A stretch of 64,000 nucleotides of DNA, taken from a virus. Made by a program: the position numbers and the translations under genes. Below the pieces are notes generated by a model. The model was not told where the DNA came from and searched no databases. It saw only the letters and a program-made list of their open reading frames with translations. The stretch covers positions 1 to 64,000 of the IMG/VR virus record IMGVR_UViG_3300049489_000707. The stretch is one strand, 5' to 3'. Shown here piece by piece: positions 1 to 64,000 of the stretch (positions are counted from its first letter, which is position 1; each line of letters starts with the position of its first letter).

Positions 1-1056
1 GATGGTCACGGTGATCTGGTCACCGGCCGACGCTGCCTGCGAAGCTGCCGCCGACTTCGGCGACTCACCCAGCTCGTTCACCGAGGTGACGTAGTAGGTG
101 TAGGTACCAGCTGCGAGGCTGGTGGTGCCAGCTGCGGTGCCGAGCGAGATCGACGGAGCTGCGGGGCCGTTGCTGCGTGCAGCTGCGGGGCGGGTCTTGC
201 CGCTCAGGAAGCGCGAGGCTTCGAGATTGACAACACCGTTGCTGACCCACTGCTTGCGCAGCTCTGCGCCGGTCGCATCCTGTGCCGAACCTGCCAGCAC
301 GATGCGCTCTTTGCCGAAGCTGATCTTGTTGTACGCCGAGAGCACCTTGGGGTCGACCAAGAGCTTGTCAGCCGAGCCGAGGTTCATGGCCGAACGGACT
401 GAGCCGTCTTCGATCATGTCCTGCGACAGGGTGCCGCCACCGCTGATGACCACGGTGTCGTCGCTGCCGTACTCGCCGAACATCAGGTCGGTCGCGTTGC
501 GCTCTGCATCCGACTGACGGATCTGCGCATCGAGGCCCAGCATCGAGGGGAGACCCGGGATGGCGAGCTGGTTGCCGTCGAACAAGCCGCTGTTCGAGAA
601 GTCAGCCTTGCCACGGAAGAGGTCGAACTCGATGTCAGCCGCGAGCTTCTTGGCTGCATCCGACGCTGCCCGCTCTTCGGCCTTCTGCCCATCGGCAGTG
701 TCGACCATGTTCGCCACGATCGAAACCCGGCGAATGTGCGAGTAGTACGCCATCGGAACCACGATACGAACGAAGTCGCTCGTCTCTTCCTGGCCGACTG
801 CGCCTTCGAGCTGAGCGGACCCGCCGAACACACCGTAGCTGAGCTGCCGGTTGAACTGGGCGAGAGTCGACTTGCAGCTGTCGACCTTGACCATCTTCTG
901 GAGCTTGATGTGCGAATCGTCGAAGGTCACGTTGTGCATGACCGGCGAGAGATCCTCGATCTGGAGGGAAGCGCCCTGCACGAGAGTGCTGGGTGCCGTG
1001 TTGTAGTTGCCGGCTTCGAGAGCCTTGAGCAGTGCTTGCGTCACTTCAGTAGCCAT
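1..1056 (-). CDS. Major capsid protein (C-terminus cut off by window edge)
   Basis: Open from the ATG at 1056 to the window edge without a stop, giving 352 residues. It should form the capsid shell. The call rests on position (directly after a scaffold-like gene in a portal-protease-scaffold order) and on a long alpha/beta protein with no enzyme motif. The N-terminus contains KALEAGNYNTAPSTL, almost repeated inside the 1212-aa protease protein at 4156-7794. The last visible part (about residues 310-352), with GTYTYYVTSVNELGES, looks like a fibronectin-III or Ig-like surface domain of the kind often attached to phage capsid proteins. The upstream sequence has GAGGAGA as ribosome binding site. 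Family assignment is inferred; a decoration protein is the alternative. Confidence 0.72.
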   Translation of the reverse strand, partial: MATEVTQALLKALEAGNYNTAPSTLVQGASLQIEDLSPVMHNVTFDDSHIKLQKMVKVDSCKSTLAQFNRQLSYGVFGGSAQLEGAVGQEETSDFVRIVVPMAYYSHIRRVSIVANMVDTADGQKAEERAASDAAKKLAADIEFDLFRGKADFSNSGLFDGNQLAIPGLPSMLGLDAQIRQSDAERNATDLMFGEYGSDDTVVISGGGTLSQDMIEDGSVRSAMNLGSADKLLVDPKVLSAYNKISFGKERIVLAGSAQDATGAELRKQWVSNGVVNLEASRFLSGKTRPAAARSNGPAAPSISLGTAAGTTSLAAGTYTYYVTSVNELGESPKSAAASQAASAGDQITVTI

Positions 1057-1091
1057 TTGTTTGTCTCCTCAATCCTTGTGAAATCAGTGTG

Positions 1092-2033
1092 TTACTTGTA
1101 GTCCTCGAAGAGAGGAGCCAGTGCGTCTGCCTTGACCCGCCCGTCGTAGAAGTCGTTGATCAGCGCCCTGTCGGACTTCTTCAAGTCCGGCTTCATCGAC
1201 AGTTCCTTCAGGCGAGCGTTGATGCTTGCCTTCGTGAGCGGCGCCTTCTCTGCCTCCACCTTCGGGAGGTGAGCCACGCTGGTCACTGCCTTGCGGAGAG
1301 GCTGCTCAATCATGAGCTTGATGGCCTTCGCGAGGTTCTCATTGTCTTCGCCCTGGCTCTTCACCAGCGCTTCGAGTGCCGCGATCTTGTCGTCGGTGGC
1401 CTTCTCGTTCTCAGACTTGCCGAGCGAGCCGCCTGCCTTGACCTGTCCACCGCTCGCCTTCTTGCTGCCGGCCGAGATTTCGCTCTTCAGCGCCATCGGG
1501 TCGTCAGGCATCGGGGGTGAGGGAGGCCCTGCCGGGGGAGCGCCTGCAGGAGCAGATGCGTCCGGGGGAGCCATCGGGGGAGCGCCTGCCGAAGCATCGG
1601 GGGCGCCAGCAACAGCCGCTTTCGCCGCCAGTGCTGCCTTGATGTGCATGTCCAGCTCTTCTGGAGCCAGTTTCGAGTACTCCGCCTGCAGTGCCTCGGG
1701 GGTCAGTGCAGCTGCAGCGTCAGCAGCGGGATCCATCGCAGCGTCCGGTGCAGGAGCGCCATCGGGGGAAGCCGAAGCATCGGGTGCAGGGGCGCTCTCA
1801 CTGCCTTCCTCGGGGGAGGGGGCAGGTGCAGCGTCCGGGGGAGCGGAGGCGTCAGCCGCAGGGGACTCATCAGGCTCTTCGCCTGGTGCGTCGTCCTTCG
1901 CGAGGGCCGATTTCTCGACCTCTTCCGCCTTCACGAGCTTGTCCTTCTCGGACTCGAAGGCCTTGGACAGGTCAGTGGCGACCTCGTCCAGGAGAGCCTT
2001 CAGCTCAGATTCTTTGATTTTTGGAAAACTCAT
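1092..2033 (-). CDS. Capsid scaffold-like acidic Ala/Pro-rich protein
   Basis: 313 residues. The first 50 are a charged helix with many Lys and Glu. Residues about 50-110 and 140-175 are low-complexity Ala-Pro-Asp repeats, and the C-terminal third is again charged helix (KIAALEALVKSQGEDNENL) ending in a basic segment. Elongated helical proteins with disordered acidic linkers, encoded directly before the capsid gene, usually act as internal scaffolds that are removed or cleaved during maturation. No protease site can be assigned with confidence. The 35-base gap to the capsid gene suggests co-transcription. Function is inferred from composition and place; a minor internal head protein is possible. 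Confidence 0.55.
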   Translation of the reverse strand: MSFPKIKESELKALLDEVATDLSKAFESEKDKLVKAEEVEKSALAKDDAPGEEPDESPAADASAPPDAAPAPSPEEGSESAPAPDASASPDGAPAPDAAMDPAADAAAALTPEALQAEYSKLAPEELDMHIKAALAAKAAVAGAPDASAGAPPMAPPDASAPAGAPPAGPPSPPMPDDPMALKSEISAGSKKASGGQVKAGGSLGKSENEKATDDKIAALEALVKSQGEDNENLAKAIKLMIEQPLRKAVTSVAHLPKVEAEKAPLTKASINARLKELSMKPDLKKSDRALINDFYDGRVKADALAPLFEDYK

Positions 2034-2071
2034 GGTGTGTCTCCTTGCTCGTCAGAAGCAATCGCTTCCGA

Positions 2072-2518
2072 TTAGCTGTTCGACATCGCCCGCCACTTGA
2101 GGTGCAGCTCCCAGGTCGCCTTCAGGTTGCCCGACGTGATGTCCTCGGGGCCGACTGCGTTGGTGTTGGCGCTCATGTACAGCTGGATCTTCGTGCCCCA
2201 CTTCTCGACCTCACCCATCAGAGCGAGCTTGTTGGCCTCGGTCATGAGGGCAACATCGGCGATGGTGCTGGTCTCCAGAACCACCTGCATCACGTGCGGG
2301 CTGAAGGCGCGAGGGGTGAGCCCCAGGCCGTCAACACCGAGCGGCTGCTCAGCGCTGACCTTCACGAGTGCAGACTGCGAACCTGCGGTGCCTGCGCCCA
2401 CGATCACGTAGGGGGAACCGTCGGTGTCGAACAGGACGGCAGAGACGGTTGCGAAGCGCTTCAGAAGCGCGTCACGGAGTTCAGCAGCGAGAGCTTGGGA
2501 CTTGTACGATTGAGCCAT
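2072..2518 (-). CDS. Putative virion protein of the head operon
   Basis: 148 residues, family not recognised. It starts as a helix (SYKSQALAAELRDALLKRF), then a beta-rich middle and a C-terminal segment SGNLKATWELHLKWRAMSNS. It lacks membrane segments and cysteines. It is the first gene of the short leftward unit 2518-1, together with the scaffold-like and capsid genes, so a head decoration, head-completion or minor capsid role is the natural guess. GAGGAGA precedes the ATG by a suitable distance. A candidate late promoter motif lies 53 bases upstream. Confidence 0.5.
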   Translation of the reverse strand: MAQSYKSQALAAELRDALLKRFATVSAVLFDTDGSPYVIVGAGTAGSQSALVKVSAEQPLGVDGLGLTPRAFSPHVMQVVLETSTIADVALMTEANKLALMGEVEKWGTKIQLYMSANTNAVGPEDITSGNLKATWELHLKWRAMSNS

Positions 2519-2570
2519 TGTGGATTCTCCTCAAAGAAACAAAGGGGTAGGGAAAGTTTTCGTTCAAAGG

Positions 2571-2579
2571 GTAGATTGC
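2571..2579 (-). promoter_or_regulatory. Candidate late promoter motif (variant)
   Basis: Read on the minus strand this is GCAATCTAC, a variant of the GCAATCTTMC motif found before four other leftward structural units. It stands 53 bases before the ATG of the 148-aa head gene, just after a rightward gene has interrupted the leftward operon, which is where a new leftward promoter would be needed. Confidence 0.35.
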
Positions 2580-2624
2580 GATCCCCCGGGACCAAAAAAC
2601 CGGTAAAGCCCTAATCTTGGACAC

Positions 2625-2969
2625 ATGAAGGAATGCAGCCTATGCGGCCTACCTAAGCCCCTGAGTGACTTTCACGAGAGAAACGACCGGGGACCACGGG
2701 GCCACAGGAGCCACTGCGAGGCCTGTCGATCGAAGGCGTACTTCAAGAAGCGCTACCCAGTGCCGTGCGGGGTCTGCTCAGAGCACAAGCGACTGGATGG
2801 CAATGGCAGTTGCAAGAAATGCAACGCGATTCAAGGGCTTAGGCAGTGTGGAAAATGCCGGAACTTGCTGGCTGTAAGCCTGCAGTTCTACGGTCACAAG
2901 ACTACATGTCGCGATTGCTTAAGCAGGCTTCCCAAGCGCAGGCGGCGCCTTGGCCGGCTCAGCCGCTGA
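2625..2969 (+). CDS. Small multi-CxxC zinc protein
   Basis: 114 basic residues with five cysteine pairs: CSLC near the start, CEAC, CGVC, CKKC, and CGKC followed by CRDC. The first 35 residues resemble the zinc-ribbon front end found before HNH domains of phage EndoVII-type nucleases, but no HNH motif follows. It may be a nucleic-acid-binding protein or a degenerate homing nuclease. It reads against its neighbours, and its last 51 bases overlap the 3' end of the convergent GGDEF gene. Start ATG is taken from the open frame; no strong ribosome binding site is visible. Confidence 0.6.
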   Translation: MKECSLCGLPKPLSDFHERNDRGPRGHRSHCEACRSKAYFKKRYPVPCGVCSEHKRLDGNGSCKKCNAIQGLRQCGKCRNLLAVSLQFYGHKTTCRDCLSRLPKRRRRLGRLSR

Positions 2970-4151
2970 GGGCTGCTCGGGCTGTACCACTTGCACGGGG
3001 ACTGGCGCTGGAGCTGGAACCGGAAGAGGCTTCAGTGGCAGCTGGTCGGCGCCCGTCGGGATGTGCCCTTCGTACCCTGGAACCTGGCTGGCCGCGTGAG
3101 TCTTCGCCTGGCCCGGCGCTGCACCGCTGGCCTTCTTCTGACCCTTCGCGTTGATGAGAGCCAGCTCTGCGTGGTCAGGCGTGTGCCCGAAGCCGAGGCT
3201 GAGGCTTAGGTTGTGGGTGCCGCCGATTGCAGGAATCGCTTCGAGCTTGTTGCGCACCGACCTGGCGAAATGGGCTGCGTGTTCATGGCTGGGCACGAAG
3301 GCGTGGAACTCGTCGCCGCCGATGCGGAACACCTTACCATGCGCTCGACCGACAGCCTCGTCCATCGCCTCGCGAATCGCTCCGCCCATCGCTGAGATGG
3401 CCTTGTTGCCGGTCTCGAAGCCGTGGACCTTGTTGATGCCGCCGAAGTCGTTGCCGTCCATGCGGATGTGAACACCTTGCTTGGGTCGGCTGAGGAAGTC
3501 GTGGTAGGCCTTCTTGTTGCCCATGCCCTTGACCATGGAATCGGTGAAGATTTCCCCGGTGAGGTGCTTGAGAACATCAGGATGCACGTGCCCCGCCTTC
3601 ACGGCCGCACGGAGGCCCTGGAGGGCCGCATCGAGATGTGGTTCGACTTTGGACAACGACATGAAGTACTCCTCGGCTTTCTGCAGGTCGTCTTCTGCCT
3701 GCTTATAACCGAGAGTAGCAGCTCCCTGTTGTACGTTGTCAAGCATCTGCTGTAGGTCCTCAGGCGACAACGGGTGACCGTCAAGGTACGCCTTCCCGTT
3801 GTGGAATTCAACCAACTGCGCCTCGGGCACACCAACGCGGTGGTACTCAAAGCGAGACTCGGGACCGGCACTGGGAGGAGTGGGCTCTTCGTTGATCAAC
3901 TCGGGATGTTTGCCCTGGCGCATGTCCTCCATGTTGACGACCCTGTAGTACATGCTGTTGGCCAGCTTCCAGATGACACGTGAGGCGTCTGCAGGGCTCT
4001 GCTTCTGCAAGTCCTCCAGCCATCCAACGTGGTCTTCCAGGACCTCGAAGTGTTCGCTGTCCAAGTAGAACTTGCCGATGACGGTCGTATGCAGGTCATC
4101 CCCGTGTGGGTGAAGCTGACAAAGCAGGTACAGATTTTGAAGGCCTTCCAT
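2919..4151 (-). CDS. GGDEF-domain (diguanylate cyclase-like) protein in head operon
   Basis: 410 residues. Residues 1-200 are helical and not recognised. Residues about 205-338 read as a GGDEF nucleotide-cyclase domain: metal-binding Asp in RMDGNDFGGIN (230-240), an intact RIGGDEF (276-282), the following strand LSLSLGFG (315-322) and a final ALINAK (331-336). In canonical cyclases the segment is D-x-D-x-F-K-x-x-N-D...G-H-x-x-G-D; here the second Asp is Asn and the GH..GD pair is GF..GN, so nucleotide recognition may differ. No RxxD product-inhibition site precedes GGDEF. The tail from about 365 is Pro/Ala/Val-rich and disordered. It lies 4 bases after the protease gene and is probably translated with it. 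Activity is uncertain; the fold assignment is fairly secure. Confidence 0.72.
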   Translation of the reverse strand: MEGLQNLYLLCQLHPHGDDLHTTVIGKFYLDSEHFEVLEDHVGWLEDLQKQSPADASRVIWKLANSMYYRVVNMEDMRQGKHPELINEEPTPPSAGPESRFEYHRVGVPEAQLVEFHNGKAYLDGHPLSPEDLQQMLDNVQQGAATLGYKQAEDDLQKAEEYFMSLSKVEPHLDAALQGLRAAVKAGHVHPDVLKHLTGEIFTDSMVKGMGNKKAYHDFLSRPKQGVHIRMDGNDFGGINKVHGFETGNKAISAMGGAIREAMDEAVGRAHGKVFRIGGDEFHAFVPSHEHAAHFARSVRNKLEAIPAIGGTHNLSLSLGFGHTPDHAELALINAKGQKKASGAAPGQAKTHAASQVPGYEGHIPTGADQLPLKPLPVPAPAPVPVQVVQPEQPSAAEPAKAPPALGKPA

Positions 4152-4155
4152 GAGC

Positions 4156-7100
4156 TTACCCTACCTTACCCGGGACTTTTTGTCCAGGAGCGCCCCGAGG
4201 GGGTGAAACGTCGGACTCTGAAGACTCTGGGTCCCGCCCACGAGGCCCTTTGCGCTCTTCCGGCGGCACCCAGGCGGTATGGAAGGGGGCTCGCATCATC
4301 GAAACAATGGTGGCCTTGGGGTTGCGACTCTCGTGCTGGAGAGCGACAAGTCGACGCCGGGCCTCATCAACGTACCTCTCAGGCACGCCATGGCGCCGCA
4401 TCTGCAGGTCGAGCTGCTGAGGGTCCAGTGCCTGGAGCCACTTCGCAGCTTCAGGGTGGAAACGTAGCTTCGCCTCGATGCTGGCCAGGTCTCTCGGGTC
4501 ATTCGGAGAGGCGGTCATCAGGTCGTGGTACTTGATGTAGTCTGGAGTGGGCGTTGCGTGAAGGTCCTTGTCGGCGAAAGCATATCCATGGTCGATGAGC
4601 TTCATGCCCCCGGGGGTCATCATGAAGTTACCACGGTGCCGGTCATGGTTGGCTGCGATGACGTTCATCATGGTCATCTTGTGCAGCTCGCCACTGGCCA
4701 TGAGGTTCTGCAGAGTCTGCTTGTGCTCTGGATTCTCGGTGTCGAGGTGCTGGCCACCAGCAACGTTCTCGATGACAGCATGCTTCTGACCAGTGCGAGG
4801 ATGCAGGACGACGCCGGTCGGGGTCACGTACTTGCCCATGCCAAAGAAATCTCTGGCCAGGTTGTGGTACAGGCCCTCTCGGCTGGGCTCGTCAAAGTCG
4901 CTCTCGTCGTGGTTGGCCTTGACGTAGACCTTGTGGCCTTTGTTCACGGTCCAGAAGCTCTGCGCTTGGTTGATACCTGAGAAGCTGGCCTGTTTTTCAG
5001 CATCGAAGTCAAGCCCATCGACCAGGTTGCGTACGTCGTCGTGGTGGGTGTACTCAGGCACGCCATGGACAGCGTGGCTGACGATGCTGGGAGCTGCCAA
5101 TTCCTCCGGGTACTGCTGGACACTGGCCCCGCCTGCACGAGGAATCTTCATCAGGTCCTCGGTGGTCCAAGACTGGGCCTTGTTGCGGGGAACGCCGATG
5201 AGGTGCTCGGGCGTAGCGCCAAAGAAGGCCATCTGCTTCCCGCCAGGGATGTAGCCGTGGCCAGGCTTGACGGTCTTGCCGCCAAACTGCACCGTCTCTG
5301 GAATTTGATTCAGGTCCTTGTACTGATTGCCGCCCGGAGGCTGAATCAGTGCTTTCAACTTGCCTGGGTCTTGCTCCATGTCAGTGAGTGCGCCCTTCGA
5401 CAGTTCGACCGACATCTCTTCGAACTTGACAATCTGTTGCGCCTTCGCTGCCTTCTCGCTGGACGCCAACAGCTGAGGCACCAGGTAGTGGAAGTACATC
5501 AGGAGAGCCGGCATCTCGCCATACTTCTCGACCCATTGCGCGTGGGTTTTCGCGGTCTGAGCGGCCAGGTTGGTATCAATCCCAGTCTCGGATTTGTTCA
5601 TGTACGGACCCACAGCGTCCCAGAAGGGCCGGTGGTCGGTGGCCTCGTTGAACCCGCCAGTCTTCATGCCACGGCTGGCCTCGTGAGGAACGATGCCCAC
5701 CCAGTTCTTCCAGAAGGCGGGGAAAATGGCGTCTTCCGGGTTTTCCTTGAAGAGGTGCCCCCATCGAGGGTGCTGGAGCATGTGCTTGACTGCGTCGTGG
5801 TGCTGGCCGTAGTACTTGTCGATGGCCCCCATGACGTGGGAGTTGTTGGGGTTCCAGAGTACCTCATTTCGGAGGTGTCGGATGGTGGCCCCATCCTGGC
5901 GCTTGTCGAGACCGAAGAGGTAGCGGCTGAAGTGGGTGTCGGGCACGGTGACGTTGCCACCGCCCAGCATGCCGTAGGTGTAGCGAGCCGTCTTGGTCGC
6001 GAGGCCTGGGACGCTGGGGCCTGCAGTGTAGGGCCCGATGTCTGGCTGGCCTTTTCCAGTTCGAAGACGGCGCTTGTTCTCCCAGTTTCCAGCCTGGGTC
6101 TTGTGGAACATCAGCTCTTCAACAGCAGAGCGGGCGTCAGCGCGGTGGCGACCAATCAACTCAGCCAGAGAGTTGTGGAGGGTGTGATACTGGTCCATGT
6201 TCTTGAGCTTGTTGTTGGCGAGCATGAAGCCGCCAATCTCGCCCGCCTTGCGGCCAGTGAGCTTCGAGTCGATCTTGTTGCGGAGAGCGTCGCCCAGACG
6301 AGCCCAGTGCTCCGGACTGTGGTCGGGGAACTTCTGGGGCTGGTCTCGATTGAGCCAGTCGTGCTTGAGCTTGTCACTGAAGCCAGGTTGTCGTGGGTCG
6401 GCACCGGTGGCCTTCATGCTATCCACGAGATGGGCGTACATCAGCTCCTGCATGGGCACCGGCGTATTCGGGCTCAGTTGACTGAAGAGCACACCGTGCA
6501 TGATGACTTCTGGGGGCAGTGTACCAGCCTTCAGGTGGTGGTGAACCTTCGACCAGTTCTCCATGGCGTAGTCGTGGAACTTCTCGACCTTGGGGTCCGC
6601 CATGATGTTGTGGAACTTCTGGCCAGCGTCCGTAGTCTCTTTGTCCCGGCTGGGGATGTACAAGGGGAAGCTACCACGAGGGGTGTGGAGCACCCCGGTG
6701 TTCTCATCGAAGTGGGGCTTATCGATGCCCGGATTGGGCTGGACGGGCTTGCCACGAATGGTCAGAGGGCCGTCAGACTCGACCTCGACACCAGAGTCTG
6801 AATCTACCTCGGGCTCGGGGGCGGGCTTGGCAGCCTTGGGGGCGGATCCGGCAACTTTGGCCGGATTCTTGGCCGGATTCTTCGCGGGCTTGGGGGCGGC
6901 GACCTTGACCTTCTCCTTGATCTTCTTCACCAAGTACTCCTTGATGACTTCCTTCTGGGCCTTCTTGATGGTGTAGTCGTGGACCAGGTCGGCGAAGCGA
7001 TCAATGAAGCCATCGCTGGCCTCGGGGAGGCGGTTCTTCAGGAACTTCCTGAACGGGGTCTTGCGGTCCCAGTCGCGCACGGCTGCCTTCACGCGATTGC

Positions 7101-7794
7101 GCAGGCCTTGGTCTTCACGCTGCAGAGCCGAGCCGCCGGTGAGGGTTCCAGGAGCTGTGTTGTAGCTGCCGGCCTCCAGGGCCTTGCGGATCTCCGGGGA
7201 ATCGATTTCCGGCTTGCCTTCCCACTCCATCGAGCCGCCGAGCGGGGTGAAGTTGGGGTGAGCGTGCTCCTGCTTCTTGACCGTGGGGTCGTTCGGGTCG
7301 GCGATGACGCCCGAGTGGCAGCTCTTGTTGCAGGGCTTGATGGTGGCCGCAACCCGGCGAGCGATGGAGCGAAGGAGGCGGTTGCCACCCTTCTCCTTCT
7401 CCAGGGTGGTGCCCTCGATGCTGTACCGGATGAGCAGGGGCTCGCCGTTCTTCTGGTAGTCGCGAATCATCGCGGCTGCAGCGATAGCACCGGGGTGACC
7501 CGAGCTGTCGAACAGGCGGCAAATGCCGTAAATCATTGGGAGTTGGATCTTCTGCCAGTACTCCAACTGCCGGCTGTCGGTGCAGTCCTCGGGCCCGTAA
7601 ATCTTCTTGCAGAAGACCACCTTGCCGATGATGTCGTTGGCGCTGGCCCCTGCAGCGTCGTCGCCACGGTGCTCCCAGTTGAGGACGCCCAGACCTTGCT
7701 CCATGTCGGAGATGTCGCAGCCCTCTACGTCCAGGATTTCCCCACTGGAATCAATAGCCTCTGAGGCGAATACGCCGTCGATGATCATGGACAT
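4156..7794 (-). CDS. Multidomain prohead protease polyprotein with kinase-like C-terminus
   Basis: 1212 residues from the ATG at 7794, chosen because CGAGGAGAA precedes it; the frame stays open to 8184 but that stretch faces a rightward gene. Residues 1-170 look like a prohead protease: LNWEHRG (His42), IIGKV (55-59) and RYSIEG (Ser125). Residues 204-228 nearly copy the capsid protein N-terminus. Residues 290-345 are a Lys-Ala-Pro then acidic linker. Residues 595-630 resemble the helix-hairpin-helix and Asp loop of HhH-GPD glycosylases (VPGLATKTA, VPDTHFSRY). Residues about 950-1080 look kinase-like: VYVKANH (Lys959), NHDRHRGN (1049-1056), KLIDHG (1065-1070). Protease and kinase-like calls are moderately strong, the glycosylase-like one weak. 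It may cut the scaffold and itself, leaving its domains inside the capsid. Confidence 0.68.
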   Translation of the reverse strand: MSMIIDGVFASEAIDSSGEILDVEGCDISDMEQGLGVLNWEHRGDDAAGASANDIIGKVVFCKKIYGPEDCTDSRQLEYWQKIQLPMIYGICRLFDSSGHPGAIAAAAMIRDYQKNGEPLLIRYSIEGTTLEKEKGGNRLLRSIARRVAATIKPCNKSCHSGVIADPNDPTVKKQEHAHPNFTPLGGSMEWEGKPEIDSPEIRKALEAGSYNTAPGTLTGGSALQREDQGLRNRVKAAVRDWDRKTPFRKFLKNRLPEASDGFIDRFADLVHDYTIKKAQKEVIKEYLVKKIKEKVKVAAPKPAKNPAKNPAKVAGSAPKAAKPAPEPEVDSDSGVEVESDGPLTIRGKPVQPNPGIDKPHFDENTGVLHTPRGSFPLYIPSRDKETTDAGQKFHNIMADPKVEKFHDYAMENWSKVHHHLKAGTLPPEVIMHGVLFSQLSPNTPVPMQELMYAHLVDSMKATGADPRQPGFSDKLKHDWLNRDQPQKFPDHSPEHWARLGDALRNKIDSKLTGRKAGEIGGFMLANNKLKNMDQYHTLHNSLAELIGRHRADARSAVEELMFHKTQAGNWENKRRLRTGKGQPDIGPYTAGPSVPGLATKTARYTYGMLGGGNVTVPDTHFSRYLFGLDKRQDGATIRHLRNEVLWNPNNSHVMGAIDKYYGQHHDAVKHMLQHPRWGHLFKENPEDAIFPAFWKNWVGIVPHEASRGMKTGGFNEATDHRPFWDAVGPYMNKSETGIDTNLAAQTAKTHAQWVEKYGEMPALLMYFHYLVPQLLASSEKAAKAQQIVKFEEMSVELSKGALTDMEQDPGKLKALIQPPGGNQYKDLNQIPETVQFGGKTVKPGHGYIPGGKQMAFFGATPEHLIGVPRNKAQSWTTEDLMKIPRAGGASVQQYPEELAAPSIVSHAVHGVPEYTHHDDVRNLVDGLDFDAEKQASFSGINQAQSFWTVNKGHKVYVKANHDESDFDEPSREGLYHNLARDFFGMGKYVTPTGVVLHPRTGQKHAVIENVAGGQHLDTENPEHKQTLQNLMASGELHKMTMMNVIAANHDRHRGNFMMTPGGMKLIDHGYAFADKDLHATPTPDYIKYHDLMTASPNDPRDLASIEAKLRFHPEAAKWLQALDPQQLDLQMRRHGVPERYVDEARRRLVALQHESRNPKATIVSMMRAPFHTAWVPPEERKGPRGRDPESSESDVSPPRGAPGQKVPGKVG

Positions 7795-7823
7795 GTTACG
7801 GATTCTCCTCGCGACCCATGGAT

Positions 7824-7833
7824 GGAAGATTGC
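7824..7833 (-). promoter_or_regulatory. Candidate late promoter motif
   Basis: Minus-strand GCAATCTTCC, 30 bases before the ATG of the 1212-aa protease gene. It lies exactly where leftward transcription must restart after the rightward island at 7.9-10.4 kb. The same motif precedes other structural genes at 14380, 59498 and 63121, with a variant at 2571. Confidence 0.45.
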
Positions 7834-7888
7834 CTCTTGCGTTCTGGTAGCCTGATGGTGTAGGGTCGGCCCATGGAGGCTGACCACA

Positions 7889-8131
7889 ATGAAGTTCTCC
7901 AACAAAAAGGAGCGCAAACTATGCCGACTCTGCAAGAAACGACCGAACACCTTCTCGACGGGCGGGAAGTACAAGAGGGATGCGGAGCACGACCTGTGCC
8001 GACAGTGCCACAAAAGTCTATCAGACTCCGACTGGCAGGCTCGAAACGCGCCCTCAAAGGCAGAGTCGTCCGAGTCCTCCTCTGGGTCGCAGCCCTCGGA
8101 CCCACCGCCGTTGTCGTCGCTGACCGGGTAG
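7889..8131 (+). CDS. Small zinc-finger protein, first gene of rightward island
   Basis: 80 residues, basic front and Ser/Asp-rich tail. CRLC and CRQC, 23 residues apart, form a likely treble-clef or zinc-ribbon site; the tail SSESSSGSQPSDPPP is disordered. GGAGG lies 11 bases before the ATG. It runs opposite to the head operon and faces the protease gene, with about 90 bases between the two starts. Function unknown; a nucleic-acid-binding or host-takeover protein would fit such a small early gene. Confidence 0.6.
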   Translation: MKFSNKKERKLCRLCKKRPNTFSTGGKYKRDAEHDLCRQCHKSLSDSDWQARNAPSKAESSESSSGSQPSDPPPLSSLTG

Positions 8132-8152
8132 CTCACTTCTTCGGGGTCTGCC

Positions 8153-8434
8153 TTGGTCACTAAGACCGCCAAGTACCGAGTCACCTACCGGAGATTCAAC
8201 GAGTACGTCGACACGGGCACCCATCTGACCAACGTCCACTACGTGCTGGAGTGCGACGTTGTGGCGCTCGATGCCACAGACGCCATAGCCAAGGCCTCGG
8301 TCGCTTTCATGCCGCTGGCCCACTGGTCTGGCGACTGGAAGGTCCGCATGCTTCGTGCCCCGCAAGAGGTCGAATTTGTTGGGTCTCAGCCCGATCGATC
8401 CACAATCGTGAATCTGACGAAGATGGGCACTTGA
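8153..8434 (+). CDS. Hypothetical protein of small-gene island (TTG start)
   Basis: 93 residues with an alternating hydrophobic pattern: KYRVTYRRFNEYVDT, then VHYVLECDVVALDATDAIAKA, then WKVRMLRAPQEVEFVG. This suggests a small beta-alpha-beta domain. An in-frame stop at 8129-8131 limits the start, and the first possible initiator is TTG at 8153; the ribosome binding site is weak, so the start is uncertain. Not recognised. Confidence 0.5.
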   Translation: MVTKTAKYRVTYRRFNEYVDTGTHLTNVHYVLECDVVALDATDAIAKASVAFMPLAHWSGDWKVRMLRAPQEVEFVGSQPDRSTIVNLTKMGT

Positions 8435-8459
8435 CGGCAGAGATCTGTTCATATAGAAC
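8431..8459 (+). promoter_or_regulatory. Sigma70-type promoter for island gene at 8466
   Basis: TTGACG, 17-base spacer, TAGAAC. The -35 box is embedded in GGCACTTGACG, which resembles the 12-bp repeats of the 23.5-kb hub. The -10 box ends only 6 bases before the ATG at 8466, so the transcript would be leaderless or nearly so. Confidence 0.5.
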
Positions 8460-8465
8460 ACGCCC

Positions 8466-8681
8466 ATGAAAACCACCTACACCTCCTTCATCACCTGTTA
8501 CGAGTGCTCCGAAGACCTCGAAGTGGAGTTCAAGCGCCTGTGGACGGAAGACGGCGAAGAGTACGCTGAGCCCGTGTCTGGCAGCTGGGACTGCCCCAAC
8601 TGTGGTGACGAAGACTTCATGGGCGGCTGTGGCGATGATGGCGGTAGGGCGGCTGAGAAGCGTGCGATGATGGCTGACTGA
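8466..8681 (+). CDS. Small acidic zinc-ribbon protein
   Basis: 71 residues with CYEC near the N-terminus and CPNC about 35 residues later, the four cysteines of a zinc ribbon, then a Gly/Asp-rich segment and an AEKRAMM tail. Strongly acidic. It sits immediately after a sigma70-type promoter, so it may be made early from a nearly leaderless transcript. Function unknown. Confidence 0.62.
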   Translation: MKTTYTSFITCYECSEDLEVEFKRLWTEDGEEYAEPVSGSWDCPNCGDEDFMGGCGDDGGRAAEKRAMMAD

Positions 8682-8688
8682 GCCATCG

Positions 8689-8779
8689 AGGGTCTCGCAG
8701 GGTGGTGGATAGCTGCTTGGGTTGACGAACCCAAACTCCCATAAAGAGGGCGGCTACACCCACCATTCTGCGAGGCCCT
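8689..8779 (+). ncRNA. Candidate structured RNA or cruciform element (91 nt)
   Basis: Nested complementarity fills most of a 156-base gap between genes. P1 pairs 8689-8708 with 8760-8779 (17 of 20 positions). P2 pairs TAGCTGC (8710-8716) with GCGGCTA (8750-8756), including one G-T wobble. P3 is the perfect hairpin TTGGGTT-GACG-AACCCAA (8717-8734). The segment 8735-8749 is left unpaired. There is no T-run, so it is not an ordinary terminator, and it does not match tRNA geometry. It ends where a -35 box begins. It could be a 3' UTR structure, a small RNA or a protein-binding DNA element. Confidence 0.4.
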
Positions 8780-8807
8780 TGACGGTACGAAAGTCTTCTG
8801 ATAGAAG
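8779..8807 (+). promoter_or_regulatory. Sigma70-type promoter for island genes from 8838
   Basis: TTGACG (8779-8784), 17-base spacer, TAGAAG (8802-8807), about 30 bases before the ATG at 8838, which has AAAGGAG. It probably drives the overlapping gene string 8838-10430. Confidence 0.55.
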
Positions 8808-8837
8808 TGGGGCGCAGTTCAACCAAAGGAGCACACA

Positions 8838-9179
8838 ATGGGCTGGGACGGAAGCGACGCATGGAAGACGAAGAAGGACGTGGTGGCTGAGCAGCTCCGC
8901 CCGGGTCGTTTCGACGGCCTCGTGGTCATCGCCAGCAAGAGCACCCGCTCGGGGCTCTGGATGGTCATGGAGAATCCCTCCACCGGCCTCCGTGCCATCT
9001 TCTTCGACCTCATCGAGAAACAGGGCGGGCGCTACTACGTCAAGGGCATGGCTGAGTCGGAGTGCCCGTACTACTTCGACTGCCCCCAGGCGCTGGTCGA
9101 CATGGTACCCCCGACCGCTGACAAGGCCTTCATGTTCAACCTCAAGTGGCGCTCGATGCGTGCGGAGGCCCGGCCGTGA
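8838..9179 (+). CDS. Hypothetical island protein, 113 aa
   Basis: Begins MGWDGSDAW and holds a compact beta-rich domain: DGLVVIASKSTRSGLWMVMENPS, then RAIFFDLIEKQGGRYYVKGM. Proteins of this shape, with a Gly-Trp-Asp start and a predicted small beta barrel, occur as conserved unknowns in many phages. AAAGGAG precedes the ATG with 8-base spacing. Its TGA overlaps the GTG of the next gene. Function not known. Confidence 0.65.
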   Translation: MGWDGSDAWKTKKDVVAEQLRPGRFDGLVVIASKSTRSGLWMVMENPSTGLRAIFFDLIEKQGGRYYVKGMAESECPYYFDCPQALVDMVPPTADKAFMFNLKWRSMRAEARP

Positions 9180-9361
9180 ACTTGAACGACCTCGGAACGA
9201 CCGGCCTGGTCGCCTACGTGCAGGCTGGCAAGAATGGAAGGGCGAGGAACATGCGCCGAGTTCACGCTGAACGGGTGCTGGCAACCAGGTACGCCTCGCA
9301 TAGCTTCCTCGTCATCGAGCGCTTCCGCAACATCCTCTGGGCACCCAAGGGGCGGCCATGA
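9176..9361 (+). CDS. Hypothetical island protein, 61 aa (GTG start)
   Basis: 61 basic residues with no recognised domain. The GTG at 9176 overlaps the TGA of the preceding gene and the stop overlaps the ATG of the next gene, so it is translationally coupled on both sides. RNMRRVHAERVLATRY suggests an amphipathic basic helix that could bind nucleic acid. An in-frame ATG at 9146 inside the upstream gene is less likely. Confidence 0.5.
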   Translation: MNLNDLGTTGLVAYVQAGKNGRARNMRRVHAERVLATRYASHSFLVIERFRNILWAPKGRP

Positions 9362-9558
9362 ACTACACCTTCGCCATCGAGAATCTCAAGTCGGAGATTC
9401 CCCACATGGACAACCACAACCTCCTCAACGCCCTTCACGGTGAGCTGTACAACATCAACTGCAGCAACTACAACTTCACGAAAGAAGAGGCAGACTACAT
9501 CCGGGAGCGGGTCCGCCTCCTGCACAATGAGGTGCTCGATCGAATGGAGAGGCCATGA
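9358..9558 (+). CDS. Hypothetical helical protein, 66 aa
   Basis: 66 residues, two predicted helices: NLLNALHGELYNINCS and EEADYIRERVRLLHNEVLDRM. Acidic, no membrane segment. ATGA overlaps at both ends couple it to its neighbours. Not recognised. Confidence 0.55.
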   Translation: MNYTFAIENLKSEIPHMDNHNLLNALHGELYNINCSNYNFTKEEADYIRERVRLLHNEVLDRMERP

Positions 9559-10037
9559 AGGACGACTACAAGAAGCTCAGCCACGAGTGGGGCTCCAAGC
9601 GCCGGAAGGCTGACAGCCGGGCGGCCAAGAGCACCCTGAAGAAACCCACCAAGGAAGAGCTGGAGTGGGACGGCATGTGCCCGGCTGGGAAGCACGGGCT
9701 CGACTTCCAGCGCCAGCCCTGCGATCTCTGTGCCAAGGCGGAGCCACAGCCCTTTCGGCTTCCGCGCCATCTCGTCAACCACGCCATCGCTTCCTACGAC
9801 ACGGTCAATGCCACTGGTGTTCTGCGCCTGGCCAAAGCCCTCAAGGTGGCCTACGAAGAACTCGATGAAGTTCGGGCTCAGCTCATGATGGAGAAGATCC
9901 GCGTTCGGATGGCCAACCCTCCCGACAAGTGCGAGCGGTGTGGTGTGACCCCCGCTCTGCGGACTGAGACCCACGGCCTGTTCTGGAATGGCAACGACTG
10001 GGTCTGTGACGACTGTGCAGAGGAGACTCAGCAATGA
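9555..10037 (+). CDS. Hypothetical zinc-binding protein, 160 aa
   Basis: N-terminal 35 residues are highly basic (GSKRRKADSRAAKSTLKK). CPAGKHG with CDLC forms one possible zinc site and a C-terminal CERC ... CDDC pair forms a second, with a long central helix (GVLRLAKALKVAYEELDEV). This layout suggests a nucleic-acid or protein adaptor. It is coupled by ATGA to both neighbours. No family recognised. Confidence 0.6.
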   Translation: MKDDYKKLSHEWGSKRRKADSRAAKSTLKKPTKEELEWDGMCPAGKHGLDFQRQPCDLCAKAEPQPFRLPRHLVNHAIASYDTVNATGVLRLAKALKVAYEELDEVRAQLMMEKIRVRMANPPDKCERCGVTPALRTETHGLFWNGNDWVCDDCAEETQQ

Positions 10038-10237
10038 TACCCAAGGTCTACATCCACCTGAAGACGGGGAATGAGTATCTGGTCTTGCATCGTGGCGTCA
10101 TCAATGCTACGAACGCCCAGAACGGGGAGCAGATGGTTCTGTACACCCCGTACACGACGAACCCGGGTCACAATCCCTGGTACGTGAGAAGTGAAGTAGA
10201 GTTCGACCTCAAATTCAAGGAGAAAGACAATGGATGA
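10034..10237 (+). CDS. DUF1653-like small beta-barrel protein
   Basis: 67 residues beginning KVYIHLKTGNEYLVLHRGVINATN, then EQMVLYTPYT and WYVRSEVEFDLKF. The order tyrosine-containing first strand, central VLYTP strand and final W-x-R-x-x-x-x-F matches small DUF1653-type proteins as I know them. Those are common in bacteria and phages but have no established activity. The stop overlaps the next start. Assignment is by pattern only. Confidence 0.55.
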   Translation: MIPKVYIHLKTGNEYLVLHRGVINATNAQNGEQMVLYTPYTTNPGHNPWYVRSEVEFDLKFKEKDNG

Positions 10238-10430
10238 CATCGAGTTGCTGAAGTTGGAGAACAAGGGCCTGCGGTTGCAGAATGAGAACCTGCAGGATGA
10301 ATTGAGGATTCTTCGGCGGTACCGACAGCTCATTGAGCGCAGCACTCAAATCGCTGCTGCAATGGAGAGCGTGCCAGTTTCGGTAGACCAGATGACGGTC
10401 TACCTTGGCGCTACCCGCGCTGGGACTTGA
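10230..10430 (+). CDS. Small coiled-coil protein, last gene of rightward island
   Basis: 66 residues. Residues 3-45 form a Leu/Asn heptad coiled coil (ELLKLENKGLRLQNENLQDE), followed by a short hydrophobic end. AAGGAGAAAGACA precedes the ATG. The last 20 bases overlap the 3' end of the convergent Mu F-like gene, showing how tightly the island is fitted into the head operon. A dimerising small regulator or antitermination-like factor is possible but unproven. Confidence 0.6.
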   Translation: MDDIELLKLENKGLRLQNENLQDELRILRRYRQLIERSTQIAAAMESVPVSVDQMTVYLGATRAGT

Positions 10431-11172
10431 ACTCGTCGTAGCCGGGGCTCTTGTATTGGACTCGGCCGGCAGCGTTGAATCCATACCCCGGCATCAGGGT
10501 CGTCAAGACACATCGACAGTGTGGGTGTAGGCCGCCCACTTTTGGAGTGGGGTCGCCCTTCTTGTGGTATCCACTGCCAAGCTCGCTGAGCTTCCAGACT
10601 CGTGGGGTGACCTGGTCGGGCTGAACGTGGAGCTTGGTACACTCCGAACATCGCACGCCATCCCTGACCGTCACGAAGAACACCGTGGGGTCATCGATGC
10701 CTGCAGCCGCGTTGCTGCGTACGATGCCGTCCATGATGCTGGTGTTTCGCACTACCGTGGACTCAGTCTCGAAGATGCGCTTGAGGTCGCGTGTGGCCTC
10801 ACCCATGACCTCGTACAGCTTGCCGCCCAGGACCGTCTCGATGTTGGTATCGACGCCCTTGTTGCCGGCTTCCTGGAGGAACGCCTGTACCGCCTGTACC
10901 GTCTTGGCCTTGGCACGCTCCTTGGTCGCATCGATGTAGCTGTTGGAAATCTTCAGGAGCGTCTTGAGCACGTCCTGGTCGGGACGTACACCTTCCTCGG
11001 CTGCTGCCAGGTCGAAGATTCCCTTGAGCGTCAGGTCGGGGCGGTAGGCGATGTACAGGCGCTTGCCCGTGGGGTGCTTGTCCCCAAGGGTGTGGGAGCG
11101 AATCTTTTCGAACAGCTTTTCGACCGCTCCTTCGATGAGCTTGACGGCCGCCGGGCCCAAACGTGGCTTCAT
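10411..11172 (-). CDS. Head morphogenesis (Mu gpF-like minor head) protein
   Basis: 253 residues. The C-terminal half has the signature of the Mu F/SPP1 gp7 minor head family: CSECTKLHVQPDQ, followed after about 35 residues by LHPHCRCVLTTL. Paired Cys and His in this arrangement are typical of the family. Such proteins bind the portal and help start head assembly, and some enter the cell with DNA. It follows the portal gene after 3 bases, the usual order, which supports the call. Confidence 0.78.
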   Translation of the reverse strand: MKPRLGPAAVKLIEGAVEKLFEKIRSHTLGDKHPTGKRLYIAYRPDLTLKGIFDLAAAEEGVRPDQDVLKTLLKISNSYIDATKERAKAKTVQAVQAFLQEAGNKGVDTNIETVLGGKLYEVMGEATRDLKRIFETESTVVRNTSIMDGIVRSNAAAGIDDPTVFFVTVRDGVRCSECTKLHVQPDQVTPRVWKLSELGSGYHKKGDPTPKVGGLHPHCRCVLTTLMPGYGFNAAGRVQYKSPGYDEFKSQRG

Positions 11173-11175
11173 GGG

Positions 11176-13359
11176 TTACCCCTTCTTCTTGGCCGTGGGC
11201 TTGTGCTTGTCGGCAACGTCGATGATTTCCTTCAAGGCTTCCTTGGACTCCGCCTCAAAGGCCTGGAGGGCCTTCTTGACGAACATGCGCTGTTGGGCCA
11301 AGAGCTTCCGGCGGCTAGTCGGCATCTGAGCCTCCGACTTGCTGAGGAGGCCGCTGAGCTGGTCCAGGCTGCGAGTCAAATCTTGAGGCTGATCGTCTGC
11401 TGTCGGCGAGGCATCGTCTCCACCAGGCTGGGGCTGAGCGCCAGCGTCCTGGGGGCCATCCCCAGCATCAGCGCCGTCGCCAGGATCTTGGCCGCCTCCA
11501 CCGTCGCCACCGCCGTCTCCACCACCTTGGCCAGGAGGCGGTTGCTGGGCTGCCTGCTGCTGAGCCATCTCGGCTTGCTGCTGAGCTTGGAGGAGCTGCA
11601 TCTGGGTGAAGTAGTTCGGGTTGTTGAGGAAGTCATAGCGGGGATCCTTGCTGGCACCCTTCATGTTGAAGAAGTGCTCCATGATGAGGCCCTGAGGCAC
11701 GTACTTGTCGAGAACTGCCTGCCACTGCGGGTTGAGGAGGAACTGACCACCCCACTCCTTGCCGACGGGCTTCTTCTCGACCTTGTCAAGCACTTCGTCC
11801 ATCGACATGTGGACTGCCATGTCTTGCTGGAGGCGTGTGGACTCTTTCTCTGCCGTCTCGACATCGAGGCCCACGAACTTGAGGCTGCAGGTCTTCGACA
11901 GCTCTTCGTCGATGAGAGGCAGAATCTTCGAGTTCATGAAGTTCTGGAACTGAGCCAGAAGTGGCCGAATGCCAACGTCGCGGTGGGCTTCGAGCTTGTA
12001 CTCGTTGTTCGACTCGCTCAGGGCCTGGTTGTTGGTACCGCGCGACAGGTGGGCGTAGCCAGGCAGCTCTTCCGGGCTCATCTGGAAGCCGGAGAGGATG
12101 ACGCGGGCGTTGGTGTCCGACAGGTACTGGAACTCCATGTCGCGGGAGCTGTTGTCGATGGGGTACCAGCCAATGTCGTCGTCGGTGCCAACACCGAAGA
12201 TGGGCATGCGCCAGGCGTTGCCGACCGAGTTGATGGAGGCCTGGAACTGCTGGCGGATGTGCTTGATGACGCCATCGTCAGCGTCATCCGACTTGATGAC
12301 AATCATGCCACGAGCAGCTCGACCAGACTGGAAGTAGAGCTTGTTGTGGTTGCCGATATTGATGTGCGTGGTGACGGCCGTGATGATGGTGTCGAGCGGG
12401 GTCAGCGGGTAGCCGTCCAGCTCCACGTCGGTCACTGGGTAGAAGTTGTGAACGAGACACTCTTCAGCGGTGAAGGCCTGCACTGGGCGGCCGGCGATGA
12501 CCTGCACCCAGGCGTACTCATCGTCCTGGAAGCGCTCGGGCTCCAGGTCGGTGTTCTTCACCTGCTCCAGAAGCTTGCGGGCTTGCTTACGGACAGCGTC
12601 ACCTGCTTCCTTCTGAGGTGCGGCACGGTAGATGGTGCCTGCGTCGATTGGGCGAATGGAGTGGAACTTCTTCTTGCCGTCCATGCCCATCGAGTAGATA
12701 GCTTCGACAGCCACACGGCCGAAGAGCACTGCATTGCGGGCGCACATGTGCATGAACTGACCGAAGCTCAGGGCGTCGGTGTCCTTCCAGCCCCTGGTCT
12801 CGCCACAGCTCAGAATCTTCAGTTCAGCTGCGCTGATGCGGTCCTGCAGCTTCTTCTTCTCTTCGTCGTTCAACTTCTCCAGGAGGCCGGGCTCGGGCTC
12901 AATTTTGAAACCGGTGCTGAAGCGGTCTGGCTGAGGACGGCCGAAGCTGCTCAGCTGGTTCGAGCGGGCATTGCAGATGGCTGCGACCAGGTCGTCCTGG
13001 ATGCCGATGCGCTTCAGAACCTCGTCGGGCAGGAGGCGCTGTTTGACCTTGTAGAGGCTTTGGTAGGTGTTATTGAGGCTGGGGTCTGTGTCGAACGCCA
13101 GGCGCTCGATGGTGTCACCGGGGCCGTTGAGCAGGTTCATCACCGACTTGACAAGCGGGCTCATGCCGGCAACACGCTTGTTCTCAGCCTCGACTTGCTC
13201 CTTGCTCAGCTCACCAGCGCCAAACGGGTCGGTAAGAGCCACGGAGATCTGCTTTTTTGAGCCTCCGGACGGACGCTCACGAGGGAGCAGCGACTCGATG
13301 AGAGACTTCGCCATAGGGCTCAGTTCGTCAGACTCGATGCTGTTGCGTTTCTTGGCCAT
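11176..13359 (-). CDS. Portal protein
   Basis: 727 residues, the dodecameric ring at the packaging vertex. Support comes from its place two genes after the terminase large subunit and next to the Mu F-like gene, its length, and portal-like segments: an N-terminal helical region, the wing and stem stretch with HSIRPIDAGTIYR and DEYAWVQVIAGRPVQAF, and FQMSPEELPGYAHLSRG near residue 430. The C-terminal 150 residues are low-complexity Gln/Gly/Asp-rich and probably disordered, then a basic helix. The start at 13359 overlaps no gene; 3 bases separate it from the 328-aa gene. Confidence 0.8.
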   Translation of the reverse strand: MAKKRNSIESDELSPMAKSLIESLLPRERPSGGSKKQISVALTDPFGAGELSKEQVEAENKRVAGMSPLVKSVMNLLNGPGDTIERLAFDTDPSLNNTYQSLYKVKQRLLPDEVLKRIGIQDDLVAAICNARSNQLSSFGRPQPDRFSTGFKIEPEPGLLEKLNDEEKKKLQDRISAAELKILSCGETRGWKDTDALSFGQFMHMCARNAVLFGRVAVEAIYSMGMDGKKKFHSIRPIDAGTIYRAAPQKEAGDAVRKQARKLLEQVKNTDLEPERFQDDEYAWVQVIAGRPVQAFTAEECLVHNFYPVTDVELDGYPLTPLDTIITAVTTHINIGNHNKLYFQSGRAARGMIVIKSDDADDGVIKHIRQQFQASINSVGNAWRMPIFGVGTDDDIGWYPIDNSSRDMEFQYLSDTNARVILSGFQMSPEELPGYAHLSRGTNNQALSESNNEYKLEAHRDVGIRPLLAQFQNFMNSKILPLIDEELSKTCSLKFVGLDVETAEKESTRLQQDMAVHMSMDEVLDKVEKKPVGKEWGGQFLLNPQWQAVLDKYVPQGLIMEHFFNMKGASKDPRYDFLNNPNYFTQMQLLQAQQQAEMAQQQAAQQPPPGQGGGDGGGDGGGGQDPGDGADAGDGPQDAGAQPQPGGDDASPTADDQPQDLTRSLDQLSGLLSKSEAQMPTSRRKLLAQQRMFVKKALQAFEAESKEALKEIIDVADKHKPTAKKKG

Positions 13360-13362
13360 TGG

Positions 13363-14349
13363 TTACTCCGCGTGAATTACGACCACGTTGAGAGTCACGG
13401 GGGCGCGGTTGACGATGGACAGGGACCATGCCGGTCCCCGCTTGAAGTAGGGTGCCGGTCGGTCAGGGTTCCCGGCCTCGATGGGCGAGAGGCGCTGGCT
13501 GTTATCGGTCGACCCGTTCAGCCGCACACAGGCCTCCTGATCGACCTCGATGTACACGACCGACTTGGCATCGGTGTAGAAAATCATCCCGCTGGTGCCA
13601 GGGGTGATGCCGGTCTCCGGAGGGAGGGCCGTGGTGCTGATGACCTCGATGAAGGTGCTGGTGACCGCCACGACCTCGAAGGTCTTCCTCGTGGATGCCG
13701 CGAAACCGGAGCTGACATCTACGTTATCGCCGACCTGCACGCCTGCGGTACTGAAGGCCTGAAGCTGGGTATTGGAGGTAACGGTGACCACCTCGCTGGT
13801 GGCCGAAAAATCGACCCCTGCGAATCGAGCCAGGCTGAGGCTGGTGTTGCTGAGGACCGCGAGGACCTGCCAGTACCCGCCATTCAGCGCCGAGAAGGGC
13901 CCTGCGGTATCGCCGGTGGAGGCGTCAGGGATGAAGAGAGTGTCACCAGCCACGACGCCCGTAAAGTCAGGACCCGCAGGCACACTCATGATGACGGTGC
14001 TGTTGGCCTGGGCCGCGATGGTGACCGCCACGCCATTGAGAGTCAGGGACCGGTCGGTGCGGAAGGTCGGGTTGGTACCTCCCGTCCAGGTGATGCGGTA
14101 GCGGCTGGGGTCCAGTGGCGAGAGGGTGACCGCAAAGGCGGTGGTGCCACTGATGGTGGTGGCCCTGGTGCCGTCGAAGATGAGCTTGGTCGCCCCGGGG
14201 TCGATGCTGTGCGACTCGGCCTTGGGGTCGCGAACCTGGATACCGCTGGCGTCGCGATTCCAGTCCACGTACCTCAACCTCGGGTTACTATTGGCACTTT
14301 TGTCCCCGAAGGCGAGGAGTTTCATCGTTACGTTGAGGAAGGCGTCCAT
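13363..14349 (-). CDS. Beta-rich structural protein between terminase and portal
   Basis: 328 residues, Thr/Ser/Val-rich with many short strands and two similar-looking stretches (GVAVTIAAQANSTVIMSVP and SNTQLQAFSTAGVQVGDNV). No enzyme motif, no membrane segment. Composition is that of a virion surface or neck protein. It starts 31 bases after a candidate late promoter motif and is the first gene of the unit that also carries portal and Mu F-like genes. A head fibre, decoration or connector protein are all possible. Confidence 0.5.
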   Translation of the reverse strand: MDAFLNVTMKLLAFGDKSANSNPRLRYVDWNRDASGIQVRDPKAESHSIDPGATKLIFDGTRATTISGTTAFAVTLSPLDPSRYRITWTGGTNPTFRTDRSLTLNGVAVTIAAQANSTVIMSVPAGPDFTGVVAGDTLFIPDASTGDTAGPFSALNGGYWQVLAVLSNTSLSLARFAGVDFSATSEVVTVTSNTQLQAFSTAGVQVGDNVDVSSGFAASTRKTFEVVAVTSTFIEVISTTALPPETGITPGTSGMIFYTDAKSVVYIEVDQEACVRLNGSTDNSQRLSPIEAGNPDRPAPYFKRGPAWSLSIVNRAPVTLNVVVIHAE

Positions 14350-14379
14350 TCTCTGTACCCCTAAAGGTGTGGTTCTAAA

Positions 14380-14389
14380 GTAAGATTGC
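14380..14389 (-). promoter_or_regulatory. Candidate late promoter motif
   Basis: Minus-strand GCAATCTTAC, identical to the copy at 63121. It lies just after the terminase stop codon and 31 bases before the ATG at 14349. In both places GGGTAAC stands a few bases upstream of the motif. Confidence 0.45.
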
Positions 14390-14391
14390 GG

Positions 14392-16326
14392 TTACCCGTC
14401 GAAGACGAACTTGCCCCGGCGGACGGTTTTGGTGGTACCGCCATCGGAGACTTCCCCCGTCAAGCTGGCGATCTGCTCCTTCAGGAAGTTTGCTGGCTGG
14501 CCTGGGCGAAGGTTGCCGGTGGCCTCAGCGATGGTCTTTCGAATGTCCTCCAGGTCGGAGGACTTGCTGTTGGGGATGTTGATTTTCCCCTTGGGGGCGA
14601 AGACGTTCATCACCATGTACCGCATGGCGTCGACCTCATCGTCCTCGTCCTTGTCGGGCTCTTCCGAGATGTGACCACCAGCGTCCGTCATGAAGTGGTA
14701 CTTCTCGATGCGGCTGGCCAGGAACTCGCAGCCAGGGTCGTCCTTCAACAGGAACATCTGGGGCACTCCGACAGCCGGCATGAGCTTCATGCGGACCACC
14801 TCGATGCCTGCCTTCACTGACCCTGGATACTTCGACCACTCGCGCATGTTGAAGCCCTTGCGCTTGAAGGTCTTGATGTCGGCCGGGTAGGCTTCGTCGC
14901 CGAAGATGGTTGGAGAGTAGGTCTTCAGAGGCTCGCAGACGGCCACCTTCTCATCCAGCTCCAGGTTGGGCATCGCGATGACCGTGAAGATGAACATGAA
15001 CTGCCCGAAGACGGCAGCCACGGTGACGGCGAAGTTGTGGGTGAAGCCGAAGTCCATGCCAGCGTAGAAGCGGGCACCCTTGTCCAGCATTAGCTGAAGG
15101 AGCTGGGCCTTCGTCATGTGCTGGTCGTGCTTCTCGCCAGTAATCATCTCCGCCATCTGAGAGGCGGTCTTCATGTGGGTTTCGCGCTCGAACTTGGGGT
15201 AAATCAAGCCGCTGGCATCGGGCTTCCGGCAAAGGAGCTGGGTCTGCACTGCGGCAGCGCTGCTCTGCTTGAAGCTGTTGATGATGGAGGAGATTGGTTT
15301 GAGCATCGTGCTCTGGCTGGTCTGATGAGTGGCCAAACGGCCCTTACACGCAGAGAACAGCGGGCACTTCTTGCAGCCGGCGAATCCTTCCCGGGGGTAG
15401 AACTTCTTCTGGTTCTGTTCATCAAGGAGCTTGTAGTCTTCCTCGGTGATGTGGCGCAGAGTGGAGTCGTTGATGTAGTAGGTCTGCTTGGGCTTCTCGG
15501 GCTCGTGTCGTTCCGGGAGGCAGGCCTGAGTGATATCAATGACGTTCCAGTGCCTGACGTGCAGGCCTGTCTCGGAACTGTTGGCGATCTCTGTCTGCAC
15601 CAAGCCGTAGCTGAACTTCCGGGTGGAGGTCAGCAGAGTGATGGGCTGCAGCCCATCCCGTGGGTCGGGGATATGCTTCGCCTCTTCGTAGGCTCTGATG
15701 TGCTGCTTGGGAACAACGTCCACCTCGTCCACGCACAGGAACTCGGTGTGTGCCGAGTTGGCGCCTTGCATGGTGCAGAGAACGATTTGGATGTAGTTGT
15801 ACTTGCGCTCATAGGCCATCTTGGCCTCAGAGGATAGGTCCAACCACTCCTTCTCGGTCAGGCTGCGCCCGGTCTCGCTGTTGTAGTACCGACAGATTTC
15901 AATCTTCTTGACGTTCTGACCGATACGGAAGTCGCGAATGTATGGGCTGGCGAAGAAGTCTCGCACGTACTCCTGGCTCTTCTTCGACTGGTCGAAGATG
16001 GCCGCCATGTGAGCGACGTTGCGGCCCAGATGGAGCACCTGCAGCACTTCGAGCACAGAGGCGCCGAGGGTCTTGAAACCGCCACGGTTGGCGTAGGCCA
16101 TCACACGGCTGAAGTCTGGATCGTTGTTGAGACGGGCCTTGTTGTAGACCTCCCAAATCATGTCCATCGGCGAGCTATTGCTCTCGTCGCTAACGATGGT
16201 GTCGGGGAAGAAGAGCTTTGGGCCCAAGAAGACGCGGATCCACCGAGCCAGAGCTTCCTTCGTCTCACAAGGAGTGAAGAGAAGCTGGCGGATCTCGTCG
16301 TCTCTGCTCGGGACTAAATCGCTCAT
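14392..16326 (-). CDS. terL: Terminase large subunit
   Basis: 644 residues. The ATPase half has a Walker A-like NRGGFKTLGAS (80-90) and Walker B FLCVDEVD (196-203). The RNase H-like nuclease half has AGMDFGFTHN (Asp425), FGDEAYPADIKTF and DEDDEVDAMRY as acidic sites. It packages genome DNA through the portal. Between the halves sits a cysteine cluster CKKCPLFSACKGRL (318-331), with another Cys at 366, probably binding zinc or an iron-sulfur cluster; this is not part of the T4 gp17 core. Its ATG overlaps the stop of the HNH gene by 4 bases. The small subunit is three genes upstream. Confidence 0.9.
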   Translation of the reverse strand: MSDLVPSRDDEIRQLLFTPCETKEALARWIRVFLGPKLFFPDTIVSDESNSSPMDMIWEVYNKARLNNDPDFSRVMAYANRGGFKTLGASVLEVLQVLHLGRNVAHMAAIFDQSKKSQEYVRDFFASPYIRDFRIGQNVKKIEICRYYNSETGRSLTEKEWLDLSSEAKMAYERKYNYIQIVLCTMQGANSAHTEFLCVDEVDVVPKQHIRAYEEAKHIPDPRDGLQPITLLTSTRKFSYGLVQTEIANSSETGLHVRHWNVIDITQACLPERHEPEKPKQTYYINDSTLRHITEEDYKLLDEQNQKKFYPREGFAGCKKCPLFSACKGRLATHQTSQSTMLKPISSIINSFKQSSAAAVQTQLLCRKPDASGLIYPKFERETHMKTASQMAEMITGEKHDQHMTKAQLLQLMLDKGARFYAGMDFGFTHNFAVTVAAVFGQFMFIFTVIAMPNLELDEKVAVCEPLKTYSPTIFGDEAYPADIKTFKRKGFNMREWSKYPGSVKAGIEVVRMKLMPAVGVPQMFLLKDDPGCEFLASRIEKYHFMTDAGGHISEEPDKDEDDEVDAMRYMVMNVFAPKGKINIPNSKSSDLEDIRKTIAEATGNLRPGQPANFLKEQIASLTGEVSDGGTTKTVRRGKFVFDG

Positions 16327-16742
16327 TTGTGCTTCCGAATGTATTCAAGCAACCCCAAGACCTGCTTCTCGCCACCAAGAAGCCCCTCAGCCCTATTGCA
16401 ACCGCTACAAAGCCAGCCCCGAAACACGCCAGTCTTGTGATCATGGTCACAATCGGTAGTTGGCTTAGTCTGACACGCCTCACACAGCTCTGGCCGACTT
16501 GCTACGGCTTTCTGGCATTCTTCAAGTGGCATTGCCTGATAACCGCACTTGATGGCACGATGCCTACTGGTATGGAATAGCACTTGAGCGGGATTGTTTT
16601 TAGCCCAGTTCCGTTTGGCGGTTTTCTTTCTTTCAGGATTAGCCCTATCCCACGCAGCAGTCGCCGCCTTGTGGCAGGGCCTGCACCGGCCACTCTTGGT
16701 TCGATCCCGAGAACCGCATCTGACGCAAATCAGGTCTGACAC
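16323..16742 (-). CDS. EndoVII-type HNH endonuclease beside terminase
   Basis: 139 residues. Front zinc pair CVRC ... CRPC, basic middle (RKKTAKRNWAKNN), then CEAC, the catalytic DCDHDHKTGVFRGWLC and a last CSGCN. This matches the recombination endonuclease VII family (T4 gp49 type), which cuts branched DNA or acts as a free-standing homing nuclease. It is wedged between the transglutaminase-like gene and terL with 4-base overlaps. HNH proteins beside terminases can be required for packaging in some phages; two similar genes at 24067 and 29676 suggest a mobile family instead. Confidence 0.8.
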   Translation of the reverse strand: MSDLICVRCGSRDRTKSGRCRPCHKAATAAWDRANPERKKTAKRNWAKNNPAQVLFHTSRHRAIKCGYQAMPLEECQKAVASRPELCEACQTKPTTDCDHDHKTGVFRGWLCSGCNRAEGLLGGEKQVLGLLEYIRKHK

Positions 16743-17375
16743 TTACGTCCTTTCGGCCTGCTTGACCTTCAGAGTCACTGGGTCGGAGACGGCCCAGCCA
16801 AGGGGCTGGAACACCTGCGCGTAGCGAAGGCGGACATCCTCCACGACCTCTTGAATGGTCGGCCTCTTGATGCTAGGCCAGCCGTAGTCCATGTACGAGT
16901 AGCCACCGTCGTCGTAGCTGATCAGACACACATTGTGTCCGCCGAAGCCCTTGTGGTTGCCTTCCCATTCCTTGCCGCCGGTCTTGTACCACATGACAGT
17001 CAGGAGATCGGCACGGTAGATGCCCAAATCCTCACTCCAGTACTGACTGTTGGCCAGCTCGTTGTTGAGGACGGCGGCCTGGTAAAGCCCGAACTCATCG
17101 CAGTCTCCAATGAGACGTCTCGGGTCGTGGTCCGCTCGCCACTGCACAGCCTCAGCGCTGGAGATGGCATCGCCCAGCTCTCGCCAGGTGTCCGCTCGCC
17201 ACTTCAGCGTTCTCACGTAGTCGACCAGGTCTTGGAGGTCGGGGAAGCGCCTGATCTCCGTCCTCTTGTTCCTCTCCCAGAGGAACTGGTAGAGCTTGTA
17301 CCAGAGCCGAGCAATGCCCGACTTCAGAAAAAAGATGACCACTGCGCTTGAAATCTTCAGGAATACCTTGTTCAT
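16743..17375 (-). CDS. Transglutaminase-like cysteine protease with N-terminal membrane anchor
   Basis: 210 residues. Residues 4-30 are hydrophobic and aromatic (VFLKISSAVVIFFLK) and could be a signal anchor. A papain/transglutaminase-type triad is visible: Cys92 in GDCDEFGLYQAAVL, His147 in GGHNVCLI and Asp163 in YMDYGW. Members of this fold cleave or crosslink peptides. The gene lies between putative small and large terminase genes, a curious place for a protease; it overlaps the putative TerS gene by 4 bases. It might act on the envelope or on host proteins. The fold is inferred from motif order only. Confidence 0.62.
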   Translation of the reverse strand: MNKVFLKISSAVVIFFLKSGIARLWYKLYQFLWERNKRTEIRRFPDLQDLVDYVRTLKWRADTWRELGDAISSAEAVQWRADHDPRRLIGDCDEFGLYQAAVLNNELANSQYWSEDLGIYRADLLTVMWYKTGGKEWEGNHKGFGGHNVCLISYDDGGYSYMDYGWPSIKRPTIQEVVEDVRLRYAQVFQPLGWAVSDPVTLKVKQAERT

Positions 17376-18001
17376 TTCTTCACCTTCGGCCCAGTATCGA
17401 GCCTCTTGAGGAGATCGTCAGCTTCCACGGTGGTCATAGGGCGATCACCACGAATCGTAATCGGCTGAGCGTTGTCTTCGACCACGTGTCGATGTAGAAC
17501 GTCGCCTGTGACCTTCTTGGTAGTGCTGCCTTCCTGGCCAGTCAGCTTGAGTATCAGCTCAACCAGCTCTTTGTACTGCTTGAAGTTCATGTCCTTCCAT
17601 TCGCCCAGCTGGGAAACGTCACCAGACTGGAGGTACCTTTGGAACTTCTCGCCGGCCAGCTTCTCGAATGCGGCCAAGGCGTCAGCCACGAAACGAATCG
17701 ACCCCAGCTGCTTCTGTTGGGCCACCTGCCTGATGTCGGTCATCAGGTGTTCGAGGTGGGCGTCCCTGGCTGCGTCCCAGTCGTTGTCAATGCGAGCACG
17801 AACGATGATGCCCAGGCCGAAGGCCGGATTCAGCTTGGCGATTTCTTCGCAGGTGTGGCCCTGAAGGAACAGGGTGAAGAAGTTCGCAGCCGTACTGACT
17901 GCGAGAGGAGGCTTATTTGCCTCGACGTACTTTTGGTACGCTTCCCTTTCCTTCGGTGTCAAGACCTTTTCGGCCCGAACCAAAGCTGTTGAATTGTCCA
18001 C
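17372..18001 (-). CDS. Putative terminase small subunit
   Basis: 209 residues from the GTG at 18001, supported by AAGGAG 7 bases upstream. Residues about 30-75 (STAANFFTLFLQGHTCEEIAK ... VRARIDNDW) look like a helix-turn-helix DNA-binding front. A central helical region follows, and the charged tail could contact the large subunit. This layout and the position three genes before terL fit TerS, which recognises phage DNA for packaging. The assignment is inferred; sequence alone does not prove it. Confidence 0.5.
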   Translation of the reverse strand: MDNSTALVRAEKVLTPKEREAYQKYVEANKPPLAVSTAANFFTLFLQGHTCEEIAKLNPAFGLGIIVRARIDNDWDAARDAHLEHLMTDIRQVAQQKQLGSIRFVADALAAFEKLAGEKFQRYLQSGDVSQLGEWKDMNFKQYKELVELILKLTGQEGSTTKKVTGDVLHRHVVEDNAQPITIRGDRPMTTVEADDLLKRLDTGPKVKK

Positions 18002-18338
18002 TCTGGAACTCCTTGCGTCTGGTGCCGGAGTAGACCGCTTGCTTCCCGGCTCTTACGATAGTGTACCAGGAGTCCCCAAGAAGGGCCCAAACACCACTTT
18101 CAATCCGAGTCAAGGGGGTCAAATCCTTGAGAGACTTCCCCGGCTTCATGTTCAGGTGGTACACCACCTTGTGCTCATCAAGATTGATGGCCACGCGGTG
18201 CGACTTGATGCCTGGAATCATCACTGAGGGCCACAGATTGAGGGTCTTCACCTGGTTCTCGGAGACGCGGCCCGTCCATTCGGTGAGCAGTCGCATGGCC
18301 GCAAGGTGGTCAATTGCTTCAGTCTTTTCGTCGTTCAT
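17913..18338 (-). CDS. Hypothetical protein overlapping putative TerS
   Basis: 141 residues. The first 100 look like a folded domain (ESGVWALLGDSWYTIVRAG); the last 40 are basic and Gly/Ser-rich. The 3' end overlaps the start of the putative TerS gene by 89 bases in another frame, an unusually long overlap for this genome. Its ATG overlaps the SbcD-like gene stop by 4 bases. No family recognised. Confidence 0.55.
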   Translation of the reverse strand: MNDEKTEAIDHLAAMRLLTEWTGRVSENQVKTLNLWPSVMIPGIKSHRVAINLDEHKVVYHLNMKPGKSLKDLTPLTRIESGVWALLGDSWYTIVRAGKQAVYSGTRRKEFQSGQFNSFGSGRKGLDTEGKGSVPKVRRGK

Positions 18339-19309
18339 GAGCTGCCCAGCCTCTGGTTGACCATCGTTCGGAGCGCTTCCACATCAGTGCCATACTTGGG
18401 CACGTACGTATCCATAAACACCTGAATTGCCTTGTGAATTCCCATCGACTCGGAGACGGCTCTGGTGTTGCTCTGGGTCTTGAAGGTCCGGACCCGACAG
18501 CCTGCCCACACGGCCTTGCGGGCCTTGATGAAGTTCTCGTCACCGTGGATGTCGACGATGTACTTCCAACGGGGGTTGACCTGCAGTTCCAGAGGAGTTT
18601 CCTGACGGTCTTCAACCCGCAGGAGCTTCTGGCACCACTGAGCCGTATCGAAAGTCTTGCCGGAGCCAAGCTTCCCATCTACGACGTCGACCAGGAACAG
18701 GGCACGCTCCACGCCCACGTCAGACAAGCTCCGCCAACGCGGTGCTCCGATGTACATCACGTTGGAGAAACGTTGGGCGGTGTGGATGTGACCGCTGATG
18801 AATTGGCGGTCCTCGAAGCCGGCCAGGCTGATGCCGTCAGGGGCGTACATGCCGTTCTCGTACTTGCTGCCGTCGAAGGTCTGGTGGCAGAAGACCACCT
18901 GCTGCAGGGGTGCGCTGGCGAGGTCGTTGAGGAAGTCCTGCGCGGTATGCCGGTAGGGAATCAGCAGGCAGCCATCGACCCTGGTCAGGTTGTCGACCAC
19001 CCGCACACCAGTGCCTTCGCAAGCCATCATGGCGTTGGCGCGGGAGCTGGCGTCACCAGGCATGTCGTGGTTCCCCACGAGCGCGTAGACGTCTGCACCG
19101 AGACCGGCGATGCTCCTGAAAGCTTCACGCCAGAAGGCCATCACCTCGACGTGAATGATGGCGTGATTGTGGAACTGGTCGCCCATGAAGAGCACGTTGT
19201 CGGGCTTCTCAGCTCGAATCGTAGCCTTGATGCCCTCGATGAGGGCTCGCATGTCGTCCAGCTCGTCGACCACCGCGTGGGGGTCGCCGATCAGCAACCA
19301 CTTAGCCAT
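18335..19309 (-). CDS. sbcD: SbcD/Mre11-like nuclease subunit
   Basis: 324 residues from the ATG at 19309 (MAKWLLIGDPHA); the longer open frame to 19408 lies inside the GroES-like gene. The metallophosphoesterase set is complete: GDPHA, GDQFHNH, GNHD, FCHQ and SGHIH. With the SbcC-like ATPase at 27232 it should form an SbcCD/gp46-gp47 complex that processes DNA ends for recombination. The two subunits are encoded in different, oppositely oriented units. It overlaps the GroES-like gene by 8 bases. Confidence 0.8.
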   Translation of the reverse strand: MAKWLLIGDPHAVVDELDDMRALIEGIKATIRAEKPDNVLFMGDQFHNHAIIHVEVMAFWREAFRSIAGLGADVYALVGNHDMPGDASSRANAMMACEGTGVRVVDNLTRVDGCLLIPYRHTAQDFLNDLASAPLQQVVFCHQTFDGSKYENGMYAPDGISLAGFEDRQFISGHIHTAQRFSNVMYIGAPRWRSLSDVGVERALFLVDVVDGKLGSGKTFDTAQWCQKLLRVEDRQETPLELQVNPRWKYIVDIHGDENFIKARKAVWAGCRVRTFKTQSNTRAVSESMGIHKAIQVFMDTYVPKYGTDVEALRTMVNQRLGSS

Positions 19310-19670
19310 TGGTGACGACCATGATGGCGGTCTCGGGCACCAGGATGAACTCCTTGCCGTCCACCGTGAAGACTTCCTTGACCCAGTTCTGCACGACCTG
19401 GTCGCCACGCACGAAGACCTTCTGACCGGGGCTGAACCCGCTGTCGCTGGCTAGCACGACAGTCAGCTCCTGGAGGTTCACTTTCTTGTCGATCATCGCG
19501 ATGCCGCCCTTGATGACCTTCTCTATGTTCTGCTTGGGGAACGCGGTGCAGGCCACAACCTTGTTCATCGTTCGAGGCGTCGCAGGCAGAACGTTGTAAG
19601 ACCCACCCCAGAAGCTGGTGGGGACGGTCAGGTTGGTCGGGCCAAGGTGGCCTGGATCTCTCTCGCTCAT
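19302..19670 (-). CDS. GroES-like co-chaperonin
   Basis: 122 residues. The C-terminal 60 show the GroES barrel pattern: GQKVFVRGDQVV, then VDGKEFILVPETAIMVV, the last strand being typical of Cpn10. The middle (KVIKGGIAMIDKKVNLQEL) may include the mobile loop. T4 gp31 is a known phage protein of this sort that helps fold the capsid protein. Here a GroEL-like gene at 24447 would be the partner. Assignment is fairly good but rests on pattern only. Confidence 0.7.
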   Translation of the reverse strand: MSERDPGHLGPTNLTVPTSFWGGSYNVLPATPRTMNKVVACTAFPKQNIEKVIKGGIAMIDKKVNLQELTVVLASDSGFSPGQKVFVRGDQVVQNWVKEVFTVDGKEFILVPETAIMVVTNG

Positions 19671-20731
19671 TGCGGTATTCCTCTCATGCGGAGGAGCTTC
19701 TTCTCGACCAGACGAAGCTCCTGGATTTTAGACCTCATCACGAGGATAGCATTCGCATCCTCCGTCTGCAAGTCAGGCCTGGATTCTGCATTGGACTCGT
19801 ATCTCTCCAAGAGGGTGTCACCCTCGCCGTCGGCCATGGTGTGGTCGCCGCTGATGCAGGAGCTGGCAGCCAAAAGCTCGGCGATTTCCTCGGGGTTGGT
19901 CTGGTGAGCCTTCTCCACGTCCTCATTGACAGACTCGGCCATCTTGGAGTAATCGACAGCGTCTCCCATCTTCCGCCGGGCCTTGTTGGCGCGGTAAATC
20001 TTGCGCTTGTCGACAGGGTAGAAGTGGATGAGGGTCTCGGAGTACTGCTCGATGCGGTCGCCAATCATGCGGCCGATGGCCACGGCACGGAACTTGCGGT
20101 AGGCCTCCAGCTCCTCCTCCTCAGACATGTCGCTGGTGTCCGGGGGCACGAACTTGTCGATCGCCACCAGGAGTCCGCCACAGTGAATCTGGATGAGGTC
20201 CATGTAGGACAGATGGGACTTGGGCGTGTTCGACCAGAAGATGCGTGCCTGGCTGATCGCCAGGGGCATGTTCATCTCCATGATTTCCATGCGGATGTCG
20301 TTGATTTCCTTGGCCAGCTGCACAATCTTGGCGCCGATCTTGTTCGACTTCCAGTTCTTGGCCTGAAGCACGAAGAGCACGAAGCTGTAGTTGAACCGGA
20401 ACTGGTACAGACCCTTGTCGGAACGCCGCTTGAGGGCTCGGCTGATCTTCGAAGCGAAGACGGACTGGCGCTCACGGAAGTAGGGCCGGGCAGCCAGGAT
20501 GTTGCGCTTCTTATCGAGAATCATCGACACGAAGTCCCGGTAGACACTGGGCCCCCAGGGGTGCTTGATGAGGGTCTTGCGGAACTTCTTCTCCAGGGCG
20601 ATCAGCAGCTGGAGCTGGCGACGTTGACGCACCAGCAGAGTCTCCTCTGGGAGGGACTCGTAGCGCTTGATGGCAGCCTCCAGGTTGCCGGCAAAGACCC
20701 GGAAGTGCGTTTCATCTTCAAAGAAGGCCAT
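19667..20731 (-). CDS. Sigma70 region 2-like protein, candidate late sigma factor
   Basis: 354 residues. Residues about 154-250 read like sigma70 region 2: MPLAISQARIFW, then YMDLIQIHCGGLLVAIDKF (compare the canonical DLIQEGNIGL..A.dKFd), then FRAVAIGRMIGDRI in the place of region 2.3-2.4. The first 150 residues are charged helices. No clear region 4 helix-turn-helix is seen at the C-terminus. It would direct host RNA polymerase to phage late promoters, in the way T4 gp55 does. Five copies of a shared motif before leftward structural units are candidate targets. The start is supported by the open frame and a 4-base overlap. Confidence 0.68.
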   Translation of the reverse strand: MAFFEDETHFRVFAGNLEAAIKRYESLPEETLLVRQRRQLQLLIALEKKFRKTLIKHPWGPSVYRDFVSMILDKKRNILAARPYFRERQSVFASKISRALKRRSDKGLYQFRFNYSFVLFVLQAKNWKSNKIGAKIVQLAKEINDIRMEIMEMNMPLAISQARIFWSNTPKSHLSYMDLIQIHCGGLLVAIDKFVPPDTSDMSEEEELEAYRKFRAVAIGRMIGDRIEQYSETLIHFYPVDKRKIYRANKARRKMGDAVDYSKMAESVNEDVEKAHQTNPEEIAELLAASSCISGDHTMADGEGDTLLERYESNAESRPDLQTEDANAILVMRSKIQELRLVEKKLLRMRGIPQ

Positions 20732-20767
20732 GCCGCCATTCTAGCACGATGTCAAGTGCCACCTTGA

Positions 20768-20995
20768 TCAAAAGGGACTTCCGGGACTCGTCCACACGTC
20801 TCTGGCAGCCACCGCCTTGTCGTAGGCCGTCAGACAGTCGTCCAGGTACTCAGCAAGGATGAAGTCCGGGGTGTTGGATTCGTTCTCTTTGCTGAAGCGA
20901 TTGATGAGGTACTCCAGCTCCTTGCGGAAGTCTTTGGAGTCGGGAGCACAGCCCTCGGCCTTCCCACAGGTGCAGTTGTCGCAGGTGGTACCCAT
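20768..20995 (-). CDS. Small conserved phage protein
   Basis: 75 residues. The front is cysteine-rich (CDNCTCGKAEGC), then KDFRKELEYLINRFSKENESN, then TPDFILAEYLDDCLTAYDKAV. The TPDFILAeYL..CL segment is familiar from small conserved proteins in many phage genomes, of unknown function. ATG at 20995 abuts the next gene's stop. Confidence 0.65.
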   Translation of the reverse strand: MGTTCDNCTCGKAEGCAPDSKDFRKELEYLINRFSKENESNTPDFILAEYLDDCLTAYDKAVAARDVWTSPGSPF

Positions 20996-21189
20996 CAGAA
21001 TCTCACCGTGTTGGTGGCGTTCTTGATCGCAGCTTCGAGGTCCCTGGCCTGGACATAGAGCACTCGACCACCAATGCTCAAGCCCACCAGACTGTCGATG
21101 TTCCCATGGCTCTCGACCGTGATGGTCTCTTCCTCTTGGCCGCTGTACTTGTCGACGTAAGTCTTCACTTCACTCTTCACCTTGATCAT
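20995..21189 (-). CDS. Hypothetical protein, 64 aa
   Basis: 64 residues from the ATG at 21189, which overlaps the helicase stop (ATGA); a GTG 12 bases upstream is possible but less likely. The sequence alternates strands (KVKSEVKTYVDKY, ETITVESHG, GRVLYVQAR) and ends in a helix, so it should fold as a small beta-alpha domain. Not recognised. Confidence 0.5.
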   Translation of the reverse strand: MIKVKSEVKTYVDKYSGQEEETITVESHGNIDSLVGLSIGGRVLYVQARDLEAAIKNATNTVRF

Positions 21190-22748
21190 TCTGAGCCCCA
21201 ATCGACGACTTGAACCGGCCCGTAGATGTCGTCGAAGATGGCCTTCCGGGCCTTGGCATGCTTTGAGAGGATCGCAACGTTCGCCACATCAAAGTCTACC
21301 ACGCTGCAGGCATTCTTCCCGGGCACCTTGCGGGTACAACGGCCAACGCCCTGTTTGACCTCAATCTCCGACTTGCCGCCCTTCAGATAGACCATCGTCT
21401 TCACAGACCTGATGTCGGTACCGGTACTGATACAGCTGGTTCCAACCAGGATGGGGAACTCTCCAGCGTTGAACTGGGCGACCAAGTCGTTGGGGTCTGA
21501 CTCCCAGTACTCCCGAGGCACAGAGTCACGGTTGCCCTTGGTCTTGACGACAGGATACCCATCTCGACCCAGAATCTGGTTTCCAAGGTCATCGGTCTTG
21601 TAGGTGGTCGCGGTGAGTGGTCCATGTGCAAAACCTACCTTGTGGTTCAGGAGGGGCCTGAGAAGGGTGAATTGCTCCACCTCGTCAATCAACACGAGGA
21701 CCTGGTGTCCCAGGTGCTCTACGCTCTGATTGATGACCTCGGCAGCCTGAGCCAGTACGAGGCGGTTCCGGTACAGGTGCTCCCGGGTCATCTCGTTGGC
21801 GTCATCGGAAGCGAAGTTGGCGTCAGACCTGGTGCGAATCATCCGGAAGACTGGCTTGCTGAGGTAGCCCTGATCAACACCCTCCCGCACAGTCATCGAG
21901 TAGACCGTGGGCCCCGTGATGGCATCGAGGAGCTTGTCAAGCCCGTCGTTCCGCATCTGGGTGGCCGAGAAGAAGAACCGGTAGGGAGCATCAGCCAGGA
22001 GACCTGAGCAGACCCGACTGAGGGTAGCTGCAGGACACTGGTGACTCTCGTCAGCCATGAAGACCTGAGCCTTGCTCATGGCCTCCCAGGCGGGAGACCC
22101 TGGCTCAACCCTTGTGAAGCTCTGGGCGTTGCCGATGACGATGAGCTTCTTGAAGTCTTTCTTGCCGTCGTAGAAGGCTCCAACGTGTTTCTTGCCCAGG
22201 TGTTTCACGAAGTCCTGGAACAGTTGATCTGCAATCGAGGTGCTTGGAGCCATGATGACGGTCTTCAGGCCAAGCTCACGGCAGATGTTCAGGAGGATGA
22301 AGCTCTTCCCGAGACCGGTACCCATCTCAACACGGGCATGGAGACGAGCCAGCAGGGCTGCCCTTGCATTTTCTTGGTAGGGGTAGGGGGTCTTGTTGGG
22401 TACCTCAGACCAAGGCATTAGGCGAGGCTCTGGGTACCTCACGAGGACTTCTGTGGTCAGCCCGTACTTGTTCTCCAGGTAGCCTCTCATCCCGGACATG
22501 ACCCAGTACCTGCCATCGGGGTCTTGATTCAGGAGACAAATCTTTTCCTGGGCTTTGAGTTCTTCCATCCGCTTCTGGTAGGCATCTTCCCCATACTTGC
22601 GTTCAAACCAGGAAGCATGTTTGTGCTTCTGCAGCTCGTACTGGACCTTCTTGTCACGGTAGGTGAGAGACTCCCGGATTTCAGAGAGCCTGATTCCATC
22701 GAGATGGTCGATGTACAGCTTCAGTGGGGTTGCAAGAGTGAGCTTCAA
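21186..22748 (-). CDS. UvsW-like SF2 DNA helicase
   Basis: 520 residues. A front domain of about 110 residues precedes the helicase core: GTGLGKS (Walker A), DESH (Walker B, motif II), FFSATQ (motif III), then ISTGTDI and QGVGRCTR (motifs V and VI). This is the UvsW/RecG-like phage SF2 type that remodels forks and branched DNA and unwinds R-loops. In T4, UvsW is a late protein that shifts replication from origin to recombination mode, which would suit its leftward placement. Overlaps both neighbours by 4 bases. Confidence 0.82.
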   Translation of the reverse strand: MKLTLATPLKLYIDHLDGIRLSEIRESLTYRDKKVQYELQKHKHASWFERKYGEDAYQKRMEELKAQEKICLLNQDPDGRYWVMSGMRGYLENKYGLTTEVLVRYPEPRLMPWSEVPNKTPYPYQENARAALLARLHARVEMGTGLGKSFILLNICRELGLKTVIMAPSTSIADQLFQDFVKHLGKKHVGAFYDGKKDFKKLIVIGNAQSFTRVEPGSPAWEAMSKAQVFMADESHQCPAATLSRVCSGLLADAPYRFFFSATQMRNDGLDKLLDAITGPTVYSMTVREGVDQGYLSKPVFRMIRTRSDANFASDDANEMTREHLYRNRLVLAQAAEVINQSVEHLGHQVLVLIDEVEQFTLLRPLLNHKVGFAHGPLTATTYKTDDLGNQILGRDGYPVVKTKGNRDSVPREYWESDPNDLVAQFNAGEFPILVGTSCISTGTDIRSVKTMVYLKGGKSEIEVKQGVGRCTRKVPGKNACSVVDFDVANVAILSKHAKARKAIFDDIYGPVQVVDWGSE

Positions 22749-23320
22749 CGGAAAATCCTGTTCTTGACGGTCAAGAGCCGTTCAGCAGTGGTACCAAGGA
22801 CAGCCGTGGTCTTGTCGTTCAGGTCTGGAAGTTCTGCCAGGAGCTGAGGGATCAGCAGGTCGATTTTCTGGCTCTGCTCGTAGTCGTGAATCCGATTCGG
22901 GTCACGCTGGTCAGACCAACCTCGGTAGATGGGGTGCATGTAGAAGCTGGCAGTCGTCAAGCTCAAGCTGTGCTTGACCATGTCCATGACTTCAGGCCTC
23001 CGTCTGCACTCTGGACTCATGTAGAGTGTTGCATTGAGAGGCGAACTGTCGCTGATGATGAAGACCTCAGGGCCACAAGCTTTCACCAGAGTTTCATCCA
23101 CCTCAAGTTGCTTGGCCATGATTTCCAGCTGGTCATCGTCAGTGAGGACCACCTTGTCCTCAGGGCCGTAACCCCACAAGACACGCTTGTAGGCGATGTA
23201 CAACCTGGCCTGCTCAGAGGAGAACTCGGATACAAGGCCGATTTCCTTGAGAGAAGCGAAGGTCATTGCTGCTGTGGTAGTCTTGCCACTCTGAGGGGAA
23301 CCGAGGAAGTTGAAAAGCAT
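22745..23320 (-). CDS. P-loop kinase-like ATPase (AAA_28/NadR-like)
   Basis: 191 residues. Starts MLFNFLGSPQSGKTTTA with a Walker A in GSPQSGKTT. FSSEQARLYIAYKRVLWG follows in the place of the substrate-binding loop of NadR-like kinases, and VFIISDSSPL is a likely Walker B. This fold covers nucleoside and nucleotide kinases and some ATPases. It is the first gene of the leftward unit beside the 23.5-kb hub. The substrate is unknown. Confidence 0.65.
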   Translation of the reverse strand: MLFNFLGSPQSGKTTTAAMTFASLKEIGLVSEFSSEQARLYIAYKRVLWGYGPEDKVVLTDDDQLEIMAKQLEVDETLVKACGPEVFIISDSSPLNATLYMSPECRRRPEVMDMVKHSLSLTTASFYMHPIYRGWSDQRDPNRIHDYEQSQKIDLLIPQLLAELPDLNDKTTAVLGTTAERLLTVKNRIFR

Positions 23321-23490
23321 GAGAGAATCTTACCACGGCCTCGGTTTCTGGGTCCAGATGCTGGTCGCGAAGCGTTCGTCATCGTTCGATGTCGGCCGCA
23401 TAAGAAACGCTCCATTAAAAACCTCTGGAATGTAATTTTCTCTAATCTCTTCACTACATATTCTAAAACATGTAAAGAAGCGCTCTCGCG

Positions 23491-23693
23491 TAGCGTCCCT
23501 GAACGGAATTTGACAAAAACGACCCTCAAGATGGCAATTGACAAGCTTGTTAAATGCCAACCTGGAGTGCTTACCGAACGGCATTTAACAGCATGGCTCC
23601 TGAACGGCATTTAACAAGAGAAGTCACTCACGATTTTTACAACTGCTTGATTTTCTTAGGTGTGATTTTGTCAAATGCCGTTCAGGGACGCTA
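23491..23693. repeat. 28-bp inverted repeat flanking part of the hub
   Basis: Arms 23491-23518 and 23666-23693 are reverse complements at 27 of 28 positions. They start with TAGCGTCCCTGAACGG and end with TTTGACAAAA on the left arm; the single mismatch is A versus C in the repeat core. The 147 bases between them hold four further 12-bp repeats. Arms of this length could bind a dimeric or multimeric protein, form a cruciform, or mark a small inserted element. Confidence 0.85.
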
Positions 23694-23749
23694 GGTCAAG
23701 TTGGCATTTGACAAGCGGAGCCGCTCCAGCTCAAAGTGGCACTTGACAC
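23505..23749. repeat. Array of eight 12-bp repeats, consensus GGCATTTRACAA
   Basis: Copies on the plus strand start at 23505 (GGAATTTGACAA), 23533 (GGCAATTGACAA), 23580 (GGCATTTAACAG), 23606 (GGCATTTAACAA), 23703 (GGCATTTGACAA) and 23738 (GGCACTTGACAC). Copies on the minus strand lie at 23547-23558 and 23668-23679. The copies at 23533 and 23547 face each other as a near-palindrome. Three plus copies are preceded by GAAC. Spacing is irregular (roughly 26-75 bases), so this is neither CRISPR nor a simple tandem repeat. Related single sites (GGCACTTGAC) occur at 8426 and, on the minus strand, at 20750. Confidence 0.8.
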
Positions 23750-23789
23750 CGGAGGGGGACGTCAGTAGTGTAAAATGCAAGGACACCAC

Positions 23790-24119
23790 TTGAAACGCAG
23801 ATTCTCTACTTCCCATCGCCAGAACCTGGCTCTGGCTCGTCTCGCCAAGAGCGAGCGCCAGAGAGAAGATCTCCTTGTCTTGGTAGCGGCAGACGAGCAT
23901 GGGAGCGACGAGGATTTTGGCCGCAGGCTGGGTCTGAAGCCTCGGATGGTCCGCAACCACCTCAAGACCTTGCGCGAGAGTGGTATGATTGCTGTGAAGA
24001 TTGAACGCCACCAGGGCTACAAGGGGTGGATGAACTACCGCACTGCCGTGGTCACGGAGAAGGGTTTTGAAGCGCTTAGACGAAGCCGAGAGACGACGAA
24101 GGAAGGCGGAGAGGTCTAA
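23790..24119 (+). CDS. Winged-helix DNA-binding regulator beside the repeat array
   Basis: 109 residues from TTG at 23790, preceded by AAGGA with 6-base spacing; an in-frame ATG at 23775 lies inside the promoter-like stretch and has no ribosome binding site. The core has a helix-turn-helix with a following wing: DLLVLVAADEH, then SDEDFGRRLGLKPRMVRNHLKTLRESG, then MIAVKIERH and a final strand, as in MarR- or ArsR-type domains. It begins 41 bases after the last repeat of the hub, so it is the obvious candidate to bind it and control the switch. The target is inferred from position only. Confidence 0.65.
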   Translation: MKRRFSTSHRQNLALARLAKSERQREDLLVLVAADEHGSDEDFGRRLGLKPRMVRNHLKTLRESGMIAVKIERHQGYKGWMNYRTAVVTEKGFEALRRSRETTKEGGEV

Positions 24120-24465
24120 GGCCTGGCTCCAGGCTCATCCAACGTACATGTCTGACTATCGAAAAACCGAGAAGTACCGCGAGATGAAGTGGCGAGCGGG
24201 CATCAGGAGATTCCACGGCTGGACCGCTGAGCGCTTCGAGCAGGTTCTTGCGACCCAAGGTGGCTGTTGTGCGATCTGCAGGACCGATCAGCCGGGCGGG
24301 AAGAAGCGCTGGTACATCGACCACGACCACAAAACCGATGAAGTCAGAGGCCTACTCTGCCATCGGTGCAACTCGATGCTGGGGTTCTCACTGGACAACC
24401 CCGAAACCCTCGTGCAGGGCGCAGAGTATCTGCGCAAGGAGAGAAAATGCAGTATGCAAAGGTAA
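24067..24465 (+). CDS. EndoVII-type HNH endonuclease beside groEL
   Basis: 132 residues from TTG at 24067. The front is a basic helix (EAERRRRKAERSK). Then come CCAIC, the catalytic IDHDHKTDEVRGLLCHRCN and a short tail. Same family as the proteins at 16323 and 29676. It overlaps the winged-helix gene by 53 bases and the GroEL gene by 19 bases in other frames, as if inserted with little disruption. The start is uncertain because no initiator follows the GGAGAGG at 24107. It may be a free-standing homing nuclease. Confidence 0.72.
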   Translation: MKRLDEAERRRRKAERSKAWLQAHPTYMSDYRKTEKYREMKWRAGIRRFHGWTAERFEQVLATQGGCCAICRTDQPGGKKRWYIDHDHKTDEVRGLLCHRCNSMLGFSLDNPETLVQGAEYLRKERKCSMQR

Positions 24466-26261
24466 AGTCCGTCAGCAAGGAAATCCTGGGTCGGGGACCG
24501 GCCCTTAGGGACCTCATCCTCAAGACGATGAAGGCTTGCTCCGATGTGGTCGGTTCGACCCTCGGGCCTGGTGGCATGTCAGTTGTCATCGAGCGCCAGG
24601 AAGAGCGCCTTCCGCCGATGATTACCAAGGACGGCGTGACCGTGTTTCGCAACCTGGGCTTCAACGACCCGGCGATGCAGGTCCTCATGGAATCGGCTCG
24701 CGATGCTGCAATCCGTACTGCCGCCGAAGCAGGCGACGGGACCACCACGGCCACCATCCTGGCTGAAGCTCTGGTACGGAAGACCATGGAGTTCTGCGAC
24801 AAGAACCCGAAGGTCAGCCCGCAACGGGTAGTTCGCACTCTGGAGAAGGGGTTTAAGGTGGTGGTGGAGCCGTGGATCCGCGACCACGTGCTCACTGCAG
24901 ACCTGGCTTCCAAAGGGGGTCGTGAACGCCTCCGCGCCGTGGCCAAGGTCTCAGCCAACGGTGACACTCAGCTGGCTGATGCCGTGCTGAAGTGCTTCGA
25001 TCTCTGCGGTGACGAGGGGAACGTGACGCTCATCGAGGCCTCGGGTCCGAGCGGCTACGAAGTTGAACACATGGAAGGCTTCCCCATCGGGGCCGGCTAC
25101 GAAGAGAGCTGTGGCAAGTTCTACCAGGCTTTCATCAACGACCCCGGTCGTCAGCTTTGCGCGTTGAACAACCCCAGGTACATCCTGTACCACGGGCGTC
25201 TCGCTGACATCTACTCGGCCCTGACCCTCTTCGAGAAGATTGGCGAAGCTTCAGCTCAGGGGGTCGGCAGTCACAACATCGTCATCGTTGCTACCGGATT
25301 CTCGGAGACGGTGCTGGCTCACTTGGCGACCAACTTCCAGGACCCACGCACCCCGAACATCTACCCGTTGGTGGCTCCGATGAGCCCCATGCAGACCGGC
25401 CAGTACGACTTCCTCGCCGACCTCGCAGGCATCACCGGTGGCACCATCTTTGACCCCCTGAACGCACCGTTGGAGAACGCCGAGCTGGCCCAACTGGGTA
25501 CCAGCGACAGCTTCGAGGCGGCACGCTTCCGGTCCACCGTGCTTGGGTTCCGAGACGAGATCCTCATCTTGGAGCGGGTTGACCAGCTGAAACAGCTCCT
25601 CAAGTCGGGCTCGCTCTCCATCCAGGGGACCAGCATCGTACAGGAGCGCCTCGGGAAGATCACCGGCGGCATCTCCAAGCTGAAGATTGTCGGGGCTTCC
25701 GCTGGCGAGCTGCGTGAGAAGCGTGACCGAGCTGAAGACGCCATCTGCGCTGTCCGTGGTGCTCTGAAGAACGGAGCCCTGCCAGGTGGAGGCTGGACGC
25801 TGCTGAAGTTGCGGGCCCACCTCGATTCGCTGGACTTGCTCCGAGGCGATGAGTTCACGAAGGTGGAGCATGAGATTTTTCGCGAGGTCCTTGGTTCCTC
25901 TCTGACTGTGCCCGTGGAACGCCTCTTCGGGAACGCCGGCTACACCCAGGAGGAGGTCGAGGTCGTTGTTGCCCAGATTCTCGCACCTGCGCCCATGGAG
26001 GTTCCGATTGGCCAGGAGGACCTGCTTGTCTTCGACGTGCTTGAAGGTAAGATGGTGGACGCCCTGCAGGGCGGAATCCTCGACAGCACCCCTGCCGTGC
26101 TTGAGGCGGTGCGGAATTCCATCAGCATTGCTTCCCTTCTCGGTACCTGCGGTGGTATCGTCGCGTTCCTGAGGGATAACCAACTTGAACGACAAGACGC
26201 CAGAGACACAAACGAGTTCCTCCGAAACCTCAACACCAACGAGGCGGATGAGCGGGGGTGA
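24447..26261 (+). CDS. groEL: GroEL-like chaperonin
   Basis: 604 residues from the ATG at 24447, chosen for AAGGAG five bases upstream; the frame is open further but inside the HNH gene. Group I chaperonin signatures are clear: GSTLGPGG (36-43), ITKDGVTV (59-66) and EAGDGTTTATILAEAL (94-109), including the ATPase Asp97. It is longer than the usual 545 residues and ends without the GGM tail. It should form a folding chamber for phage proteins, with the GroES-like protein from 19302. Phage chaperonins are known from some large Pseudomonas phages but are uncommon. The last 14 bases overlap the next gene. Confidence 0.9.
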   Translation: MQYAKVKSVSKEILGRGPALRDLILKTMKACSDVVGSTLGPGGMSVVIERQEERLPPMITKDGVTVFRNLGFNDPAMQVLMESARDAAIRTAAEAGDGTTTATILAEALVRKTMEFCDKNPKVSPQRVVRTLEKGFKVVVEPWIRDHVLTADLASKGGRERLRAVAKVSANGDTQLADAVLKCFDLCGDEGNVTLIEASGPSGYEVEHMEGFPIGAGYEESCGKFYQAFINDPGRQLCALNNPRYILYHGRLADIYSALTLFEKIGEASAQGVGSHNIVIVATGFSETVLAHLATNFQDPRTPNIYPLVAPMSPMQTGQYDFLADLAGITGGTIFDPLNAPLENAELAQLGTSDSFEAARFRSTVLGFRDEILILERVDQLKQLLKSGSLSIQGTSIVQERLGKITGGISKLKIVGASAGELREKRDRAEDAICAVRGALKNGALPGGGWTLLKLRAHLDSLDLLRGDEFTKVEHEIFREVLGSSLTVPVERLFGNAGYTQEEVEVVVAQILAPAPMEVPIGQEDLLVFDVLEGKMVDALQGGILDSTPAVLEAVRNSISIASLLGTCGGIVAFLRDNQLERQDARDTNEFLRNLNTNEADERG

Positions 26262-27006
26262 CGAGGCCATCGGCTTCAAGCCTTGCTGGAAGCTCGTACC
26301 AAGGGGTCGGTGTCGAAAGCCGGTAGGCCATGAAGGCGACTGCGCCGGTATCAAGTTCGACGGTGACCGGCCACATCGTTGGAAGCTAAGCTGGCCAGGA
26401 AACTTCTGCCTGGACTGCGGATATGACGACCCCAGCGAGAACACCGACGAGTCGCTCATCAACTGCAGCTGCACTGGGACAGCCGGCTGTGACGATTGCG
26501 GCTTCACTGGTTGCGTACCCAATCCGAACATGGTATGGGAGCCGTGCCCAGGCCCACCTATGATCATCTTCCTCGACTTCGACGGCGTACTGCACTCCAT
26601 GGTTGCTGGGGGGCCTGACAAGCTCTTCGTGCAAAGTCAGCGCCTCCGCGACATTCTCGTCAGGTACCCGTGTACCTACGTGGTTATCCACAGCAGCTGG
26701 CGCATGTCCAGCGCTTACACCGTGGATGACCTTTGGGACTTCTTGGAAATGGAAGACGCTCTCCGTCCCCGGTACCTTGGTATCACTCCCAGGTCTGAAC
26801 CAAGTAGGTGGGAGTCGATTCAGGCTTGGATGAAGGCTCGGCCATACCGGGGCTCGTACGTCATTCTTGACGACATGCACACGAGCTTCGACTACGAAGG
26901 CCAGGACCACCTCATCTGCCCGCCTTATGACGTCGGCATGCGAGAGCAAGACTGGCAAGAGCTGGAAAGGAGAATCAATGCCCATCTACAACTTCCACTG
27001 CCCTGA
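26248..27006 (+). CDS. Zinc-finger plus HAD-like phosphatase protein
   Basis: 252 residues from the ATG at 26248 (GAGG 4 bases upstream); a TTG at 26185 would lengthen the overlap with groEL. Residues 1-80 carry clustered cysteines (CGYDD, CSCTGTAGCDDCGFTGC) likely binding zinc. Then a HAD core: IIFLDFDGVLHS (DxD nucleophile), VVIHSSWRM (motif II) and YVILDDMH (acidic motif). The DFDGVLH...SSWR pattern is the HAD type found in RNA-repair-associated proteins and some nucleotidases. Substrate unknown; 5'-nucleotide or nucleic-acid end phosphatase are possible. Confidence 0.68.
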   Translation: MSGGDEAIGFKPCWKLVPRGRCRKPVGHEGDCAGIKFDGDRPHRWKLSWPGNFCLDCGYDDPSENTDESLINCSCTGTAGCDDCGFTGCVPNPNMVWEPCPGPPMIIFLDFDGVLHSMVAGGPDKLFVQSQRLRDILVRYPCTYVVIHSSWRMSSAYTVDDLWDFLEMEDALRPRYLGITPRSEPSRWESIQAWMKARPYRGSYVILDDMHTSFDYEGQDHLICPPYDVGMREQDWQELERRINAHLQLPLP

Positions 27007-27229
27007 ATGCGACAAGCCTTTCCAGAGGGTGCTGCCTCACTTGTCGGAGTATGAGAAGCCGTGCCCGACCTGCAAGACGACCTCGCCGTACGTCGGCAAG
27101 GGCCCCACCACGCGCATCGTAGAAGTTCGTGACAACGGCCTAATGCCTAAGAAGGTCGAGCAGTTGGCGGACATTGACGAAATGGTGCGAGAGCGCTCGA
27201 CAAAGAAGCCAGATGGTGAGATAGTCTAA
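26978..27229 (+). CDS. FmdB-like zinc-ribbon protein
   Basis: 83 residues. MPIYNFHCPECDKPFQ followed by CPTC about 20 residues later is the FmdB-type zinc-ribbon front seen in many small bacterial and phage proteins of unknown or regulatory role. The C-terminal half is charged. AAAGGAGAA precedes the ATG at 26978, which lies inside the 3' end of the HAD gene by 29 bases. The SbcC-like gene follows after 2 bases. Confidence 0.7.
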   Translation: MPIYNFHCPECDKPFQRVLPHLSEYEKPCPTCKTTSPYVGKGPTTRIVEVRDNGLMPKKVEQLADIDEMVRERSTKKPDGEIV

Positions 27230-27231
27230 GT

Positions 27232-29157
27232 ATGGTCCGACTACAATGGCTGAAGCTCCGGGCCTTTCGGAGCTTTGCTGAAGAGGCGCGAATCGACTTT
27301 CCGCCCAACGGACTGCTGTTGATTCGAGGCAAGAATCTCAGCAATCAAGACCCCAGTGGGACAGGTAAGTCTACTGTCATGTTGGCGGTCGCCTACGCCC
27401 TGGACATCTGCCCATTTCCAGCTTCAGAGCTACAGAGCTGGCTCACCGACAAGGACATGCAGGTCCAGCTCGGGCTGGAGACACCGGTCGGCGAAGTGGT
27501 CATCAGCAGGGGCAAGAAGAACTCCATCAAGATTGGCGACCGCACGGTCACCAGCGCCAAGGCTATCGCTGAGGAGCTGAGAAACATCTTCGGGCTGGAC
27601 TCCGACACACTTCGAGCTATCACCTACCGGGCTCAGAACACCAAGGGACTGTTCCTCAGCCTGACCGACAGCGAGAAAAAGGAGTTCCTGACGCGCCTGC
27701 TCGGCCTCGTGAACATCGAGCTGGCTGTCGACAAGGCGGAAGAGCGGATCAAGGCGCTGAAGCCCACTGTGGACGCTGAAGAGGCCTCCTTGGCCACTAG
27801 CCGTAAGGAACTGGAAACGCTCAGGGCCCAGGAATTCCCCGCGCCCGAAAGCGACAAGGAGCTTCGCGCGGAGTTTCTGGTGTTGGACGCCAAGCGCACC
27901 GAGCTGGAGGCCCGCGAGAAGGAGGCCCAGGCTCAAGCTCAGGGGGAACGAGCTAAGGTCCAGGAGAATCCAGAGCTGGTCCAGCTTACCACCTACATCA
28001 ATGCCGCCAAGGCCCAGTACGAGGTAGCCCTCGAAGCCCAGCAGATTCGTGAACGCGAGTTTCGTGCCAACCAAGAGGTCCTTCGGAAGAAGCTCATGGA
28101 CATCGCTCAGCGCGACACCATGCTGCTCAACTACCGGAAGGACCTCGACGAGCACCGAATTCAGATGGCCAAGCTGACCGCCGGCCATTGCCCCACTTGC
28201 AATCGAGCCTGGGTAGAGGCGGCAGTACGGGCTCAGGCGATTGAGGTTCAGATTGCCAACCTGGAGGCGACCATTGGTTCGCTGTCGCGTCAGCAGGGCG
28301 ACCGCCAGCGGCTGGAGAGCGAGTTGCGAGTCAACTTCTCTGCCGACCCCAACGTAGAAAAGCTCAAGACCCTGAGGGCCCAGCTGGAAGCCAAACTTCA
28401 CGAGCGAACCCAGACCCTCGTGTTCGCTTCCACTGAAGCGCTGCAAGACGCTGTCAATTCCGTGAAGTCGGAGCTGAGCGTTGTCCGTTCGAGGATAGCC
28501 GGCATTCTCCAGCAGCTGCAGATGGTGAAGTCGGTGAACGACAAGCTCCACCAGGCCCGACAGTTCGCAGAGCGAAACATCGCAGCCGTGGAAGCAAAAC
28601 TCGCCGCATCCGAGCAGATGCTCTCCCGGTATGGCACCGAACTGAACGCCGAGCGCGACTTCGTGGCCCTCATGGGGCGTGAGGGATTCCTCGGCGTCAT
28701 CTTCGACGACGTGCTGAAGGAAATCGAGGCAGAGGCAAATGAGCGCCTGGCCCGCCTGGCCAACGTCAGCCATGTGACCATCCAGTTCAAGTCGGAAGTA
28801 GCGACCCAGAAGGGCACCATCAAGCGCAGTATCACCCCGGTCGTGTCGATCAACGGGCAAGAGGCAAGGCTCGACTCGGGTCTTAGCGGTGGCATGTACA
28901 CCAGCGTGGAAGGGCAGGTCGACCTGGCTGTCATGGCGGTGGTTCAACGCCGCACAGGCTCACTGCCAGGCTTCTTGTTCTTGGACGAGAGCTTCAATGG
29001 CCAAGGGAACGTGACCAAAGAGGCGACCATGGAGGTCCTGCGCGAGTACGGTCAGGAGAAGCTCGTCGTGGTCATCGACCACAACTCGGAGTTTAAGGAG
29101 CTGTTCACCCAGTTCATTGACGTCGTCTACAAGGACGGCAAATCGGAGATAGCGTGA
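27232..29157 (+). CDS. sbcC: SbcC/Rad50-like recombination ATPase
   Basis: 641 residues, an SMC-type protein. Walker A is in DPSGTGKST (40-48), long coiled coils with many Glu/Lys/Ala run to both sides of the zinc hook CPTC (320-323), then comes the ABC signature DSGLSGGMYTSVEGQ and Walker B FLFLDESFNGQ. It matches T4 gp46 in size and should pair with the SbcD-like nuclease at 18335 to process ends for recombination-dependent replication. Its stop overlaps the next GTG. Confidence 0.87.
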   Translation: MVRLQWLKLRAFRSFAEEARIDFPPNGLLLIRGKNLSNQDPSGTGKSTVMLAVAYALDICPFPASELQSWLTDKDMQVQLGLETPVGEVVISRGKKNSIKIGDRTVTSAKAIAEELRNIFGLDSDTLRAITYRAQNTKGLFLSLTDSEKKEFLTRLLGLVNIELAVDKAEERIKALKPTVDAEEASLATSRKELETLRAQEFPAPESDKELRAEFLVLDAKRTELEAREKEAQAQAQGERAKVQENPELVQLTTYINAAKAQYEVALEAQQIREREFRANQEVLRKKLMDIAQRDTMLLNYRKDLDEHRIQMAKLTAGHCPTCNRAWVEAAVRAQAIEVQIANLEATIGSLSRQQGDRQRLESELRVNFSADPNVEKLKTLRAQLEAKLHERTQTLVFASTEALQDAVNSVKSELSVVRSRIAGILQQLQMVKSVNDKLHQARQFAERNIAAVEAKLAASEQMLSRYGTELNAERDFVALMGREGFLGVIFDDVLKEIEAEANERLARLANVSHVTIQFKSEVATQKGTIKRSITPVVSINGQEARLDSGLSGGMYTSVEGQVDLAVMAVVQRRTGSLPGFLFLDESFNGQGNVTKEATMEVLREYGQEKLVVVIDHNSEFKELFTQFIDVVYKDGKSEIA

Positions 29158-29351
29158 CCCCAAAAGAGCCGAAGAAAAAGTGGTACATCCGCTACGGAGG
29201 GTCCGGGTTCTACCTGGTGGGTCCAGCTGGAGAGCTGGTTGAAAGTACGAACCTTCTCACCTTGCCCAGGCAATTCTCCAACATCGCCTTTGACAGGGGC
29301 GCCGATGAAGTGGTTCACGATTACGACTGTTCGAAGTACGGCTTGACCTAA
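29154..29351 (+). CDS. Hypothetical protein, 65 aa (GTG start)
   Basis: 65 residues. KKKWYIRYGGSGFYLVGPAGELV suggests a small beta sheet, then a helix and an acidic end. GTG at 29154 overlaps the SbcC stop (GTGA), so it is translationally coupled. Not recognised. Confidence 0.5.
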   Translation: MTPKEPKKKWYIRYGGSGFYLVGPAGELVESTNLLTLPRQFSNIAFDRGADEVVHDYDCSKYGLT

Positions 29352-29370
29352 CTGCAGTCTCTGCTAGAAT
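29343..29370 (+). promoter_or_regulatory. Sigma70-type promoter
   Basis: TTGACC, 16-base spacer, TGCTAGAATCA with TAGAAT as -10 and a TG extension. It lies 25 bases before the ATG at 29396. Nearly the same -10 context (TGCTAGAATCA) occurs in the promoter at 32374. Confidence 0.6.
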
Positions 29371-29395
29371 CAGCATCACACCAAAGGAGCATCAC

Positions 29396-29674
29396 ATGGC
29401 ACGTGGATTCAAGAAGAAGGGCCCGTTTGACGACCTCGACAAGGAGTTCCGGGAGACCATCGAGAACATGTCCGACGAGGACATCAAGAAGCGGGTTTCC
29501 GAGGTGGCCATTGCCGAGCATGAGAATCGCCAAGCAAAGGCCAAGGACCAGGACCTCAGCGACAAGGTCGCCGCCGTCAAGTTCGCCGGCGAACAGTACC
29601 GAGAGGCCTCGAAGATGAACAAGCTGCGCATCGGCTACGCGCACTTCATCCTCGAATCTCGCGGAAAGGTGTAA
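29396..29674 (+). CDS. Hypothetical charged helical protein
   Basis: 92 residues, mostly charged helix (FDDLDKEFRETIENMSDEDI), then a repeat-like second half ending in KLRIGYAHFILESRGKV. AAAGGAG is 7 bases before the ATG and a good promoter stands just upstream, so this is probably well expressed early. Similar small proteins are annotated as unknown in other phages. Confidence 0.62.
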   Translation: MARGFKKKGPFDDLDKEFRETIENMSDEDIKKRVSEVAIAEHENRQAKAKDQDLSDKVAAVKFAGEQYREASKMNKLRIGYAHFILESRGKV

Positions 29675-29675
29675 G

Positions 29676-30050
29676 GTGGCGACAGAGAAGATCTGTCTGC
29701 CCCTCCAGGTCCCGAAGAAGGCCACACTTTCCAAGTACGGACTGTGTCTGGCTGAGTGGCAAGCCCTGGCCGATAGCCAGGGTGGCGTTTGCTACGTGTG
29801 TGAGAAACTGACGACGACCGGGCGTCTGTGCATCGACCACGAGCACGTCAAGGACTGGAAGAAGCTTCTTCCAGAACACCGGAAGCTGTTCGTCCGTGGT
29901 CTTCTTTGTTACCGCTGCAACACCACTTTTGTGGGTCGTGGCGTCACCATCCAACGAGCTGAACGGGTGGCGGCTTACCTCAGACTGTACGCCAGCAGGC
30001 GACCGATTGAGATTCCGCGACCCCCAAAGAAGGGGAAAAGAAATGAGTGA
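29676..30050 (+). CDS. EndoVII-type HNH endonuclease beside the reductase gene
   Basis: 124 residues from GTG at 29676. LSKYGLCLAEWQALADSQGGVCYVC is the usual front of this family, followed by the catalytic CIDHEHVKDW and FVRGLLCYRCNTTF. A basic Pro-rich tail overlaps the reductase start by 8 bases. Third member of the HNH family in the window. Homing or branched-DNA cutting are both possible. Confidence 0.75.
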   Translation: MATEKICLPLQVPKKATLSKYGLCLAEWQALADSQGGVCYVCEKLTTTGRLCIDHEHVKDWKKLLPEHRKLFVRGLLCYRCNTTFVGRGVTIQRAERVAAYLRLYASRRPIEIPRPPKKGKRNE

Positions 30051-31908
30051 GATGAGCAATATGGCCAAGGTCGTCTACAAGAGGACCTACGCTCGCAAGG
30101 ACACCGGCAAGCTGGAAAACTTCTCCGACACTGTCGAACGGGTGATTCGTGGCAATGTCACCGGACACGACGTCTCTGAGAAGGAGATTGAGCGCCTGCG
30201 GTACTTCATGCTGAACCGCAAGGCTGGTCCAGCAGGTCGAGGCTGGTGGTTCAGCGGGGCTCCTGCACAGGCTACCCTGGGTGGCGTGGCCCTCAACAAC
30301 TGCTGGTTCGTCACCGCTGATGACTGGATGAACTTCGTCACTGCTCAGGACCTCCTGATGCTGGGTGGCGGCGTCGGCATGAGCGTGGAGCACAAGTACT
30401 CCAGCAAGCTCCCCAAGGTGAAGAAGGGGGTAGTAGTTCGTCACAAGCCCACCAAGGATGCGGCCTTCATCGTGCCTGACAGTCGTGAGGGTTGGTGCGA
30501 GTTGGTGCGTCGCACCCTGGAGTCCTTCTTTGTCACTGGCAAGAGCTTCGAGTACAGCACCGTCTGCATCCGTGGAGCTGGCGAGCGCATCAACGGCTTC
30601 GGCGGTACCGCCAGCGGGCCTGGAGCACTCATCACCCTCGTCGAGAAAATCTGTACGCTGCTCCAGGCCCGGGAGGGCAAGGCTGTACGCCCCATCGACG
30701 CCATGGACCTTCTCTGCTGCATCGGAGAGATGGTGGTGGCCGGCAACGTGCGGCGGTCAGCCATCATCATCCTGGGTGACTCCTTCGATAAGGAGTACCT
30801 GAAGGCCAAGCGCTGGGACCTGGGCCCTATCCCCAACCAGCGGGGCATGGCCAACCTCTCAGTGGTCTGCGACGACGTGGAGGACCTCCACCCGCTCTTC
30901 TGGAAGACCTATGAGCAGGGCGAGCCCTTTGGCATCGTCAACCGAGCCAACATTCAAGCCTACGGCCGCATGGGTGAGAAGAGGAGGGACACCGCCATCG
31001 GTGTGAACCCCTGTGCAGAAGCCACCCTCGAAGACGGTGAGCCCTGCAACCTGCAGGAGATCGCCCTCCCCAATCTGACTGGCATTGAAGAGTTCGAAGA
31101 GGCAGCCCGCCTCATGCACCGCTACGGCAAGCGGGTCACGATGGAGAAGTACCACATCGAGAAGTGCGACGAGGTGGTCAAGCGCAACCGCCGCATCGGC
31201 ACTGGCATCACAGGAGCGCTCCAGAGCCCTCTCTTCACCGCTGAGAGCCTGGATAGGGCCTATGCGGCCATCCAGGACGAGAACAGGCGGTACAGCACCC
31301 AGCTGGGCATCAACGAGAGCGTCCGTACTACGGTCATCAAGCCCAGTGGCACCATGAGCAAGGTCATGGACATGCGCGGGTACGAGGGCATCCACGCCGC
31401 CTACAGCAGTTTTTACATCCAGCGGATCCGCTTTGCCAGCTCCGACCCCTTGATTCCCATCTTGGCAGCTGCTGGTCATCACATCGAGCCGGTGGTCAAG
31501 TTCGATGGCAGCTTCGACCACAACACCGTCGTGGTGGACTTCTACGAGAAGGCACCCGAGGGAGCACCCGTCGCCGACAAGGACTGGAGCACCTGGAAGC
31601 AGCTCGAAGTGGTCAAGCTGGCCCAGAAGCACTGGGCTGACCAGAGCGTCTCAGTGACCGTGTACTACAAGCGGGAGGACGTCCCAGCCCTCAAGACCTG
31701 GCTGGCCGAGAACCTCAAGTATCTGAAGACGATCAGCTTCCTGTGTCACAGTGACCATGGGTTCAAACAGGCTCCCAAAGAGGCCATCTCCGAGGAGCAG
31801 TATGGTATCCTTGCGGAGAAGATCAAGCCTGTTGAAGTGGATGACGTCGGCATTGGGGCCGATCTCGATGGGGCGGAGTGCGAAGGCGGCGCCTGTCCTG
31901 TGAAGTGA
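30043..31908 (+). CDS. Class II (B12-dependent) ribonucleoside-triphosphate reductase
   Basis: 621 residues from the ATG at 30043, preceded by AGGGGAAAAGA. Features of the monomeric Lactobacillus leichmannii type: [11 protein letters not shown] (first active-site Cys), [37 protein letters not shown] split over the radical-site loop, and a C-terminal redox pair in CEGGACPVK. It converts NTPs to dNTPs using adenosylcobalamin and needs no oxygen and no small subunit. That would supply dNTPs together with the dUTPase that follows, and implies that the host can provide B12. An upstream frame extension is rejected because it overlaps the HNH gene. Confidence 0.87.
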
Positions 31909-31915
31909 GGAAGCC

Positions 31916-32377
31916 ATGAGCAAGAACAAGAACCCGCAGTCGACCGTCATCCTCCGTTTCAAGCGCCTGGACCCCCAGGCGGCGCTCCCCGAGTATGCTA
32001 CCCCAGGGGCTGCTGGTATGGATGTCCGGTCCTCGGTGGAGGTCGGACTTGGTACTGGTACGTGGGCGGCGGTCGGCACCGGTCTCAGCGTGGAAATCCC
32101 ACCTGGGTTCGAGATTCAGGTCCGACCCCGCTCTGGCCTGGCGGCCAAGTTCGGGGTTACCGTCTTGAATGCCCCCGGCACCATCGACAGCGACTACCGT
32201 GGGGAAATCAAGGTCATCCTCATCAACCTAGGCCCTGCACCGTTCCTCATCAACAAGGGCGACCGCATTGCCCAGCTGGTGGTGGCTCGGGTACCGTCGG
32301 TAAGCATTGAGGACGTGGACCGGCTCTCAGAGACTGCTCGTGGCACCGGTGGTCTTGGAAGTACGGGTGTCGCTTGA
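31916..32377 (+). CDS. dut: dUTPase
   Basis: 153 residues with the five trimeric dUTPase motifs in order: [50 protein letters not shown] and [10 protein letters not shown] at the C-terminus. It turns dUTP into dUMP and pyrophosphate, keeping uracil out of DNA and feeding thymidylate synthesis. GAGGAAGCC precedes the ATG. It follows the ribonucleotide reductase by 7 bases. Confidence 0.93.
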
Positions 32378-32401
32378 CATGCTTCTTGCAGGTGCTAGAA
32401 T
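32374..32401 (+). promoter_or_regulatory. Sigma70-type promoter
   Basis: TTGACA, 16-base spacer, TGC-TAGAAT, the best promoter match in the window. It overlaps the dUTPase stop codon and would start transcripts just before the ATG at 32414. Confidence 0.65.
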
Positions 32402-32413
32402 CAGGGGTACATC

Positions 32414-33199
32414 ATGCCAGTGGACTTTGACGAAGACGACATCTCGGGAGTGATTGAGGAGACCGAACAGGCCTCCCCTGTGCCCGCTCGTCGAGCGGCA
32501 CAGTACACCGAGGAAGCTCAGTCAATCGAAGACCAGATGTCCGAGGTCGAGAAGCGGCTGGAGATGGCTCAGTACTACCGGCTGGTACTCAACGACACCA
32601 TCTTCAACGACCCTCCTAACGTGGAGGTCGCAGACCGAGTCGAAAGCGAGATTCGCGACTTCGTGCGCAGTCGCATGTCTTTGCTGGTTGGGGTGGGCGA
32701 AGAGAAGAAGCCGGAGGCCTTGTCTCCGTTTTCAGACGCTGAGGTTCTGGCTCTTCGGACTATCGCTCAACCCGATGTCATTGCAGCGCTCAAGGCCCTG
32801 GCAGCCAAGGTTCTCAAGAAGCCCGAGATTCTTGACGCCAAGCCCCGCGTGGTTGCACCTGAGAAGCCCAAGGCGCCTGCCCGCGAACCCACTCTGAAGA
32901 AGATCGTCCGCACGCCCTCACAGCAGGCGGCGCCTGCGCAGAGCCCACGTCAGGCTTCTCCCGCCAACCCGGTGTCGCCAGGCAAGGGCAAGCAACAGAA
33001 GAGGGTCTTCAAGAAGGTCACTCTCGTAGACGGCACTGAAGGCCAAGTGGACGTCACCCCGCCGGCACAGCCGGTCGGAGTCAAACCCTTTCCTACCCCC
33101 GTGGGAAAAGCCGCGATTGAAGCAACAGCGGCTCAGACAGCAAGGCAGCAGGCCATGGTGGCTGTAGCAAATCTCGACAAGCAGTTCTCTGGAAAATAA
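32414..33199 (+). CDS. Hypothetical protein with disordered Pro/Ala-rich half
   Basis: 261 residues. The acidic N-terminus (DFDEDDISGVIEETEQ) is followed by a helical domain to about residue 140. Then comes a Lys/Pro/Ala/Gln-rich linker (about 140-200), a short strand segment KRVFKKVTLVDGTEGQVDV and a final helix. No catalytic motif seen. It is the first gene after a strong promoter and probably acts with the next gene, which has a similar style. Not recognised. Confidence 0.55.
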   Translation: MPVDFDEDDISGVIEETEQASPVPARRAAQYTEEAQSIEDQMSEVEKRLEMAQYYRLVLNDTIFNDPPNVEVADRVESEIRDFVRSRMSLLVGVGEEKKPEALSPFSDAEVLALRTIAQPDVIAALKALAAKVLKKPEILDAKPRVVAPEKPKAPAREPTLKKIVRTPSQQAAPAQSPRQASPANPVSPGKGKQQKRVFKKVTLVDGTEGQVDVTPPAQPVGVKPFPTPVGKAAIEATAAQTARQQAMVAVANLDKQFSGK

Positions 33200-33213
33200 G
33201 GAAGCAAATACAA

Positions 33214-33768
33214 ATGGATCAACGACAATTGGCAAAGAAGACGTCGAACGCCTTGGAGCGCCTGGACCAGGTGGAAAAGACGGTTGGCAACATCGTGGGC
33301 GCTGTGAACAACAGCCTCGGTCAGGTGAGCCAGCAGCTGAGTGGTATCACGGAGGTCCTGGACGCAGTCGTTCAGACTCTCGGTGCTGAGACCATTCAGA
33401 AGCTTATGACGGAGAGCCGTCAGGCCAAGGCTGAGGCTCAGGCACAGGCCGAGGAGGCAGCCCTGAAGGAGTTGCTCGCCAAGGGCGACATCAAGGCAAC
33501 GGAGAAGATCTCCGAGAAGTCCATCGTGGTGGGTCGGGAGACGGCAAAGGACGGCACCGTTCGCATCCCTGGCCGAGCCCAGGTGGCCTTCGCTCGAATC
33601 GACCCGAACTTCCAGTCAGCTTTCTTGGGCCAGGGCCCCGGCTTCAGTCTGGACCTGCCCAACGGTGGCAAGTTCGAGGTCTTGGAGGTCTTCGAGGTGG
33701 TTGAGAAGGCCGACTCTCCCCCCGCCGACGCTCCTGCGGCGACTGCTACTGAACCGGCGGCACCGTAA
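33214..33768 (+). CDS. Hypothetical coiled-coil protein
   Basis: 184 residues. Residues 1-95 are helical with heptads (LERLDQVEKTVGNIVGAVNN) and an Ala/Glu-rich section. A compact domain follows (RIPGRAQVAFARIDPNFQSA, KFEVLEVFEVVEK) with a Pro/Ala tail. AAGGAAGC precedes the ATG. The stop overlaps the phosphoesterase ATG. No function recognised; an oligomeric accessory replication or structural protein is possible. Confidence 0.55.
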   Translation: MDQRQLAKKTSNALERLDQVEKTVGNIVGAVNNSLGQVSQQLSGITEVLDAVVQTLGAETIQKLMTESRQAKAEAQAQAEEAALKELLAKGDIKATEKISEKSIVVGRETAKDGTVRIPGRAQVAFARIDPNFQSAFLGQGPGFSLDLPNGGKFEVLEVFEVVEKADSPPADAPAATATEPAAP

Positions 33769-34889
33769 TGAGTAAGGGTCCGACGAAGAGAGACGAAGCC
33801 TCTCAACGAGAGGCCCTCATCAAGCAGTACATCCGTGACCGTGCCGAAGCCCTGCAAGGCAAGGTAGTCCAGAAAGCAACCAAGAAAAACCTGGACTACC
33901 TTGCTGCTCAGGAGGTTTCTCTTGATCGCCAAGAGCAGATCGCCAAGCTCTTCTCGCAGCGCAAGTTCGTCCCCGTCTACAAGGGGAAGAAATCCAAGCA
34001 CACCGAGCGGAAGCTGAACCTGATGCTCAGTGACCTCCACTACGGGTCAGACCTCGACCCACGTCAGGTCAACTGTCGATTCGGACCAACAGAAGAATCA
34101 CGACGTACAGCAGCCATCGTGACTCAGGTGGCCGACTACAAGCGGCAGTACCGTCACGAGACGGAGCTGCACATCCACTTGATCGGCGACATCATCCAGG
34201 GGAAGTTGCACGACATCCAGTCTGCAGCCAACCTGACGGAACAGTTCGACCGAGCACTCCACAGTCTCATCTACGGCATCGAATTCCTGGCCACCGAGTT
34301 CAAGAAGGTCACGGTCGACACCAGCGTTGGCAATCACGGTCGAGACGCCATGCGTCATCCAGACCGAGCGATGCAGGACAAGTACGACTCGAATGAGTTC
34401 AGAATCTACCGAGCGATGAAGTACCGGTTCGCGAAGGTCCCGAACATCGAGTTCAACACCCCGATTCGAGGCTTCTACGTCTACGACCAGTTCGGGATGA
34501 AGGGCTTCATGACCCACGGGGACACCATCTTCAACCCTGGCTACCCTGGAAAGCTGATTCAAATCAAGAGCCTCCAGGAGCAAATCAACAAGTTCAAGTT
34601 GAGCCGGCGCGAGTACAACGACCTCAAGCTGGTTGGCTGTGGCCACGTCCACACCGCGATGAATGTGGACATCGATGAGACCACGGTCATCACGAACGGC
34701 TGCATGATTCCAAACGACGAGTATGCACAGAGCATCGGCATCTACAACACCCCCTGCCGCCAGCAGCTCTGGGAGACGGTCGACGGTCACATGTTCGGCG
34801 ACCACCGGCTCATTAAAATCGGCATCAACCACGACGAAGACTCCAGCCTGGACAGGGTAGTCCCCGTCTGGAAGGGTCTTGAGTCTTGA
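33768..34889 (+). CDS. Calcineurin-like metallophosphoesterase
   Basis: 373 residues. After about 75 basic helical residues the metal-binding motifs appear in order: LMLSDLHYG, LIGDIIQG, GNHGRDAM, MTHGDTI and GCGHVH. The distances fit a complete two-metal calcineurin fold. GNHG in place of GNHD/E is a variation. The substrate is unknown; phage members act on DNA ends, cyclic phosphates or nucleotides. It overlaps neighbours by one and four bases. It is one of three such enzymes here (18335, 33768, 51587). Confidence 0.75.
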   Translation: MSKGPTKRDEASQREALIKQYIRDRAEALQGKVVQKATKKNLDYLAAQEVSLDRQEQIAKLFSQRKFVPVYKGKKSKHTERKLNLMLSDLHYGSDLDPRQVNCRFGPTEESRRTAAIVTQVADYKRQYRHETELHIHLIGDIIQGKLHDIQSAANLTEQFDRALHSLIYGIEFLATEFKKVTVDTSVGNHGRDAMRHPDRAMQDKYDSNEFRIYRAMKYRFAKVPNIEFNTPIRGFYVYDQFGMKGFMTHGDTIFNPGYPGKLIQIKSLQEQINKFKLSRREYNDLKLVGCGHVHTAMNVDIDETTVITNGCMIPNDEYAQSIGIYNTPCRQQLWETVDGHMFGDHRLIKIGINHDEDSSLDRVVPVWKGLES

Positions 34890-35287
34890 CTGAAGACGAG
34901 CTGTTCTTCGCTGTGGATACTGTGCGTGATGAGCTAAGGAAGGCTCGCGAGACGCATAGGCAGCACTCGGCCTATCTCGAAGCTCAGGCTAAGATGGTTG
35001 ACCGAAACGAACAAATCCGGAAGTCCCTCGTGGACGCCCTGAACCACCTGTTCACCTGCCCAGTCGTTTCGATTGGGGAGTACAGGTCCCTTACCGATGG
35101 TCTGCGCAACATAAACCGCCAACTGGGCGACCTCCAAGAGAAGCGCACTCAGTCACTGAAGAAACGAAACCAGGCGGCTTTGGAAATTCCAAAGCTTGAA
35201 GCTCAGCTGGTGGATCTTGAACTACAGTGGGACCGATACGCACCTCCCCGGGTTGTCCTGGAGTTCAAGAGAAATGACAAGCAATGA
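34886..35287 (+). CDS. Hypothetical coiled-coil protein (TTG start)
   Basis: 133 residues, nearly all helix with heptads (ELRKARETHRQHSAYLEAQA; LEIPKLEAQLVDLELQ) around a short non-helical part with VVSIGEYRSL. TTG at 34886 overlaps the upstream stop (TTGA), arguing for coupling. Not recognised. Confidence 0.5.
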   Translation: MTEDELFFAVDTVRDELRKARETHRQHSAYLEAQAKMVDRNEQIRKSLVDALNHLFTCPVVSIGEYRSLTDGLRNINRQLGDLQEKRTQSLKKRNQAALEIPKLEAQLVDLELQWDRYAPPRVVLEFKRNDKQ

Positions 35288-35495
35288 AGCCAAGCAGTTG
35301 ATCGAAACGGAACCGGACTTTGTCTACATGAAGAGGTTTGACTACAGCCTCAACAAGCTCATGGACAGGTACCCGGATGGAGCCCCTACCAAGATCATCG
35401 CCCAAGCCATGATGATGACCGAAGACGAGGTCGAAGAGCTGTACGAGGCGGTCATCGTGAAGATGCGCGCCGCGTTGAAGGTGGAGCTTGACTAA
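35274..35495 (+). CDS. Hypothetical small helical protein, HTH-like
   Basis: 73 residues from the ATG at 35274, which overlaps the previous gene by 14 bases. KIIAQAMMMTEDEVEELYEAVI resembles a helix-turn-helix (helix, TEDE turn, recognition-like helix), as in sigma region 4 or small repressors, but the match is weak. It stands directly before the DNA polymerase gene. Confidence 0.5.
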   Translation: MTSNEAKQLIETEPDFVYMKRFDYSLNKLMDRYPDGAPTKIIAQAMMMTEDEVEELYEAVIVKMRAALKVELD

Positions 35496-35524
35496 GCTGC
35501 GTTTTCTGCCACCCTAGAGGTAAG

Positions 35525-38500
35525 ATGAAGAATCTCAAAAACTTCGCGACGCCACACTCTCATGTTCGCAGCTTCGACAGCGCCTCCACCCCGGAGGCGT
35601 TTGCGCTTCGAGAGCTTGAACTGGGTGGCGAGTACCTGACAGTGACCGACCACGGCACCCTGGAAGCCAACCGGCACATCTACGACCTGTGCCAGAACGA
35701 CAAGCGTTTCAAGGGCAAGCTGACGCCCATCATGGGTCTGGAGGGGTACTTCCGGGACGACGACTGTCCGATCCTCAAAGAGGCCGGCATCAACAAGGAC
35801 GACAAGGGTACTTTCGCCGAGCACCTGAAGTACATGCACTTGACCATGCACTTCATGGACCAGGAGGCCCAGGAGACGGCCACCAGGTTGATTAGCAAGG
35901 CGGACCTGCGAGCTGAGAAGCACGGCTCCGAGCGCAAGCCCTTGTTCGGCTGGGCCGACCTCGAAGAGCTGGGCTCGAAGAACATCACCTTCTGCAGCTC
36001 CTGCCTCATCGGCATGGTGAGCCGCCACCTGCTGGCCCACGACGACTACAAGACGGCCATCCGGTACTACGACCGCATCCGGTCCCTGGTGAAGCCTGGG
36101 AACTTCTACGTGGAGCTGTTCCCGCACGTCTGCGACAAGAACTGGGACGCCGGCACCTTCCTGAAGTACGCCGATGGCTCCGAAGAGAAGCTCCCCGACT
36201 GGAAGAACCTGGCCATCTTGGACGTTAACGGCAAGGAATACAAGGCTAAGGCCTTGGAGGTCGCCGAGGACTTCGCCAAGAACGCCGAGAATGCCCGGGA
36301 GAAGTACGTCAAGCTGGTGGGTGTCATGCAGAACCGCAAGATGACCCCGCTGGAGGCTCCCAAGGTTATCCTGGGAGCCGAACGACGCGAGGGGTACCTC
36401 TACAACGAGTGCAAGCCCTGGGCTCCCGACCGTGACGTCATGCTGGGCGTCAACCGCTTCGTGATGGAGATTGCCCGCCGGTATGGGGACAAGATTCTCA
36501 TCAGCGACGACAGCCACTTCGCCAAGGCTGAAGAGAAGGTCGCCCAGGACATTCGCCTGGGGCAGAATGGCAACTGGCGCTTCGCCACCAGCTACCATCG
36601 TTTCAGCAACGATGAGGCGTGGTCTTACTTTCGAACCAAGATGGATGTACCATTGGCGCAGTTCGAGGAGTGGGTCGAGAACAGCCACGAGTGGGGCTCG
36701 CGCTTCAAGGACTTCAAGTTCACTCCTCGGAAGTCGCTGCCGACCAATTTCTACCCTGCCGAGACCCTCAAGCACACCATCGAGCTGGTCAAGAAGCACG
36801 GCCGCATGGACTGGAACAACCAGGGCCAGCGGGAACGGCTGCAGGCGGAGATTAACCTCCTTCACTACAACGGCACCATCGACCTCCTGCCCTACTTCTT
36901 CATCGACGAAGAGGTCTGCGACATGTACCTGCGCAGGGGCGAGCTGACAGGCCCTGGACGCGGTTCCGCTGCAGGCCTGGAGCTGGCGTACGACCTGGGT
37001 ATCACCCACGTCGACCCCCGCCGGTACGGTCTCAGTATGGACCGCTTCATGACGAAGACCCGCATCGAATCTGGCAAGCTGCCCGACATCGACCAGGACC
37101 TTCCACACCGCGACTTCCTCGTCGACCCCAACGACAGCACCAAAGGCTGGCTCACTGAGCGTTTCGGCGAATGTGTCTCGCAGATCTCCACCGACACCAC
37201 CATGAAGCTGCGCTCGTCCATCAAGGACGTCTTCCGCGCTCTCCATGGCACGGCAGGGGTGCAGGCCATCTCCCCGCTGACCAATGAGCTGCCCATGCCC
37301 CCGCAGGGCATCACGGACGCCGAGTTCGTGTTCGGCTACAAAGGTTCCGACGGGACCTGGACTCCAGGCATCATCGAGACGGACCCTGTCCTCCAGGGCT
37401 TCGCAAAGCAGTACCCCAACGAATGGAGCATCGTCCAGAAGTGCCTCGGTATGACCCGCCAGAAGGGCCGGCACGCCTGCGCCTTTGTCATCGCCGACGA
37501 GCCAATCTCCAACTTCATCCCCATCACGACTGTCGGCGGCGTCCGGGTCACCCAGTACACTGCCAGCACGGTGGAGTCCTCGGGCGGCTTGAAGATGGAC
37601 TTCCTCATCGTCAACTCGCTCAAGGACATCGGAGCCTGCATCCGCCTGATTCAGGACCGCCATGCTCCCGAGCACGCGGCTATGTGGGCCAAGGCTCGTG
37701 GCGGCCTAACGAAGGAGGAGGAGATTCCTGGCATGCGGCTGAACGGCAAGTTCGTGCCTGCCATCCGCTGCGTGCCCAAGAACGGCCAGTTCTACGACAT
37801 CTGGGACCTGCCCGAAGACCAGCCGGTGTTCCACGACATCTGCGAAGGCAAGACCGAGTCTGTGTTCCAGTTCAACACCTCAGGCGCTAAGCTTCTGCTC
37901 AGGAACTTCGACGCAGTGCGCTTTACCGAGCCCGACGGCACGGTCCACAAGGGCCTGGACTCAATCGAAGCGCTCGCTGCCTTCACCGCTCTGGACCGCC
38001 CTGGCCCCCTCGACTACTACATGGAGGATGGCAACGGCGGGAAGCACAACATGCTCGTGGAGTTCGCCCGTCGCGCCCGTGGCCTGCCCGACTCTGGCGA
38101 CTCATTGCCCATTCTCAGGGAGCTGTTGCCTGAGACCTACGGCGTCATCGTGTACCAGGAGCAGCTGACCAAAATCTACCAGCAGCTCGGTGGTACCACC
38201 GGCGCTGAGGCAGATGAGTTCCGCGTCCATATCTCGAAGAAGCAGATGGCCAAGGTCATCAAGGACAAGGAAGTCTTCGTGCGTGGCGCCTACCCTCGCC
38301 TTGGCGAGGAGACCTCAGAGAAGCTCTGGGCGATGATGGAGACCTTCGCTCGGTACGGCTTCAACAAGAGTCACGCCGTGTGTTACGTGGTCATTGGCTA
38401 CGCTTGCGCTTGGCTGAAGCACCACTATCCGCTGGAGTGGTGGACGTCGGTGCTCAAGAATGCCGACCGCAATGAAATCAATGAGAAGTTCTGGGTCCAC

Positions 38501-39517
38501 TGCGGCAAGCTCATTGACGTGCCTGATATCAAGCTCAGCGGGTCCCACTTCGAGATTCAGAACAACCGCATCCGAGCACCCCTCTGGCTGCTCAGGGGCA
38601 TCGGCGACAAGGCTCAAGAGCAAATCTCCGCGAATAGCCCCTACGAGAGCGTGGTCGACTTCGCCCAGAAGATTGAAGCCTGGCGCCTGAAGAATGCCAC
38701 GATGGTCACCCGGAAGAAGAAAGACAAGAAGACCGGCGAGGAGATCGAGGTGTTGAGTCAGCGCCTGGCGACCACGGCCCTGAACAGCCGCGTCATCACC
38801 ACCCTGGTAGTCAGTGGGGCCATGGATAGTCTCTTTGGTGACGTAGTCATCGCCGATGAGCACTACCCGATGACCCTCGGCCAGAAGCTGGCCGCCTACG
38901 AGGAAGCCCAGCTGGCGGCAAGCGGCAAGAAGAAGAAAAAGAAGAAGGAGGTGGAGCTGCGCACCATCGACCCTCTGGTGCAATACCAGATGCGCAAGCA
39001 GATCCTCCCCGCGCTAAGCGAGCCGCTCAATGAGCTGGTGAAGCCGCTGGTCAAAGACAAGTTCGTCAAAATCGACGGGCGCGACTTTGTTCATCACAAG
39101 GTGATGGGCAACCGAGAGGGCTACAATGACTACCCCTTGGCTACGCCCAATGTCATCGAGCAGATCGTCAACTCGAACCTCTCCACGGAAATCATCTTCG
39201 CCGCCATCGGCTACGTGAACGGCGACCGACGCTTCCGGTACGACAACAAAAACCCCAAGCCTGGCGAGCCCAAGACCAAGACGGCGTCGGAGTTGACAGT
39301 CGACGTAGAGGGCGTTACCATCAAGGCTGTCAAGTGGCCCCTCGACAGCGGACTTCCTCCGCCGTTCCAGAATGACCTCACCGGGGCTGTGGTAGTCTGC
39401 CTCTACAGGAAGCGACCCAAGAAGGGCGTGACTGTAGACGACGTACTGGTTGTCCAGCCTTCCCTGGACCAAAAACTCGAAGAAGCATCACCTGAACCTG
39501 AGGAATCTAATGACTGA
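35525..39517 (+). CDS. dnaE: DNA polymerase III alpha subunit-type replicative polymerase
   Basis: 1330 residues. An N-terminal PHP domain is shown by PHSHVRSF and TVTDHGTLEAN. The C-family catalytic core follows: GPGRGSAAGLELAYDLGI, LPDIDQDLPHRD (two of three Asp), LKMDFLIVNSLKDIG (third Asp), VFQFNTSGAKLLL, ALDRPGPLDYYME and YGVIVYQEQLTKIYQQLGG. Then come YGFNKSHAVCYVVIGYACAWLK in the fingers and a helix-hairpin-helix around LLRGIGDKA. A Lys-rich insert (KKKKKKEVELR) lies near residue 1140. It should be the main replicase. Its clamp and clamp loader are not in the window. The stop overlaps the next ATG. Confidence 0.92.
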   Translation: MKNLKNFATPHSHVRSFDSASTPEAFALRELELGGEYLTVTDHGTLEANRHIYDLCQNDKRFKGKLTPIMGLEGYFRDDDCPILKEAGINKDDKGTFAEHLKYMHLTMHFMDQEAQETATRLISKADLRAEKHGSERKPLFGWADLEELGSKNITFCSSCLIGMVSRHLLAHDDYKTAIRYYDRIRSLVKPGNFYVELFPHVCDKNWDAGTFLKYADGSEEKLPDWKNLAILDVNGKEYKAKALEVAEDFAKNAENAREKYVKLVGVMQNRKMTPLEAPKVILGAERREGYLYNECKPWAPDRDVMLGVNRFVMEIARRYGDKILISDDSHFAKAEEKVAQDIRLGQNGNWRFATSYHRFSNDEAWSYFRTKMDVPLAQFEEWVENSHEWGSRFKDFKFTPRKSLPTNFYPAETLKHTIELVKKHGRMDWNNQGQRERLQAEINLLHYNGTIDLLPYFFIDEEVCDMYLRRGELTGPGRGSAAGLELAYDLGITHVDPRRYGLSMDRFMTKTRIESGKLPDIDQDLPHRDFLVDPNDSTKGWLTERFGECVSQISTDTTMKLRSSIKDVFRALHGTAGVQAISPLTNELPMPPQGITDAEFVFGYKGSDGTWTPGIIETDPVLQGFAKQYPNEWSIVQKCLGMTRQKGRHACAFVIADEPISNFIPITTVGGVRVTQYTASTVESSGGLKMDFLIVNSLKDIGACIRLIQDRHAPEHAAMWAKARGGLTKEEEIPGMRLNGKFVPAIRCVPKNGQFYDIWDLPEDQPVFHDICEGKTESVFQFNTSGAKLLLRNFDAVRFTEPDGTVHKGLDSIEALAAFTALDRPGPLDYYMEDGNGGKHNMLVEFARRARGLPDSGDSLPILRELLPETYGVIVYQEQLTKIYQQLGGTTGAEADEFRVHISKKQMAKVIKDKEVFVRGAYPRLGEETSEKLWAMMETFARYGFNKSHAVCYVVIGYACAWLKHHYPLEWWTSVLKNADRNEINEKFWVHCGKLIDVPDIKLSGSHFEIQNNRIRAPLWLLRGIGDKAQEQISANSPYESVVDFAQKIEAWRLKNATMVTRKKKDKKTGEEIEVLSQRLATTALNSRVITTLVVSGAMDSLFGDVVIADEHYPMTLGQKLAAYEEAQLAASGKKKKKKKEVELRTIDPLVQYQMRKQILPALSEPLNELVKPLVKDKFVKIDGRDFVHHKVMGNREGYNDYPLATPNVIEQIVNSNLSTEIIFAAIGYVNGDRRFRYDNKNPKPGEPKTKTASELTVDVEGVTIKAVKWPLDSGLPPPFQNDLTGAVVVCLYRKRPKKGVTVDDVLVVQPSLDQKLEEASPEPEESND

Positions 39518-40280
39518 ACTTGAAGCCGCGCTCACGAAGTACGCCGAAGCAAAGGCCCTTGCCGAAAGCAATCTTGAGGAGGTGCCACGGAACGTCCGCC
39601 CGGGTCGAGAGTCTCAGAAGCGGGAGGCGGCCGAGGCCCTTGAAGGACTTCGAGACACCTACGGTGAGGCCCTTCGAAAGGTCACCTTCGGCATCAGCGT
39701 GAATGGGCCCGGCACTGAAACCTTTGTCCAGAAGGCTGTGGAAGAGGCCGAGGTCATCGTGGTCGCCGCAGATGCTCTCTACCGACGTATCGCAGATCGA
39801 GTGGCACCCACCATCGGAAACGGCGAGTTTGGCGTCAGCCAGTACAGCGCGGTCATCCAGGAGATGCGCACTATCGGCGGTGAGATGAATGTCGTCAGCA
39901 TGCCCAGCCCCCGTTGGAGCGAACCGGTGAACGTGGGCGACTACAACGGGCTTCTCAAGCACATCACCGGCATGGTAGACTCCAGCGTTGGGACCGACTT
40001 GACGGCCTTGTTCGTCAACCGGCAAATCCTCGACAGCGCCCTGAAAGCTGGCGTAAATCGGAACACCGTCCCGGTCGTTATTACCGGGTTGACGCAGGGC
40101 GCGGAGCCTCAGTTTCTCACCAAGGCCTTTCAGCCAGGCCGCAACGCAGTAGTCCGAACAACAGAGGAGGCAATCACCACAGAGTACGTACTTGAAGTCT
40201 TCAACAACATCAAAAAGACCTTGAAATCACTGAAAACCACAGCAGCACCAAAAACCAACACCAAACAAACCCAAGAGTAG
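39510..40280 (+). CDS. Hypothetical protein between polymerase and SSB-like genes
   Basis: 256 residues from the ATG at 39510, overlapping the polymerase stop by 8 bases. Mixed alpha/beta: helical N-terminus, FVQKAVEEAEVIVVAADALYRRIADR in the middle, and a basic Thr/Lys-rich tail. Not recognised. Position suggests a replication accessory role, possibly DNA-binding through the tail. Confidence 0.55.
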   Translation: MTELEAALTKYAEAKALAESNLEEVPRNVRPGRESQKREAAEALEGLRDTYGEALRKVTFGISVNGPGTETFVQKAVEEAEVIVVAADALYRRIADRVAPTIGNGEFGVSQYSAVIQEMRTIGGEMNVVSMPSPRWSEPVNVGDYNGLLKHITGMVDSSVGTDLTALFVNRQILDSALKAGVNRNTVPVVITGLTQGAEPQFLTKAFQPGRNAVVRTTEEAITTEYVLEVFNNIKKTLKSLKTTAAPKTNTKQTQE

Positions 40281-40293
40281 GACCAAAAACCAA

Positions 40294-41526
40294 ATGAGCG
40301 ACAATCAAAACCTTGAAGTGGACGGAAGCGAGAACCTGGACGATTTCTTCGGAACTGCGAAGAGCGGCTCGGACATGAACTGGAAGATGCACGCGCTGAA
40401 GGACGACGGCTCGGCAAACATCTTCCGTATCGCACCCCCTGTGAAGAGCCTGAAGAATGTGGGCAAGTGGAAGATCTACGACAAGCTCCACTACGGCTAC
40501 ACGGTCCCCAACGACCAGAATGCCGACAAGCCCCGGCACAAGCCCTTCCGCTGCATCGAGAAGAAGAACCGCGCCACCAACATGATCGAGCAGGACTGCC
40601 CTGAGTGTGCGCTCCTGAAGGCGAAGGAAGACGAGATCACCGCAGTGGTCAATCAGTACATCGCCCAGGGCAAGAGCCCTGCCGAGGCTGAGGAGTACGT
40701 CAAGGGTGCTCGCAAGATTCTGCGTGAGCACAATCTCGACAAGAAGTGGTACCTCCTGGCCAAGAACCTGGCTGGCGAGTGGGGCACCCTGAAGCTTGGC
40801 CACCGCGCCATGACGGCCCTCGACGACGCTCGCACGAAGTACATGAAGGAGAATGGCGGTGTCGATCCGCTGGACGCCCGCAGTGGGGTCTGGTTCGAGT
40901 TCACTCGTCAGGGCAAGGGCCTGGAAACCCGCTACACGGCGACCATCGCCATGGAGAGCCTTGGTCGTGGTCAGTTCCAGGTGAAGTCTGGAGCACTGAC
41001 CGCAGTCGACGCTGAGGCCCTCAAGAAGTGCCCCGACCTGGCCAAGTTGAACGACAACAAGTCGCTCAGCTACGACCAGATTCTCGCGCTGGTTCGTTCT
41101 GGTGGCGAGCCCTCGGTGGTGGCGGCCGTATTCAACACGACCCGCCGAACGGAACAGGCACCCGCCTCGACTCCTGAGCCCACTCGTACCGGGGCCAGTG
41201 CTGGTACCGGTTACGCAGCGGCACCGACCCCGGTGCAACCGCCTGCTCCAGTGGCCCAGGCGGCCCCTGCAGCGACGACGCCTGCTCAGGATGCCCGTGC
41301 GGCCCTCCTGGCGCAGCTGGCAGCTCTGGACGCAGCTGCGGCCCAGCCGACGACCCAAAAGGTGGCAGCCGCTGTTGAGACCATCACTGGCCACAAGGTG
41401 GTTTCGGTGACCACCGCCGCCCCGGCAGCATCCAAGCCGGCGGCTGCGGAGGCGCCCGTTGGCGACCTGATGAAGCTGGACGCAGCCGACTTCCTCAAGC
41501 TGTTCCCTGACCCGAACAAGAAGTAA
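40294..41526 (+). CDS. Probable single-stranded DNA-binding protein (gp32-like)
   Basis: 410 residues. Residues 35-260 contain a likely OB-type core: NIFRIAPPVKSLKNVGKWKIYDKLHYGY, then FRCIEKK, a zinc-site-like CPECALLKAKEDE, KWYLLAKNLAGEW, and VWFEFTRQGKGLETRYTATI. This follows the order of gp32-like proteins (W-x-x-R-F-x-P, Cys-x-x-Cys, aromatic strands). From about 290 it is Ala/Pro-rich and disordered, ending acidic-aromatic (LDAADFLKLFPDPNKK), as SSB tails do. It also has DDFFGTAK near the N-terminus, shared with the next gene's C-terminus. A strong terminator follows. Confidence 0.62.
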   Translation: MSDNQNLEVDGSENLDDFFGTAKSGSDMNWKMHALKDDGSANIFRIAPPVKSLKNVGKWKIYDKLHYGYTVPNDQNADKPRHKPFRCIEKKNRATNMIEQDCPECALLKAKEDEITAVVNQYIAQGKSPAEAEEYVKGARKILREHNLDKKWYLLAKNLAGEWGTLKLGHRAMTALDDARTKYMKENGGVDPLDARSGVWFEFTRQGKGLETRYTATIAMESLGRGQFQVKSGALTAVDAEALKKCPDLAKLNDNKSLSYDQILALVRSGGEPSVVAAVFNTTRRTEQAPASTPEPTRTGASAGTGYAAAPTPVQPPAPVAQAAPAATTPAQDARAALLAQLAALDAAAAQPTTQKVAAAVETITGHKVVSVTTAAPAASKPAAAEAPVGDLMKLDAADFLKLFPDPNKK

Positions 41527-41537
41527 ACCAGAGGACT

Positions 41538-41573
41538 AGGCCCTACCCGTCACCTTGATGGGTAGGGCCTTTT
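41538..41573 (+). terminator. Rho-independent terminator after SSB-like gene
   Basis: Perfect 11-bp stem AGGCCCTACCC (41538-41548) with GGGTAGGGCCT (41560-41570), an 11-base loop and a short T-run. It lies 11 bases after the SSB-like stop and 10 bases before the next ATG, so it probably sets SSB-like transcript above the downstream recombination genes. Confidence 0.85.
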
Positions 41574-41582
41574 CATACCCAA

Positions 41583-42188
41583 ATGAGCGAACTCACAGTT
41601 ATTCGTGTGCCCAGAGCCGATCCAAACCTGCCCCCGCTGGTGTTGGACTTGGCTGAAATCTACGTGGCTCTCGGCAGAAAGGACGAGGTGGCCATCGTCA
41701 ACTCTCACAAGGCCCCCGAGCTTCTCTCCCTCTTCAACATCGCATACCTCAACGCCAGCCGCATCCTGAACGCCCTGCAGTACGAGCTGACGCTGGTGGA
41801 GCATTCGATTCGAGAGATCAAGGCCATCATCCTTATGGACCGGATGAAGGACATCTTGGAGAAGAGTGGCCTGGCCAACTCCCGAAACCCTCTTGGCAGT
41901 GAAGACATCCGCCAGGCGGTCTACGAGCGCGACCCCGACTACAAGCGGGCTACCACGCTCGCTGAGAACATCGGATGCTACATCACCCAGGTCTCTGACT
42001 TCCGAAGGTTCTTCCAGAACTCCTTCGATTCCGTCAAGAAAATCATGGGCTCGGAAGCAATGGGCAGCTACAGTAGACAGAACCCCAATCTGGTGGCATC
42101 CTTGTCTGGTAGCGGTAGCAACAACCAGACCACCAACAACCAGGCTCTTCAGGAGCCGCCCGATGACTTCTTCGGGACTGCGAGGTAA
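41583..42188 (+). CDS. Possible UvsY-like recombination mediator
   Basis: 201 residues. Mostly helical (SIREIKAIILMDRMKDILEKSG; DFRRFFQNSFDSVKKIMGS), with a disordered Ser/Asn-rich stretch and the final DDFFGTAR. It stands directly before the RecA/UvsX gene and after SSB, where a mediator that loads the recombinase on SSB-coated DNA would be expected. This is inference from place and helical character only. The DDFFGTA end recurs in the SSB-like protein. There is no visible Shine-Dalgarno before the ATG, which begins 10 bases after the terminator. Confidence 0.45.
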   Translation: MSELTVIRVPRADPNLPPLVLDLAEIYVALGRKDEVAIVNSHKAPELLSLFNIAYLNASRILNALQYELTLVEHSIREIKAIILMDRMKDILEKSGLANSRNPLGSEDIRQAVYERDPDYKRATTLAENIGCYITQVSDFRRFFQNSFDSVKKIMGSEAMGSYSRQNPNLVASLSGSGSNNQTTNNQALQEPPDDFFGTAR

Positions 42189-42190
42189 CA

Positions 42191-43348
42191 GTGAGCACCA
42201 AAACCAATCGAAAGTTCATGGAGCGTCTCATCAAGGGCCCGGGTGCGGTGTTGGCAACCCGCAACGTCCATGCCGATGTCATCGACAGCCCCAGCCCCGG
42301 CCTGAACTTCACGTTCGGCAATGGCCAGGGCCTGCCCGCTGGCTATTCGCTGCTTCTCTACGGCCCTCCCCGTGGTGGTAAGTCAATCATCTGTTCGGCC
42401 CTCGCCGGGCAGGTTCACAGGAACGACCCAGACGCCTTCGTGGTGAAGTACAACACGGAGTTCCGCGAGGACGCTCAGCTCGACGACAGCCAGCGTCGGG
42501 TTTGGGGTATCGACCCCGACCGCTACATCGGCTACGACCGCAATGACCCGGAGATTTTCGACCACATCGAGAAGGACCTCGCAGCCAACTGCCAGGATGG
42601 CATGAAGCTGAAGCTGGTCATCATCGACTCCATCAACATGATGCAAGGCCGGCGAGCCATGAACGCCGACACGGTCATGCAGCAGCAGGTCGGTGACAAC
42701 GCTGCGACCATCCAGGAAGGCCTCCGTCGTATCCTCCCCATCCAGCGCAAGCACAACTTCGCCCTCATCCTCACCAGCCACGTGCGCTCGGTGATGGACA
42801 AGAAGGCGGCCAACGCTGCGAACGTCTACCTGACTCACGACACGGCAGTGCGACCGGCGGTCAGCTGGGCAGTCCAGCACCACTGCGAGTACTTCATGTT
42901 CGTGAACCCGGCTGGTGGCCAGGACGGCAAGAAGGACATGCTTGGCAACGAATTCACCAACTCCGGTGTCGAGGACATGTACGGCAACAAGGACAAGACA
43001 GCCCACAAGGTCCGGGTGCGCATGATGGACGCGACGATTGGACCCAAGGGCCGCAATGCCGAGTTCACGCTCGACTACCGGCGTGGCATCATCAATGTCC
43101 ATGAGGAGGTCTTCCAGCTCGGCCTCAGCTGTGGCATCATCACCAAGCCCAACAACGTCATGCACGAGTTCGACGGCAAGTCATGGAAGGGAAAGGAAGC
43201 GATGCTCACCGCACTCAAGGACGACCCCGACTTGCAGAGGAAGATTCTCCAGGAGCTGAAGACTCGCGACCTGGCCGGCTTCTACGCCAACGCTGGCGAA
43301 GCACCGACGGAAGAAGAGAAGAAGGCAACCGGACTCACCTTCGAGTGA
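42191..43348 (+). CDS. uvsX: RecA/UvsX-like recombinase
   Basis: 385 residues from GTG at 42191. P-loop GPPRGGKS (58-65), a catalytic Glu-like TEFREDAQL stretch, Walker B LKLVIIDSINMM, and the conserved LTSHVRSVMDKK and loop region. This is the strand-exchange protein of the phage, working with SSB, the possible mediator, SbcCD and the UvsW-like helicase. The C-terminus is acidic. It follows the possible mediator by 2 bases. Confidence 0.85.
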   Translation: MSTKTNRKFMERLIKGPGAVLATRNVHADVIDSPSPGLNFTFGNGQGLPAGYSLLLYGPPRGGKSIICSALAGQVHRNDPDAFVVKYNTEFREDAQLDDSQRRVWGIDPDRYIGYDRNDPEIFDHIEKDLAANCQDGMKLKLVIIDSINMMQGRRAMNADTVMQQQVGDNAATIQEGLRRILPIQRKHNFALILTSHVRSVMDKKAANAANVYLTHDTAVRPAVSWAVQHHCEYFMFVNPAGGQDGKKDMLGNEFTNSGVEDMYGNKDKTAHKVRVRMMDATIGPKGRNAEFTLDYRRGIINVHEEVFQLGLSCGIITKPNNVMHEFDGKSWKGKEAMLTALKDDPDLQRKILQELKTRDLAGFYANAGEAPTEEEKKATGLTFE

Positions 43349-43351
43349 CGG

Positions 43352-44362
43352 ATGGAAGCCGAGATCCGAGCATTACTGCAGGAACATGGTGTTAGCTTCA
43401 AGCCCAACAGCAAGAGCTTCATCATGTCCTGCCCGCGTTGCGGAAAGAGCCAGAAGCTCTACATCCGCAAGGCGGACGGACGCTTCGTCTGCTGGTATTG
43501 CAAAGAGATCGACGGCTTCCAGGGCCGCGCAGAGTTCGCCCTAGCTGAACTCTGCAACCTTCCCGTAGCAGAAGTCCAAAAGCGCATCTATGGTGAGGGG
43601 GTTGGCAAACCAACTGCCATCTACCTCACCATAGATGTGGCCGACTTTGAGGACGAAGACAGCGACGACTACATCGACCTGGAGCAGCAGCTCAAACCTC
43701 AGGCCTGGCCGCTGGACTTCTACCCGCTGGACCACGAGCTGGGCTCAAAGGGCGCCCGGTACCTCGAAGCACGCGGCATTCCCGTCTCTATCGCCATGGA
43801 GTACGGGATTCGCTACTACCCGGCCAAGAGCAGCGTCGTTTTCCCTGTCCAATCGCAGGGCAACCTGTACGGCTGGCAGCAACGCCTCGTGGAGAACGAC
43901 AAGCCCTACTGGGACGAGCGACGCCAGCGCATCATCACGCCACTCAAGGCCATCACCAGCACCGACCTGAAGCGCGACCAGATTCTGATGTTCTCTGACC
44001 GCTTGAATGGCAGCCGGCACTGCGTCTTGGGTGAAGGTCCTGTTGACGCCCTGAAAGCCCATTTGTGCGGTGGCAATGTAGCCTCCCTTGGTAAAGCTGT
44101 CTCCGACACCCAACTGGAGTTGATCCGCAACTCTGGTGTCGACAGTCTCTACCTGGGGCTCGACCCTGACGCCTACCTGGAGCTGGACCGCATTCGAAAG
44201 AAGATGCGGGATTTGGTACTATACGACCTCCGACCACCAGCTCCCTTCAAGGACCTTGGTGAGATGGAAATGGAAGCCGTGAAGTATCACTTCGACAACG
44301 CCCAAGTTCTCAATCCGGCGTTCGTCCTCATCTACCTGAAAAACCACTTTGGAGCCCACTAA
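43352..44362 (+). CDS. DNA primase (zinc-ribbon plus Toprim)
   Basis: 336 residues. Zinc ribbon CPRC (27-30) and CWYC (47-50), as in DnaG/T7 primase fronts. A linker follows, then a DnaG-like core with VVFPVQSQGNLYGWQQR and a Toprim domain: VLGEGPVDALKAHLCGG, GKAVSD and LGLDPDAY. It makes RNA primers for the lagging strand, with the helicase encoded next; their genes overlap by one base. Confidence 0.85.
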   Translation: MEAEIRALLQEHGVSFKPNSKSFIMSCPRCGKSQKLYIRKADGRFVCWYCKEIDGFQGRAEFALAELCNLPVAEVQKRIYGEGVGKPTAIYLTIDVADFEDEDSDDYIDLEQQLKPQAWPLDFYPLDHELGSKGARYLEARGIPVSIAMEYGIRYYPAKSSVVFPVQSQGNLYGWQQRLVENDKPYWDERRQRIITPLKAITSTDLKRDQILMFSDRLNGSRHCVLGEGPVDALKAHLCGGNVASLGKAVSDTQLELIRNSGVDSLYLGLDPDAYLELDRIRKKMRDLVLYDLRPPAPFKDLGEMEMEAVKYHFDNAQVLNPAFVLIYLKNHFGAH

Positions 44363-45870
44363 TGGCTGAAGCCCGAGTCAACCCAGACCTTCTTCCTTTC
44401 AGCGCCGCGAAGCAGGAGGCCACGCTTGGCCACATCCTCTACGACGAGCGCTTCTTCGCGGCTGTCATCTCGAAGCTTGAGCCGGAGTGGTTCAGCGACG
44501 AGGTCCTCGTGCGGCTGTATGGCGCCATGAAGGCCTGGTACCTCAAGTGGGGTAAGCGCCCCAGCATTCCAGAGCTGCTGGAGTGCAGGGACATTCTGAA
44601 GCTCGAAAGCAAGCTCATTGCCCAGATTCGGGGTGCCGCCAGCCTTCTGCAGGACAAGCGCCAAAACTTCAGCATGCAGCCTCTTCTCAACGAGATGGAG
44701 ATTTGGCTCAAGGCCCGCACCATCCAGGCGGCCCTCCCGAAGGCAGCCAACGCCTTCAACGCTCAGAAGCTGGACGAGAGCGTGACCATCATGAACAAGA
44801 TGGTTCAGGAGTACAACGACATCCGTTTCATGGAGGACGACCGTGTCAGCTTCTACAACTACGGCGTCGATCTGCTCAAGGAGAAGGAGGACACCAGCAA
44901 GGCGCTTACCTTCGGAATCTCCGCCCTGGACCGCCTCCTGGAGCCCAACGGCACCGCCGGCAGTCTCATGCCAGGCTCAATGACCGTTCTGCTGGCTCCC
45001 ACGAACATCGGTAAGACCTCCGCGATGGTGACAATCGCAGTGGCGAACATCCTGAAGGGCAAGTCAGTGCTCTTCATCGCCCACGAAGGCACCGAAGCCG
45101 AGCTGAAGAGCAAGTTCATGCGCTGTATCTCGGGCATGACACAGCCAGAGATGTTCCGGGCCTACCTGGACCCCGAGCTGTCCAAGCAGATGCGGCAGTG
45201 GGAGAGCTTTCTTCAGCGCTTCTTGGTCTACAAGCCGATGTACAAGGCCGGCTTGACCGTGGAAGAGGTGGCCGTTACCGTGGAGCGCCTCCAGGACATG
45301 CGTCGCATGGAGTATGGGGTGGGCTTCGACCTGCTGGTCGACGACTACGCCGCCAAGCTCACCTGTGCAGCCAACTCTAAGGGCAACATGCAGCCCCGAC
45401 AGGAACAGGAGAACGTCTACAACCAGTTCGTTCAGATGGGCCTGCGTCACAAGTTCCATGTTCTGACCGCCATCCAGACCAATCGAGAGGGCTCCAAGCT
45501 CAACAGGAAAATCGGCAGTCAGAAGAACGAAACACGCCTCCTGCACATGGAAGACGTGATGGAGACCTGGGGAGCGATGACTGCAGCCGCCATCGTCATC
45601 AGCCTCAATAGGAGCGACCTCGACGCTGAGATGGGGAAGCTCACCTTCCTCATCTGCAAGTCTCGAAGCAGTGAGACGGGGTGGGCTGTTGTGTGCAACA
45701 CCAACTACGACATCTGTCGCACCCACAGCAACGACATGGGGTTCTTCTCGTACAGGGGCACTGAAAGCGTTGGCGAGAAGAGCGCCGACATCATGAAGAC
45801 CTGGAACGGACAGACGGTGACATCTGATAAGCTTGCAGTGTATGATGTAAATCCACTGAAGGGAGTTTGA
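44362..45870 (+). CDS. dnaB: DnaB-type replicative helicase
   Basis: 502 residues. The N-terminal domain (LPFSAAKQEATLGHILYDERFF ... PEWFSDEVLVRLY) resembles DnaB/gp41. Then a RecA-type motor: APTNIGKTS (212-220), VLFIAHEGTEAELK (motif 1a), LLVDDYAAKL (Walker B) and LTAIQTNREG, with NRSDLDAEMGKLTFLICKSR near the end. A hexameric 5'-3' helicase at the fork, teamed with the primase. ClpP follows after one base. A possible promoter (GTGACA, 18 bases, TATGAT at 45841) lies in its 3' end. Confidence 0.87.
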   Translation: MAEARVNPDLLPFSAAKQEATLGHILYDERFFAAVISKLEPEWFSDEVLVRLYGAMKAWYLKWGKRPSIPELLECRDILKLESKLIAQIRGAASLLQDKRQNFSMQPLLNEMEIWLKARTIQAALPKAANAFNAQKLDESVTIMNKMVQEYNDIRFMEDDRVSFYNYGVDLLKEKEDTSKALTFGISALDRLLEPNGTAGSLMPGSMTVLLAPTNIGKTSAMVTIAVANILKGKSVLFIAHEGTEAELKSKFMRCISGMTQPEMFRAYLDPELSKQMRQWESFLQRFLVYKPMYKAGLTVEEVAVTVERLQDMRRMEYGVGFDLLVDDYAAKLTCAANSKGNMQPRQEQENVYNQFVQMGLRHKFHVLTAIQTNREGSKLNRKIGSQKNETRLLHMEDVMETWGAMTAAAIVISLNRSDLDAEMGKLTFLICKSRSSETGWAVVCNTNYDICRTHSNDMGFFSYRGTESVGEKSADIMKTWNGQTVTSDKLAVYDVNPLKGV

Positions 45871-45871
45871 C

Positions 45872-46447
45872 ATGGCGAAGAAGGTCACGGACAGGTTGTC
45901 GGACATCTTGGAGCAGGGGGTCGACTGGAAGACTCGGACCCTCTACATCATCGGAGCCATCGACGATGAGAAGTCCTTCCGGTTGATTCCCATCATTCGC
46001 CTCCTGGACGAAGGCAAGGGCCCCATCAAGATCTTCCTGAGCAGCAACGGCGGAGACGAGGCGGCTGGCTTCGCCATCTTTGACACGCTGCGTCTTTGCC
46101 GAAACCAGGTCCGCATGTACGGGTTCGGTGGGGTGTACAGCATCGCTGCGCTCATCTTCCAGGCCGGCAACGCCCGGTTCCTGGCTCCCAACGCCCAGTT
46201 GATGATGCACAATGGCACCATGGGCATCGACAGCTCGGATGGCTCCATGGACAGCAACAAGATCGAGCAGTTGGGCCGTGAGGCTGCCCAGAACAATGCC
46301 CGGTACCACGGTGCCATAGCCAACCGTTGCAGCCTCAGCTTGACAGAGGTGGCAGCTTGGTGCAAAGATGAACGCTACTTCCTCGCGGAAGAGGCAGTTT
46401 CACTCGGTCTGGCTGATCGCCTGATCGCACTTGGAGAGATCAAATGA
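45872..46447 (+). CDS. ClpP-like serine protease
   Basis: 191 residues, the size of ClpP. Catalytic triad visible: Ser90 in GVYSIAALIFQAG, His113 in LMMHNG and Asp166 in WCKDERYFLAEEAVSLGLADRL. IKIFLSSNGGDEAAGFAIFDTL matches the strand and helix before the oxyanion hole. It may cut host or phage proteins, either with host Clp ATPases or alone. In phages ClpP-like proteins usually belong to head maturation, but here it sits in the replication unit, so another role is likely. AAGGGAG precedes the ATG. Confidence 0.82.
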   Translation: MAKKVTDRLSDILEQGVDWKTRTLYIIGAIDDEKSFRLIPIIRLLDEGKGPIKIFLSSNGGDEAAGFAIFDTLRLCRNQVRMYGFGGVYSIAALIFQAGNARFLAPNAQLMMHNGTMGIDSSDGSMDSNKIEQLGREAAQNNARYHGAIANRCSLSLTEVAAWCKDERYFLAEEAVSLGLADRLIALGEIK

Positions 46448-47085
46448 CCGCAAAGCTGCTTGAACTGCTGAAGAAGTACTGGCCCCACATCTTGGTTGTC
46501 ACCCTCGTGCTGCTTGGGGGCATCGGCATTGGCTGGAGCGTCAAGCCCGACGTGGTCAAGATTGAGGAGCGGGAGAAGATTGTCGAGAAGCAGGTCACCA
46601 CTGAGGCCCAGAAAGAGCTGATGACCGCTTTCGAGAACCTCCGCATCGAGATGGAGAAGGTCCGTGAGACCCAGGTGGTCGAGAAGTACCACCGTGAGGA
46701 GCTGGAGACCAAGCTCGCCGACGGCACCTACACCAAGAAGGTCACGGTCGACAAGAACATCGACTCCCACACCAAGGAGACCGAGACCAAAGTCGAGGTG
46801 AGGGTGGTTGAGGTCGAGAAGAAGATCGAGACCATTCGCACCGAGTACGTGGACAAGATTGTCGAGAAGGAGAAGATCGTCACTCCGATGCTGGCCCAAT
46901 GGCACGTGGGCGTCCTGGCTGGCGTGAAGCCCAACTTCAATCCCTTGACCGCCGGTGGTCTCCAGCTCGGAGTGGAGGTCGAGCGTCGCATCGTTGGACC
47001 TGTCTTCCTTGGAATCCAGGTGGGCGCCAACCCCACCAACTTCGATGGCGTCCAGGTCATGGGAAAGGTTGGGTTCGAGTTTTGA
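46444..47085 (+). CDS. Membrane-anchored coiled-coil protein with beta-rich end
   Basis: 213 residues. One membrane segment at 14-32 (PHILVVTLVLLGGIGIGWSV), then about 120 residues of charged coiled coil rich in Val/Glu/Lys, and a C-terminal 55 residues of amphipathic strands (WHVGVLAGVKPNF, LQLGVEVERRI, VFLGIQVGA, MGKVGFEF). The final strand ends in Phe, as outer-membrane strands do. The form recalls a periplasm-spanning protein, perhaps spanin-like, but a tail or inner-membrane protein is also possible. ATGA overlap with clpP. Confidence 0.6.
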   Translation: MTAKLLELLKKYWPHILVVTLVLLGGIGIGWSVKPDVVKIEEREKIVEKQVTTEAQKELMTAFENLRIEMEKVRETQVVEKYHREELETKLADGTYTKKVTVDKNIDSHTKETETKVEVRVVEVEKKIETIRTEYVDKIVEKEKIVTPMLAQWHVGVLAGVKPNFNPLTAGGLQLGVEVERRIVGPVFLGIQVGANPTNFDGVQVMGKVGFEF

Positions 47086-48080
47086 GCGCGGCAGACATGC
47101 AACTGATTCGGGACCACGTCCCCGGCGGCTTCAATCTGGCCGTCGGGGAGCCGTTCTTTCTGCAGCAGGTCTACGGGAAGCTGTACCCCCGGGCGGTCTA
47201 CGGGAAGATGACCTACCCGGTCTTGAATGGCGAACCAGACCTCCTGAACCTCTTGAAGGCCCGGTTCTCTGGTCAGCACGTGGTCGTGACCAACGGAGCC
47301 AAGCAGGCCATCCTGGCGTGTGCCTACGCCCTCAGGGTGAAGTACAACAAGACCTTCATGACTCACGAGGCCCCCTATTGGCCCACGTACCCAACGATGG
47401 CCGACATGTCCAAGCTGGACTTCAGGGCGGGGGACTTCGAGCCCGAGGGCGCTCTTCGGGTTATCACAGCCCCCAACAATCCCGACGGCTCGCTGTCGAA
47501 CCGCCCCTACATGGAGTACGACATCTGGGATGCCGCATACGCTTCGCCCATCTACGGCTGGGACTACCTCGTGCCCTGGCACAAGATGAGCGTTTGGAGC
47601 GCAGCCAAGCTCTTCGGGCCCTCAGGCTACCGCATCGGATGGGTTGCCACAGGCGACCCCGAGCTGGCACGGCTGGCCAGCGAGTACGTCGAGAAGACCA
47701 CCTCTGGTGTCAGTCTGCCCAGCCAGCGCTTGCTCTACGGGCTCCTGTTCAATCTGAACACCCTCACCCACGCCGAGCGTCAAAAGTACGAAGCTCAGGC
47801 CCGTGCCTACCTGCTGGAGAATCGATCGACCCTCGCTCTGCGGCTGGGGTCCTACTTCTCAGAGATGAAGGGGCTCCCGGACTCAGGTCGCGGCATGTTC
47901 GCCTGGGTGAAGGCCAAAGACCCGGAGCACTTCAGGAAGCTGCTGGACGCTGCCAAGGTGAAGGTCGTCAGTGGTGAGTTCTGTGGTGGTGAAGAGGGTT
48001 GGTTCAGAATCAGCCTCGGGGTTCTCCCTGAGACGCTGAAAGAGGCCGCTTCGGCCATTCAGGATGCAGACCATGGATAA
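47082..48080 (+). CDS. PLP-dependent aminotransferase (fold type I)
   Basis: 332 residues from TTG at 47082, overlapping the previous stop; ATG at 47097 is the alternative. Class I/II aminotransferase marks: VVTNGAKQAILACAYAL (cofactor phosphate site), APNNPDGSL (Asn-Pro), WDAAYASPIYG (Asp for the pyridine nitrogen) and SAAKLFGPSGYRIGW with the Schiff-base Lys. At about 330 residues it is short for the family (usually 380-430). Such an enzyme is unusual in a phage. It might modify an amino acid, a cell-wall precursor or a hypermodified base; nothing here decides. Confidence 0.78.
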   Translation: MSAADMQLIRDHVPGGFNLAVGEPFFLQQVYGKLYPRAVYGKMTYPVLNGEPDLLNLLKARFSGQHVVVTNGAKQAILACAYALRVKYNKTFMTHEAPYWPTYPTMADMSKLDFRAGDFEPEGALRVITAPNNPDGSLSNRPYMEYDIWDAAYASPIYGWDYLVPWHKMSVWSAAKLFGPSGYRIGWVATGDPELARLASEYVEKTTSGVSLPSQRLLYGLLFNLNTLTHAERQKYEAQARAYLLENRSTLALRLGSYFSEMKGLPDSGRGMFAWVKAKDPEHFRKLLDAAKVKVVSGEFCGGEEGWFRISLGVLPETLKEAASAIQDADHG

Positions 48081-48708
48081 GCACAGCGAAGTGGAAGCCA
48101 AGTTCGATGCGGGGAAGGTAACCCTGAAGCAGTACCACGACTTCGTGGCGGGGCTCAGTGGCGAGAAAATCACCGCAAAGGCGGTGGTGATTGAGTCGTA
48201 CAAGGCCGTCAGCGGCAAAGACACCTACTACGACCTCAACGGCTCGAAGCTGCGATACCGGGAGGGAGACATGCCTGGGGGCGAGCTGACCTACAAGCAG
48301 CGCAAGTCCGACAAGAGCATCGCCGACCGAGTGGAGATCAACCTGCCCTTCAGCGGCAAAGTGGAGCCGAACGACGTCCACACGATGATTGGCTACCTGG
48401 GTGGGAAGGAGGTCTTCAACATCGAGAAGACCTCGTACATCTACCACGTGCGTGGCCAGATGGGCGCTGAGGAGGGCTCAAGCAAGCAGTACATCGCCGT
48501 CACCGCTCTGTACGACGTCACCGACGAAGACGGCAAGACCCGGCGCTTCCTTGAGGTTGAAATCGAGTCCAGCAGTGAGTGCAGTGAAGAGACCGGTCGA
48601 AAAGCGCTTGACAGGTGGGTCCGCATCGTGAAGAATGGCCTTGAGGTTGAGGGGCCTATCAACGAATCCCTCTTTGAAATCTACTCGAAAGGTAAACAAA
48701 CAAAATGA
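48073..48708 (+). CDS. CYTH-like triphosphate tunnel protein
   Basis: 211 residues from the ATG at 48073 (AGGA 8 bases upstream; ATG at 48064 also possible). It shows the charge pattern of CYTH enzymes: SEVEAKFD (ExExK-like strand), YYDLNGSKLRYREGD, LTYKQRKSD, RVEINLPF, YDVTDEDGKTRRFLEVEIE. CYTH members cut triphosphates such as thiamine triphosphate, inorganic triphosphate or RNA 5' ends, or make cAMP. In this setting a nucleotide or RNA 5'-triphosphatase would be attractive, but that is speculation. Confidence 0.65.
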   Translation: MDKHSEVEAKFDAGKVTLKQYHDFVAGLSGEKITAKAVVIESYKAVSGKDTYYDLNGSKLRYREGDMPGGELTYKQRKSDKSIADRVEINLPFSGKVEPNDVHTMIGYLGGKEVFNIEKTSYIYHVRGQMGAEEGSSKQYIAVTALYDVTDEDGKTRRFLEVEIESSSECSEETGRKALDRWVRIVKNGLEVEGPINESLFEIYSKGKQTK

Positions 48709-48899
48709 CACGTTCAGAGTTCAAGCAGGTGGGAATCGACGTCTTCATGGAGCTTCTCCCGAAGACCAAGATGGTCGACATGCAGGAGTTCCTCAGTACC
48801 TTCATGGCTGAGCTGGAGGACCAGGGCCTGGAAATCGAAGACGATGAGGACCTGGACGAGAACACCGAGACCGAAGACGACGAAGACTTCGAGGGCTGA
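48705..48899 (+). CDS. Small acidic protein
   Basis: 64 residues. A helical front (RSEFKQVGIDVFMELLPKTK) is followed by a tail that is almost entirely Asp/Glu (EDDEDLDENTETEDDEDFEG), DNA-mimic-like in charge. It overlaps both neighbours by one to four bases. Could be an inhibitor of a DNA-binding host protein; no evidence beyond composition. Confidence 0.55.
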   Translation: MTRSEFKQVGIDVFMELLPKTKMVDMQEFLSTFMAELEDQGLEIEDDEDLDENTETEDDEDFEG

Positions 48900-49141
48900 T
48901 GAATCGCAAGACAACGACAGTAAGCATCGGTGGTGGTCAGTGTCGTGTTACGGTGGTGATTTCTTCGGAACCGTGCGAGATTGGCACCATGGCAGCACGA
49001 CAGGCACAGGTGTCGTTGCTTCGAGCGCTCACTGACAATATCGAGCTTCTGAACTGCGGTTTCAAGCCGTTCCAGAAGCTCACTATGCGACATACGGGCG
49101 AAGTCTGGTTGGTCGAGATGGAAGCCGTACAGTCTGAATAA
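48899..49141 (+). CDS. Hypothetical protein, 80 aa
   Basis: 80 residues with strands TVSIGGGQCRVTVVIS, a helix AARQAQVSLLRALTDNIELL and a final strand EVWLVEMEAV: a compact alpha/beta domain. ATG overlaps the previous TGA. Not recognised. Confidence 0.5.
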   Translation: MNRKTTTVSIGGGQCRVTVVISSEPCEIGTMAARQAQVSLLRALTDNIELLNCGFKPFQKLTMRHTGEVWLVEMEAVQSE

Positions 49142-49150
49142 GGAACCCCA

Positions 49151-49492
49151 ATGCCCAAGAGCGGCAGGCTTACCCAGCACAAGGCACAGCGCGATGCAGC
49201 ATCACCACTGAAGGAAAACCGAACGCTCAAGCAAGAGAACAGGTCGCTAAAAAGGCAGCTAGCGAAGCTCAGGAAGCAGATGGGGAAGATGGTCGAGTCT
49301 CACATGTCGATCCAAGAGGAAGCCGCCGCAGAAGAAGTCGTCAGCATGGCACCAGAAGGCGCTCCAGGCCAGCCTGGGGGTTGCGTAGGATGCGGTGGTG
49401 TTGGTAACATAGTTTCACTCCAGATTCCTGGAAGCCAAACCGTCTTGTCGATCTGCAAGACGTGCGGTCACAAAGAGAGGACGAAGCAATGA
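49151..49492 (+). CDS. Coiled-coil plus zinc-finger protein
   Basis: 113 residues. Residues 20-50 are a basic coiled coil (ENRTLKQENRSLKRQLAKLR), then a linker and CVGCGG ... CKTCGH, a zinc-binding pair near the C-terminus. Similar in style to several other small proteins in this window. Probably a dimeric adaptor; function unknown. Confidence 0.55.
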   Translation: MPKSGRLTQHKAQRDAASPLKENRTLKQENRSLKRQLAKLRKQMGKMVESHMSIQEEAAAEEVVSMAPEGAPGQPGGCVGCGGVGNIVSLQIPGSQTVLSICKTCGHKERTKQ

Positions 49493-49911
49493 GCGAGTTC
49501 ATTGGTACCAGGTGCGATGGATGCGGCAAGCTGACGGATGTCGAGCCCTTCGATGTAGTTGACGAGCTTGACTGGGTCGAGGATGACCGTGAAGGTCATG
49601 CCTGTCCCGACTGCCAGAAGGCCAACGCCGACCTGGAGGAGTCAACTGCCGGTGGCGAAGACCTCGCCGTCTTCGGTGAGACCCTGACCAAGACTGCCGA
49701 CGCAGTGCTGGAATCCCCTGAGGTGGTCAAGCTCAAGGCTGACCGACTGGCAGCATACGAGAAGATCAAGAAGGACACTCTCAAGGCCATCAGGAAGGAC
49801 CTCAAGGCCCAGGGCCTGGTTCAATCGGACATCGACAGGGTGCTTCAGGACACCGAAAAGGAACTGGACGACACCTACAACCAGAAGTTCAATTTCAAGG
49901 CGGAGGCCTGA
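49489..49911 (+). CDS. Zinc-ribbon protein with helical tail
   Basis: 140 residues from the ATG at 49489, overlapping the previous stop. CDGC near the start and CPDC about 33 residues on form a zinc ribbon in an acidic context; the rest is charged helix (AAYEKIKKDTLKAIRKDLKAQ). Encoded 1 base before the RNA ligase. Function unknown. Confidence 0.55.
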   Translation: MSEFIGTRCDGCGKLTDVEPFDVVDELDWVEDDREGHACPDCQKANADLEESTAGGEDLAVFGETLTKTADAVLESPEVVKLKADRLAAYEKIKKDTLKAIRKDLKAQGLVQSDIDRVLQDTEKELDDTYNQKFNFKAEA

Positions 49912-49912
49912 T

Positions 49913-50872
49913 ATGGGCTACATGCACATCGAGAATCTGTACAAGAACCAGACCCTTCTGATGTTCAAGAAGGTCTACGCCCTGGAGAAGATCCACGGGA
50001 CCAGCGCCCACATCAGCTTCAAGCGGAAGTCCCAGGCGCCCATTGAAGGAGTGGAGCAGCCCGACCTCGCTGAGGTTGGCTTCTTCTCTGGCGGGGAGAA
50101 GTACGAGAAGTTCGTGGCCCTCTTCAACGAAGAAGAGCTGAAGGCTAAGTTTCTGGAGGCTGGCCCAAAGTCGATGATCGTCTACGGCGAGGCCTACGGC
50201 GGAAAGCAGCAGGGCATGAAGGACACCTACGGCGATCAGCTGAAGTTCGTGGCCTTTGACGTCCAGATGGGCAGCCGTGACCCCAACGACCCCGAGGGGA
50301 GCCTCTGGCTGGGAGTGGAGTCGGCGACCACAATGGCAGCCAAGCTGGGCTTGGAGTTCGTCGCCTGGAACCTGGTCGACACCGACCTAGCCAGCCTGGA
50401 CCGCGAGCGAGACCTGCCCAGCCGGCAGGCCGTCCGCAACGGCATCGCCGAGCCCCGCATCGCCGAGGGCGTCGTCCTGCGCCCGCCTATCGAAGTCCGT
50501 ACCAACAACGGCGCCCGGCTCATCGCCAAGCACAAGCGCCCCGAGTTCAGTGAACGAGCCTCGAAGAAGGACACCCAGGTGACCCCAGAGAAGCAGGAGC
50601 TGCTGACCAAGGCGGAGGAAATCGCCTTCGAGTGGGTCACCTCCACCCGGCTGGAGCATGTGCTCGACAAGCTCCAGGCCAAGCTGGGCCATCCTCCCGT
50701 CATGGAACAGACCCGCCAGGTCATCGACGCCATGATTGAGGACGTCACTCGCGAGGCCAAGGGCGAAATCGTGGAATCGAAGGAGGCCATCAGGGCCATC
50801 AGCACCGCCACTGCGAAGCTTTTCAGTCAGGTGCAGCGAAAGCGCCTGGAGGCAGCTGCAGGCTTGACGTAA
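49913..50872 (+). CDS. RNA ligase (Rnl2-like)
   Basis: 319 residues. Nucleotidyltransferase motifs in order: ALEKIHGTSAHI (Lys26, adenylated residue), YGEAYGG (motif III), FVAFDVQ (IIIa), AEGVVLRPP (IV) and LIAKHKRPEF (V). The spacing and the HGT after Lys fit the Rnl2 group better than DNA ligases. The C-terminal 110 residues are helical, as in Rnl2. It could seal tRNAs or other RNAs cut by host defence nucleases. The neighbouring cREC-like gene supports a repair role. Confidence 0.8.
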   Translation: MGYMHIENLYKNQTLLMFKKVYALEKIHGTSAHISFKRKSQAPIEGVEQPDLAEVGFFSGGEKYEKFVALFNEEELKAKFLEAGPKSMIVYGEAYGGKQQGMKDTYGDQLKFVAFDVQMGSRDPNDPEGSLWLGVESATTMAAKLGLEFVAWNLVDTDLASLDRERDLPSRQAVRNGIAEPRIAEGVVLRPPIEVRTNNGARLIAKHKRPEFSERASKKDTQVTPEKQELLTKAEEIAFEWVTSTRLEHVLDKLQAKLGHPPVMEQTRQVIDAMIEDVTREAKGEIVESKEAIRAISTATAKLFSQVQRKRLEAAAGLT

Positions 50873-50892
50873 ACTCGCCGTTCTGTTACGAT
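50864..50892 (+). promoter_or_regulatory. Sigma70-type promoter
   Basis: TTGACG, 17-base spacer, TACGAT. It overlaps the RNA ligase stop, and the -10 ends 7 bases before the ATG at 50900, so the transcript start would lie at or beside the start codon (leaderless type). Confidence 0.5.
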
Positions 50893-50899
50893 AAGCCTC

Positions 50900-51283
50900 A
50901 TGCCACTGAAGCTCTACCTAGACGACCTTCGAAGCCCTCCCGAGGGCTGGGCCCTGGCTCGCAATGTTCGCGAGGCGATGCGTCTGGTGGAAGCCAACAG
51001 GGGCCAAATCGCCAACATGAGCTTGGACCACGACCTTGGCCTTTGCTACTGTACCCCCTGTGCGTTCTCTTCAGGCGAGGAGAGCTGTCTGGACGACAGC
51101 GGAAATCCCATCTGTGGCTGCACCTGCCACGTCAATGAGCCCAGCGGCTACGACTTCCTGAAGTGGGTGCATGAGACGGGCAACTGGCCTACGTACCCTC
51201 CGATCGTCCACAGCGCCAACCCCATCGGGGTGCAGAGAATGCTTCACTTTATCAAGGACTTTGGACCGTATGAAAAGGCATGA
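50900..51283 (+). CDS. Cyclic-phosphate processing receiver-like (cREC) protein
   Basis: 127 residues. KLYLDDLRSPPEGWALARNVREAM, MSLDHDLG, SGYDFLKWV and IVHSANPIGVQRML follow the pattern of receiver-like domains described for RNA repair (DD, LDHDLG, HSANPxG). These are thought to handle 2',3'-cyclic phosphate ends. A cysteine-rich insert (CYCTPC ... CGCTCHVNE) interrupts the domain and may bind zinc. It lies next to the Rnl2-like ligase. The activity is inferred from family knowledge. Confidence 0.68.
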   Translation: MPLKLYLDDLRSPPEGWALARNVREAMRLVEANRGQIANMSLDHDLGLCYCTPCAFSSGEESCLDDSGNPICGCTCHVNEPSGYDFLKWVHETGNWPTYPPIVHSANPIGVQRMLHFIKDFGPYEKA

Positions 51284-51587
51284 TGTGCTTGGAGCCCTGA
51301 TTCGCACGTTGATCATCCTCAACGTGGTCGATGCAATCTGCACCTTGGTTCTCGTTGGCCACCGCTTCACCACCGAGGACAATCCCCTGATGGACATCGT
51401 ACTTCAGAGAGGGCCGATGCTCTTTGGACTCACCAAAATGGGCATCACCCTGCTCTGTGGTGGCTTGCTCTGGCTTGCTAGGAAGAGCAAGTGGGCGATC
51501 CCGGCCACGCTGGCTATGTTGATCATCATGGGCGTGGTAGTATTCGTGCAGATAGTCATGGTGATGCAGCTCGGCTGGAGCCACTGA
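51270..51587 (+). CDS. Three-helix membrane protein (DUF5658-like)
   Basis: 105 residues from the ATG at 51270. Membrane segments at about 8-30, 50-68 and 76-98. LNVVDAICTLVLVGH and EDNPLMDIVLQRGPMLFGLTKMG match small DUF5658-type membrane proteins (N-x-x-D-x-x-x-T, E-x-N-P, K). Role unknown. ATGA-type overlaps join it to both neighbours. Confidence 0.65.
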   Translation: MKRHDVLGALIRTLIILNVVDAICTLVLVGHRFTTEDNPLMDIVLQRGPMLFGLTKMGITLLCGGLLWLARKSKWAIPATLAMLIIMGVVVFVQIVMVMQLGWSH

Positions 51588-52372
51588 TGCGAGTTCATGT
51601 ACTAAGCGACATCCACTTCGAGCACATGCAGAAGCAGGAAGGCGACAGCTTCTTCCGCCAGCTCGAAGAGGCGCAGAAGAAGGACCCCGCCGACCTGGTC
51701 ATCCTGGCGGGCGACATTTGCCAGATTGGCCGGCACGAGTCCTTCTGGAAGGCCCGAGTGGCCCAGCTCATCAGTGGTTACAAGAAGGCCCTGTACGTGC
51801 CTGGCAACCACGAGTACTACAACTACAGCTTCCTCGATGGCGACCGGTTCTTCGAGGATGTCGACCACGACCCAAACTTCCACAACTTCATCCAGCTAGA
51901 CCATGGGCCCTTCGAGTTCGGTGGTATTCGATTCGTCGGGAACACGATGTGGTTCCCGGACAGCGGCACCCCCTACTACGTGAAGAGGGGCATGTCGGAC
52001 TTTCACGCCATCGGCACTGGAGCCAGCCCCTTTGAGCCCCTTGTCTACGAGCGCCACCAGGACTTCGTGAAGAAGGTGATGGGCAACCTCCGCACGGGCG
52101 ACGTCGTGGTCACTCACCACCTGCCTCTACCGGCCTGCGTGGACCCCCAGTACGCCGGCTCCTCGCTCAACCCGTTCTTCATGGCGGACATGTCAGCTCA
52201 CCTGCACGAAGACCGTCTGCCCCGTGCTTGGGTCTTCGGGCATACGCACACGCCGGTCGACACCTTCCACCAGGTGGGTACCGAGAAGATGCGCCTGTAC
52301 TGCAACCCCCACGGCTACCCCCACGAGGGGGCCAACTCGCGGTTCTGGGACCGCATCGGAGTAGACCTGTGA
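51587..52372 (+). CDS. Calcineurin-like metallophosphoesterase
   Basis: 261 residues from the ATG at 51587. Complete metal-site set: VLSDIHFEH, LAGDICQIG, PGNHEYYNYSF, VVTHHLP and VFGHTHTPVD. The GNHEYY form is common in bacterial phosphoesterases of this class. It may be a phosphatase or phosphodiesterase in nucleic-acid end processing, given the RNA ligase and cREC-like genes just upstream, or act on other substrates. Confidence 0.8.
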   Translation: MRVHVLSDIHFEHMQKQEGDSFFRQLEEAQKKDPADLVILAGDICQIGRHESFWKARVAQLISGYKKALYVPGNHEYYNYSFLDGDRFFEDVDHDPNFHNFIQLDHGPFEFGGIRFVGNTMWFPDSGTPYYVKRGMSDFHAIGTGASPFEPLVYERHQDFVKKVMGNLRTGDVVVTHHLPLPACVDPQYAGSSLNPFFMADMSAHLHEDRLPRAWVFGHTHTPVDTFHQVGTEKMRLYCNPHGYPHEGANSRFWDRIGVDL

Positions 52373-52659
52373 ATCGACGCTCGTTCATCCTCGGAGGTGG
52401 CCTCGCTGCCGTAGCTGGTGCGGCTATGGCTGCCGTCAAGCAGGCCTCGCAGCCTGAGGGCTCGGTGTCGATCTGCAAGGACTCTCACATCCCGCACGAG
52501 GGCTTCGTCAACGCTCCAGCCTACGGCATGATGGTCACCAGCGAAAAGGGCATGCGGAATCTCGTGCCCTGCAAGCGCTGTGGTGTTCTTTTCGCCTTGA
52601 CATCAGAGCACGTGGGCGGTAGAGTCGGTATCGTTGCACAAGGCGCAGCAAAGAAGTAA
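52369..52659 (+). CDS. Putative Tat-exported small protein
   Basis: 96 residues from GTG at 52369. Begins VNRRSFILGGGLAAVAGAAMA: twin arginine, SFIL, then a Gly/Ala-rich hydrophobic stretch and a likely cleavage site after AMA. The mature part has CKDSH and CKRC, possibly a metal site. Tat export moves folded proteins, so a metal-bound periplasmic protein is plausible. Overlaps the phosphoesterase stop by 4 bases. Function unknown; superinfection exclusion or envelope control are guesses. Confidence 0.6.
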   Translation: MNRRSFILGGGLAAVAGAAMAAVKQASQPEGSVSICKDSHIPHEGFVNAPAYGMMVTSEKGMRNLVPCKRCGVLFALTSEHVGGRVGIVAQGAAKK

Positions 52660-52680
52660 CACCAACCCAGGAGACACACC

Positions 52681-52905
52681 GTGTCAAAGAATGGACCAGG
52701 CAGCCGAGCAGAAGAGCGTCGTATTTCCGCCACTCAGCGAATCGAGGCGGCGTCAAAGCGTACTCCAGAAGAGCAGCTTGCTCGACTGGATGCAGCGAAT
52801 CTCGTCGCCAAGAAGGAGCGTGCCAAGCTGGCCGCTCGCATCAAGGCGCGTGATACCAAGGCGGTCACCAAGACGCCCAAGACTGCCGTGACGGGGCCAG
52901 GGTAG
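52681..52905 (+). CDS. Small basic helical protein (GTG start)
   Basis: 74 residues, rich in Ala/Arg/Lys (EERRISATQRIEAASK; AKKERAKLAARIKARD) with a Thr/Lys/Pro tail. Probably a single long helix that binds nucleic acid or is unstructured alone. AGGAGACACACC precedes the GTG. Confidence 0.5.
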   Translation: MSKNGPGSRAEERRISATQRIEAASKRTPEEQLARLDAANLVAKKERAKLAARIKARDTKAVTKTPKTAVTGPG

Positions 52906-52951
52906 CTCCCAACCCTTCGGGGAAATTCCGTCAAGCAAGTGATCGAAGGCT

Positions 52952-52984
52952 TTGAGCTTTCCCGCAGTAGCGCTAAAATGCGGG
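52952..52984 (+). promoter_or_regulatory. Promoter with overlapping hairpin
   Basis: TTGAGC, 16-base spacer, TAAAAT. An inverted repeat CCCGCA (52961) with TGCGGG (52979) spans the spacer and the end of the -10 and could be an operator. It lies in a 151-base gap and would drive the gene at 53057 and the helicase after it. Confidence 0.45.
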
Positions 52985-53056
52985 ACGGTAAGCGACCCTG
53001 AGAAGGCGCGTGTGGGTACCGAGCGTGATCATTCGGTGCCATCCTTTGGAGAAACC

Positions 53057-53410
53057 ATGTCGACCAAGACCGTGCAGACCAAGTGGTACCGATTCCGTCA
53101 GAACAACAGCGGCGGGAGCTTCCGCAAGCCGGCCGTCACCGTCTACGTCGAGGCAATGGATGCAGCCCAGGCCAACGCCCGCGCCGAAGGGTTGGGCATC
53201 TACTTCGGCGGCGAAGGCGACTGCAGTTGCTGCGGGGACAGATGGCACGAGACCAGCGAGAGCGACTACGACTCCTCCACTGAGGAGCCGACGGAGGAAG
53301 TTCTTGAGTGGGCCGGCTGGGGCACCAAGAAGGTGCCTGAGGCGGTTAAGTTCTCTCTCGGTGAAAAGACTGCTACTGTGCTGCCTGTGCGGAAGGTAGA
53401 ACGCAAGTGA
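53057..53410 (+). CDS. Hypothetical small phage protein
   Basis: 117 residues from the ATG at 53057 (TTTGGAGAAA upstream). WYRFRQNNSGGSFR, then VYVEAMDAAQANARAEGLGIYF, then the cysteine group CSCCGDRW. This arrangement is familiar from short conserved phage proteins of unknown function. Acidic middle with DSSTEEPTEEVLEW. Its TGA overlaps the helicase GTG. Confidence 0.6.
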   Translation: MSTKTVQTKWYRFRQNNSGGSFRKPAVTVYVEAMDAAQANARAEGLGIYFGGEGDCSCCGDRWHETSESDYDSSTEEPTEEVLEWAGWGTKKVPEAVKFSLGEKTATVLPVRKVERK

Positions 53411-54654
53411 GTGAATTCGTCCCCACCGCCGGCCAGGCGGAAGCTCTGGCTGTCATCAGAGGCATGCCCGAGAAGTTTCCTGGCGGCGGTGGGCTGGCGG
53501 TGATTTCCGGATACGCCGGTACCGGGAAGACCACTCTCTTGAAGGTCCTAACCAAAGAGCTACCAAGCCTCTTCGTCCTGACCCCCACCGGTAAGGCCGC
53601 CGTGCGGGTCAAGCAGGCGGCTGGCTGTGATGCCATGACCATTCACCGCTGGATGTACAAGCCCATGAAGGACGAGGACACGGGCGAGTACCACTTCGCG
53701 ATGAAGGAAGCGAAAGACCTCCAGCTCCCACCCAACAAGACCCTCATCGTGGACGAAGCGTCCATGGTGACCCAGCAGGTGTTCGAGCACCTGTACTTCT
53801 TCGTCAAGACACTCGGCATGAACCTGGTGATGATTGGCGACGGTTTCCAGCTGCCTCCAGTAGAGCGTGACCCCCTCAAGCAGACCTTCAGCGTCTTCAC
53901 CATTGAAGCCGACATCAAGGTCAACTTGACCGAGGTGCTCCGCCAGGCCCTGGAAAATCCCATCATCCGCATCAGCACGGAGATCCGCGTCAACAGCAAC
54001 ATCATGGCGTCCGTCCTCGCTCTTCCCGTCGTAGTCTCGTCTCAGCTGGATGCGGCTCTGCTGGAGAACTGGAACAAGAACGGGGTCATCATTTGCCACA
54101 AGAACCAGACCCGCCACGACCTGAACAACCGCATCAGGGCCCTGCGAGGCCTGCCCAAGGGCCTTCTGCGGGAGGATGAACCCCTCCTGGTGACCAAGAA
54201 TAACTACGACCTGAACGTCTTCAACGGTGAGGTCTTCACCATCGCAGAGCTGGGTAAGCAACACCTGAAGTACCCGGTGACAGACCGACGTAAGAACAAG
54301 ACGATGTACATGGAATTTCATGAGGTAACCTTCACGGACAACCCCTGCGAAGCGGTGGTGAGCCCTGAGGAAATCTTCGGCAAGGCTGCCGAGCTGGACC
54401 CAGACGCCATCAGGAAGGGCAGCGCCCAGTGCATGGCCCGTGACTACCCCGAGCTATCGAAGGAAGAGCGCCCCCAGCACCTACACGCCAACCTGGGGTA
54501 TGCCCTGACCTGCCACAAGAGCCAGGGGTCGGAGTGGCCGGAAGCTCTGATTTTCATCGAGGACAGCGTTCGCCTGAGCACGCAAGAAGGTCGACGCTGG
54601 CTCTACACCGCCTTGACACGAGCGAGGGAGACTGTTAGGGTTGTCTGGCCATGA
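53407..54654 (+). CDS. SF1B helicase (Dda/RecD2-like)
   Basis: 415 residues from GTG at 53407. Motifs: GYAGTGKTT (35-43, I), LTPTGKAAVR (Ia), LIVDEASMV (II), MIGDGFQLPPV (III), ALTCHKSQGSEWP (V) and WLYTALTRARE (VI). It moves 5'-3' on single strands. T4 Dda, the closest analogue, starts replication forks and strips proteins. It overlaps the small protein genes before and after it by 4 bases. Confidence 0.85.
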   Translation: MSEFVPTAGQAEALAVIRGMPEKFPGGGGLAVISGYAGTGKTTLLKVLTKELPSLFVLTPTGKAAVRVKQAAGCDAMTIHRWMYKPMKDEDTGEYHFAMKEAKDLQLPPNKTLIVDEASMVTQQVFEHLYFFVKTLGMNLVMIGDGFQLPPVERDPLKQTFSVFTIEADIKVNLTEVLRQALENPIIRISTEIRVNSNIMASVLALPVVVSSQLDAALLENWNKNGVIICHKNQTRHDLNNRIRALRGLPKGLLREDEPLLVTKNNYDLNVFNGEVFTIAELGKQHLKYPVTDRRKNKTMYMEFHEVTFTDNPCEAVVSPEEIFGKAAELDPDAIRKGSAQCMARDYPELSKEERPQHLHANLGYALTCHKSQGSEWPEALIFIEDSVRLSTQEGRRWLYTALTRARETVRVVWP

Positions 54655-55028
54655 TGGACACCTGCCAGATCGTCTCAGGAAACGAGCTTCGCCGGCTGCA
54701 GCGGTACAAGAGATTTGCCCTACTCGGCTGGGCTGTAGCGGCGGTTTTGGGGACCTCTCTGGCCTGTGCAACTGGAGAGTTACGGGCGCTACAGAAGTCC
54801 ATGGTAGAGATTCGAAAGCTGAAGGCTGAGGTTCTTGAAGTCCAGGAACAGCAACAGCAGGTAAATGCCACCTACATCAAGGCCTGGCAACTCCAGCAAG
54901 ACACCGCCGATACCCTGATTTCGTGGGGCGAATTCTCCATCGACAAGAAGCAGCTGATAAAATTCAACAAAGACATGGCAGTTTCAACCCTCATCAGGAA
55001 GCCCAATGAACGCACTCGCCGCCCTTGA
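54651..55028 (+). CDS. Single-pass membrane coiled-coil protein
   Basis: 125 residues. A basic stretch RRLQRYKRF precedes the membrane segment ALLGWAVAAVLGTSLACA (23-40). Then comes a coiled coil (SMVEIRKLKAEVLEVQEQQQ) and a charged end. The type recalls i-spanin or lysis-timing proteins, but no lysis genes are near. It overlaps the DNA ligase gene by 23 bases. Confidence 0.55.
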   Translation: MMDTCQIVSGNELRRLQRYKRFALLGWAVAAVLGTSLACATGELRALQKSMVEIRKLKAEVLEVQEQQQQVNATYIKAWQLQQDTADTLISWGEFSIDKKQLIKFNKDMAVSTLIRKPNERTRRP

Positions 55029-56304
55029 ATCTCTCGAAGCCGCCGCTCGTGGCAATGCCCGTCTTGAGGCCTTGAAGGAGGGCGATAGCCCCCAGCTGAG
55101 GAAGCTTCTGACGTTGGCGTTGAGTCCGCAGGTCACCTTCGGCGTGAAGAAGCTGCCAGAGCCTCTCATGGCGCTTGAGCAGATGGACGACTCCGTCTGG
55201 TATCGCAAGTTCCTGGACCTCCTGGAGGAGCTGTCGAGCCGCCGCCTGACTGGCAACGCTGCCCAGCAGACCATCGCCCACTTCCTCGGAGACTGCGACG
55301 ACACCCAGCGCAAGTGGTCTGAGCGCATCATCAAACAGGACCTGCGGCTCGACATCGGGGCCAAGGACGTCAACAACACCCTGGGCGAAGGAACCATCTT
55401 CCAGTTCACGGTGCCCCTGGCCGAGGACTACGCCAAGGTGAAGCCCAACCTCCTGGCCGGCAAGTGGTGCGTGGAGCCCAAGCTCGACGGTGCCCGCTGC
55501 GTGGCCTTCCTGCCCGCCAATAAGGGCCGGGTGCAGCTCTTTAGTCGTACCGGCAAGGAGTGGTTGAACTTCGAGCCCGTGCGGGAGAAGCTCCAGGAGA
55601 TCAACAACACCCGCAACCCAACCCAGAGCTTGGTCCTGGACGGTGAGGTCGTGGTCATCGTCAACGACCACATCGACTTTCAGGCGCTCCAGCATGTTCT
55701 CTTCAAGAAGGGCGGAGATACCGACCACCTGAAGTATCTGCTCTTCGACGCCACTACCCAGGCTGAGTGGGAGAAGCCCACCCGCCCGTACCGTGAGCGC
55801 TACGAGGTGGCTCGTGAGTTCGTCCAGAGGGCTCTCCATGAGGTGCCAGGCTCGGTGGCTCGTCTTGGTGTGGTCGAGATGTTCGAGACCATTGACCCCG
55901 ACCCGACCCGCATGCTCAAGCACAGCACTGAGTTCGTCTACAAGGGGTTCGAGGGGGCAATGTACCGTCGCAGCCTGGAGCCCGTGCTGCTGAAGCGCTC
56001 CCGCGCCCTGCTCAAGGTCAAGTCCTTCGTGGACGACGAGGCCACGGTGGTCGGGGCGGTGGTCGGCAACGGCAAGTACGCCGGCATGCTGGGGGCCTTG
56101 GAATGCAAGAGCAAGGATGGTAAGCTGTTTGAAATCGGCTCCGGCTTCAGCGATGAGCAGCGCCGGTTGTACTGGAAGGAATTCAACGCAAAGAGGCTAC
56201 CCAAGCAGCTGACGTACAAGTACTTCGAACTCACTGAGGACGGGAAGCCCCGCTTCCCCATCTTCAAGGGGTTCCGACACGAGGATGACATCGGTGGAAA
56301 ATAA
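55006..56304 (+). CDS. ATP-dependent DNA ligase
   Basis: 432 residues. A helical front domain of about 140 residues, then the adenylation motif EPKLDGARC (Lys159), LFSRTGKEW, LVLDGEVV, LKYLLFDAT, FEGAMYRR and LLKVKSF (motifs I to V). An OB-fold follows (ATVVGAVVGNGKYAGMLGALEC). It joins nicks such as those between Okazaki fragments. It is larger than T7 ligase and near T4 ligase in size. Start ATG is preceded by AGGAAGCCC. Confidence 0.88.
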   Translation: MNALAALESLEAAARGNARLEALKEGDSPQLRKLLTLALSPQVTFGVKKLPEPLMALEQMDDSVWYRKFLDLLEELSSRRLTGNAAQQTIAHFLGDCDDTQRKWSERIIKQDLRLDIGAKDVNNTLGEGTIFQFTVPLAEDYAKVKPNLLAGKWCVEPKLDGARCVAFLPANKGRVQLFSRTGKEWLNFEPVREKLQEINNTRNPTQSLVLDGEVVVIVNDHIDFQALQHVLFKKGGDTDHLKYLLFDATTQAEWEKPTRPYRERYEVAREFVQRALHEVPGSVARLGVVEMFETIDPDPTRMLKHSTEFVYKGFEGAMYRRSLEPVLLKRSRALLKVKSFVDDEATVVGAVVGNGKYAGMLGALECKSKDGKLFEIGSGFSDEQRRLYWKEFNAKRLPKQLTYKYFELTEDGKPRFPIFKGFRHEDDIGGK

Positions 56305-57151
56305 CAATCAGCAGTCCGAGAAGACCGTCGCAGTCCAGGGGAAGGTCAACTACTACACCCAGTCCCTTGGGCGTAAGACCTTGGCTTCGGGCCTGTACAA
56401 GATGTCCATCGCCACCATTGGTGACGAGCGGTTGCCCGGCTTCTCCCCAGTGGAGGTCACCAACGACAAGCCGCTGGAGATTGACACCGGAGTGGCTGAC
56501 ATCGTCGAGGAAATCGGCAAGTTCTTCGACCGTCGGGATGTTTTCAAGTCGATGGGCTTCGCTCACAAGCGAGGCTACCTTCTTCATGGCCCACCCGGCT
56601 GCGGCAAGTCGTCGACTCTGCGCTTGTTGGAGACCCAGTTCGTGGAGAAGTACAACGGCCTGGTGTTGTTCTGGGACAACGGAGGAGCACTGAGCTTCTA
56701 CGTGGACTACCTGCGCGGGCAGGAGCCCGACCGCCCCATCATGGTCGTTTGCGAGGACATCGACTCGTTCGTGCAAGACTTCGAGGAAAGCATTTTGGAG
56801 TTCTTGGACGGCCAGAAGGCCCTCAACAACTTCATCCTGGTGGCTACCACCAACAATCTGAATGAGATTCCCAGTCGCATCAAGGATCGACCCTCGCGTA
56901 TCGATCGGGTCATCGAGGTCAAGCTTCCCAGCGAGGAAACTCGCTTCCAGTACCTGTCGCAGATTGGTGTGGCGGAGTCTGCAGCTCGGGACCTGGCCAA
57001 GCGCACCCAGGGGCTCAGTATCGCCAAGCTGAAGGAAATCGTGGTCGCAGTGGTCTGCTTGGAGCAACCCCTGGGTCCTGTTCTGGAACGCCTCAAGGTT
57101 GCAGACATGTCGCCTTTGGATGGTGGTGACGGCCTGGGTTTTCTCCGGTAG
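56294..57151 (+). CDS. AAA+ ATPase (Bcs1/FtsH-like core)
   Basis: 285 residues from GTG at 56294, where GAGGA has 8-base spacing; ATG at 56285 follows the GAGG with no gap and is less likely. Core motifs: YLLHGPPGCGKSS (Walker A), IMVVCEDIDSF (Walker B), ILVATTNNLNEIPSRI (sensor 1) and RPSRIDRVIEV with the arginine finger region. A classical AAA+ remodeller. The substrate is unknown. It might act on replication complexes or virion assembly. The end is Gly/Asp-rich. Confidence 0.75.
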   Translation: MENNNQQSEKTVAVQGKVNYYTQSLGRKTLASGLYKMSIATIGDERLPGFSPVEVTNDKPLEIDTGVADIVEEIGKFFDRRDVFKSMGFAHKRGYLLHGPPGCGKSSTLRLLETQFVEKYNGLVLFWDNGGALSFYVDYLRGQEPDRPIMVVCEDIDSFVQDFEESILEFLDGQKALNNFILVATTNNLNEIPSRIKDRPSRIDRVIEVKLPSEETRFQYLSQIGVAESAARDLAKRTQGLSIAKLKEIVVAVVCLEQPLGPVLERLKVADMSPLDGGDGLGFLR

Positions 57152-57177
57152 GCCCCGCTGCCGCGAGGCTCAGGAAA

Positions 57178-57225
57178 ATGAAGGCCCGCCTGAATTTGCT
57201 GAAACGGGCTTTGGAGGGAAAGTGA
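57178..57225 (+). CDS. Possible 15-aa leader peptide before deformylase
   Basis: ATG at 57178 preceded by CAGGAAA reads MKARLNLLKRALEGK and stops at 57225, overlapping the deformylase GTG by 4 bases. It could couple translation of the deformylase or be fortuitous. Very short, so uncertain. Confidence 0.3.
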   Translation: MKARLNLLKRALEGK

Positions 57226-57719
57226 GCAAGCTCGTCTACTGGCCTGCGGGCATCTTGAAGCAGGCATCAGTGCCCCTCACCCAGGCCCCCGATGGGGGGC
57301 TGATTGTCGTGATGAAGGCGATCATGCGCCAGTACAACGGGGCAGGGCTGTCGGCCGTGCAGATCGGCGAGCTGCAGCGCCTCTTCGTTGTGGACTCCGG
57401 GGCCCTGGGCCCGAGCGTCTTCGTGAATCCCGTCATCACCGAGTTCGTCGGCGACCGGGTCAAGATGCGTGAGGGCTGCTTGTCGGTGCCCGGGTTCTTC
57501 GAGGAAATCTACCGGGCCCCCATCGTCAAGGTCACCTACCGAGACGAGAAGTTCGAGCTGCACGAGAACGTAGAGTTCCACGGCTACATGGCCCACGTCA
57601 TCCAGCACGAATCGGAGCACCTGGACGGGAAGCTCTACCTGGACCACTTGCCTGCCGCTACCAGGTCTGCCATCATGGGCAATATGCAGAAGCTGAGAAA
57701 GGCTGGGAAGTTGCGATGA
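57222..57719 (+). CDS. def: Peptide deformylase
   Basis: 165 residues from GTG at 57222 with GGAGGG seven bases before it. All three metal-site motifs are present: GAGLSAVQIG (40-49), EGCLSVPG (84-91, metal Cys86) and HESEHLDG (129-136, metal His129 and His133, catalytic Glu130). It removes formyl groups from new proteins. Phage deformylases are known and are thought to boost synthesis of particular proteins, for instance membrane proteins of photosystems in cyanophages; here the target is unknown. Confidence 0.9.
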   Translation: MSKLVYWPAGILKQASVPLTQAPDGGLIVVMKAIMRQYNGAGLSAVQIGELQRLFVVDSGALGPSVFVNPVITEFVGDRVKMREGCLSVPGFFEEIYRAPIVKVTYRDEKFELHENVEFHGYMAHVIQHESEHLDGKLYLDHLPAATRSAIMGNMQKLRKAGKLR

Positions 57720-57799
57720 TGGAGTGGGGCTGTTACATCCTCACTGTAGGAGTGTACATTGCTGTCATGTACTGGCTCTACAGAAAGGCTCGACGGTGA
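57716..57799 (+). CDS. 27-aa membrane peptide
   Basis: Reads MMEWGCYILTVGVYIAVMYW and then LYRKARR. One membrane segment of about 18 residues with a basic end that should stay in the cytoplasm. The ATG overlaps the deformylase stop (ATGA) and its TGA overlaps the exonuclease GTG, so it is fully embedded in a coupled operon, which argues that it is real. Holin-like or membrane-protein-modulating activity is possible. Confidence 0.55.
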   Translation: MMEWGCYILTVGVYIAVMYWLYRKARR

Positions 57800-58365
57800 A
57801 TACGGTCGTAGTGATTGACCTGGAAGCCACCTGCTGGTTTCCACGGAACGCCAACATGGGCCAGGAGCAGGAGGTCATCGCCATCGGATCGGCGAAGCTC
57901 ACTGTCGACGGCCGTGACTACAAGGTGGAACCGCTGGAGTGTGTCTACGTCCAGCCCCAGCAGTCCACCATCTCAGAGTTCTGCACCGAGCTGACTGGCA
58001 TCACCCAGGCCCACCTGGACCGCAATGGTGTTTCCTTCGAAGAGGCTTTGGAGCGCACCCGCAAGCATTGCCAGGGGCCGGAGTACCTCTACAGCTGGGC
58101 AAGCTTTGGTTTGGATGACCGCATCTTCCTGCAGAAGCAGTGTAAGCGCTTCGACGTCCGGTACCCGCTCAGCGAGGTCCACTTCGACATCCAGGGCTTG
58201 CTGACGCTGATGCGCGGGGACAAGAAGTCGGGACTCCAGAAAGCCCTGAAGAGCTTTGGCTTGACTTTCGAGGGCCAACCGCATAATGCTATGGATGATG
58301 CCGCGAACGCAGCTCGGGTTCTCGGCGAGATGGTCAAACGCTACAGGATGAAGGAGATAAAATGA
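57796..58365 (+). CDS. DEDDh 3'-5' exonuclease
   Basis: 189 residues from GTG at 57796. VVVIDLEATCW (Exo I, Asp and Glu), ASFGLDDRIFL (Exo II) and HNAMDDAANAARVL (Exo III with catalytic His and Asp). Close in form to ERI-1/KapD-type exonucleases (DLEATCW), which trim RNA, rather than to proofreading subunits. It might trim RNA ends for the Rnl2-like ligase or proofread for the replicase, which has no obvious exonuclease motif set. Confidence 0.78.
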   Translation: MNTVVVIDLEATCWFPRNANMGQEQEVIAIGSAKLTVDGRDYKVEPLECVYVQPQQSTISEFCTELTGITQAHLDRNGVSFEEALERTRKHCQGPEYLYSWASFGLDDRIFLQKQCKRFDVRYPLSEVHFDIQGLLTLMRGDKKSGLQKALKSFGLTFEGQPHNAMDDAANAARVLGEMVKRYRMKEIK

Positions 58366-58802
58366 TTCGAGGCAAGAACTTAGTGATTGTGGGCGTTGCA
58401 ATGATGGTGTTGGGTGCCTTTGAGATGGGCCGAGCGCTGGGTCACCGACCGAAGACGGTGGTGATGGATGAGGTCTTGGTGACCCCAACCCCGGACGCAG
58501 GGGCCTTTGACACCCTGGCAAAGCCCGTCACCGTGGACGCAGGGGCCCCGCCTTCTGTGAAGTTCGACCCCACCGACCGCCGAGGCGAGTTTGCAGCTCG
58601 GATGGACATTTTGGCCACGAACATCGGCATCAAGTACAGCGACAAGGTGAGCGTGGAGAAGATCTACTTTGCGGTCACCAACACCGAGAAGGCCGATGCC
58701 GCCTTCGTTCTCCTCAAGGCGGAGAAGATGAAGGAGACGACCGGCCTTCTCTTTCTCTTCAGCAACGACGACTGGAAGACCTTTCCATCGGACTTCCAAT
58801 GA
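58362..58802 (+). CDS. Membrane-anchored hypothetical protein
   Basis: 146 residues. N-terminal membrane segment (LVIVGVAMMVLGAFEMG) after RGK, then a Pro/Thr-rich linker, then a folded domain with KIYFAVTNTEKADAAFVLLK and LLFLFSNDDWKTF. Possibly inner-membrane or periplasmic. Not recognised. Confidence 0.55.
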   Translation: MIRGKNLVIVGVAMMVLGAFEMGRALGHRPKTVVMDEVLVTPTPDAGAFDTLAKPVTVDAGAPPSVKFDPTDRRGEFAARMDILATNIGIKYSDKVSVEKIYFAVTNTEKADAAFVLLKAEKMKETTGLLFLFSNDDWKTFPSDFQ

Positions 58803-59161
58803 ACGAAGAGAACTCCTATTACCAGAGCCTCAGGGCAGTCAATCAGCAGATTGCCAAAGACTTCAGCGATGCAGGCGGCGAGGGTGGTCCGCGCATCGAG
58901 TTGACCGCTCCCGAGTACGTCGACTCGAACTTCCCGTGGCTGTACATCAAGTTCGACCTCGAAGGCCCCTTGAGCCTTCATGCCCTCAAGCAGATCGAGA
59001 AGCGTTACCAGGCTTTCGTGGCGGTCGAGGGCGGGGCGCTGGAGACCATCTATCTGAATCGTAGGGGCCCAGGCTTCGTAGTCAAGCTGGTCTATGTTCC
59101 GGGCAAAAAGAAAGCCCCCGCCGAGACGCAGGAGCTTCCGGACAGCGATTCTGGGGCCTAA
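58799..59161 (+). CDS. Hypothetical protein, last gene of rightward unit
   Basis: 120 residues, alpha/beta, with a helical front (YYQSLRAVNQQIAKDF), then FPWLYIKFDLEGPLSL and PGFVVKLVYVPGKKK. Acidic tail. It converges on the virion gene at 59165 with only 3 bases between stops and no visible terminator. Not recognised. Confidence 0.5.
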   Translation: MNEENSYYQSLRAVNQQIAKDFSDAGGEGGPRIELTAPEYVDSNFPWLYIKFDLEGPLSLHALKQIEKRYQAFVAVEGGALETIYLNRRGPGFVVKLVYVPGKKKAPAETQELPDSDSGA

Positions 59162-59164
59162 AGC

Positions 59165-59476
59165 TTAGACGACCGCTTTGTCTTCGCGGTTGTACACGAA
59201 CTGCTCTTCCTGGTCCAGGAACCCGCCTGCGTTGTAGGCGCTGATGTCAGAGCGACCGTAGTTCGGACCCGCGCCCGGGAGAGGAATCTTCCGGAGACCG
59301 ATGGAGGTGCCAGCGATACTGACGATTTCCACCTGGTCCTGAACGGTGCCTGCGGTGTTCGACAGCCAGCAACGAGCCCCCACATAGAGGTCGGTTGCTG
59401 AACTGACGGTAGCGAAGCCTCCCGCCGTTGCTGCGGTGACCGTTGCGTGGACTGCCTTTGTGAGTTTGCCTGCCAT
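59165..59476 (-). CDS. Putative virion protein, 103 aa
   Basis: 103 residues, Ala/Thr/Ser-rich, with beta strands (GARCWLSNT, VQDQVEIVSIAGTSIGLRKI). No membrane segment. It is downstream of the adhesin-like gene and has its own candidate late promoter motif 22 bases before the ATG. CAGGAGAACAACC gives a strong ribosome binding site. Small head, neck or fibre-associated proteins look like this. Confidence 0.5.
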   Translation of the reverse strand: MAGKLTKAVHATVTAATAGGFATVSSATDLYVGARCWLSNTAGTVQDQVEIVSIAGTSIGLRKIPLPGAGPNYGRSDISAYNAGGFLDQEEQFVYNREDKAVV

Positions 59477-59497
59477 GGTTGTTCTCCTGGTACTCTG

Positions 59498-59508
59498 GGA
59501 AGATTACC
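59498..59508 (-). promoter_or_regulatory. Candidate late promoter motif (variant)
   Basis: Minus-strand GGTAATCTTCC, one base off the GCAATCTTMC core. It contains the stop codon of the gene at 59504 and lies 22 bases before the ATG at 59476. Confidence 0.35.
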
Positions 59509-59869
59509 TCGCTCTAAACAGCGGGTAGTCCTCGGGGTTTGGGTTTGCTGGGGGCGCTGCTGGGAGCCATGGCACGATGCTGCCATCCGCGATGCCTCTT
59601 TGAGTCGCTGCAATCAGCTGTAGCTTCTCGGGGCTGGACCAAGACTCATCGTTCCTGACATTGAACGGCTCAGATGTGTCTAACCATCCGCACGCGACGT
59701 GGTTCTGGCAGCCCCGAAGATGCTCCTGGATGGCTGTATGGCGAAGAACCAGTGTGATGTTGGAAGCCGACCTAAGAAGGTCGGGGACGGCCTCAGCTGC
59801 CGCCGCTTCGATCAGCCCCCGCGTCTTGACTGCTTCGTTGAACTGTAGGTCGTGTTCAAGCTCGTGCAT
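59504..59869 (-). CDS. Hypothetical protein after adhesin gene
   Basis: 121 residues from the ATG at 59869. HELEHDLQFNEAVKTRGLIE, then VLRHTAIQEHLRGCQNHVACGWLDTSEPF and a Pro-rich end. It follows the 1064-aa adhesin-like gene by 5 bases, the place where fibre chaperones or adhesin adaptors are often encoded, so such a role is possible. Not recognised. Confidence 0.5.
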   Translation of the reverse strand: MHELEHDLQFNEAVKTRGLIEAAAAEAVPDLLRSASNITLVLRHTAIQEHLRGCQNHVACGWLDTSEPFNVRNDESWSSPEKLQLIAATQRGIADGSIVPWLPAAPPANPNPEDYPLFRAR

Positions 59870-59874
59870 GGCCG

Positions 59875-62800
59875 TTACCAAGTGAGGGTGTCGTACATCG
59901 TGTACGTGATTTCGACCCAGTGGAGGTACGTGTAGATGTTGCTGACGGAGTTGAACTCCATCGTGAAGACTTCGTCCTGACTGGTCTGGGTACGGTTCGC
60001 CGCCGTTCCATTGAGGGTTGGGGTAAAAGTCTGAATGGCGGGCGAGGCACTTAACGCCAAGTTTTGCTGATTGACAGTCAGGGGGTTGACGCTGGTCCAG
60101 CCGGCCCCAACGCTCTGGGTGACTTTCACGAAAGCCAGGTTCCAGTTGGCACCCGTGCCGCCGTGTGAGAGATTCACTCGAACCTGCGTGATGACCGCAT
60201 TCAAGGGCAGGGTGAACTCGGTGTAGAGTTGCAGCTGCCCACCACTGGTGCCCGCGTGGCCGATGCGATTGAAGCTGACGTACGCGCCCTCTTCGTACAC
60301 CGTGAACGTTCCCGACTTGTTGATTTTCCAAGCGGTGCCGCCCAACAGCTTCTTCATCGTACGGCCGTTGGTGTAGCTGATATTCATGTCGGCGGTGATG
60401 GCCAGCGCCTTGCCGCTACCGCCACTGCTGTCCACAATGATTGCGTGGCCGTTGCCGGTACCGGGAATAACATTCAGAGCGCTACCGTTGGAGGTGCCGC
60501 CGACAATTTGAGCACCATAGTTGCCTGCCCCGCCGAGTGAGTAAAGGCCAATGCCGTTCGCCAGTGTTCCCGTACCGCCGTGGAAGTAGCCGCCAGTGCC
60601 GCCAGTGTAAGAGCCAACCGCGTTGCCGCCTTGGCCAACCACACCGATGCCGCCATTGCCGCTTACACCGCCGGCATTGCCACCAATGGCGTGGACACCA
60701 GCGCCACCGGGATTACCGCCACCACCACCGGTACCGCCTGTAACGTAGACGCCATAGCCACCAACCCCGCTTCCGCCAGAGTTGCCGCCTTGCACGAGAA
60801 GACCGTAGCCACCAATCCCAGAGGTGGAGTCACCGCCCGTGGCCTGGATGGCACCGCCGGGGAATGAGACCCCGCCTGCGCCCTGGAAGATTCCGCCCCA
60901 GCCACCGACATTACCACCGCCGCCGTTATGCCCACCGCCAGTAGCCTCAATGCCGTTGCCGTTGAAGTTCGCGCCACTTGTGTTGCCGCCGAGGCCGCCA
61001 GCAGTGACGATGCCGGCTCCACCCCTGCCATACAGAAGGAAGCTTTGATAGCCACCAGTGCCACCTTTGAATTGGCCACCGACACCGCCAGCGCCAGCGT
61101 TTTGCGGGGAGGTGGTGCCACCTCCGGCTCCACCTTCGGCGTAGATGCCACGGCCCGCAACGCCCGCTGAGCCGCCGGGGTTGGATGTCGCCGTGCCGCC
61201 GATACCGCCGATGACTTGAGCGCCGTCACCACCTGCACCACCGTTGTTTGTGTTGCTACCGTTTCCACCTAAAACCGCGATGCCCAAGCCGCCAGCGCGA
61301 GGGACCCCCATAGTAAAGTCGCTGCCAGGACCGGCATAGAAATACCCAGCCATACCTCCATCGGCGCTAATACCAGCTCCGCCAGGCTGCCAACCACTAA
61401 AGTGCCCAGCTGGTGCCGGACTATTAGAAGAGCCCTGTACGCCATACGCTAAACTAAAAGGACTAGAATCGACCCCGCCAATCCCCCGAACACCTACGCT
61501 GTTGATGCCTGAAGCCCAACCAATCACTGCTGGACTCGCGCTAGCGGAGCTAGTGAAGCCGCCCACACCGCTGCCGCTGGTAGCACTTCCAACTACAGCG
61601 TAGTAATTAGTACCATTGCCGACAATTGCAACCGACCCAGGGATAGTGCCAGTTGCCTTGAGGGCGGGCGCGGAGAAGCTAGACGCTGCACCACCGGTAA
61701 CGTCGATGGCGATGCCGCTTGCTGCTCCGGTCACCACGAGTGCCGTTGAGGTGCCCGAGATGGGATACGAGCCACCGCCAATCAAGACGGAGTTGGTCGC
61801 GTTGAGCGTCAGGACAGTAGGAACACCCGCACCAGCATGAGTTGCGTTCGGGGTCTGGTTCAGACGTACCGCACCAGCAACCGTGGTGGTCGCAGGTTGG
61901 AAGGAGACGTTCACCGCCAAGCTTGTATCGCGGGTGTAGACGTTCGCACCAACGCGCCAGGCGATGACCATGCGCGAGCCAGGGATTGAAGGAACCGAAA
62001 GAGTCTGTAGTACCGCCTTTTTCGCGGTAACAGCGGAGTTTGCGGTGCGGTCGAGGTCGACGTAAATGCACTCGCCGTCTGCGAGGTCGGTCAGGCCCGC
62101 GCTGTCTCCTGTCTGGTCTACGACAGTGTTGTAGTAGCACGAAGTCGTGTTCGAATTGTCAAAGACAAGCTTCAAGCTTTGCCAGTGGAGATTCGCACCA
62201 CCAACCCACTCGAAGTTGTCTCCCGTGGAAGCGAACACAGGGCTGGGAACGCGAACCATGCGCACGTTGCGGTCTGCCGTGGTGCTGTACCAGTTCTCGC
62301 CGCCACCAATCTCCCAGATGCGGGTCATGACAGCGTCCATCCAGTCCTTCTGACTCTGGATCGACTTGTCACCACCAACGAACACACCCGAGCCGGTCAC
62401 CGACTCGACGCGGCCCTGAGACCAGTTGAAGGTGCTGAAGCGGTTCGGGAAGTCTCCACCGGAGCCGAGGCGCCAGAGGATGTTTCGCGCATCCTGCACA
62501 TCGCCAGCTGCCGAGCCCACGTTGTTGCTGGAGTCGGTTTTGATCTTCGCGATAGGCACCAGGTTGGGACTGGAGCTGAATGGGGTAGTGCTGATGACGA
62601 TGCGGTAGTCGAGGGTCCGACCCAACGGAACGTTCTTGGCGTTCTCCAGGAGGGTGTTGGGGTCCAGGAACTGAACCAGGTCTGCCGTGGTGCTGTCTGC
62701 GCTGCGGGTGAGGTCGAGACCGATGTAGTTGACCTGGCCAGCGGTGAAGCTGCCACTGACCCGAGCGTTGGTTGCCGAGTTCAGAGTTTCGACGTCGCGA

Positions 62801-63069
62801 TCCGCTGACACCCAAAGGAACGTGCCAGCCTCGCTGGCATTCATGTTGTAGAGGATGCCGTCCGCAGTGCTCAGCTGAACGCTGTTGGCAGCGGTACCAG
62901 CGTCGAAGTTGGCGAGACCGAAGCCCCGGATGACAACGGCCTTCTCGCCGGCCTGGACGCGACCAGCGACAACGTCGAAGTCGGCTGCGATGCTGGATTC
63001 GATCGACCGGATGTGAGGTACGTCCAGCCGCATCTGGCCCAAAATGTTCAGTTGTCGAAGGACGCTCAT
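59875..63069 (-). CDS. Large glycine-repeat adhesin-like virion protein
   Basis: 1064 residues. Residues 1-60 start like a tail or fibre attachment region (IRGFGLANF follows RVQAGEKAVV), then beta-rich parts to about 560. Residues about 560-900 are dominated by Gly-rich repeats of the type GGxGGxGV..GG (for example AGGVGGQFKGGTGGY). These resemble stacked beta turns or the polyglycine-II bundle known from S16-type gp38 adhesins. The C-terminal 150 are a beta-sandwich-like domain ending YTMYDTLTW. A receptor-binding or fibre role is likely. The repeats near 61320-61660 look lower in GC than their surroundings, hinting at exchange. Confidence 0.6.
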   Translation of the reverse strand: MSVLRQLNILGQMRLDVPHIRSIESSIAADFDVVAGRVQAGEKAVVIRGFGLANFDAGTAANSVQLSTADGILYNMNASEAGTFLWVSADRDVETLNSATNARVSGSFTAGQVNYIGLDLTRSADSTTADLVQFLDPNTLLENAKNVPLGRTLDYRIVISTTPFSSSPNLVPIAKIKTDSSNNVGSAAGDVQDARNILWRLGSGGDFPNRFSTFNWSQGRVESVTGSGVFVGGDKSIQSQKDWMDAVMTRIWEIGGGENWYSTTADRNVRMVRVPSPVFASTGDNFEWVGGANLHWQSLKLVFDNSNTTSCYYNTVVDQTGDSAGLTDLADGECIYVDLDRTANSAVTAKKAVLQTLSVPSIPGSRMVIAWRVGANVYTRDTSLAVNVSFQPATTTVAGAVRLNQTPNATHAGAGVPTVLTLNATNSVLIGGGSYPISGTSTALVVTGAASGIAIDVTGGAASSFSAPALKATGTIPGSVAIVGNGTNYYAVVGSATSGSGVGGFTSSASASPAVIGWASGINSVGVRGIGGVDSSPFSLAYGVQGSSNSPAPAGHFSGWQPGGAGISADGGMAGYFYAGPGSDFTMGVPRAGGLGIAVLGGNGSNTNNGGAGGDGAQVIGGIGGTATSNPGGSAGVAGRGIYAEGGAGGGTTSPQNAGAGGVGGQFKGGTGGYQSFLLYGRGGAGIVTAGGLGGNTSGANFNGNGIEATGGGHNGGGGNVGGWGGIFQGAGGVSFPGGAIQATGGDSTSGIGGYGLLVQGGNSGGSGVGGYGVYVTGGTGGGGGNPGGAGVHAIGGNAGGVSGNGGIGVVGQGGNAVGSYTGGTGGYFHGGTGTLANGIGLYSLGGAGNYGAQIVGGTSNGSALNVIPGTGNGHAIIVDSSGGSGKALAITADMNISYTNGRTMKKLLGGTAWKINKSGTFTVYEEGAYVSFNRIGHAGTSGGQLQLYTEFTLPLNAVITQVRVNLSHGGTGANWNLAFVKVTQSVGAGWTSVNPLTVNQQNLALSASPAIQTFTPTLNGTAANRTQTSQDEVFTMEFNSVSNIYTYLHWVEITYTMYDTLTW

Positions 63070-63120
63070 TCTAAATTCTCCGGGGATTTAGGTCGGTTTG
63101 ACTTCGACCCGGACCCGAGT

Positions 63121-63130
63121 GTAAGATTGC
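63121..63130 (-). promoter_or_regulatory. Candidate late promoter motif
   Basis: Minus-strand GCAATCTTAC, identical to the copy at 14380. It stands 52 bases before the ATG of the adhesin-like gene and just after the stop of the 148-aa gene. Confidence 0.45.
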
Positions 63131-63134
63131 TACG

Positions 63135-63581
63135 TTACCCTGCGAAGTTGATGCCCAGGGGTTTGACGTCGTTGCTCCACGTAAGTGCTTCAAACTCGAT
63201 GCTTCCAGTGATGATACCACGTGCGGGGATGCTCCAGGTTTGCCCGGTGACGCTGCAGAAGTCCGCCTGGAAGATGACCGAATCCTGTGCTCCTCGGTCC
63301 ACCAGCATCACGCTGAAGTACTTTTCCTTGTCCACGTCCTCAAAGCTGGCGGTCATGCCAGCCCCCTCGGCTCCGCCATCGCCCACCGTCTTGTAAATCT
63401 TCATGGAGGCAGTGATTTTCCCTTGGGTGGGGGCCAGTTCGTACGGGTGCATCGAGTCGATACCAAACAGGGCTCGACGTGGGGTCAGAGAACGAAAACT
63501 GAAGTCCGAGATTCGCCCAAAAGGCTTGCCGTTGATGTAGACGATGACGGCCGCACTGGAGATTACTCTTGCGCGTGACAT
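63135..63581 (-). CDS. Putative tail tube-like virion protein
   Basis: 148 residues. VIVYINGKPFGRISDFSFRS, ELAPTQGKITASMKIYKT and GIITGSIEFEALTW suggest a beta-barrel with a long hairpin loop, as in phage tail tube (gp19/XkdM-type) proteins. The size also fits. No tail sheath is in the window to confirm this. A gene for another tail or head protein remains possible. Stop and start abut the neighbours at 63582. Confidence 0.42.
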   Translation of the reverse strand: MSRARVISSAAVIVYINGKPFGRISDFSFRSLTPRRALFGIDSMHPYELAPTQGKITASMKIYKTVGDGGAEGAGMTASFEDVDKEKYFSVMLVDRGAQDSVIFQADFCSVTGQTWSIPARGIITGSIEFEALTWSNDVKPLGINFAG

Positions 63582-64000
63582 TTACTCCTCCCTAACCTCT
63601 TGAAGTTCCTGGGTAATGTCGTCGCCTGCGAAGATCTGCACCTTGTCGCTGAGCTTCTGGGCCCCCTGACTGGGGTAGCCCTCGCCACCGAGACCCCGGT
63701 CGCCCGGGTAGACGATGGTGATGTCGGGGGTGATTCCTGCCGCCAGAGCCTCTTCGGCGGCTGCTGCTGCAGCAATCCGACCCGCACTGGACGCGGTGAC
63801 GTAGGCGCTGCCTGCGACGCCCACAGGGGCAAATGGGGCCTTTTGCGTGAGGAGGGTGACCCTGGCACCAACCACCTGGTCTGCAGTGAAGCGGTAGCTG
63901 TAGTCCAAGGTAAGCTTCACGGTGGTGGGACTGGCCTTGTATCGGCCCAGGTACTTGACCGGCTTCGATTGCGCGTCTGTGCCAAAGCTGAACACGATGT
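63582..64000 (-). CDS. Virion protein, N-terminus beyond window edge
   Basis: At least 139 residues, open to the right edge. The visible part begins IVFSFGTDAQSKPVKYLGR, then strands VKLTLDYSYRF and VGARVTLLTQK, an Ala-rich helix (AGRIAAAAAAEEALAAG) and a charged end. A GTG at 63995 could start it, but the frame continues through the edge, so the true start is probably outside. Likely a tail or neck structural protein from its neighbours; not recognised. Confidence 0.45.
   Translation of the reverse strand, partial: IVFSFGTDAQSKPVKYLGRYKASPTTVKLTLDYSYRFTADQVVGARVTLLTQKAPFAPVGVAGSAYVTASSAGRIAAAAAAEEALAAGITPDITIVYPGDRGLGGEGYPSQGAQKLSDKVQIFAGDDITQELQEVREE

Follow-up and report, generated by a model that had tools for sequence, protein, structure and literature searches.

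Phages are known to counter cyclic-nucleotide alarms by destroying or sequestering them. To our knowledge, few phages make such signals themselves, and we know of none for which the synthase has been shown in the particle. GGDEF domains were reported in phage polyvalent proteins in 2017, in a study that argued for the packaging and injection of these proteins and proposed a role in cyclic-nucleotide signalling, and that found their assemblin-like peptidases at C-termini only (Iyer et al., PMC5512222). A locus orthologous to the one described here, with the same terminase-to-capsid gene order, is present in Myxococcus phage Mx1 (OR576727.2), where WNM70323 and WNM70324 are annotated as “hypothetical protein” and “nucleotide cyclase”; the paper on the Mx1 genome does not discuss its “nucleotide cyclase” gene (PMC10720576). 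The two Mx1 genes lie directly behind a “putative prohead protease”, with about 37% identity to our protein over 86% of the query. The Mx1 locus differs in that the N-terminal module and the GGDEF domain are two genes, and in that it carries GD, with the canonical Asp at position 344, rather than GN.

Gene order and the prohead-protease polyprotein

The window, meaning the whole stretch of 64,000 nucleotides that was analysed, is a portion of a 168,933-bp virus record. Its head module runs in the order terminase, portal, MuF-like protein, protease polyprotein, GGDEF protein, two small genes, and major capsid protein, with the following features:

14392-16326: terminase of the head module
11176-13359, minus strand: portal, part of the head operon
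10411-11172, minus strand: MuF-like minor head protein, part of the head operon (10411-13359 together with the portal)
4156-7794, minus strand: prohead-protease polyprotein; the open frame extends to a GTG at 8184, and homology begins at the ATG at 7794 or 7788
7180-7794, minus strand: assemblin-type prohead protease domain, from the alignment and a weak phrog_1028 match in relatives
7105-7191, minus strand: peptide KALEAGSYNTAPGTLTGGSALQRED after the protease domain, a copy of the major capsid protein N-terminus, from sequence comparison
5380-6777, minus strand: middle domain, the most conserved part of the polyprotein, function unassigned, from the alignment of relatives
4315-5115, minus strand: PI3/PI4-kinase-like (HipA-like) domain
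2919-4151, minus strand: GGDEF protein of 410 aa, from the open reading frame, a Pfam GGDEF match above cut-off, and homologues
1-1056, minus strand: major capsid protein, truncated at the edge of the window, from phrog_752 (major head protein)

The GGDEF gene runs on the minus strand from an ATG at 4151 to a stop ending at 2919, and it starts 4 bases past the stop of the upstream prohead-protease frame (4156-8184, minus strand). The initial annotation had described a 410-aa frame with a RIGGDEF motif at this position, 4 bases behind a protease gene, and both points were borne out, the upstream frame encoding an assemblin-type prohead protease together with further domains. The domain of this protein is the sole GGDEF of the entire record. 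Antisense to these genes, a cysteine-rich, zinc-ribbon-like frame of 114 aa (2625-2969, plus strand) lies between the GGDEF gene and the next head gene and overlaps the 3' end of the former. Homologues are found antisense at the same place in nearly all relatives, and a Pfam search with this frame gave no match.

Within the protease domain, the His of an EH motif and the Ser of an S[IV]EG motif are invariant in all 18 aligned proteins. The domain had no Pfam match, and relatives match phrog_1028 (“head maturation protease”) weakly, with E values from 1.6e-5 to 3e-3. A stretch of ~27 residues at the N-terminus of the major capsid protein (KALEAGNYNTAPSTLVQGASLQIED; window ~950-1040, minus strand) recurs in the polyprotein of most relatives, and this capsid-like peptide is possibly a shared prohead-targeting or protease-recognition element. 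We also considered it as a simple E/A site, but while a P1 Glu is seen in the capsid protein copies, many of the protease copies have Ser, Thr, or Ala there, and cleavage at the peptide is therefore not established. The middle domain contains the motif PGLxxKTxRY...VPDTHxxR, which is reminiscent of HhH-GPD glycosylases. Identity as an HhH-GPD DNA glycosylase found no support and is kept as no more than a lead, as PF00730 gave no match up to an E of 10 in eight related records, and a PDB profile search with the middle domain found nothing. Mx1 encodes a second PI3/PI4-kinase-like (HipA-like) domain in WNM70334. Two relatives have long insertions in the middle of the polyprotein (L026, 7995-12656; L042, 4311-9227); one member of alignment A5 matches Pfam Intein_splicing (E 7e-5), as does L042 weakly (0.041), and these insertions are possibly inteins in a phage morphogenesis protein.

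Successive homology searches, together with a phage collection, yielded 20 distinct lineages including Mx1, most of them metagenomic contigs. In all 20, the GGDEF protein belongs to the protease polyprotein or follows it, in L026 after a gap of about 0.7 kb. In-frame fusion is recurrent, and eight lineages (L012, L035, L036, L037, L039, L040, L042, and L044) encode protease, middle domain, N-module, and GGDEF domain, in that order, in one open frame; the contig of L012 begins within the middle domain and that of L044 stops within the GGDEF domain. The GGDEF gene is separate in nine lineages, the window among them, and the remaining three (Mx1, L023, and L045) have one gene for the N-module and another for the GGDEF domain. 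The kinase-like domain closes the polyprotein in 10 lineages, every one with a separate GGDEF gene, and is missing from all eight fused lineages. As the kinase is present in 10 of the 20 lineages but the GGDEF domain in all of them, the latter is the constant cargo and the kinase an optional one. The resolution of the domain tree is too poor to tell whether fusion or splitting came first. A first scan of genome contigs in the collection with the domain alone gave no relative, and a second gave one true relative, L051, on a “Saccharibacteria” MAG contig (48%), along with weak matches (21-35%) that we took for ordinary bacterial cyclases. Weak tblastn matches of the Mx1 domain in phage records were likewise set aside; those examined (L013-L018) have canonical GGDEF motifs and are mostly bacterial-looking membrane-type proteins.

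The GGDEF domain and its nucleotide site

The 410-aa protein has a genuine GGDEF domain, with RIGGDEF at residues 276-282. The features within its gene are as follows, with site positions numbered as in PleD and residue roles taken from PMC7288161 and PMC7186502:

3702-4151, minus strand: N-terminal module, residues 1-150, mostly of good predicted confidence, fold unassigned; a separate gene in Mx1, L023, and L045
3117-3569, minus strand: GGDEF domain, residues 195-345 (approximate), from Pfam, PDB profile search, AlphaFold2, and structure comparison
3456-3458, minus strand: codon of D232, the counterpart of the metal ligand D327 in PleD, invariant in all 20
3432-3434, minus strand: codon of N240, the counterpart of the guanine contact N335 in PleD, invariant in all 20
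3405-3407, minus strand: codon of N249, the counterpart of the guanine contact D344 in PleD; 15 of 20 have Asp here, while L024 and the window's clade have Asn
3306-3320, minus strand: GGDEF motif, residues 278-282, in which D280 is equivalent to PleD E370 (metal ligand)
3144-3146, minus strand: codon of K336, equivalent to PleD K442 (phosphate contact), invariant wherever the sequence reaches
3066-3089, minus strand: conserved C-terminal tail motif, consensus HSLVPGxEG, here S355-G362

The window protein (P0001) scores 33.1 bits against Pfam GGDEF (PF00990), above the cut-off of 23.8, and the same profile matches all 19 scanned relatives (best E 4e-18). A PDB search with the family profile returned diguanylate cyclases (DosC at 1.6e-12, WspR, PleD, and others). 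The domain is under purifying selection, with dN/dS of 0.053-0.071, compared with about 0.14-0.15 for the C-terminal tail, and these values together with the matches in all 19 relatives indicate that the domain is not a chance resemblance. An AlphaFold2 model (a monomer without ligand) was poor when built from five sequences (mean pLDDT 55.7), which was remedied by an alignment of 19 sequences, where block pLDDT in the GGDEF domain was mostly 88-96. Comparison of the modelled domain using VIA-align gave Z scores of 18.8 to WspR (3i5c) and 17.5-17.8 to PleD, and the best 50 entries listed were all GGDEF proteins. The initial annotation would have been contradicted by a fold unlike GGDEF or by the lack of a metal and nucleotide site, and neither outcome occurred: the predicted fold is that of a GGDEF domain, and the site residues are conserved. 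Matches to mCpol (PF18182; 15.1 bits vs. a cut-off of 26.4), Thg1, and Cas10 were weak and below cut-off.

Besides the residues listed above, R276 (PleD R366) and D280 (PleD E370) are both invariant in the family. Across 19 sequences with pairwise identity as low as 34%, six of the seven PleD site positions do not vary, which has a probability of about 5e-5 under a random draw of domain columns. Together with the low dN/dS, the invariance of the residues for metal, GTP, and phosphate makes a dead domain unlikely. The sole variable site position is the D344 equivalent, with Asp in 15 lineages and Asn in five, namely the four-member clade of the window and L024.

Two substitutions had been read in the initial annotation as changes at base-contact positions. 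Both are present in the window protein, DxD being replaced by DGND (residues 232-235) and GD by GN (residues 248-249), but the reading holds for the latter only, which corresponds to the guanine contact D344 (PMC7288161). The second Asp of DxD (PleD D329) has no documented base contact, and Asn occupies this position in all 20 relatives and in 22 of 108 sampled ordinary GGDEF domains, a background biased by its retrieval through similarity to this phage family. As the change is common elsewhere and invariant here, we rejected it as an argument for altered base recognition. The other documented base contact, N335, is kept as N240. PleD D344 has been described as essential (PMC7288161), and replacing this Asp with Ser inactivated four of five canonical cyclases tested, while in Hypr enzymes a Ser at the same position broadens specificity (PMC6456294). 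The window's clade also has Gly for K332 and Lys for D336. These changes are rarer, and among the 108 sampled GGDEF domains the only one with both is that of L046, a phage protein of 3724 aa, which suggests kinship with the GGDEF domains of phage polyvalent proteins. K332 touches phosphate via its main chain (PMC7288161), so Gly need not be harmful. Judging from these three residues (Asn at 344, Gly at 332, and Lys at 336), the window copy might bind GTP poorly. A separate phage-contig GGDEF protein of 242 aa (L048:7908-8633) has Thr at the D344 position (GHAAGT), resembling Hypr-type specificity.

Outside the GGDEF domain, the only invariant residues are S355 and G362. No sensor or receiver domain was recognised in the GGDEF protein. 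The inhibitory RxxD I-site ahead of the motif is not conserved in the family alignment, its Asp being absent from both the window protein and that of Mx1, and c-di-GMP sensing at this site is therefore unlikely.

Possible roles in the virion and the host

With moderate confidence, we interpret the GGDEF protein, from its sequence and gene context, as a catalytically competent cyclase that is functionally part of the prohead-protease polyprotein and that would be packaged in the virion, injected, and active in signalling within the host. Prohead proteases of tailed phages work inside the prohead, and the GGDEF domain of the fused lineages should therefore be carried inside as well. The in-frame fusion to the protease in eight lineages makes the presence of the GGDEF protein in virions more likely. 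As the GGDEF gene is separate in over half of the lineages, including the window, co-packaging is not guaranteed, and for the split lineages it is gene order and homology that suggest carriage into the prohead.

We infer catalysis, packaging, delivery, product, and target along the following lines. The protease would enter the prohead together with the cargo that is attached to it or co-translated with it (the middle domain, then the kinase and/or the GGDEF protein), and the polyprotein would be processed at maturation, leaving the GGDEF domain in the virion to pass into the host together with the DNA. In the host, GGDEF dimers would make c-di-GMP by condensing GTP. For the window's clade, having Asn instead of Asp as the base-reading residue may loosen specificity towards ATP, as Asn could pair with the Watson-Crick face of adenine, and the product might then be cGAMP or a different cyclic dinucleotide. 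Such a signal would reprogramme the host or disturb its cyclic-nucleotide immunity. A tentative and rather doubtful extension of this idea is that a clade of ~140-172 kb phages delivers a packaged cyclic-dinucleotide synthase as processed protease cargo, and that the window's clade has shifted away from c-di-GMP through the change from Asp to Asn, with a second messenger, possibly a decoy or an agonist, made at the start of infection.

Other large multi-domain proteins are encoded by these phages. For example, shortly past its capsid gene Mx1 encodes a protein that combines GNAT, ART-PolyVal, and NUDIX domains, and a NUDIX domain was found in all eight related records, with all matches but one lying in open frames of over 1300 aa. 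Such large multi-domain proteins in the same genomes agree with the idea of packaging and injection put forward by Iyer et al. (PMC5512222). Elsewhere in the window's own genome, beyond the window (G000:C1:150578-150889), a NUDIX domain lies in an open frame of 1512 aa. Neither an EAL phosphodiesterase nor a PilZ receptor was found in eight of these virus records, which thus show no partner for c-di-GMP on the phage side.

The initial annotation had left a choice between a virion or late nucleotide cyclase and a domain repurposed as a structural or sensing module. The GGDEF fold, the conserved site, and the head operon are consistent with a late cyclase, while the invariant catalytic residues disfavour a purely structural role. 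We consider it possible but unlikely that the domain is a non-catalytic module whose binding of GTP and Mg regulates the protease polyprotein or head assembly. GGDEF domains elsewhere are known to have turned into receptors as they degenerated, and such a module would fit the constant link to the protease as well as the lack of D344, K332, and D336 in the window's clade. However, when GGDEF domains degenerate it is usually the GGDEF motif or the metal Asp that disappears, whereas here the equivalents of D327, E370, R366, N335, and K442 are invariant, D344 is kept in 15 of 20 relatives, and the RxxD I-site is not conserved.

It also seems doubtful that an active cyclase is made late and acts unpackaged in the infected cell, for instance by blocking host immunity or superinfection before lysis. 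A separate and probably translationally coupled gene in 12 of the 20 lineages, including the window and Mx1, would suit such an enzyme, as would the short GGDEF gene that unrelated Yuavirus phages carry outside the structural region. In the eight fused lineages, however, the protease would bring the domain into the prohead, and an invariable linkage to the protease across 20 lineages is unexpected for a free cytoplasmic enzyme. A neutral or degenerating passenger domain is very improbable, for although the window's clade is substituted at three conserved positions, the dN/dS is 0.05-0.07, the site residues are invariant, and the domain persists in 20 lineages that share as little as 34% identity in pairwise comparison.

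Comparison with known systems

Our search of the open literature gave no account of a GGDEF domain joined to a prohead protease. The link between the two therefore appears to be new, while GGDEF domains in phage polyvalent proteins were already known (Iyer et al. 2017). Because this link is found in about 20 lineages and in the cultivable phage Mx1 of the soil bacterium Myxococcus xanthus, second-messenger synthesis by a virion is directly testable. It raises the questions of whether a second messenger is made from virion cargo at entry, which one it would be, and what effect it would have on the host. With the natural GD and GN versions, it could also be tested how the product specificity of GGDEF enzymes is set by the base-reading residue.

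The window protein resembles canonical diguanylate cyclases (WspR, PleD, and DosC) in its fold (Z 17-19) and in its equivalents of D327, N335, R366, E370, and K442, but it differs from them in having no recognised sensor or receiver and no RxxD site, and, in the window's clade, in having N344, G332, and K336. It shares with the Hypr GGDEF enzymes, such as the cGAMP synthase GacA of Geobacter, a changed D344 position combined with GGDE[F/Y] (PMC6456294), but those enzymes have Ser or Thr at this position, whereas the window has Asn249 and 15 of its 20 relatives the canonical Asp. The mCpol domain (OptS) of Panoptes and the Cas10 palm belong to the same superfamily of cyclic-nucleotide palm domains, but only weak matches link them to our protein, in which the GGDEF motif is intact and the Pfam GGDEF score is much above the mCpol score. 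A phage-encoded GGDEF has also been annotated in Yuavirus and Bordetella phages (PaSz-4 and CN1) as a “diguanylate-cyclase GGDEF domain protein”. In contrast to the present locus, that gene is stand-alone, encodes ~156 aa, and lies beside an antirestriction gene, upstream of the terminase and outside the head module.

The polyvalent proteins (Iyer et al. 2017) are alike in placing GGDEF domains in phage multi-domain proteins that are predicted to be packaged and injected, and the DGNxFGxxNK signature of the window protein is also found in L046, a phage protein of 3724 aa. Polyvalent proteins combine at least two unrelated activities in one polypeptide, and this is what we find in the family, where protease, middle domain, and GGDEF domain are joined in eight relatives; the window itself has the GGDEF domain as a gene of its own beside a polyprotein of protease, middle domain, and kinase. 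In contrast to the arrangement in the polyvalent proteins, the protease here is N-terminal, followed by the middle domain, an optional kinase, and the GGDEF domain behind them.

Follow-up and report, generated by a model that had tools for sequence, protein, structure and literature searches.

A prohead protease chain with which large Myxococcus-phage-like viruses probably build enzymes, cut them free and pack them in the head for injection

Known multi-enzyme head proteins and the locus

Head proteins that join several enzymes in one chain and are proposed to be injected are already known. The polyvalent proteins of phages and conjugative elements combine kinase, GNAT, GGDEF, ParB and peptidase domains, their assemblin-like peptidase is stated to be always C-terminal, and both packaging and injection have been proposed for them (Iyer et al. 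2017, PMC5512222). T4 Alt, the MuF-toxin fusions and the ejection proteins of SPN3US are packaged as well, some as substrates of the prohead protease and others through fusion to a head protein. A precedent for self-cleavage comes from SPN3US, in which gp245 removes its own C-terminal propeptide and uses the same motif to cut further head proteins (PMC10052503).

Here, we analyzed a gene in which the protease itself is joined to further enzyme-like domains. The window, a stretch of 64,000 nucleotides from a virus record of 168,933 bp (IMGVR_UViG_3300049489_000707), contains this gene on the minus strand, reading from an ATG at 7794 to a stop at 4156 and encoding 1212 aa, exactly as located in the original prediction. 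It has a GAGGAG ribosome-binding site, and its GC content by codon position (0.62/0.41/0.78) is of the coding type. A longer start at GTG 8184 is unnecessary, since the alignments of relatives begin at about the ATG. The gene is part of a head-gene block with the minus-strand order terminase, a 328-aa protein, portal, a weak MuF-like protein, the fusion gene, a GGDEF protein, a 148-aa protein, the scaffold-like P0004 and the major capsid protein at the window edge (Table 1). A second large protein of the same phage contains NUDIX, GNAT-like and kinase domains, of which the kinase is a separate gene in Myxococcus phage Mx1.

Phage Mx1 encodes a 'putative prohead protease' of 1239 aa (WNM70322, in OR576727), which shows 41.5% identity to the fusion protein over 95% of the length and is alike in gene order and domains. 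Its neighbours are a 'nucleotide cyclase' as the next gene and, later, the major capsid gene, with a second kinase annotated nearby. The Mx1 record annotates the protease only, while the HhH-GPD, kinase and capsid-like parts are unlabelled, and its GGDEF region is split over two genes, unlike P0003 of the window.

With at least two effector-type domains in one chain and a position among the portal-terminase head genes, the fusion protein resembles the multi-enzyme polyvalent proteins, which are likewise found among head genes. However, its protease is N-terminal and apparently a prohead protease, and an HhH-GPD-like domain is its constant partner; the words HipA and glycosylase are absent from the text of Iyer et al. 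2017 (PMC5512222). It also differs from T4 Alt, the MuF-toxin fusions and the SPN3US ejection proteins in that the cargo is fused to the protease itself. Both the use of an N-terminal prohead protease as carrier and the HhH-GPD module appear to be new, and we found neither the constant HhH-GPD-like partner nor the swap of kinase and cyclase nor the predicted shared cleavage code in the literature searched. In the viral library, the kinase-free model was structurally closest to A0A6J5L1V5 (584 aa), which is named as a PI3K/PI4K-domain protein, so shorter protease-kinase fusions may already lie undescribed in databases.

Table 1 Features of the fusion protein and its neighbouring head genes, with positions in the window.
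Feature	Position	Strand	Details
Major capsid protein, cut by window edge	1..1056	-	motif near N-terminus
P0004, scaffold-like, Ala/Pro/Glu-rich	1092..2033	-	[LIVMF]xK[AST] sites: 9 observed, 1.8 expected
P0003, separate GGDEF protein, starts 4 bases past fusion-gene stop	2919..4151	-	fused to protease-HhH protein in 8 relatives
P0002, 1212-aa fusion protein (protease/capsid-like motif/HhH-GPD-like core/PI3K-like kinase)	4156..7794	-	ORF and orthologues
Modelled PI3K/HipA-like kinase domain, residues 890-1170	4285..5127	-	K959, D1051, N1056, D1068
K800, predicted cleavage site 3, HhH-core/kinase boundary	5395..5397	-	full pattern 12/18; ELSKG in window protein
HhH-GPD-like core, residues 345-800	5395..6762	-	in all members
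K734, predicted cleavage site 2	5593..5595	-	Lys 18/18, full pattern 15/18; disordered loop 733-743
Helix-hairpin-helix and putative catalytic-Asp motif, residues 594-629	5908..6015	-	K601/D619 invariant; aligned to EndoIII ...VDTH stretch
SPNTPVPMQELMYA motif, residues 441-454	6433..6474	-	inteins of relatives at two points within
Helical conserved stretch (222-295) and Lys/Ala/Pro-rich disordered linker (297-343)	6766..7131	-	
Major-capsid N-terminal motif copy, residues 201-229 (EIRKALEAGSYNTAPGTLTGGSALQREDQ)	7108..7194	-	tblastn, 62% identity
K204, predicted self-cleavage site 1	7183..7185	-	pattern 18/18; low-pLDDT segment 171-229
Predicted prohead (SPO1/assemblin-like) serine protease domain, residues 1-170	7285..7794	-	H42/S125 invariant 18/18
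MuF-like minor head protein (weak assignment)	10411..11172	-	
Portal protein	11176..13359	-	
Terminase large subunit	14392..16326	-	

Domains of the fusion protein

By sequence comparison, the N-terminal domain is a prohead (head maturation) serine protease. PHROG 1028 'head maturation protease' was matched by six of ten members (best 2.2e-5), and hhalign against the homologous protease gp3.2 of SPO1 (Herelleviridae) gave 96.9% (E 1.3e-10). In addition, many prohead proteases were found among the matches to the N-terminal model in the BFVD viral fold library, and the gene is positioned between the portal and the scaffold/capsid genes. Residues H42 and S125, as well as K601, D619, H621 and R624 of the central domain, are invariant in 18/18 aligned relatives, which argues against these features being a product of chance. 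These results bear out the protease-like front that had been proposed originally. The residues and motifs named at that time (H42, S125, VPGLATKTA...VPDTHFSRY at 594-625, K959, NHDRHRGN at 1049-1056 and KLIDHG at 1065-1070) were all placed correctly.

The predicted copy of the capsid N-terminus was also recovered by tblastn, and in each phage its profile matches only the capsid protein and the fusion protein. An initial notion that this copy is peculiar to the fusion protein was dropped, because SPO1 shows the same arrangement. Its protease of 256 aa, which is without HhH, kinase and GGDEF, carries LDKSLEAGYEVDPEKMEGGDVFRKESL after the protease domain, and its related capsid gp6.1 carries LNKALEAGHTVNPLDLEGGGAFRVESL near the start. 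As protease and capsid of SPO1 share this arrangement, the motif is, on this comparison, an old SPO1-type head feature, and the copy probably marks a protease site. No published account of N-terminal processing of SPO1-group capsids was found in the open-access literature.

The best-conserved part of the fusion protein is the central domain. Its comparison with a profile of 11 EndoIII/MutY proteins resulted in a probability of 83% (hhalign, E 8.6e-6, score 47.3), compared with a maximum of 19.3 among 30 column shuffles and a score of 17.7 for the reversed profile. Endonuclease III can be aligned to the stretch VPGLATKTARYTYGMLGGGNVTVPDTHFSRY, and we take K601 and D619 to correspond to Lys120 and Asp138 of EndoIII. 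PF00730 gave no match to the central domain at E<=10 in the fusion protein and its relatives, and Foldseek against the PDB with a model of residues 1-862 returned no significant match, the best sensible one being EndoIII 8a5c (E 0.72). We therefore call the domain HhH-GPD-like and not a Pfam member; a glycosylase fold is suggested by the profile and motif evidence. To this extent the HhH-GPD segment of the original prediction was supported, but it found no significant counterpart among PDB folds. Profile searches of the PDB likewise returned no significant match, whether seeded with the whole family, the central domain or the kinase. Inteins, which tend to occupy indispensable sites, interrupt the motif SPNTPVPxQELMY (441-454) in four phages; two insertion points are used, and one phage has an intein at each.

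For residues 890-1170, structure prediction points to a PI3K/HipA-like kinase. The model of residues 862-1180 reached a pLDDT of 82.6 and a pTM of 0.78, and its best PDB Foldseek matches were PI3K catalytic domains with E-values from 1.8e-5 and modest TM-scores of 0.3-0.5. For the Pfam family PI3_PI4_kinase, the fusion protein scored just below the cut-off (26.3 vs 27.1), and scores above it were obtained in L035 and L014, including a relative and the second kinase protein of the same phage. The ATP/phosphotransfer residues K959, D1051, N1056 and D1068 are present, with the D/N/D set conserved across the 18 kinase domains of relatives that we inspected. The kinase-like end had been expected, and these matches together with the conserved residues agree with it. 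A viral scan seeded with the kinase yielded no loci beyond the known members.

Module exchange in the family and candidate cleavage sites

The family set comprised 33 IMG/VR loci and one contig filed as a Saccharibacteria MAG, with some loci being duplicates of one phage. A single ORF encodes both protease and HhH core in 33/34 loci, and likewise in Mx1 and in the window, so that this fusion is near-universal. The C-terminal part is exchanged: 19 loci carry a kinase, eight a GGDEF domain and two nothing, the remainder being split or ended by the contig edge, and the C-terminal type changed at least three times on the tree. Further variants include a ParB_N domain inserted before the capsid-like motif (L066 and L070) and an HhH core joined to GNAT and DUF5661 without a protease (L079). 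By eye, an ART-like insert was seen in L035.

The link to GGDEF is visible both as fusion and as synteny. A GGDEF gene directly follows the fusion gene in 18/18 assessable loci with a kinase or an empty C-terminus, and the GGDEF module is fused or adjoining in 26/26 assessable loci. Because of the GGDEF fusions in relatives, P0003 belongs to the same unit. The original prediction was supported in its three domain guesses, but it overlooked this neighbour, the C-terminal swaps and the SPO1-type age of the capsid-like motif.

Candidate cleavage sites were described by a [LIVMF]xK[AST] rule, a statistical one that was formed while viewing these proteins and then tested by shuffles and an all-gene scan. 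The SPO1 scaffold gp3.3 is, like P0004, rich in this pattern (11 vs 1.3 expected), and when the final residue is restricted to [AS], P0004 comes second among the 157 genes scanned in this genome. The capsid motif holds one such site. In the fusion protein as a whole the count is not above chance (4 vs 3.9 expected), and its sites are therefore singled out only by conservation and placement. Out of 19 conserved Lys columns listed up to residue 800, three fit the pattern, namely K204, K734 and K800, and the others fit in at most four rows; in the kinase part, no further site of wide conservation was seen. The pLDDT is below 50 in the segments around all three: K204 is at the boundary of protease and HhH, K734 falls in a loop towards the end of the HhH core, and K800 is where HhH core and kinase meet.

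Possible roles of the chain

We consider it moderately likely that the gene encodes a self-processing 'polyvalent' head protein, the cut pieces of which are packaged and injected as effectors or DNA-protection factors. The head-maturation protease of an SPO1-type capsid would be made as a 135-kDa self-processing polyprotein, and the protease part would carry the whole chain into the prohead, as this is where a prohead protease must work. Inside the prohead, it would cut capsid and scaffold at [LIVMF]-x-K-[A/S/T] and its own chain at like sites, at K204, K734 and about K800. Two enzymes would be released by this self-cutting, one being HhH-GPD-like, DNA-binding and probably a glycosylase/AP-lyase, the other a PI3K/HipA-like kinase. 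The freed enzymes would stay in the head together with the co-encoded GGDEF cyclase, exit with the DNA at infection and act as early effectors or DNA-protection factors. While the domains, the invariant active-site residues, the near-universal fusion, the C-terminal swaps and the GGDEF link are read from the sequences, we infer where the chain is cut, that its pieces are packaged and injected, and what the enzymes do and act on; for persistence in the mature head and for injection, the basis is analogy with T4 Alt, the MuF fusions and the polyvalent proteins (PMC5512222). Capsid delivery of the fragments is plausible; processing could also destroy, instead of preserve, the cargo.

In another explanation, which we regard as rather unlikely, the HhH core and the C-terminal part would work inside the prohead only, for instance as a DNA-binding core, as a scaffold extension or as a kinase with head proteins as substrates, and would be destroyed or expelled at maturation. 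A scaffold extension has a parallel in lambda, where gpC carries Nu3. The HhH core occurs in every protease-type member, and this near-universal presence would also fit an essential assembly role, as would the conserved helices after the capsid-like motif and the removal of their own C-terminal propeptides by prohead proteases of other phages. However, a separate scaffold-like gene exists (P0004), and the catalytic K601/D619 and the kinase D/N/D are conserved although a scaffold would not need them. Furthermore, kinase and cyclase can stand in for each other and are missing from some members, and in L079 the HhH core is found with GNAT and without the protease.

It is also conceivable, but improbable, that the HhH-GPD-like domain is a base-hypermodifying enzyme of the aGPT-pyrophosphorylase type, which would modify phage DNA while it is being packaged, with phosphorylation contributed by the kinase. 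The aGPT-PPlases are members of the HhH-GPD superfamily. Unidentified minor pyrimidines have been reported in Mx1 DNA (PMC6070905), which would suit such an activity. However, no aGPT-PPlase/HMUDK family match was obtained in this genome, in Mx1, in the fusion protein or in its relatives; the base-hypermodification profiles PF18746, PF18723, PF18749 (which is the unrelated family SNAD3) and PF00303 gave no matches in this genome and Mx1. Besides that, the kinase is PI3K-like and not a P-loop kinase, and two members lack it while eight have GGDEF in its place. We give equally little credence to a virion-carried DNA repair or attack enzyme only, with HhH acting on the DNA at entry and kinase and GGDEF being accessory or decayed, since conservation extends to the catalytic residues of the kinase and to the GGDEF signature, even though the invariant Lys/Asp pair as in bifunctional EndoIII and the inteins at a conserved, apparently indispensable motif of the HhH core would agree with it.

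Returning to the self-processing head protein, a more far-reaching version can be put forward only tentatively. In this version, the prohead protease is a self-cleaving carrier, and maturation of the shell would free a DNA glycosylase/lyase, a PI3K-like kinase and, through the fused or adjoining gene, a cyclic-dinucleotide synthase, which would be injected and reset the DNA state and the second-messenger signalling of the host at time zero. The host of Mx1, Myxococcus xanthus, is a laboratory model, which makes packaging, the cut sites and the effects of an injected cyclase or kinase directly testable. The HhH core is conserved among these phages, has active-site residues of the glycosylase type and is missed by Pfam. 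If the proposed mechanism is true, capsid maturation and the arming of effectors would be one reaction, and the Lys-Ala/Ser/Thr site would provide a simple rule for predicting the proteins inside SPO1-type heads.

Further candidate head proteins of the source phage

Besides the fusion protein, the source phage encodes a second large multi-domain protein of 1494 aa, which is probably a second polyvalent head protein; its counterpart in Myxococcus phage Mx1 is present as two pieces, annotated as 'NUDIX hydrolase' and 'kinase'. A 334-aa protein is perhaps another internal head protein, its gene ranking top among 157 genes for enrichment of the predicted prohead-protease site pattern [LIVMF]xK[AS]. 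The interval separating the MuF-like gene from the fusion gene (window 8200-10400) corresponds in Mx1 to four genes on the opposite strand.

Multi-domain and candidate head proteins (G000:C1, longer record of the source phage; L014 and L018, stretches of it; L079, locus of a relative)
Protein	Coordinates	Strand	Domains
1494 aa	G000:C1:146465-150949 = L014:2466-6950	-	NUDIX, GNAT-like, lytic-transglycosylase-like (by eye), PI3K-like kinase
334 aa	G000:C1:142929-143933 = L018:18929-19933	-	GNAT-like stretch
L079 protein	8603-11644		HhH core, DUF5661, GNAT; without protease

Domain variants and inteins in relatives

At L079, the kinase gene sits elsewhere within the locus. In relative L035, an additional ART-like insert (YHIT...GL...; residues ~775-900 of ORF 9026-12919) lies between the HhH core and the kinase. 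Two intein insertion points, ~10 residues apart, fall within one conserved motif (L064, L070, L081, L011/L033), and L064 carries inteins at both.

The adjacent GGDEF protein

Contig L056 (CALMSM010000181.1), which is assigned to a Saccharibacteria MAG, combines a protease-HhH-kinase gene, a GGDEF gene and a capsid gene; it is likely a phage contig, and its host link is putative. The GGDEF protein beside the fusion gene, P0003 (window 2919-4151), retains the RIGGDEF signature, but its FxxINxxxG stretch is followed by GN in place of the usual GD, a position at which the fused relatives differ from it. The product of P0003 may differ.
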